DNA of 24,773 nucleotides from Candidatus Alcyoniella australis (GTDB lineage Bacteria; Lernaellota; Lernaellaia; JAVCCG01; Alcyoniellaceae). Positions 1 through 24,773 of this stretch are shown piece after piece (positions within the stretch are counted from its first letter, which is position 1; each line of letters begins with the position of its first letter). The stretch lies in assembly GCA_030765605.1 (NCBI GenBank), contig JAVCCG010000051.1, positions 1-24,773 of the forward strand. Reading direction: 5' to 3'. Made by a program: the position numbers and the translations under genes. The notes beneath the pieces were generated by a model that saw only the letters and a program-made list of their open reading frames with translations, was not told the origin of the DNA and ran no database searches.

Positions 1-2
1 GG

Positions 3-533
3 ATGCTGTCCCGGGAGATCGACGTTGATCTGGCGCAGCAGGTCTGTGAAGGGGCCGCGCATACCAAGCTGGAGAAGCAGGCGCGTAAAGCGTTTGCCCA
101 GAGCAAGGAGGCGTTCAACGCCGGTCGGCTGGAGGAGGCCGCGCGCAGCCTGCATCAGGCGATCAAGTTCGACCCGTCCAACCCGCTGTACCAGCGCAAC
201 CTGGGGCTGGTTCACCTGCGCAACCAGATGAGCGAGATGGCTCTGGCGACCCTGGAAAAGGCGGTCGACCTCGATCCGCTGGATCCCAAGAGCCGTTTGC
301 ATTACGGCAAGGCGCTGATGGCCGCGGGCCAAGTCTATGAGGCGCGCAAGGAGCTGCGCATCGCCCTGGCGATCGATCCGCACGACGAGGAGACAGCCGA
401 GCTATATCAAAGGGCTGCCAAGGGTTGGCAGATTATCTTTCACCAGAGCTTCCATCCGGGCTGGTTCCTATTGGCCTTTGTCAGCCTGGTGTTGATCGTG
501 GTGGTGGTGGTCGGTCTGATTATCAGCGACTGA
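3..533 (+). CDS. TPR-repeat protein with C-terminal membrane anchor (probably 5'-partial)
   Basis: Three consecutive tetratricopeptide repeats are visible at about residues 28-61, 62-95 and 96-129. Each has the usual small and aromatic pattern and ends in a DP turn (FDPSNP, LDPLDP, IDPHDE). A single hydrophobic segment at about 154-174, followed by only a few residues, looks like a tail anchor that leaves the TPR domain in the cytoplasm. TPR domains are protein-interaction scaffolds, and nothing here names the partner. The ATG at base 3 is the first possible start, but the frame is open to the window edge and no ribosome-binding site can be checked. The piece may be the C-terminal part of a longer protein, for example one with an N-terminal J-domain or DUF4388 domain; that is a guess. 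It converges with the next gene, leaving a 6-nt gap and no terminator. Confidence 0.75.
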   Translation: MLSREIDVDLAQQVCEGAAHTKLEKQARKAFAQSKEAFNAGRLEEAARSLHQAIKFDPSNPLYQRNLGLVHLRNQMSEMALATLEKAVDLDPLDPKSRLHYGKALMAAGQVYEARKELRIALAIDPHDEETAELYQRAAKGWQIIFHQSFHPGWFLLAFVSLVLIVVVVVGLIISD

Positions 534-539
534 CGCGGT

Positions 540-1076
540 TTAATCTCCAGATGTAAAAACCCAAACCAACAGTCGCGCGAGGAATCCCAGCGCGCCGAGC
601 CCCAACAGCAATTGCGCGACGAACGAGGCCCAGCCGCTGGCTGCCTCGGGAGTATAGGCGGCGATCAACCAGAACAGCAGCGCAAAGCCCCAGGGCAGAC
701 ACAGCCGCACCGCGCCGTCGACCAGGTCGGGATTGGCCATCTCTTTATTCCAGCGCGCCAGTGCTCCGCCGAACACCGCGTAGCCCAGGAAGGAACCGGC
801 CAGTGTGCCGATGATGAAGCGGTTGGCGACGTTGTCTTCCAAGGGCAGCCTGTCGAGCATTGAGAGCAACACCATGCAGGCCACGAACAGCGCCAGGTTG
901 ATCAGCGTGCCTTGCCAGCGGTAGCGCCAGGCGCGGCTGGTGTAATACAGGTGCACCAGCACCGAGCCGATCAGTCCGGCGTGGAAGCCCGCGCTACGTG
1001 CGCAGACCTGCCAGCCGGTCATGCTCATCGAGTCGTTGGCCGGGCAGAGCATCGGACTCAGCAGATCGGGGATCAT
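540..1076 (-). CDS. DUF2085-like polytopic membrane protein
   Basis: This 178-residue protein has about five hydrophobic segments (roughly 24-42, 57-76, 86-106, 121-141 and 149-174). Near the N-terminus are LCP at 9-11 and VCARSAGFHAGL at 24-35. This matches the DUF2085 signature, in which a Cys, a spacer and then vCaRctGiylG lead into a membrane helix. The family is uncharacterised, so no function is assigned. The second Cys of the usual CxRC motif is replaced by Ser (CARS), and the usual CH is CP, so it is a divergent member. The ATG overlaps the TGA of the upstream penicillin-binding protein gene as ATGA, which fixes this start and implies translational coupling. The family call is from memory of the motif and is moderately secure; that it is a membrane protein is very secure. 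Confidence 0.62.
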   Translation of the reverse strand: MIPDLLSPMLCPANDSMSMTGWQVCARSAGFHAGLIGSVLVHLYYTSRAWRYRWQGTLINLALFVACMVLLSMLDRLPLEDNVANRFIIGTLAGSFLGYAVFGGALARWNKEMANPDLVDGAVRLCLPWGFALLFWLIAAYTPEAASGWASFVAQLLLGLGALGFLARLLVWVFTSGD

Positions 1077-3826
1077 TTTTCGTCTTCCTGTGATAGGGGT
1101 TCGAACTCGAGCAGGTCCAGCAGCGGCGGAGCCTGTTCCTCCACCGGCTGCAGCTCGGGCTGTGGCAGCTCGGCGTCGATCATCGGCTGCTGGGGCAGCG
1201 GCAGCTCCTGTTCCATGTCCAAGCGGCCGAACTCCTCCAGCCGCGGAGTGGAGATGATCGGCGCGACGCCGGTGGGCGCGGTGCCGACCTTGAACACTTC
1301 GAGGATCGTCTCTTGGGTGGTCTCGCCGGGGAGGTAGCCGTTGTCCTTGTCGATGGTGACGAAGGCCAGGCCCGAGGGGCGGGTGAATTGGCGATTGGGC
1401 TTCTGGGCCAGGGCGGCGCGCATGAAGTCGATCCAGATCGGCAGCGCAGCGCGGCTGCCGCCCTCGCCGTGTCCGAGGCTGATCCGGCCGTCGTCGAACC
1501 CGACCCAGACTCCGGCCAGCAAGTCCGGCGAGTAGCCGATGAACCAGGCGTCGCGGTAATCGTTGGTCGTGCCGGTCTTGCCCGCCACCACCCTTCCCAA
1601 CGAGGCGGCGCGTCCGGCCGTGCCCCACTGGCAGACGCTCTGCATCATGCTCGTGACCTGATAGGCGGTCTGCGGGCTGTTGACGCGCACGAAGCTGACG
1701 TTGCCGTCGGGACGCGCCTCGGGCGGGATCTCGTCGCGCAGCGGCTGCTGGCCGTCGGGCAGGGCGAAGGTCCACTGCTTGGCCGGCTCGAGGCGGAACT
1801 CCTGGGCGCGGTTGTCGGTGATGTGAAAATAGGCGGTCGAGGCCTGGCGCGGTTCGCTGAGGATCGGCGGGCTCGGCGCGAGCTGCGTGTTGAGCACGCT
1901 GCTCTCCAGCAGTTGGCCCTCGCGGGTGGTGATCCGCCGGATGGTGATCGGCTGAGCGTGCTTGCCCATCGCGGCCAGACAGGCGTAGGCGTTGATCAGT
2001 TCGATCGGCGAGATCACGTGCGAGCCGATGGCCATCGACAGGTCGGGATTGCGGCCCAGGGTCGTCAGACCCATGCGCCGGGCGTACTCCATTACGTACT
2101 CGGGCCCGACCTGCCACATCAGGCGGATCGTCACCAGGTTGATCGAACGCGCCAGGGCGTAGCGCAACGACACGAAGCCGAAGTATTCGCCGGTGTAGTT
2201 GCGTGGCCGCCAGCCGCGAACGAAGGTCAGCGGGCCGTCGAAGGCGATCGTGCCCGGTGTGTAGCCCGCGTCGAGGGCCGCGGCGTAGACCAGCGGTTTG
2301 AACGCCGAGCCGGGCTGCCGCCGCGCCTGGGTTACGCGGTTGAACTGGCTGCTGCGGAACTCGCGGCCGCCGAGCATCACCAGCACCTCGCGGTTGTGCG
2401 GGTTCATCGCCAGCAGCAGTCCCTGGACCTCGGGCCGCTGTTCGAGGCTGACCTTGAAGCCCTCGGCCGCGGAGTCGTCCTTGATCTTGACCTCGATCAG
2501 GTCGTTGACGGCGAGGAGCTGGCCGGGCTTGACCAGCCGTTCACGGCGTCGGCGGTTGCCCTGGCGCAGGTCGCGCGCCCAGGCCATGTCGCGCAGCTCC
2601 AGTTGCGCCTCGACCCCGCCCAGGTCGAGGGTCGTCAGCTTTTGCCGATCGTCGATGCGTGTAACCAGCGCCTCAAGGATCGCGCCGCGTTCCGGCGGGG
2701 TCTGGGACAGGCGTTGGCGCGCCTTGTCCAGCCAGGCCTGAGCCTGCTGCTGATCGTCGAGGTGCTTAAGCGGCCCGGTCCAACCCTGGCGCTTGTCCAG
2801 CTGGCGTAATCCCTGGTCCAGGGCGGTCTCGGCCGCGGCGGTCTGCTCGGGGTCGACAGTGGTGTAGATCTCGAGCCCCTGCTTGAACACCACCTCCGGC
2901 CCGTAAGTGCGCATCAGGTAGCGCCGCACGTACTCGACGAAGTACGGGCAGCGCGACGGCGGCTCCTCGTCCTCGTCGCGCAGCCGCAGCGGCTGATCCA
3001 GCGCCGCCTGGTACTGGGCGTCGGTGATGAATCCGACCTCGCGCAAGCGGCGCAGCACGTAATGCTGACGCCCCTTGGCCGCCGCGGGATGGCGCAGAGG
3101 CGAGTAGGCGTTGGGCGCCTTGGGCAGCCCGGCGAGCACCGAGCACTCGGCCAGGTCCAGGTCCCAGACGTCTTTGCCGAAGTAGGTCTGGGCCGCGGCC
3201 TGCACGCCGTAGGCGCCGTGGCCGAAGTAGATCTCGTTGATGTAGAGGTAGAGGATCTCCTGCTTGCTGAAGCGGCGTTCGATGCGCGTGGCGAGGATCG
3301 CCTCTTTATATTTGCGGGTGATCGAGCGTTCGGGGGTCAGCAGCAGGCTCTTGGTCACCTGCTGGGTGATCGTGCTTCCGCCCTGAACCACGTCCAGGGC
3401 CAGGATGTTTTTGAGCAGCGCGCGCAGGATCGAGATGTAATCCAGCCCCTTGTGGCTGTAGAAGTTCTCGTCCTCCGAGGCGATAAACGCCTGGATCAAC
3501 CGGTTGGGTACGCGCTGGATGGGCACCAGCTCGCGCCGGATGTTCTCGTGACGGAAGGTCGCCAGCTGCCGCCCATTGCGGTCGTAGACCCGGGCCACGG
3601 TATAGGGCTGATAGTCGGCCAGCGAGTCTATGCGCGGAATATCGGGAAAAAAGACGAACGGTAAATCAGACTCGATCAGCGCGTAGACTGCAATAAAACC
3701 ACTGAGGATCACGATCGCCGCGCTGCACAAAAGATAGGCCAATACACCGCTGAGCCAACGGCGGCGCAACCCCGGAGAGTCGACCTTGATCAGGTAGACT
3801 TGCTTGACCGATTTGCGAATTACCAT
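1073..3826 (-). CDS. mrcA: Penicillin-binding protein 1A (bifunctional peptidoglycan glycosyltransferase/transpeptidase)
   Basis: This 917-residue class A PBP polymerises lipid II and cross-links the peptide stems in the periplasm, anchored by one helix at about 27-51. The GT51 domain carries SEDENFYSHKGLD at 117-129 (catalytic Glu118), GGSTITQQ at 149-156, and the RKYKEAILATRIE and NEIYFGHGAYG motifs near 171-207. An OB-like insertion lies at about 385-450, as in E. coli PBP1A. The transpeptidase has SxxK at 507-510 (GSAFKP), SxN at 561-563 and KTGT at 750-753, so both activities look intact. The last 60 residues form a Pro/Glu/Gln-rich tail. The ATG at 3826 was chosen because a short basic cytoplasmic leader then precedes the membrane helix; longer upstream frames are antisense to the ClC gene. 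No good Shine-Dalgarno is seen. The gene is coupled to the downstream DUF2085-like gene. Confidence 0.95.
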   Translation of the reverse strand: MVIRKSVKQVYLIKVDSPGLRRRWLSGVLAYLLCSAAIVILSGFIAVYALIESDLPFVFFPDIPRIDSLADYQPYTVARVYDRNGRQLATFRHENIRRELVPIQRVPNRLIQAFIASEDENFYSHKGLDYISILRALLKNILALDVVQGGSTITQQVTKSLLLTPERSITRKYKEAILATRIERRFSKQEILYLYINEIYFGHGAYGVQAAAQTYFGKDVWDLDLAECSVLAGLPKAPNAYSPLRHPAAAKGRQHYVLRRLREVGFITDAQYQAALDQPLRLRDEDEEPPSRCPYFVEYVRRYLMRTYGPEVVFKQGLEIYTTVDPEQTAAAETALDQGLRQLDKRQGWTGPLKHLDDQQQAQAWLDKARQRLSQTPPERGAILEALVTRIDDRQKLTTLDLGGVEAQLELRDMAWARDLRQGNRRRRERLVKPGQLLAVNDLIEVKIKDDSAAEGFKVSLEQRPEVQGLLLAMNPHNREVLVMLGGREFRSSQFNRVTQARRQPGSAFKPLVYAAALDAGYTPGTIAFDGPLTFVRGWRPRNYTGEYFGFVSLRYALARSINLVTIRLMWQVGPEYVMEYARRMGLTTLGRNPDLSMAIGSHVISPIELINAYACLAAMGKHAQPITIRRITTREGQLLESSVLNTQLAPSPPILSEPRQASTAYFHITDNRAQEFRLEPAKQWTFALPDGQQPLRDEIPPEARPDGNVSFVRVNSPQTAYQVTSMMQSVCQWGTAGRAASLGRVVAGKTGTTNDYRDAWFIGYSPDLLAGVWVGFDDGRISLGHGEGGSRAALPIWIDFMRAALAQKPNRQFTRPSGLAFVTIDKDNGYLPGETTQETILEVFKVGTAPTGVAPIISTPRLEEFGRLDMEQELPLPQQPMIDAELPQPELQPVEEQAPPLLDLLEFEPLSQEDEK

Positions 3827-3890
3827 CGGCGAATACGGTATGATAATCAGTGCCGGGGGACAAGCCTCGTGAATAACCCAGGCTAGGGTA

Positions 3891-3919
3891 TTGACGCCCT
3901 GGCGTTGATTCCATAGCCT
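3891..3919 (+). promoter_or_regulatory. Candidate sigma70-type promoter for the ClC gene
   Basis: TTGACG at 3891-3896 and TAGCCT at 3914-3919 are separated by 17 nt. The -10 box keeps the three most conserved positions (T, A and final T). Transcription would begin near 3926, giving a leader of about 39 nt that contains the whole palindrome at 3941-3964. This also disfavours the TTG at 3932 as a start. The call rests on consensus matching only. Confidence 0.4.
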
Positions 3920-3940
3920 CCGTGCCGACCCTTGGTCAGG

Positions 3941-3964
3941 ATTGTCCAAGGGGACTTGGATAAT
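3941..3964 (+). promoter_or_regulatory. 24-nt palindrome/hairpin directly abutting the ClC start codon
   Basis: ATTGTCCAAG (3941-3950) and CTTGGATAAT (3955-3964) are inverted repeats matching at 9 of 10 positions; the tenth is a G-U pair in RNA. The loop is GGGA, which fits the GNRA tetraloop rule. The ATG begins at the next base, 3965. The purine run AAGGGGA (3948-3954), the only Shine-Dalgarno-like element, lies in the loop and the closing stem, so folding would mask it. It could be a translational control hairpin or, as DNA, an operator. Confidence 0.6.
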
Positions 3965-6130
3965 ATGACAAAACACAGTCGATCTACGCTGAAGAAGCCG
4001 GGCAGGGGCGCGCAAGCGGCATTGCTGCGCGTACTCTACGGCGCGATGGATCGGCTGCGGCTGAGCGAGACAGCGTTCATTGTGGGCATGGCAGCCTTCG
4101 TCGGCCTGGCCGCGGGCTACGGCGGCGTGGCCTTCCGCGAGATGCTCGAGCTGGCGCGGCGCTTTTTCTGCGACGCCGCCTGGTACCTCAAGTACGTCAG
4201 CGTGGGCTTTGACTCGCCCGAGGCGGCCCTGGCCGTGCGCGCCCAGATCGAGTCGGTCCACATGCTCGGCGGGGCCAACCCGCTGGGCTTCCTCTCCTGG
4301 CCGTTCCTGATCGGGGTCTGCGCTTTCGGCGGGCTGCTCGTGGCGCCGATGGTCTTTTTCCTGGCGCGCGAGGCCAAGGGGCACGGCGTGCCCGAGGTGA
4401 TGGACGCCATCGCCCGCCGCGGCGGACTGATCCGCGTGCGGGTGGTATTAGTTAAAGCCGTGGCCTCGGTGCTCTCGATCGCCACCGGCGCCTCGGTGGG
4501 CTCCGAGGGCCCGATCGTACAGATCGGCTCGGCCATCGGCTCGAGCGTGGGGCAGTTCTTCCGCGTGGCGCGCGAACGAATGACGATCCTCGTGGGCTGC
4601 GGCGCGGCCGGCGGCATTGCGGTGATCTTTAACGCGCCGATCGCCGGGATCATGTTCGCCCTGGAGGTGATCCTCGGCGACTTCACCGTGGGCACGCTCT
4701 CGGCCGTGGTGATCAGCGCGGTGATGGCCACGGTTGTGCGCCACGTGTATTACGCGGACGAGCCGGTATTTCACAACATGACCTACGAGTACGTCAGCAT
4801 CTACGAGGTCGGCACCTACATGCTGCTGGGGCTGATCGCCGGGCTGATCGCGCTGCTCTACGTGCGCATGGTCTACAAGCTCGAGGACGCGTTCGACGAT
4901 TCGCGCATCCCGCGGCTGCTGCGTCCGGCCCTGGGAGGGGCGTTGGTCGGCGTGATCGCCGTATTCTTTCCCCAGGTGCTTGGCGTGGGCTACGAGTCGA
5001 TCGACCTGGCGCTCACCGCCCAACTGGGGCTCGGTGCGCTGGTCGCCCTGGCTTTGCTCAAGCTGGCGGCCACCGCGCTGTCCATCGGTTCGGGCGCCAG
5101 CGGCGGGATCTTCGCTCCGTCGCTGTTTATCGGGGCGATGACCGGCGGCGCCGTGGGCATGGTGGTTCATACGCTGTTTCCCGAGGTCACCGCGCCCACC
5201 GGGGCCTACGCGCTGGTGGGCATGGCCGCGGTGTTCGCCGCCGCGACCCACGCGCCGATCACCGCGATTTTGATCCTCTTCGAGATGACCCTGGACTACA
5301 AAGTAATCCTGCCGGTGATGCTGGCGGTGATCATGGCGACGATGGTCAAACGCGCGCTGATGACCGAGTCGATCTACACGCTCAAGCTCGCGCGCAAGGG
5401 CGTACGGATCCACGCCGGCCGCGAGGAGACGATCATGAAATCGCTGTGCGTGCGCGAGGTGATGCGCGCGGACGCGGTGAAAATCAGGCACGACATGCCG
5501 TTCAACGAAGTGGTCGAGATCGTGCTCTCCAGCCCCGAGACCATGTTCTTCGTTGTCGATTCCGAGGGGATGCTCAAGGGCGAGATCTCGTTGCATACGG
5601 TCAAGGACATCCTGCAGGAGCAGGGGCTGGACCTGCTGGTGTTGGCCGACGACGTAATGACCCCGGCGCAGACCTTTGTCACGCCGGACACCACCCTGGC
5701 CGAGACCATGCGGCGCTTCTCGGCGCGCCACACCGACGTGCTGCCGGTGGTCGAGTCAAAACAGAACCCGCGCTTCGTCGGCGTGCTCAGCCGCGCCGTG
5801 ATCATCGACGCCTACAACCGCGAGATCCTGCGCCAGAGCGCCCTGGGAATCCGCTATTTGCGCGGCGGCAGCGACGGCCGGACCGTCGAGGCGGTTGAGC
5901 TGCCCGTGGAGTTCATCACCCGCGAGATCTCGATCCCCCAGGGCTTTGTGGGCATGACGTTGCAGCAACTGGACCTGCGCACGCGCCACGGCGTAACCGT
6001 GCTCGCGGTGCGCCATCCCGGCGGCGGTCCCCAGGGCGACGAGATGCCCGATCCGCAGAAGCCGCTGACAGCGGGCGATCGGATGGTCGTGGTCGGCCGC
6101 GTGGACGATCTCAACCGCCTCGAAGATTAG
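3965..6130 (+). CDS. ClC family chloride channel/transporter with CBS pair and C-terminal RCK_C domain
   Basis: This 721-residue inner-membrane protein has the ClC signature motifs: KGHGVPEV at 138-145 (the GSGIP region, with His in the Ser position), GSEGPIVQ at 179-186 with gating Glu181, GIFAPSLF at 381-388 and the pore Tyr471. The position equivalent to the internal proton glutamate of E. coli ClC (E203) is Val235 (FALEV), as in chloride channels, so proton-coupled exchange of the E. coli type is doubtful. Two CBS domains follow (about 491-545 and 562-615), then an RCK_C/TrkA-C-like domain (about 645-720, ending GDRMVVVGRVDDLNRLED). These cytoplasmic domains usually bind nucleotides or other small ligands. 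The ATG at 3965 is preferred over an in-frame TTG at 3932 because AAGGGGA lies 10 nt upstream and the protein then begins with a basic leader. The gene diverges from mrcA. Confidence 0.93.
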   Translation: MTKHSRSTLKKPGRGAQAALLRVLYGAMDRLRLSETAFIVGMAAFVGLAAGYGGVAFREMLELARRFFCDAAWYLKYVSVGFDSPEAALAVRAQIESVHMLGGANPLGFLSWPFLIGVCAFGGLLVAPMVFFLAREAKGHGVPEVMDAIARRGGLIRVRVVLVKAVASVLSIATGASVGSEGPIVQIGSAIGSSVGQFFRVARERMTILVGCGAAGGIAVIFNAPIAGIMFALEVILGDFTVGTLSAVVISAVMATVVRHVYYADEPVFHNMTYEYVSIYEVGTYMLLGLIAGLIALLYVRMVYKLEDAFDDSRIPRLLRPALGGALVGVIAVFFPQVLGVGYESIDLALTAQLGLGALVALALLKLAATALSIGSGASGGIFAPSLFIGAMTGGAVGMVVHTLFPEVTAPTGAYALVGMAAVFAAATHAPITAILILFEMTLDYKVILPVMLAVIMATMVKRALMTESIYTLKLARKGVRIHAGREETIMKSLCVREVMRADAVKIRHDMPFNEVVEIVLSSPETMFFVVDSEGMLKGEISLHTVKDILQEQGLDLLVLADDVMTPAQTFVTPDTTLAETMRRFSARHTDVLPVVESKQNPRFVGVLSRAVIIDAYNREILRQSALGIRYLRGGSDGRTVEAVELPVEFITREISIPQGFVGMTLQQLDLRTRHGVTVLAVRHPGGGPQGDEMPDPQKPLTAGDRMVVVGRVDDLNRLED

Positions 6131-6157
6131 TCAAACATTATCCACCTTATTCCGCGA

Positions 6158-6187
6158 TTGCCCTGACGCATTCCCGCCTGATACTAT
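6158..6187 (+). promoter_or_regulatory. Candidate promoter for the exported subtilase-like gene
   Basis: TTGCCC (6158-6163) and TACTAT (6182-6187) are separated by 18 nt, each matching the sigma70 consensus at four of six positions. The 89-nt gap after the ClC gene holds no terminator that I can see, so read-through from the ClC gene is also possible. Confidence 0.33.
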
Positions 6188-6219
6188 TCAGCTCACCTTT
6201 CCCGGTTGTAGAGGGAGTA

Positions 6220-9200
6220 ATGAAAATGAATTCGTTTGTCCGAGCGTGGCTGGTTGCCGCGTTGATGATGGTGTTGTGCGCGGGCGTTGCGCATGCTTTT
6301 TCAATCAGCGGCCAGGACGCGCACATCTGGAACTACGAACGCTTCACCTACGAGCCGGCGCAGATCACCTTCAGCCAGTCGCTCAACCCGCTGACGGTCA
6401 ATCAGAACAACATCTACATCACGCCGTTGGGCGACCCGTCGTACAAGTTCGCCTGCGCCTACAACCTGCTTTCGGTCAACCGCTCCAACGACACTGTGCG
6501 CCTGACTCCCGACCCGGCGTTCTGGTTCGGCGTGCGCCTGCAGATCGTGATTGGCGACGGCCTGCGCGACACGGGCAACGGCGCGTTCGACGGCAACTTC
6601 CCCTGGGGCGACGTGTTTGTGGCCAACATCCCGGCGGACTTCGAGCGTCCCGAGTACGACCCGTGGAACCCCTTTGCGCAGGTGGTCGCTTCCTACGAGC
6701 TGATCGGATACAACCCGGCCGACCCGGAGAATACCGACCCCAATGACCCGGCCGACTGGACCGGCATCTCGGTCACGGAGGCCTGGAAGTTCAGCATTGG
6801 ACGGCCCGACGTGTTGATTGCCGTGGTGGACGACGGCCTGGAGAAGTACGACCACCTCGAACTGGCCGACAACCTGTTCATCAACAGCGGCGAGCTGCCC
6901 GAGCCGCAGTTGGGCGACGGCACGCCCTGCGGCGCCGATGATTGCAACGGCGACGGCAAGTTCAACGCCCAGGATTATGCCGATGATCCGCGGATCGAGC
7001 CGGGGCTGAGCGTCGATCCGGGCGACCTGATCGACGCCTTTAGCGACGGCGTGGACGACGATCAAAACGGCATGGTCGACGACATCAGCGGCTGGGACTT
7101 CTTCCGCTGGGTGCCCACGGCCCTGGGCGTACGCGAGTTCCCGGAGGGGGATCACGGCGGCGACCGGGCCAAGGACGCGGCGGCCATCGCGGACAACGGC
7201 TACGGCGGCAAACCCGGAGTCTGCCCCAACTGCATGATCCTGCCGATCAGGGTCTGCGACGCGGTGATGGCCGAGCACAACCAGATCGCCCAGGGCATCG
7301 AGTACGCGCGCGACATGGGCGCGGACGTGGTCGTGGCCGCATTGGGCACCTCGAACTTCTCCGGCGACGCCGAGGAGCGCATCCGCCAGGCGGTTGCCGA
7401 CGGCGTAACCATTGTTACGGCTTCGGGCGACGAGCTGGGGTTCCACCATATGTATCCCGGGGCGGGCGAGGATGTGATGGCGGTCAAGGCGGTCTACGCC
7501 TTTCCCAACATCCCGATTCTCGGTCTGCTGCCGTTCACCGAGACCTACTGCACCAACTACGGCGCTAAGGTGTTCTACACCGTGAGCTGCAACGCCTGCT
7601 CGTCGGGGGCCACGGGCAACCTGGGTGGCGCGGCCGGCCTGCTGATTTCCCGCGCGCGCGATCTGGGGATCGAGATCAACCCCTACGAGATCCAGCAGAT
7701 TTTCAAGATGACGGCCGACGATATTTACGAACGCTGCATCACCTTCACTCCCGGCGGCTGCCAGCCCGGCGTGGATGAGCACTTCGGCTACGGCCGGGTC
7801 AACATCGGCCGGGCGATCAAGACCCTCGGAGATTCGCTGCTGGACATCCCCGAGCGCATCCCGCCCGAGGTGCGCATTACCTCGCCGCGTTGGTTCACAA
7901 CCCACGATCCGCTGCAACAGCGGATGCTGCCGATCGAGGCCGACATCTTTGCCCGCGGCCGGTCCTATACCTGGTCGCTACAATTCGCCGTGGGGGTCCA
8001 GCCGCTGGACGAGGAGTTCATCGAGGTCGCCACGGGCGCGGGCCAGGCGCGGACCAGCGGCGAGATAATGCAGCTGGACATGCTGCCGATCTTCAGCGAG
8101 GCCTGGCTGCGCAAAACCCCCGAGCTGCCCAACGACTTCACCGTCACCCTGCGGCTGCGCGCGCGTTACGACGAGGGCGGCGATACGGTGTTCGGCGAGG
8201 CGCGCAAGGCCATCGCACTGCGCACTGACGACGATCCGACCACCGGGCTGCTGCCGGGCTTCCCGATCTACATCGGCGAGTCCGGCGAATCGTCCGTGGC
8301 GCTCTACGACCTTGACGGCGATCTCGAGGGTCGGCCGGAGATCATCTTCGGCACCTCCGGCGGCTTTGTCGAGGTCTTCAGCTACGACCCCGAGACCGAG
8401 GCCTGGGGCCGGATGCCGGGCTTCCCGATCAACGTGCGCGAGTTCCTGGACATCCCCACCGACGACGTGGTGATCGCCTCGGTGGCGGTGGGCGACCTGT
8501 GGGGCATCGGTATGCCGGTGATCGTCGCCCTGTGCGGCGGCGGCTTCGCCATGGCGATTTACCCCGATGGCTACGACCATCCCGGCGGGCCGCTGCTGCC
8601 CGGGTTCCCCGTGGCCGCGGACGTGCCGCCCAACGACACGGCCTACAATTTCGCCCACGGCCGCTCGTTCGGCGCCTCGCCCGTGCTCGCCGACCTGGAC
8701 CTCGACGGCCGACTGGAGATCATCGGCGCCAACTACGATCAGAAGGTCTACGCCTGGCGGTCGGTGGACGTGGACGGCGACGGCCAGGTCGACCGCATGC
8801 CCGGCTTCCCCGTGCTGACCCGTTCCAACGCCGAGCAAGTGCCCGACGATCTGGTCTGCGAGGGCGAGAACCCGGGCGAAGATCCGCTGCCCGGCCAACA
8901 TCTGGCGACCCCGGCGGTGGGCGTGCTCGATCCGGACTCCGCCAACCCCGCGCTGTCGCAGTATCCGGCGATCATCGTACCGACCACCGAGGTCTGCGGC
9001 GATGCCACCGGCCGGATTTACGGCGTGGCCTGGGACGGCGAGAACCACGTGGGCGGACCGTTCCTGCCCGGCTGGCCTGCCAAGATCGCGGCCCCGCTCT
9101 CCGGCGCGGTGCCCGTGCCGCCGATCACCCTGGGCCTCGGATCGTCCCCGGCGATGGCGATGTTCGAGGGCAAAATGCACATCGGCTTCGGCGCGTTTCT

Positions 9201-10188
9201 GTTTATCCCCTACATGGCGATCTACGACGATGGCGTACTCGAAATTTCGAACCTCAACTCCGACGTCAGCTTCACCGCCGCGACCCACGGCTCGTTCGCT
9301 TACTCGCACTATCCCGACGGCCATCTGCGCTATTACATCCCCACCGTGGGCTTACTGCAGGACAGCTTCGGCGGTCTGGGGGTCGAGCGCTTCCGTGTAT
9401 TGGGCTGGGACATGGACGACGCTGCGTTCCCATCGGTCCAGGGCGACCTGGAGGAGTGGGTGTTCTTCATCAACCCGGTGATCGCCGATATCAACGGCGA
9501 CGGGCCCACCGAGGTGCTGGTGGGCTCGGGCGGCTACATGCTGCACGCGTTCAACGAGCAGGGCGAGCCCGCGGGCTGGCCCAAGTTCACCCACAACTGG
9601 CACATCGGCTCGCCGGCCATCGGCGACATCGACGCCGACGGGCTGATGGAAGTTGTGACCATGACCCACGAGGGCTACCTGTTCGCCTGGAACGCGCCCT
9701 CGCCGATCTGCCGCGACAACGGCCTGAACTCCGACTGGTGGTGCTTCCATCACGACGAGCACAACAGCGGCGTGCTGGGCACCGACACCATTCCGCCATC
9801 GCGCGTCACCGACCTGCGCGTGGAGGAACTTGGCGACGGGCTGTACGAGCTGACCTGGACCGCGCCCGGCGCGGACTGGCATTGCGGCGTCGCGGCCGCC
9901 TACGAGCTGCGCTATGCCGTGGACGAGAGCACCAACGTGGACGACCCCACGGTCTATGTCAGCCTGCCGCTGGTGCCCGGCGAACTGACCGCGCCCAATC
10001 CCGTGGGCACGGCCGAGCGGATCACGATCTACGTGCCGGAGGCCGCCGCGCAGTTCGTGCTGCAATCGCGCGACCAGGCGGGCAACCTCGCTTTGCCGAG
10101 CAACTCGACCCTCGATCCGCCGCCAGACGACTCGGGCGACGACGACGATGACGACGACAGCGACGAGGATCAGGCCTGCTGCGGCTAG
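6220..10188 (+). CDS. Exported subtilisin/kexin-like (S8) protein with FG-GAP-like repeats and Asp-rich C-terminus
   Basis: This 1322-residue protein begins with a signal peptide (hydrophobic core about 9-22, cleavage near AHA-F at 26-27). An S8-like domain follows at about 180-535. VVDDGL (202-207) supplies Asp204, DHGG (311-314) His312, and CSSGAT (460-465) Ser462 at the place of the usual GTSMA. The oxyanion Asn is Asp404 (SGDE). The triad is present but the flanking motifs are eroded, so activity is uncertain. Between Asp and His are an EF-hand-like DCNGDGKFNAQD (241-252) and DGVDDDQNGMVDD (276-288). The C-terminal half has FG-GAP/VCBS-like units (DLDGD, DLDLDG, DINGDG, DIDADG), then a fibronectin-like stretch and a tail of Asp residues ending CCG. 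GAGGGAG at 6211-6217 is better spaced for the ATG at 6226, so the true start may be there. Confidence 0.85.
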   Translation: MKMNSFVRAWLVAALMMVLCAGVAHAFSISGQDAHIWNYERFTYEPAQITFSQSLNPLTVNQNNIYITPLGDPSYKFACAYNLLSVNRSNDTVRLTPDPAFWFGVRLQIVIGDGLRDTGNGAFDGNFPWGDVFVANIPADFERPEYDPWNPFAQVVASYELIGYNPADPENTDPNDPADWTGISVTEAWKFSIGRPDVLIAVVDDGLEKYDHLELADNLFINSGELPEPQLGDGTPCGADDCNGDGKFNAQDYADDPRIEPGLSVDPGDLIDAFSDGVDDDQNGMVDDISGWDFFRWVPTALGVREFPEGDHGGDRAKDAAAIADNGYGGKPGVCPNCMILPIRVCDAVMAEHNQIAQGIEYARDMGADVVVAALGTSNFSGDAEERIRQAVADGVTIVTASGDELGFHHMYPGAGEDVMAVKAVYAFPNIPILGLLPFTETYCTNYGAKVFYTVSCNACSSGATGNLGGAAGLLISRARDLGIEINPYEIQQIFKMTADDIYERCITFTPGGCQPGVDEHFGYGRVNIGRAIKTLGDSLLDIPERIPPEVRITSPRWFTTHDPLQQRMLPIEADIFARGRSYTWSLQFAVGVQPLDEEFIEVATGAGQARTSGEIMQLDMLPIFSEAWLRKTPELPNDFTVTLRLRARYDEGGDTVFGEARKAIALRTDDDPTTGLLPGFPIYIGESGESSVALYDLDGDLEGRPEIIFGTSGGFVEVFSYDPETEAWGRMPGFPINVREFLDIPTDDVVIASVAVGDLWGIGMPVIVALCGGGFAMAIYPDGYDHPGGPLLPGFPVAADVPPNDTAYNFAHGRSFGASPVLADLDLDGRLEIIGANYDQKVYAWRSVDVDGDGQVDRMPGFPVLTRSNAEQVPDDLVCEGENPGEDPLPGQHLATPAVGVLDPDSANPALSQYPAIIVPTTEVCGDATGRIYGVAWDGENHVGGPFLPGWPAKIAAPLSGAVPVPPITLGLGSSPAMAMFEGKMHIGFGAFLFIPYMAIYDDGVLEISNLNSDVSFTAATHGSFAYSHYPDGHLRYYIPTVGLLQDSFGGLGVERFRVLGWDMDDAAFPSVQGDLEEWVFFINPVIADINGDGPTEVLVGSGGYMLHAFNEQGEPAGWPKFTHNWHIGSPAIGDIDADGLMEVVTMTHEGYLFAWNAPSPICRDNGLNSDWWCFHHDEHNSGVLGTDTIPPSRVTDLRVEELGDGLYELTWTAPGADWHCGVAAAYELRYAVDESTNVDDPTVYVSLPLVPGELTAPNPVGTAERITIYVPEAAAQFVLQSRDQAGNLALPSNSTLDPPPDDSGDDDDDDDSDEDQACCG

Positions 10189-10240
10189 CCGGCATTTTGG
10201 AGGTGCCTGCAAAACTCGCGTAGTACGCAGGTCGTAATCC

Positions 10241-10272
10241 AACGACCCGCCCCGCAGTGGGCGCGGGTTGTT
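10241..10272. terminator. Hairpin between convergent genes, probable terminator
   Basis: AACGACCCGC-CCC (10241-10253) pairs with GGG-C-GCGGGTTGTT (10259-10272) through about 14 pairs, with one G-U pair and one bulged C, and a 5-nt loop. TTGTTATT at its 3' side is only a weak U-tract for the plus-strand gene. It sits just after the stop of the minus-strand gene too, so it may serve both directions. The rest of the 85-nt gap holds nothing else that I recognise. Confidence 0.5.
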
Positions 10273-10273
10273 A

Positions 10274-11839
10274 TTAAGGGTTGGTCGATAAGTGCGGCTT
10301 GGGGCTGGATACTCGGTAGAACTTTTCTTGTTCCAAGCAAAAATCCAACTGCGCATCGTTGCTCTCGAAGATGGCGGCGATCCGGTCGATGTCAGTGCCG
10401 TAGGACTCCAGCCGCCTCCATGAGCTCAAAGCCCGATCGGGCCAGGTATGCAAATAGACCGTGCGCTGCCGTTCCAACGCCCCCTGGAGGGTCGCGTTTA
10501 GCTCGCGTTCGAACTCGTCCCGGTCCGCCCTTTTCAGGCGCAGCAAGCCCAGTTCGAGCACCTCGACCTGCGGGTGGAAGTAGGCGAATTCCACGCTTGC
10601 CCAGCAGACCGTCGGCGTGATCAGCAGCGCCCCGGGTTCGATCCTCTGTGCCAGGGCGTCGGCCATCCTGCGCGAGCGCACGTTTTGCGGGTCGCTCTGC
10701 GGAATGGCACAGAAGATCAGGTTGGCCGCCAGCAACAGCAGCGCCAGCCCGGCGATTGCGGCCAGATAGGGCCTGCGTCCCCGGGGCGGCGTCGCGCCCA
10801 CGGCCAGCAACAGCCACACGGCGGGTAGGGCCGGGGCCACGAACTCGACATCGCGAGGGTTCCAATAAGCGGCGAATCCCAGCATGGGCACGACCCAGAT
10901 TAGGGCAGAGAGCGCGATCAGCCGCGGCGATACAGGGGAACGCTCGGGCTGCGCCTTGGCCACGCGCACGATGGCCCAGATCAACAGAACAGCGCACGCG
11001 CTCGCGCCGACTATCGCTACGATCCGATGATCGTAGACCAATGCGCCGGCAACCGTCCGGGCGAACTGTGGCAAATCAACGTCGGCCTTGCCCCCCAAAC
11101 CCAGGTTGTGGATGTACATCATCCAGTCCAACATCGCACGCGGGCCGCGCACCTGGACAAAGGTCCGGCCCAGAAAAGCCAGGCTGAAATAGACACTGCC
11201 CACAAGCCCCAATGAGTAGGCCGCCAAACGCCCCAAGCATCCGCGACGCCGGTGGCAGGCCAGCACCGCGATCGACCCGCAGAGCATCAGGCTGGTGTTG
11301 TGCGCCAGTGTGGAAATCCCGGCGACGATCCCGCACAGCTCCCAGGGGATCAATCCCGGTGTGCGCATCGCCCACAGCGCCAGGCGATAGGCGAGCACGA
11401 ACAGGATTACCGAGGGCAGGATGTCCTCGAGGTTGGCGGCGTACATCCAATAGCCGCCGGACACGGCCAGGCCAGCCGAGCAGACCAACGCGGCCAAACG
11501 GTCGCCCAGCGCGCGTTCGAGGGTAAGAAAGAACAGCCCGACTCCGGCCGCGGCTAGCACGGCCTGGATCGTACTCAGCGCGTACAGCGCCCGGCCGCCG
11601 TAGCCCAGGGCTGTGAGCAGCTTCCAGACCGCCACCACCCCGATGTCGTACAGAATGTGGCTCGGCAGCGTCACACGTAAAAACGCGAACCAGTGCAGCG
11701 GTCCGAAGCGCTCGGCCATGGCCGCGATGTTGACGATGCCGTCGGGATGATGCTCGGCCGATGGTAATGCGAGGTAGAGCACCCCGGCTCCAATGGTCAG
11801 GATTGCGGCAACGGCAAATCGGCGCAGCAGGGCATCCAT
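10274..11839 (-). CDS. GT-C-like polytopic membrane protein, putative lipid-linked sugar glycosyltransferase
   Basis: This 521-residue protein has about ten membrane helices spread over residues 8-395 and a soluble C-terminal part of about 125 residues. After the first helix comes a loop with an acidic residue (EHHPDG, Asp33), the layout seen in GT-C enzymes of the PMT, ArnT and DUF2723 type, which take sugars from polyprenyl-phosphate donors on the periplasmic face. I could not find a diagnostic family motif, so the enzyme class rests on topology and position. It is the last gene of the minus-strand glycan cluster, separated from the sugar-phosphate transferase gene by an AT-rich gap that may carry its own promoter. 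The start is an ATG without a clear Shine-Dalgarno. A flippase, polymerase or plain membrane protein of unknown role remain possible. Confidence 0.6.
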   Translation of the reverse strand: MDALLRRFAVAAILTIGAGVLYLALPSAEHHPDGIVNIAAMAERFGPLHWFAFLRVTLPSHILYDIGVVAVWKLLTALGYGGRALYALSTIQAVLAAAGVGLFFLTLERALGDRLAALVCSAGLAVSGGYWMYAANLEDILPSVILFVLAYRLALWAMRTPGLIPWELCGIVAGISTLAHNTSLMLCGSIAVLACHRRRGCLGRLAAYSLGLVGSVYFSLAFLGRTFVQVRGPRAMLDWMMYIHNLGLGGKADVDLPQFARTVAGALVYDHRIVAIVGASACAVLLIWAIVRVAKAQPERSPVSPRLIALSALIWVVPMLGFAAYWNPRDVEFVAPALPAVWLLLAVGATPPRGRRPYLAAIAGLALLLLAANLIFCAIPQSDPQNVRSRRMADALAQRIEPGALLITPTVCWASVEFAYFHPQVEVLELGLLRLKRADRDEFERELNATLQGALERQRTVYLHTWPDRALSSWRRLESYGTDIDRIAAIFESNDAQLDFCLEQEKFYRVSSPKPHLSTNP

Positions 11840-11892
11840 TTTTTATTGCCACAATATAAATTATTTTTTAGACGCTTTTTTGAAAAAGGAGG
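11840..11892 (-). promoter_or_regulatory. AT-rich gap, possible promoter for the GT-C-like gene
   Basis: These 53 nt are about 25% G+C, far below the surrounding sequence. On the minus strand, TTTTCA and TAATTT are separated by 17 nt of A-rich sequence, resembling a weak promoter with UP-element-like tracts. No hairpin terminator for the upstream gene is visible. The composition is certain; the promoter reading is weak. Confidence 0.35.
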
Positions 11893-13311
11893 CTAGGACG
11901 CGCCCTTGCCCAGCAACACCACGGGGATCGTCCGCAGTAGGATCATCGCGTCGAGCAGCAGCGACCAGTTGTCGATGTATTTCAGGTCGAGTTCCATCCA
12001 GGCGTCGAAATCGACCTCATTGCGGCCGCTGATCTGCCAATAGCAGGTTAGGCCGGGCTTCATGCTCAGCCTGCGTCGTTGCCAGCGTTCGTATTTATCG
12101 ACCTCGGAGGGGATCGGCGGACGCGGCCCGACGATGCTCATCTCGCCGGTCAGCACGTTCCAGAACTGGGGCAGCTCGTCGAGGCTGTAGCGCCGTAGCA
12201 GCGAGCCGATTCGGGTGACCCGCGGATCGCGTTTGATCTTGAACACCGGGCCATTCATCTCGTTGAGCCCCTCGAGCTCGTCGCGCATGCTCTCGGCGCC
12301 GTGGACCATGGTGCGGAACTTAAGCATCTTGAAGCGTCGGCCGTGCAGGCCGGAGCGGACCTGGTTGAACAGCACCGGCCCGCGACTGTCCAGCCTGATC
12401 GCCAGGGCCAAGGCGATCAATAGCGGCATGATCAGCACCAGGATGATCAGCGCGGCGATGCGGTCGAAGATCTCCTTGACCAGCAGCTGCCAGACCTGAG
12501 TCGGAGTGGTCGAGTAGCTCAGCAGCGGGATGCCCAGGTGGGTGGTGATGCGCGTGGTGGCGATCGCCGGCCGAATGAACTCGGCCATCACCGTGGCGCG
12601 CACGCCGACCTCCTCGCAGATGTAGATCCGGCGTTTGAGGTCGGGCAGCATGTGGAAGGGCATGGCGAAGAACACCTCGTCCACCTGGTGGCTGTCGAGG
12701 ATCTTGGGCAGGCTGCCCAAAGTGCCGAGCACCGGAACCCCGCGCACGGTCTGGCCGACCAGCTCGGGTTCGACGTCCATCAGCCCGATCACGCTGTAGC
12801 CCAGCTCGGGATGGTTGTCCAATGAGTCCATCAGCATCTGCGCGCGCCGTCCGGTGCCGACCACGATCGCCTGGATCGCGGCCACGCCGCGGCGGCGCAT
12901 GCTGTCTGAAATCAGCTTGAGCGCCGACTTCTCCAGCAGCAGCACCAGCACCGAGATCACGCCCAATAGGCCGACCAGCGAACGGCTGAGCGAGTGGTCC
13001 TTGACCAGAAACAGGAACAGTACAATTAGGCCGATGGACAGGCCGACCGACTTGATGATGTTCCATACGGTCTGCAAAAATCCGAGCTGGACCTGGGGCG
13101 AGTAGGTGCCCGAAAGGGCGAGCACCACCAGGCAGATCGCCGTGTGGGCCATCACCAGCCAGGTGTACTCGACCATCGGCGCCAGGGTCAGGCCGCCGAC
13201 GAACAGCCAGGTCATGCGCAGGCTGTAGGACACCATGAACGCGTACAGCAGCAACGTGGCGTCGAGCAGAAACACCAGCCACGAGCGGACCTCGAGCCGT
13301 TCGCGTTCCAC
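11893..13311 (-). CDS. Polyprenyl-phosphate sugar-1-phosphate transferase (WbaP/WcaJ type, exopolysaccharide priming)
   Basis: This 472-residue inner-membrane enzyme is expected to transfer a sugar-1-phosphate from a nucleotide sugar to undecaprenyl phosphate, the first step of a surface glycan. About four membrane helices occupy residues 11-127, and a CoA-binding-like Rossmann region follows at 145-250 (VVGTGRRA). The catalytic bacterial sugar transferase domain is at 275-472. Its motifs are KEIFDR (279-284), KFRTM (331-335), DELPQFWNVLTGEMSIVGPR (378-397) and the WQISGR-N turn near 425-431. Length and order match the polyisoprenyl-phosphate hexose-1-phosphate transferase family; the sugar is unknown. 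The start is GTG, immediately after the TAG of the methyltransferase gene (TAGGTG). A GGGGG-type Shine-Dalgarno lies in the end of that gene, so the two are probably co-translated. Confidence 0.92.
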   Translation of the reverse strand: MERERLEVRSWLVFLLDATLLLYAFMVSYSLRMTWLFVGGLTLAPMVEYTWLVMAHTAICLVVLALSGTYSPQVQLGFLQTVWNIIKSVGLSIGLIVLFLFLVKDHSLSRSLVGLLGVISVLVLLLEKSALKLISDSMRRRGVAAIQAIVVGTGRRAQMLMDSLDNHPELGYSVIGLMDVEPELVGQTVRGVPVLGTLGSLPKILDSHQVDEVFFAMPFHMLPDLKRRIYICEEVGVRATVMAEFIRPAIATTRITTHLGIPLLSYSTTPTQVWQLLVKEIFDRIAALIILVLIMPLLIALALAIRLDSRGPVLFNQVRSGLHGRRFKMLKFRTMVHGAESMRDELEGLNEMNGPVFKIKRDPRVTRIGSLLRRYSLDELPQFWNVLTGEMSIVGPRPPIPSEVDKYERWQRRRLSMKPGLTCYWQISGRNEVDFDAWMELDLKYIDNWSLLLDAMILLRTIPVVLLGKGAS

Positions 13312-14148
13312 CTAGGCCCCCTGCACGGGTTTGCGCGCCACGGCGAACATGATGTCGCCGGTATACCAGGTCAGCCCCAGGTTGCTCAAATTGTGCCGTC
13401 CCAGCCAGCGACCCATGCCGCGCCCCAGTCGCGGCCAGTAATAGCGCTCGATGCGGTCGGCGATCAGCCCCAGGCTGGCGCGCTTGCCGACCTTGGACGC
13501 GCCGAGCACCTCCAGGCCGTGGGAGCGCAGCATCTCAAGCAGCACGCGCCGGTTGTAGAAGCGCAGGTGATCGATGATGTATTGCCGCCACCCGCGACCC
13601 AGCAGCCGTGCCCAGATGCTGCCCGAATCGGGCAGCTCGAGGGCCAGCACCCCACCGGGCGTCAGCCAGCGGACCATCCGTTCCAGCGCCAGATGCGGTT
13701 GGGGCAGATGCTCGAACACGTGAATCAGCGAGATCACCTCGAAGCTCTCGTCCGCGAATTCCGCGTGCTCAACGTCTTGGACGATCACGTTCAGGCCGTA
13801 GTTACTGCGCGCCGCTTCAGCCGCCGGGGCAAACGGCTCGAGTCCGGTGACCTCGAATCCCAGTCGTCGCGCCGCCGCGGTGACCGCGCCGTCAAAGCAG
13901 CCCACATCGAGCAGGCGGCCCTGGGTCGGCCCTCCCAGACGCGCGATCCAGCGCAGTCTGCGGCGGGCGTTGACCATCGATTGCCGCGGATCGTCGGCGA
14001 CCTTGTTGCCCTCGGGAATCAGCTCGCGGGGCACGGCCGGCGGGTCGGAGTAGACCATGCCGCAGTCGGTGCAGCGCACCACCCGGCCCGAGCGGCTGAC
14101 CCAGACCCGGATGCGTTGGGCGCTTCCTCCGCAGGCCGGACAGCTCAT
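13312..14148 (-). CDS. Class I SAM-dependent methyltransferase with N-terminal zinc ribbon
   Basis: This 278-residue protein starts with a four-cysteine zinc ribbon (C3, C6, C26, C29). A Rossmann methyltransferase domain follows: motif I LLDVGCFDG (79-87), acidic TGLEPF (101-106), DVEHAEF (125-131) and the HVFEHLPQP post-motif (143-151) typical of Methyltransf_11/23 proteins. Such proteins are common in glycan and secondary-metabolite clusters and methylate small molecules or sugars. The substrate cannot be read from the sequence. Between GT4 and sugar-transferase genes, a role in decorating the nucleotide sugar or the growing oligosaccharide is the simplest inference. Its ATG overlaps the glycosyltransferase stop (ATGA) and its stop abuts the GTG of the sugar transferase gene. 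Confidence 0.88.
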   Translation of the reverse strand: MSCPACGGSAQRIRVWVSRSGRVVRCTDCGMVYSDPPAVPRELIPEGNKVADDPRQSMVNARRRLRWIARLGGPTQGRLLDVGCFDGAVTAAARRLGFEVTGLEPFAPAAEAARSNYGLNVIVQDVEHAEFADESFEVISLIHVFEHLPQPHLALERMVRWLTPGGVLALELPDSGSIWARLLGRGWRQYIIDHLRFYNRRVLLEMLRSHGLEVLGASKVGKRASLGLIADRIERYYWPRLGRGMGRWLGRHNLSNLGLTWYTGDIMFAVARKPVQGA

Positions 14149-15266
14149 GCGCTGTGCCCCAGTGCCTGGCGGTAGACCTCCAACGTACTGCGCGCGGCCC
14201 GCTGCCAGGTGTAGTGCTCGGCCACGTGGGCCACGGCGCGCTCGCCCATCGACCGTCCTGAATCCGGGTCGGCCAACAGCCCTCCGAGCCGCTGCGCCAG
14301 CGCCCCGACGTCGCCCGTGGGATAGAGCAGGCCGTAGGGACCGCCCGCGCCGTTGAGCACCTCGCCGTGCACCGCGATCTCGCTGGCGACCACCGGCAGC
14401 CCGTAGCTCAACGCCTCGAGCAGCGCGATCGGCAGCCCCTCGAGCTCGCTGGCCTGCACAAACGCCGCGGCGTTGCTCAACAGCTCGCAGAGCTCGTCTC
14501 CGGTTACCGCGCCGGTAAACAGCACCCGCGGATCGTCGGCCGCCGCGCGCCTCAGGTCGGCGGCGTACGACTCGGCGAAGTTGGCGTCCCCGGCGATCAC
14601 CAGTCGCCCTCCGCAGTCGATGGTCTTGAAGGCCGCGATCAGATCCTGCACGCGCTTTTCGGCCACCAGCCGTCCCAACGAGAGCACATAGCGGCCGCGC
14701 TCGAGCCCCCAGCGGTCGCTGATCAATCGCGGATCGAGGCGGCGCGGCAGCGGCACGCCGTTGGGAATCGCCCGCGCGTCAATGCCCCACCGCTGCTCGA
14801 AATATTGCGCCAGGGTATGGGAGACCACGATCACCCGCGTGGCGCAGTGGGTCAGCACGCGCTCGGCCTGGCGCAGACTCCAGCGGGCGACCGCTCCCCA
14901 CTTGGCGCGTTCGTAGTCCAATCCATGCACCGTGACCACCACCGGCCGACCCGCCAGGTGTGGCAGGAGTGCGAGGCTGGCCGGTCCCAGGGCGTGGAAA
15001 TGGATCAGGTCAAAATCGCGCTTTAGCGCCGAGAGCGTGGAGAACAGGCTGTGGCTGATTGCGTCGAGGTGCTTGGTTTTGATCGTGGGTTGGAAGATGC
15101 GCTCTACGCCGTGCAGCGGCCCGTCGTCGCTGGTGTACCAACGGCGGCAATAGGCCGCGACCTGCACCTGCGGGCCGACCAGCAGCGGCGCAAGCTGTTC
15201 CACGTGGCGTTCGATCCCGCCGGTGGTGGCCGGAATTCCCTTGAGCCCGATCATCGCCACCCTCAT
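14145..15266 (-). CDS. GT4 family (GT-B fold) glycosyltransferase
   Basis: This 373-residue cytoplasmic enzyme opens with a nucleotide-fold strand and glycine loop, MIGLKGIPATTGGIERHVEQ (5-24), as in many GT4 enzymes. The C-terminal half carries SLGRLVAEKRVQDLI (196-210), then EGLPIALLEALSYGLPVVAS (276-295), which holds the donor-binding ExxxxxxxE motif of retaining GT4 enzymes. Length and motif order fit a complete family member. It most likely adds a sugar from a nucleotide donor to the lipid-linked acceptor made by the neighbouring transferase; donor and linkage are not predictable. The start was moved to the ATG at 15266 because it overlaps the TGA of the radical SAM gene (ATGA) and lies directly before the first beta strand. 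The open frame further upstream is antisense-like and overlaps that gene. Confidence 0.92.
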   Translation of the reverse strand: MRVAMIGLKGIPATTGGIERHVEQLAPLLVGPQVQVAAYCRRWYTSDDGPLHGVERIFQPTIKTKHLDAISHSLFSTLSALKRDFDLIHFHALGPASLALLPHLAGRPVVVTVHGLDYERAKWGAVARWSLRQAERVLTHCATRVIVVSHTLAQYFEQRWGIDARAIPNGVPLPRRLDPRLISDRWGLERGRYVLSLGRLVAEKRVQDLIAAFKTIDCGGRLVIAGDANFAESYAADLRRAAADDPRVLFTGAVTGDELCELLSNAAAFVQASELEGLPIALLEALSYGLPVVASEIAVHGEVLNGAGGPYGLLYPTGDVGALAQRLGGLLADPDSGRSMGERAVAHVAEHYTWQRAARSTLEVYRQALGHSA

Positions 15267-16276
15267 GCGCGACAGGTCTCCGGCTCGCGGCGCAACGTCA
15301 GGGCGGCGGCGCGTTTGGCCACCCACCACAGCACGCTCATCCGATTGCGGCGCATGGCGGGCGCTGCGGTGCAGACCATCCAGCAGGCCAGACTGCAATC
15401 GCGCACAGCCTGGCAGCCGCGGCGATCTTCGGCCACCATCTGGGCGTAGGTCTGCTGCGCCAGGTTGCCCATCGGTGCGTCGAGCATGTTGCACGGGTAG
15501 ACGCGGCCAAAGGGATCGAGGTGGAACAGGTCGCGGATCGCGCCGCAGGGCAGGGGGCGGCCGCGATTGCACAGCCGGTCGATCAACCCCTGGGAAAAAT
15601 AGGCGCGGCCCCAGCTCTTGGGATGGAGCGAATACAGTTGGCGTCGGATCAGGCGTTCGAGGCTGAGCATCGCCAGCTCGGGATCGGGCGAGAAATCGTC
15701 GTGGTCGCCGAAGAAATGGGGCGAGCTGTGGACCATCGAGAGCGAGAACTCGACCCCCAGTTTGCGACAAAGCTCATGCACGTAGAGCAGCTGGGCCTCA
15801 TTGCCCCGCGCCAGGGTGAAGGCCAGCCCCAGGTCGGCCACTCCGATTGCGCGCAGGCGCTCCAGGGTACGTAGCGCCTTGTTGTAGGCACCGGGGATTC
15901 CGCGCAGTTGATCGTGGGTCCGCGGCCTGCCGTCGAGGCTGACCCGCACGCCGATGTCGGTTTTAAAATCGAGTATTTGACGAGTGATATCAGCAATTTT
16001 TTCGGTTGCCAGGCCGTTTGTGGAGATCACCAGCCGCGCCTTGGGCAACCGTTCGCTGATCGCGGTGACCACCTGCAAAATGTTGGGCCGCAGAAACGGC
16101 TCGCCGCCGGTGATGTTCACGTTTACCAGGCTCTGCGGCAGCCTGAAGTAGACGCTGGGCTCGATCTCCTCGATCTGTTCGCGCTGCCAGATCGAACACA
16201 TCGCGCAACGGCTGTTGCAACGGCTGGTGACCGCGATTGTGGCGTGCGTGGGTCCCCGATACATCGTCCGAAGCAT
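15263..16276 (-). CDS. Radical SAM/SPASM domain enzyme in a glycan cluster
   Basis: This 337-residue protein has the radical SAM cluster motif CNSRCAMC (C20, C24, C27), the SAM-binding GGEP (57-60), and STNG at 85-88. The C-terminal SPASM-type region has cysteines C236, C244, C262, C288, C294, C298 and C302 around the typical LDPFGRVYPCN and PMGNL sequences, so it could hold auxiliary iron-sulfur clusters. SPASM enzymes modify peptides, proteins or small molecules. No small precursor peptide gene is visible nearby. As first gene of a coupled operon with GT4, methyltransferase and sugar transferase genes, it may modify a sugar or a carrier, but the substrate is unknown. An in-frame ATG four codons later is an alternative start. 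Confidence 0.88.
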   Translation of the reverse strand: MLRTMYRGPTHATIAVTSRCNSRCAMCSIWQREQIEEIEPSVYFRLPQSLVNVNITGGEPFLRPNILQVVTAISERLPKARLVISTNGLATEKIADITRQILDFKTDIGVRVSLDGRPRTHDQLRGIPGAYNKALRTLERLRAIGVADLGLAFTLARGNEAQLLYVHELCRKLGVEFSLSMVHSSPHFFGDHDDFSPDPELAMLSLERLIRRQLYSLHPKSWGRAYFSQGLIDRLCNRGRPLPCGAIRDLFHLDPFGRVYPCNMLDAPMGNLAQQTYAQMVAEDRRGCQAVRDCSLACWMVCTAAPAMRRNRMSVLWWVAKRAAALTLRREPETCRA

Positions 16277-16323
16277 GGCCTCGGTCCCAAATCAAGTCAA
16301 GATGCGGGTTAGGCTCGGCGCGA

Positions 16324-16364
16324 TTGACGCTGTCGGCGATCGTCTGTTAGCTTTGCAGCGTCAA
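16324..16364. promoter_or_regulatory. 9-bp inverted repeat in divergent intergenic region, with possible promoter
   Basis: TTGACGCTG (16324-16332) and CAGCGTCAA (16356-16364) form a perfect inverted repeat with a 23-nt spacer, in the 109-bp gap between the divergent radical SAM and zinc-ribbon/RDD genes. Each arm reads as a good -35 box (TTGACG) directed into the spacer. On the plus strand a weak TTAGCT (16347-16352) lies 17 nt downstream; on the minus strand no -10 is recognisable. It may be a dimeric regulator site or a stem in the leader. Confidence 0.4.
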
Positions 16365-16385
16365 AACAGGAGATTATCCCGCCCG

Positions 16386-18227
16386 ATGAAATGCCCCAAA
16401 TGTGGCTTCGTCAGCTTCGACTACCTCGACGCTTGCAAGAAGTGCGGGGGAGATCTGCGCGCGCACAAGCGCAAGCTGGGGATCATCTCCGAGGCGCCCA
16501 AGGTTCCGATCGAAGGCGAGCCCAAGGCTGAGCAGCGCTCGGAGCGGCTGCGTGATCGGTTCCGCAGGATGCGCGGCAAAGAAAAACTCGGCCCCGGCCT
16601 GCCCGATTTTGAGGATCAACAGCAAAGACGGATGCTCGACGAATCGATCCGCGCCGAGCGCGAGAGAGCCCGGCTCGAGACGGAGAAGCTCGCCCAAGAG
16701 AAGCAGCGGATCGAGATCGAGGCCCGCCGACTGGCCCAGGAACAGACGCGCATCCAGGGCGAGGCACAGAAGCTCGCACAGCAGCGTGAGCAGACCCAGG
16801 CCGAACAGCGCAAGCTGATCCAAGAGCGGGAACAGGCCGAGCAAGCGGCCCGGTTGGCCCGGGAGCAAGAGCAGCGGGCCAAGTTCGAGGGTGAAGCGCA
16901 GGCGCGCGCCGAGGTCGAGCAGCGTATTCGGCTGGAAGTCGAACGCGTCGGTCGCGAGGCGGAACAGCGGGCGGCCCAGGAGATCGAACGCACGCGCCAA
17001 CAGGCCGAGGAACGGACCAAGCTCGAGCTGGAAAAAGCCCGCAATGAGATCGAGCTGCGCGCACAGCGCGAGATCGAGCAGGCCCGGCAGGAGGTCGAGC
17101 AGGCCCGGCAGGAGGTCGAGCGCAGCGTGCACGATCAGGCCGCGCAACTGGCCCGCGAACAGGCCGAACAGCTCGCCAAACAGCAGATCGAGCAACGCGT
17201 CAAGGCCGAGGTCGAGCGCGCCGAGCAACAGGCCGAGCGGCTGATGAGCCAGAAGCTCGAGCAGGTGCGGCTCGAGGCCGAGCAACATGTGGCCAAGCAG
17301 GTCGAGTTGGCCCGGCTCAACGCCGAAAGCGAGGCGCGCAGCGAACTACAGCAGCTCAATGGCGAGCACGACCGCCAAAACGGCGAGCTGGAACAAGAGT
17401 ATCGCCACGAGACCCAACGTCGGGAGCAGCTCGAGGCCGAACTCGAACAGCTTGAGGGCGAGCGCCAATCGCGCCTGGCCCAGGAGGATAGCGCACGCAT
17501 TGAGGCCCAGCGGGCTATCGGCGAGGGTCGGGAGCAGGCGCGGATTCTGGCCCGCGAACGCGAGCAGATCGATCTTGAGCGCCAACAGCTGGCCCAGGAG
17601 CGCCAAGCGGCGGCTCGCGCACGGACCGAGGCTGCCGAGGCAATGCGGATCGAAAAGGCCGCTGAGCAGCCCGCGGCGTCGGCCGACCAAGACCGGCCGG
17701 CCGCAGCCGTTGCAAGCGCCTCCCTTGAGTCGGCTTCCGAGGCGATCCGTGTTGAACTCGGGCAGCGCCCCGAGCGCGAGATCGACATTGTCGAACAGAT
17801 GGTGGTGCCCAAGGGCGGATTCTGGCGTCGCGGTGCGGCCTGCGCCTTTGACGTCGGCATCTTTCTGGTGCTCGCTGCGCTGATGCTCTGGGGGCTGAAG
17901 TCAGTGCAGGCGCCGGACCAGAACGCAGCCCCGTTCATCCTATCGATTGCGGCCTACATCTACGTGGCGCTGGTGCTGGTGCTGGCCTTCTACTTCGTGC
18001 TGTTCCACTCCTTTTCCGGCCAGACTCCAGGCAAGATTTTGCTCGGACTGCGGCTGGTCGATACCCAGGGCGAGCCGGTGGGCCTGGCGCGCAGCTTCTT
18101 CCGCTATGTGTGTTGGCTGTTCGCGGTGATGCCGCTGGGGCTGGGCCTGCTCTACAGCGCGTTCGACATCAACAAGCGCGGCTGGCACGACTACCTGGCC
18201 GGAACCCTGGTGATCAGGACCAAGTGA
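16386..18227 (+). CDS. Zinc-ribbon / long coiled-coil / RDD-domain membrane protein
   Basis: This 613-residue protein has three parts. An N-terminal zinc ribbon has cysteines C3, C6, C17 and C20. A very long, charged stretch at about 75-460, rich in Glu, Gln, Arg and Ala with heptad spacing, is predicted coiled coil. The C-terminal RDD membrane domain (about 479-613) has three hydrophobic segments, starts with FWRRGAACAFDVG and includes SGQTPGKILLGLRLVD and the closing NKRGWHDYLAGT. RDD domains are membrane modules of mostly unknown function, some linked to ion transport. The ribbon and the coil should lie in the cytoplasm. The ATG is chosen because MKCPKC is the usual beginning of such ribbons; AGGAG at 16368-16372 is rather far (13 nt). 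The stop overlaps the next start as GTGA. Confidence 0.85.
   Translation: MKCPKCGFVSFDYLDACKKCGGDLRAHKRKLGIISEAPKVPIEGEPKAEQRSERLRDRFRRMRGKEKLGPGLPDFEDQQQRRMLDESIRAERERARLETEKLAQEKQRIEIEARRLAQEQTRIQGEAQKLAQQREQTQAEQRKLIQEREQAEQAARLAREQEQRAKFEGEAQARAEVEQRIRLEVERVGREAEQRAAQEIERTRQQAEERTKLELEKARNEIELRAQREIEQARQEVEQARQEVERSVHDQAAQLAREQAEQLAKQQIEQRVKAEVERAEQQAERLMSQKLEQVRLEAEQHVAKQVELARLNAESEARSELQQLNGEHDRQNGELEQEYRHETQRREQLEAELEQLEGERQSRLAQEDSARIEAQRAIGEGREQARILAREREQIDLERQQLAQERQAAARARTEAAEAMRIEKAAEQPAASADQDRPAAAVASASLESASEAIRVELGQRPEREIDIVEQMVVPKGGFWRRGAACAFDVGIFLVLAALMLWGLKSVQAPDQNAAPFILSIAAYIYVALVLVLAFYFVLFHSFSGQTPGKILLGLRLVDTQGEPVGLARSFFRYVCWLFAVMPLGLGLLYSAFDINKRGWHDYLAGTLVIRTK
17076..17117 (+). 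repeat. 21-bp exact tandem duplication inside the coiled coil
   Basis: Two identical 21-nt units (17076-17096 and 17097-17117) encode EQARQEV twice. The unit is exactly seven codons, one coiled-coil heptad, so this is a recent in-frame heptad duplication that keeps the coil in register. Confidence 0.85.
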
Positions 18228-19366
18228 GCCGCGCGCTGCTGCCGATGCTGGCGTTGGCGATCGTCGCGGCCGTTGCGGCGCAGCCGATAATTCCCGCGGA
18301 CAACCTGTTCGACCCGGCCTGGGGCACGGTGCTAAGCAACCTCGAGAGCATCTGGCAAGGCGGCGAGTTCGGGCCGGAGCGGCTGGTCGACGACGATCCG
18401 TCCAGCCTCTGGCGCGCGGCCGACGGCTCGGTGCCGCCCATCGCGTTGACCTTCGAGCTGGCGCGACCGGCGCGGCTGCGCTCGATCGCCCTGGCCAACG
18501 CCGAGGACGCGGACTACGTCAACGCTCAGGCGCGGGTGGTGCGGCTCGAGGCCCTGACGCCGGACCGCGATCCGGCCAAGACGCGGGTGCTGGGCAGCTT
18601 CGTGCTCGACAAGCGGCCGGGTTGGCAGCGCTTCGAGCTTAGGCCCGCACACTGCCGCATTTTACAGCTGACGATTCTTTCCAACCACGGCAGCCGCCAT
18701 ATGACCACCCTGGCCGGAATCGCGCTGGGCGCACAGCTCGATGACGGCGGGCCGTTCGCACTGGTCCAGGGCAGATACGATGACGGCCAAGGCCACGCCC
18801 TGACCCTGGTACAGCACGGAGAGCGGCTCAGCGGCTGCACGTCCGGTCCCCAGGCGCTGCCGATCCAGGGTCGACGCGCGGGGGAGGCTTGGGCGCTGCT
18901 GATCGGCGATCGGCCGGCGGTGCTGGTGCTCGACGCCGATCTGCGCGCGCGGCTGACCGAGACGATCGACGGCCGCAACGTGATGCGCACCCTGCAGCGC
19001 GTTGACCGTGATCCCGGAGTCTGCTCTGACCAACGCGAGCTGTACGCGGAGATACTGCGCCGCGAAGGCCGGTTGACCTTGCTCGATCAGGGGGGCGACG
19101 AGCCGGCGGCGCTGCTTGCGGGTCTGGACGGACGCTGGAGCGTGGGTGTCTACGTGTTGCGAACCGGCGATGCGCAGCAGGATTTGGAACGCAGCCGGAC
19201 GCGGGCCGCTGCCCTGGCCGACGAGCTTGCGCAACGCGGACTGGATAGCTCGCGGGTCGAGGTTGTAGGACGCGGCGGCTCCGATCCGCCTGCCGCATCT
19301 TTGGCCCGGCCCTGGCGCGCCCTGTGCGAGCGGATCGTCATCGAGCGCGCAACGAACTGGGAGTGA
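18224..19366 (+). CDS. Exported protein with discoidin-like N-terminal and OmpA-like C-terminal domain
   Basis: This 380-residue protein starts at a GTG overlapping the upstream TGA (GTGA) and has a signal peptide (hydrophobic 5-19, cleavage near AAQ-P at about 20). Residues 26-168 resemble a discoidin/F5-8C-like beta-sandwich: NLFDPAWG, then VDDDPSSLWRA, a TFEL strand and RLRSIALAN, with the pattern of carbohydrate-binding members. A middle region of unknown fold follows. The last 110 residues match an OmpA-like peptidoglycan-associating domain in outline (GDAQQDLERSRTRAAALADEL, then SSRVEVVGRGGSDPP and LCERIVIE), but the usual TD and NRR motifs are degenerate, so peptidoglycan binding is uncertain. 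It is probably periplasmic or outer-membrane linked. Its 3' end overlaps the convergent membrane gene by 29 bp. Confidence 0.72.
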   Translation: MSRALLPMLALAIVAAVAAQPIIPADNLFDPAWGTVLSNLESIWQGGEFGPERLVDDDPSSLWRAADGSVPPIALTFELARPARLRSIALANAEDADYVNAQARVVRLEALTPDRDPAKTRVLGSFVLDKRPGWQRFELRPAHCRILQLTILSNHGSRHMTTLAGIALGAQLDDGGPFALVQGRYDDGQGHALTLVQHGERLSGCTSGPQALPIQGRRAGEAWALLIGDRPAVLVLDADLRARLTETIDGRNVMRTLQRVDRDPGVCSDQRELYAEILRREGRLTLLDQGGDEPAALLAGLDGRWSVGVYVLRTGDAQQDLERSRTRAAALADELAQRGLDSSRVEVVGRGGSDPPAASLARPWRALCERIVIERATNWE

Positions 19367-20564
19367 TTGCGTAGCTTCCCTGCGCAGTGAAAACCAGCAA
19401 ACGGCCGTCCTCGGGCCGCCACTGGACGGCCAGCGGCACAGCGGGCAGATCGATCCGCTCGCGCACCCGCGGGTCGCTCAGGTCGATCCATTCCAACCGT
19501 CCGTCGGCGAACCCGGTCGCGGCCAGCCTGCCTTGTCGCGGAGCCGTGGCGATTGCGCCCGCGCCGTGCTCGACAAAGATCTGGGTGGCCTTATCCAGCG
19601 TGCGCGCGTTGAGCACGTCGATGCGGCCGTGCAGCGGACGGGCCACAAAAAGCTCGGCGCGCAGATCGTCCAGGGCCAGTTCGGACAGCCCCGGGCCGAG
19701 CTTTGCCGCGAGCAGCTCGCCTTGGGCGTTGAGCAGCAGCACGCGCTCCTGGGGAGCGAACTGCACAGCGTAGATCCGGCCGTCGTTGGCAGCCGCCACA
19801 TCGCCCAACTGCGCCGGATCGAGCCCCGCTGCTTGGGCGATGGTTTGGCGGGTCAGGCTGCTGTCGGGCGGGCGCTCGAACGTTTCAACGACCCGCGGAT
19901 CGGCTGAGGGCGGCCGGTCGTGCGCAAGGTGGAAGCCGAGGATCGCGCAGGCCGCGCAAAGCACTACCAGCAGGCCCAGCCGCAGCCCGGCGCTGACATG
20001 CAGGCGACGCAGCAGCGCGGATCCGCCCCAGGCCGTGCCCAGCAGCAACGCATCGGGCAGCGCGGCCCGACCGTGGGGCAAAATCGCGGCCAGGGCAATC
20101 AACGGCAGGGGCAGGGTGTACAACGCGCGCCGCGGCCCCAATCCGGCGGCCGCGTGGCTGAGCAGGGCCCAGCCCGCGCCCACGGCCAAGAAGCGCAGGC
20201 TCGTCAGCGGGTCGAGGTAGATTGCGTTGAGCGCGAGCGCCAGTCCCAGAGGGTAGATCGCGGCCCAGGTCCAAATTCGCGATAGATCGGCCCAGACCTG
20301 CAGCGAGGTCTCGCGGCCGGTGCGGCGTACGATCAATAGCTGCAACAGCGCCAGGGCCGCCAGGCCGACCAGCACCGCCGGGGTGATGTAGAGCAGGGCG
20401 ATGGCGTTGAAATCGAGCCATTCAATGGCCCACGGCAGGGCGTACTCCGCGGCCCAGGCGGGTTTGTGCGCGATTCGCGAGGTCAACGCCAGGGTTACCA
20501 GCGTCAGACCGGCCGCAATCAGCAGCCGGCGCCAGAGGGTGAGTAAGCGTAGCGATAGGGACAT
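19338..20564 (-). CDS. Membrane protein with C-terminal propeller-like domain
   Basis: This 408-residue protein has about six hydrophobic segments in the first 215 residues. The soluble C-terminal half (about 220-408) shows short repeating beta-strand units, such as GDVAAANDGRIYAVQF, RVLLLNAQGELLA, ELFVARPLHGRIDVLNART and RLAATGFADGRLEWIDL. This pattern fits WD40/YVTN-like beta-propellers, probably on the periplasmic side. I do not recognise a named family. The final 29 bp overlap the convergent discoidin/OmpA-like gene, and the 5' end faces the lipoprotein gene across a 111-bp gap. The start is the ATG at 20564, which has no Shine-Dalgarno, with a TAGAAT -10-like box only 7 nt upstream, so the message may be leaderless. 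The function is unknown. Confidence 0.7.
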   Translation of the reverse strand: MSLSLRLLTLWRRLLIAAGLTLVTLALTSRIAHKPAWAAEYALPWAIEWLDFNAIALLYITPAVLVGLAALALLQLLIVRRTGRETSLQVWADLSRIWTWAAIYPLGLALALNAIYLDPLTSLRFLAVGAGWALLSHAAAGLGPRRALYTLPLPLIALAAILPHGRAALPDALLLGTAWGGSALLRRLHVSAGLRLGLLVVLCAACAILGFHLAHDRPPSADPRVVETFERPPDSSLTRQTIAQAAGLDPAQLGDVAAANDGRIYAVQFAPQERVLLLNAQGELLAAKLGPGLSELALDDLRAELFVARPLHGRIDVLNARTLDKATQIFVEHGAGAIATAPRQGRLAATGFADGRLEWIDLSDPRVRERIDLPAVPLAVQWRPEDGRLLVFTAQGSYAITPSSLRAR

Positions 20565-20571
20565 CGCGCCG

Positions 20572-20577
20572 ATTCTA
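20572..20577 (-). promoter_or_regulatory. -10-like TAGAAT just upstream of the membrane-propeller gene
   Basis: On the minus strand TAGAAT (5 of 6 matches to TATAAT) ends 7 nt before the ATG at 20564. Transcription would start at or within a base or so of the A of the ATG. No convincing -35 box is seen at the right distance. Confidence 0.3.
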
Positions 20578-20617
20578 AGCCGATGTCGTGTCGAGAGGAA
20601 GGCGACCTGGTGTTCGC

Positions 20618-20646
20618 TTTACCGCAGCCGGGGCCTGGGATAGAAT
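20618..20646 (+). promoter_or_regulatory. Candidate sigma70-type promoter for the lipoprotein gene
   Basis: TTTACC (20618-20623) and TAGAAT (20641-20646) are separated by exactly 17 nt, with 4/6 and 5/6 consensus matches. The start of transcription would be near 20653, leaving a leader of about 23 nt that includes the GAGG ribosome-binding site at 20665-20668. Confidence 0.52.
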
Positions 20647-20675
20647 CCCGCCGTCTCTTAAACCGAGGTATCCAG

Positions 20676-21110
20676 ATGAGATCTATTCCCATTGCCCTGC
20701 TCTGCGTTGCGACCATACTGATTTTGGCCGCCGGCTGCCCCAGCTCGGACGATGAGCAGGACGACGTCAGCCTGGCGCCCTACCTCTATCAGGAGACCTT
20801 CGAGATCGAGCCCAATCCGGCCGAGTCCGGCGAGACCGTGAGCTTTTTCTTCGGGTTCGACGACTTTGACGGCGACGTGTCCGAGGCGCTGATAGTGGTG
20901 CGCCACAAGGATGACGATGGCGTTGTGAGTCCGGTCGTGCCTGAGAGCGATCCGCTGATCAAGGGCCGGACCCACGGTTCGGTGGAGTTCGAATTGACCG
21001 TTATCGAGGCCGACCAGGGTCAGTATCTGGCCTACATGATCGACAACGCGGGCAACGTCAGCAACGAGATCACCATGCAGTTTTACGTCAATCCGCCACT
21101 GCCCGAGTAA
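20676..21110 (+). CDS. Small predicted lipoprotein with Ig-like fold
   Basis: This 144-residue protein starts with a type II signal peptide: basic MRS, a hydrophobic core and AAGC with Cys21 as the likely lipidated residue. The next residues, PSSDDEQDD, are acidic; if E. coli sorting rules hold, Pro and Ser at +2 and +3 suggest an outer-membrane rather than inner-membrane location. The mature part (about 35-140) has alternating strands, FEIEPNPAESGETVSFFFGF early and YLAYMIDNAGNVSNEITMQF late, resembling a single immunoglobulin/CARDB-like domain. The ATG at 20676 is supported by GAGG 7 nt upstream; longer in-frame starts would ruin the signal peptide. The function is unknown. The last 23 bp overlap the convergent mtaB gene. 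Orthology to a named lipoprotein cannot be claimed. Confidence 0.78.
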   Translation: MRSIPIALLCVATILILAAGCPSSDDEQDDVSLAPYLYQETFEIEPNPAESGETVSFFFGFDDFDGDVSEALIVVRHKDDDGVVSPVVPESDPLIKGRTHGSVEFELTVIEADQGQYLAYMIDNAGNVSNEITMQFYVNPPLPE

Positions 21111-22386
21111 GCACCAAGGCTCTCCCCTCAATTCCCACTGCGCGCAACTTCAGCCGCGCGCCGACCCGCAGATCTTGCATCGCCTGTTGGGTGATCCCCG
21201 GATGATAAAGCTCGGTGGTGCCTGCGGCGCGTCCGTCGGGCAGCAGGCGCTCGACCACCAGCTCCAGCGTGCGGCCGACCGACGATTCCAAATGGCTTTG
21301 CCGCAGCCGTTCGCCCAGCTCGCGCATCCGCGCGGCGCGCTCACGCACTACATCGGGCGGCAGCGGCTCCAGCTCGTAGGCAGCGGTCCCCGGCCGCGCC
21401 GAGAACGGGAACACGTGCAGATACGAAAGCTCGAGCTGCGCGCAGGCGCTCAGGGTGCGCTCGAACGCGGCCTGGCTCTCGCCGGGAAATCCGACCAGCA
21501 CGTCCGCGCCCACGGTTAGCGGCACAATCCGGCGCAGCAATTCCAGCGCGCCCTCGATTGCCTGCGGCCCGTAGGGCCGCCGCATCTGTTGCAGCACCTC
21601 GGGGTCTGCGCTTTGCAGCGCCAGATGTACGTGGGGGCAGATCCGCGGATCGGCCAGCAGCTCGACCAGATGCTCGTCAATCTCGTGCGGGTCGAGGCTC
21701 GAGAGTCGCAACCGCGGCGGGTCGTCGCCCAAATCCAGAGCCAACAGCCGTTGCAGCAGACCGGCGAGATCCAGCGGCGGGTCCAGTCCGCGGCCGTAAC
21801 GTCCCAGGTGGATTCCGACCAACACAACCTCGGGCGCGCCGCGTTGCGCAAGCTGCGTCAGCTCGGCCTGCACGTCGTCCGGCGGCAGGCTGCGCTCGAC
21901 CCCGCGCGCATAGGGCACCACGCAGTAGGAACAGCGGTTGTCGCAACCGAGCTGCACCACCAGCGAGGGGCGAGTGCGGCTGGGCAGCAGCGGCCGGGGC
22001 AGAGGCTGCAGGGGAGCGGCGGTCTCGTCGAGCTGCCGTGGCTTGAGTCCGGTCAGCCAGTGCACCAGCTCGACCTTCTGTGTGGTGCTGAATAAAGCGT
22101 CGGCCTCGGGAAGCTCGTGGACGATCTTCGGGTTGACCTGCGGCACGCAGCCGACCAAGGCCACGCGCGCCGCGGGAAAGCGCCGCCTGGCGCGACGAAC
22201 CAGCTTGCGGCAGTCCCGCTCCGCGTGGCCCGTGACCGCGCAGGAGTTGATTACCACCGCATCCGGGGTCCGCTGCCAATCACCGTCTACGCTTGCGCCC
22301 AGGCTGATTAGCAGCGCCTTGATCGCCTCGGAGTCAGCCTGATTGACCTTACAGCCGATGGTGGCCAGCAATACGCGCACGTTCAA
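21088..22386 (-). CDS. mtaB: tRNA (N6-threonylcarbamoyladenosine(37)-C2)-methylthiotransferase MtaB-like
   Basis: This 432-residue member of the methylthiotransferase family converts t6A37 to ms2t6A37 in ANN-decoding tRNAs, using two iron-sulfur clusters and SAM. The N-terminal UPF0004 domain has C12 (IGCKVNQ), C49 (NSCAVTGHAE) and C80 (VGCVPQ). The radical SAM domain has CDNRCSYCVVPYARG with C148, C152 and C155, then the LQSADPEVLQQMRRPY region and DVLVGFPGE. A TRAM-like RNA-binding domain closes the protein at about 368-430. The GCKVNQ start and CAVTxxAE favour MtaB over MiaB or RimO; the distinction is from motifs only. The start appears to be TTG, overlapping the mnmA stop as TTGA; an in-frame GTG two codons later (22380) is possible. 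It forms a tRNA-modification pair with mnmA. Confidence 0.88.
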   Translation of the reverse strand: MNVRVLLATIGCKVNQADSEAIKALLISLGASVDGDWQRTPDAVVINSCAVTGHAERDCRKLVRRARRRFPAARVALVGCVPQVNPKIVHELPEADALFSTTQKVELVHWLTGLKPRQLDETAAPLQPLPRPLLPSRTRPSLVVQLGCDNRCSYCVVPYARGVERSLPPDDVQAELTQLAQRGAPEVVLVGIHLGRYGRGLDPPLDLAGLLQRLLALDLGDDPPRLRLSSLDPHEIDEHLVELLADPRICPHVHLALQSADPEVLQQMRRPYGPQAIEGALELLRRIVPLTVGADVLVGFPGESQAAFERTLSACAQLELSYLHVFPFSARPGTAAYELEPLPPDVVRERAARMRELGERLRQSHLESSVGRTLELVVERLLPDGRAAGTTELYHPGITQQAMQDLRVGARLKLRAVGIEGRALVLTRAVAD

Positions 22387-23423
22387 CGGATCGATTCGAC
22401 GATCGTGCCGCCGCCGAGCACGATCTCGCCGCTGGGATCGTAGAACACCGCGGCCTGGCCCGGGGCCACGCCCTGGGTCGGCTCGTCAAAGCGCACCTCG
22501 CAGCCGCGCTCGTCAGGGAAGATGCGCGCCGCAGTCCCGTTGTGGCGCGAGCGCAGCTTGACCAGGGCCTGCGCGCCGGGTTCGACCTCGCGCAGCATTC
22601 GCGGTTGATCCGTGCGCAGACCGCGGCAGTCGAGTTCCTCGCGCGGCCCGACAAGCACTTCGGCGCTCTGGGGCCGGATCTGGATTACGTACAGCGGTTG
22701 GTCGGCGGCCACGCCGATGCCGCGGCGTTGACCCACGGTGAACAGGTGTACGCCGCGATGTTCGCCCAGCACCGTGCCCTGCGAATTTTTAATCAGACCC
22801 GGTCGCGCTTCTTCAGCGTTGAGCACCTGCCGATGATACGGATCGCCTTGGGCAAAGCAGATCTCCTGGCTCTCGGGCCGCGCCAAACGATCCACGCCGA
22901 ATTGCGCGGCAAGGGCGCGTACCTCGACCTTGCTCATCGCGCCCAACGGCAGCCGCAGCCTGGGCAGCCAGTCCGGGTCGACGGCGTAGAGGAAGTACGA
23001 TTGGTCCTTGTCCGGGTCCACTGCGCGCAGCAGCCGTCCGGCGCTGTCGATCCGCGCGTAGTGCCCGGTGGCGATCAAATTAATGCCCAGCTCGTCCGCG
23101 CGCTGGATCAGCGCCGCGAATTTGACTCGTGGATTGCACCACACGCAGGGGTTGGGCGTACGGCCCGCGATGTAGGCCTCGGCGAATGGCATACGCACCT
23201 GCTCGCGAAACAGCGAGCGCGCATCGTAGGTCTCGTGGGCCATGCCCAGCAGCCGCGCCTGCTCGGCCGCAGCCCGGGCGCACTGCTCGGCACCCGGATC
23301 GAACAGCAACAGCGTAAGTCCGACGACCTCGATTCCCTGGGATGCGAGCAATGCCGCGGCGACCGCGGAGTCAACACCGCCGCTCATTGCGATCAGGGCT
23401 TTGGTCAAGCCCGGATTATTCAT
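22383..23423 (-). CDS. mnmA: tRNA-specific 2-thiouridylase MnmA
   Basis: This 346-residue cytoplasmic enzyme inserts sulfur at C2 of the wobble uridine (s2U34) of Lys, Glu and Gln tRNAs by adenylation and persulfide transfer. The PP-loop ATP motif SGGVDS is at 14-19. The two catalytic cysteines are in place: C96 (PCVWCNPRVKF) and C189 (ESQEICFAQGD). GHYARI (120-125), the DQSYFLY segment (140-146) and HLFTVGQRRGIGV match the family, and the C-terminal beta-barrel is present, so the protein looks complete. The ATG at 23423 (MNNPG) is chosen over an upstream start seven codons earlier because it lies 10 residues before the first strand. Only a weak GAAG precedes it. The stop overlaps the mtaB start, so the two are probably translated together. 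Confidence 0.95.
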   Translation of the reverse strand: MNNPGLTKALIAMSGGVDSAVAAALLASQGIEVVGLTLLLFDPGAEQCARAAAEQARLLGMAHETYDARSLFREQVRMPFAEAYIAGRTPNPCVWCNPRVKFAALIQRADELGINLIATGHYARIDSAGRLLRAVDPDKDQSYFLYAVDPDWLPRLRLPLGAMSKVEVRALAAQFGVDRLARPESQEICFAQGDPYHRQVLNAEEARPGLIKNSQGTVLGEHRGVHLFTVGQRRGIGVAADQPLYVIQIRPQSAEVLVGPREELDCRGLRTDQPRMLREVEPGAQALVKLRSRHNGTAARIFPDERGCEVRFDEPTQGVAPGQAAVFYDPSGEIVLGGGTIVESIR

Positions 23424-23437
23424 AAGGCTTCTACTGC

Positions 23438-23557
23438 GGCGCACAATTCATCCGCAACTACTGCGTCATCCGGGACGATCCGTCCTCGACGTACCACAGC
23501 GGGTACGCCTGCGGATGATCGCCCCGTCTTCCTTGTATTTACGGCGCTTTGCACGCC
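23438..23557. repeat. 120-bp imperfect palindromic intergenic element
   Basis: Four nested pairs of inverted arms share one centre near 23498: CGTACC/GGTACG (23490-23495 and 23502-23507, perfect); the wider 24-nt arms 23472-23495 and 23502-23525 (16 identities plus two G-U pairs); CCGCAACTAC with GTATTTACGG (23452-23461 and 23535-23544, 8/10); and GGCGCACAA with TTGCACGCC (23438-23446 and 23549-23557, 7/9). It fills most of the 148-bp gap between mnmA and the HD-GYP gene. No convincing reading frame or T-tract is present. It looks like a palindromic interspersed repeat or a structured RNA; copy number cannot be seen here. Confidence 0.55.
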
Positions 23558-23571
23558 TCGCTGACGAACCC

Positions 23572-24669
23572 TCATGGATAATCCGGGCTAGCGCTCTGCG
23601 CCTCCTGCTCGCGCTTGAGCACGCGCACCAGCGCGTCGACCACCTCGGGGATGAAGTGTTTGCCGCGCATGCTCAACAGGTATTGAGCCGCGCTTTCGGG
23701 CGTCATCGGATCGTGGTAGGGCCGGTAGGTGGTCAGCGCGTCGAACACGTCGGCCACGGAGAGCACGCCGGTGAGCAGGCCGATCTCGTCTCCGCGCTTT
23801 CCCGCGGGGTAGCCCGAGCCGTCGAGCCGCTCGTGGTGATCGCAGATCAGTTCGACCTCGTGCGAGAGGAACTTCAGCGGGCGGAGAATTTCGGCGCCCA
23901 CGCTCGAATGGCGCTTCATTACCAGCCACTCGTCGTCGGCGAGCTTGCCCGGCTTGTCGATGGTCGGCAGGTCGACCACCAGCTTGCCGATGTCGTGCAG
24001 CCGCGCTGCGCGCCGCAGAGTCTTGATCTCATCGCTGGAGAGGTTGAGTTCCTTGCCGATCAATATGCAGTAGTTGGTCACGCGTTCTGTGTGGCCGGCC
24101 GTGTAGTTGTGCTTGGCCTCCATCACCTTGGTCATGCTGCCGATGATTTCGACGTAGATCTCCTCCATCTGGCGCTGGGTTTCGATCAGCCGATCGTTCT
24201 TATCCTCGAGCTCGAGAATTTTGACCTCGAGTCGCTCGACGAGCTTACGCGAGTACTCCTTGAGGTAGCGGCTCTCCTGCTTGGCCTCGACTGTCTCGCG
24301 TTTGCCGCCGAGGTACGACTCGACTTGGGTGATGAAGTTCTCCGGGTCGATCGGCTTTTGCAGGTAGCCGTCGCAGCCGGCGATCAGGCTTTTCTCGCGG
24401 TCGCCGCGCATCACGTTGGCGGTCACGGCCACGATCGGGATGTGCTTGGTCGTCTCGGTGTTCTTAAGCCGGGTCGTCGCCTCGTAGCCGTTCATCCCCG
24501 GGATGTTGATGTCCATCAAAATCAGGTCGGGCAGCTCGGCCTGGGCGGCCTTGATGCCGCTGAGGCCGTCGATGGCATCGAGCATCTCGTAGCCCGAGGA
24601 CTCCAGTAGTCGGCGCACGAGCATTCGATTGGAGAGGTTGTCTTCTATGTATAAAATCCTGGTGCTCAA
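23572..24669 (-). CDS. Response regulator with REC and HD-GYP domains (probable cyclic-di-GMP phosphodiesterase)
   Basis: This 365-residue cytoplasmic regulator has a receiver domain at about 4-122 with acidic E9/D10, phosphoacceptor Asp53 (LMDINIPG) and Lys105 (QKPID). A coiled linker follows at about 125-180. The HD-GYP domain (about 185-355) has the HD pair in RLHDIGK (H225, D226), [11 protein letters not shown] near 253-262 and [11 protein letters not shown] (278-288), the full signature. HD-GYP domains hydrolyse cyclic-di-GMP to pGpG or GMP, so phosphorylation of the REC domain likely tunes second-messenger level and thus motility or biofilm. The start is TTG, supported by AGGGGAA about 7 nt upstream, and it overlaps the kinase stop as TTGA. 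The partner is therefore almost certainly the adjacent histidine kinase. Confidence 0.93.
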
Positions 24670-24773
24670 TTTATATTCCCCTGATCCACCCCTTCGGCCT
24701 CGGTCGGCTTGATGGGCAGCGTAAAGTAGAATGTCGATCCCACGCCGGGTTCGGACGAGACCCAGATCCGGCC
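24666..24773 (-). CDS. Sensor histidine kinase, C-terminal fragment (cut by the window edge)
   Basis: Only 35 codons and a TGA are in the window. They read [20 protein letters not shown] followed by a short charged tail. This is the final part of a HATPase_c domain: the strand after the G2 box ([10 protein letters not shown]) and the closing FTLP strand, near-universal in histidine kinases. The sensory, HisKA and ATP-binding N and G1 regions lie outside the window, so the signal cannot be inferred. The TGA overlaps the TTG start of the REC/HD-GYP gene (TTGA). This short overlap, with the Shine-Dalgarno of the next gene inside this coding region, indicates a coupled two-component pair. Confidence 0.88.

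Follow-up and report, generated by a model that had tools for sequence, protein, structure and literature searches.

A Predicted Start-Occluding Hairpin in the Short Leader of a ClC Gene from Candidatus Alcyoniella australis

Described Leader Hairpins and RNA Elements of CLC Genes

In the coat gene of phage MS2, the stability of a hairpin at the translation start sets the level of translation (PMC9894550; de Smit and van Duin), a precedent for the hairpin preceding the ClC gene described here. Both genes have a small hairpin that holds a partial Shine-Dalgarno (SD) sequence and the start region, but the MS2 hairpin is a phage RNA that has been tested experimentally, whereas the ClC hairpin is predicted only; the ClC AUG, moreover, lies at the foot of its hairpin and the MS2 AUG within the core stem. 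RNA thermometers of the FourU and ROSE kinds share with the ClC leader a hairpin at the ribosome-binding site, and CsrA-binding leader hairpins share with it a loop that contains GGA and overlaps the SD.

With respect to CLC genes, about 30% of the CLC-F subfamily is controlled by fluoride riboswitches (PMC11139923). The statement in the original prediction that no element of this kind has been described for ClC genes therefore needs a qualifier, although the kind of element does differ: the fluoride riboswitch (crcB motif) that precedes CLC-F genes is likewise an RNA structure in a CLC-family leader, whereas the ClC hairpin is a single simple hairpin without an Rfam match.

The ClC Gene and Its Start Codon

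The window analyzed here, a 24,773-nt stretch of Candidatus Alcyoniella australis (contig JAVCCG010000051.1), contains the ClC gene and a divergent neighbor:

1073–3826, minus strand: class A penicillin-binding protein (PBP; Transgly, PCB_OB, and Transpeptidase domains, from a domain search), divergent from ClC; its start near 3826 is judged from the sequence
3965–6130, plus strand: ClC gene, 721 amino acids (Voltage_CLC, two CBS, and TrkA_C domains, from a domain search)

ATG 3965 is a credible start for ClC, because the N-terminus of the class relative L003 is similar in length (30 residues up to an aligned Ser, compared with 34 in the window ClC read from ATG 3965) and because ATG 4046 is almost devoid of an SD. 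The latter codon also fits the N-termini of the relatives less well and was rejected, as was TTG 4022, the SD of which is weaker than that of ATG 3965.

Inspection of three class relatives (L002, L003, and L004) did not reveal the divergent PBP–ClC arrangement, which was rejected as a conserved unit; a divergent DciA-like ORF, a trehalose phosphatase gene, and an ORF without a Pfam match, respectively, lie 5′ of their ClC genes. In one class relative (G005), the ClC homologue appears as two matches in separate frames (G005:C22:337851-339624; L077 and L124), perhaps owing to a frameshift or reflecting a pseudogene.

Predicted Promoter and Leader

Two features lie over the region immediately upstream of the leader:

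3880–3919, no strand assigned: imperfect palindrome with 19-nt arms (15/19 complementary) and a 2-nt gap, spanning the promoter (repeat search)
3891–3919, plus strand: predicted promoter TTGACG-N17-TAGCCT, with transcript start at approximately 3926–3928 (motif enrichment)

A search for TTGAC-N17..19-TANNNT within 150 nt 5′ of 758 predicted starts, the choice of which is noisy, found a TTGAC-N18-TANNNT-type motif at 29 of them, compared with 1.7 in shuffled sequences and 3 for the reversed motif. Owing to this enrichment over both controls, the motif appears to be a genuine promoter type in this organism. The ClC copy begins 74 nt before ATG 3965 and predicts an mRNA starting about 38 nt 5′ of the ATG, with the whole of the hairpin described below contained in its leader. 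A transcript starting downstream of the left arm, recognized at the outset as fatal to an mRNA hairpin, is thus not what the promoter predicts, and this placement of the start upstream of the left arm supports a hairpin over the SD and start region of the mRNA. The palindrome covers both the −35 and −10 elements of the predicted promoter, and an equally good one is present in only 5 of the 758 upstream regions; it is a candidate operator or a product of chance.

Two Mutually Exclusive Hairpins

The features in and around the predicted leader, all on the plus strand, are as follows:

3929–3952, plus strand: hairpin B, CCCUUGGUCA/UGUCCAAGGG, −12.6 kcal/mol, pairing SD bases and excluding hairpin A (repeat search, folding)
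3935–3969, plus strand: extended hairpin A, −16.2 kcal/mol, with outer GUCA/UGAC pairs that include part of the AUG (folding)
3941–3964, plus strand: hairpin A, a 10-bp stem including one G-U pair, with a GGGA loop, adjoining the ATG (sequence, repeat search, folding)
3947–3954, plus strand: SD-like sequence CAAGGGGA, about 10 nt 5′ of the ATG (anti-SD match)

Hairpin A consists of the arms ATTGTCCAAG (3941–3950) and CTTGGATAAT (3955–3964), as delimited by the repeat search, joined by the GGGA loop, which fits the GNRA consensus, and is followed directly by ATG 3965–3967. The geometry originally described holds in every respect: the position before the ClC start, nine Watson-Crick pairs plus one G-U pair (G3944-U3961), the loop, and the ATG on the next base. 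Folded alone, the hairpin has a free energy of −11.6 kcal/mol (z = −5.0), equaled by none of 200 shuffled sequences. The strongest anti-SD match 5′ of ATG 3965 (CAAGGGGA, −7.6 kcal/mol) does lie, as had been noted, in the loop and upper stem, so that by prediction the ClC mRNA carries a stable stem over its SD and start. One GGA (3952–3954) falls within the loop; others are at 3939–3941 and 3958–3960.

In the folding model, hairpin A is 94–98% formed at 37 °C in leaders beginning at 3854, 3891, or 3920–3928, and remains paired from 10 °C to 60–70 °C, with a mean pairing of 0.76–0.97 across 50 to 70 °C for three leader lengths. Hairpin B begins 1–3 nt from the predicted transcript start and has the strand 3943–3952 in common with hairpin A. 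Nascent RNA reaching 3953 is predicted to fold as hairpin B, which is replaced by hairpin A once 3964 has been made; at equilibrium at 37 °C, the model leaves only 2–5% as hairpin B.

Expectation by Chance and Rank in the Genome

The background frequency of comparable stems (10 bp, loop of 3–8 nt, at most one G-U pair) was determined from sampled stretches of this genome totaling 1.0 Mb. Counted by their end positions, such stems number 272 among 2.0 million strand positions and 114 among the 208,527 that are intergenic, and the intergenic rate gives a chance of about 5e-4 (0.05%) per start that a stem abuts it. With approximately 3,300 genes per genome, a figure extrapolated from 763 long ORFs in 1.0 Mb, about two start-abutting hairpins are expected per genome by chance, which calls for caution. 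In the sample, only two cases adjoining a candidate ATG or GTG were found among the 763 ORFs (3,144 candidate starts), namely ClC ATG 3965 and a GTG candidate in L160. An abutting hairpin is therefore rare for one named gene, but not for a reader free to pick any gene.

Ranked among the 758 noisily chosen starts, the predicted structure at the ClC start falls in the lowest 6% for the interval −30..+3 and at an ordinary 31st percentile for −35..+20. Among the 29 promoter-bearing starts, that of ClC is the most stable (−12.7 kcal/mol, −30..+3). This first rank is the strongest sign that hairpin A is unusual.

Comparison with Relatives and Databases

A start could be assigned in 101 ClC relatives, three of them from the same class, by an automatic procedure that used the strength of the SD and the length of the N-terminus. 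A stem comparable to hairpin A abuts none of these starts. The longest abutting stems in this set are of 8 bp (L014, L018, and L070) and unrelated in sequence; within the class, L003 and L004 have no abutting stem of at least 5 bp, and L002 has one of 6 bp. Conservation of the arms, on which the original prediction had made itself depend, is thus lacking at class distance, the closest genomes compared being of the same class only. Rfam covariance models gave no match, either at the gathering threshold or at E values up to 10, and a fluoride or other Rfam riboswitch was rejected on that basis.

Probable Function of the Hairpin

Hairpin A is probably an ordinary start-blocking leader hairpin that would hold ClC translation at a low, constant rate. 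The short mRNA leader would consist mostly of this stable hairpin, with the SD run in its loop and upper stem, its base touching the start codon, and the extended form partly pairing that codon. If the fold forms in cells as modeled, a ribosome would have to open hairpin A to initiate, so that the hairpin most likely keeps translation low and constant, presumably with no signal to relieve it. Since the structure in −35..+20 is ordinary, the lowering may be slight. The hairpin is apparently lineage-specific and may stem from chance rather than from selection as a regulator. A regulator may also have been selected for, as the first rank among the 29 starts with this promoter could indicate, and hairpin B and the palindrome that spans the promoter may point to genuine regulation. 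If translation is regulated through it, the leader would count as a very small control element for a chloride/proton transporter; on the present evidence, it adds one case, from an uncultured bacterium, to the start-occluding hairpins.

A translational switch, the first of the functions originally suggested, finds no support: pairing persists in the model, the hairpin is absent from ClC relatives, and Rfam offers no match. In its most developed form, a factor, a ligand, or the pace of transcription would pick between the exclusive hairpins B and A and thereby control ClC translation. Both hairpins exist and overlap, and the early start of hairpin B and its predicted displacement by hairpin A speak for such a mechanism, yet hairpin A dominates at equilibrium, the element is not conserved, and either fold blocks the SD or start region, leaving no clear ON state. 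With access to the ribosome-binding site restricted in either fold, A and B do not make an evident ON/OFF pair, and we regard this mechanism as unlikely. It is less probable still that the 38-nt leader, alternating between B and A, senses, for example, an ion or pH to control ClC translation and represents a new, lineage-restricted class of small regulatory RNA.

A DNA operator is similarly doubtful. Here, the dyad TTRTCCAAG-N4-CTTGGAYAA, near-perfect and spanning roughly +14 to +38 from the predicted transcript start, would bind a dimeric repressor just 3′ of that start. However, apart from one unconvincing site, the 4.3-Mb assembly contains no other copy of this dyad at 3 mismatches, and TCCAAG-N2-6-CTTGGA is unique in the genome, which weakens the case for the operator of a regulon; the dimeric operator of the original prediction is accordingly left without a second copy to suggest it. 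The palindrome at 3880–3919 is, furthermore, the better operator candidate.

A fourU- or ROSE-type RNA thermometer is highly improbable, even though the hairpin covers the ribosome-binding site. The SD lies in the GNRA loop and upper stem, neither opposite a U run nor in an imperfect stem, and the stem is free of mismatches and bulges. Little melting is predicted below 60 °C, and because predicted pairing persists to 60–70 °C, beyond the physiological range, the thermometer-like element first proposed is not borne out by the model.

Repression of the CsrA type through the GGA in the loop overlapping the SD, with further GGA motifs nearby, has equally little to commend it, since csrA (PF02599) was not found in the genome, which is 98% complete. 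In this the genome differs from the six other genomes of its class, all six of which encode CsrA, whereas none was detected here.

An Interspersed Element near the ClC Gene

A MITE-like interspersed element of about 184 bp occupies positions 23407–23590 of the window and has the inverted ends TAGCCCGGATTATTCATGAGG. These ends have 92 matches in the genome at ≤1 mismatch, compared with 0 in the control, and several form inverted pairs 167–168 apart. A solo end lies at 3862–3886, between the PBP and ClC genes; near hairpin A, only this segment resembles an end of the element. Hairpin A itself lies outside any repeat, and a repeat origin for it was rejected. The genome has no convincing second copy of the hairpin or its dyad. 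Some solo ends stand at promoter spacing from TTGACG (TTGACG-N17-CAGGCT; e.g., L129:8339, L157:8824, and L158:6437 on the minus strand), as if these ends carried or had become promoters.
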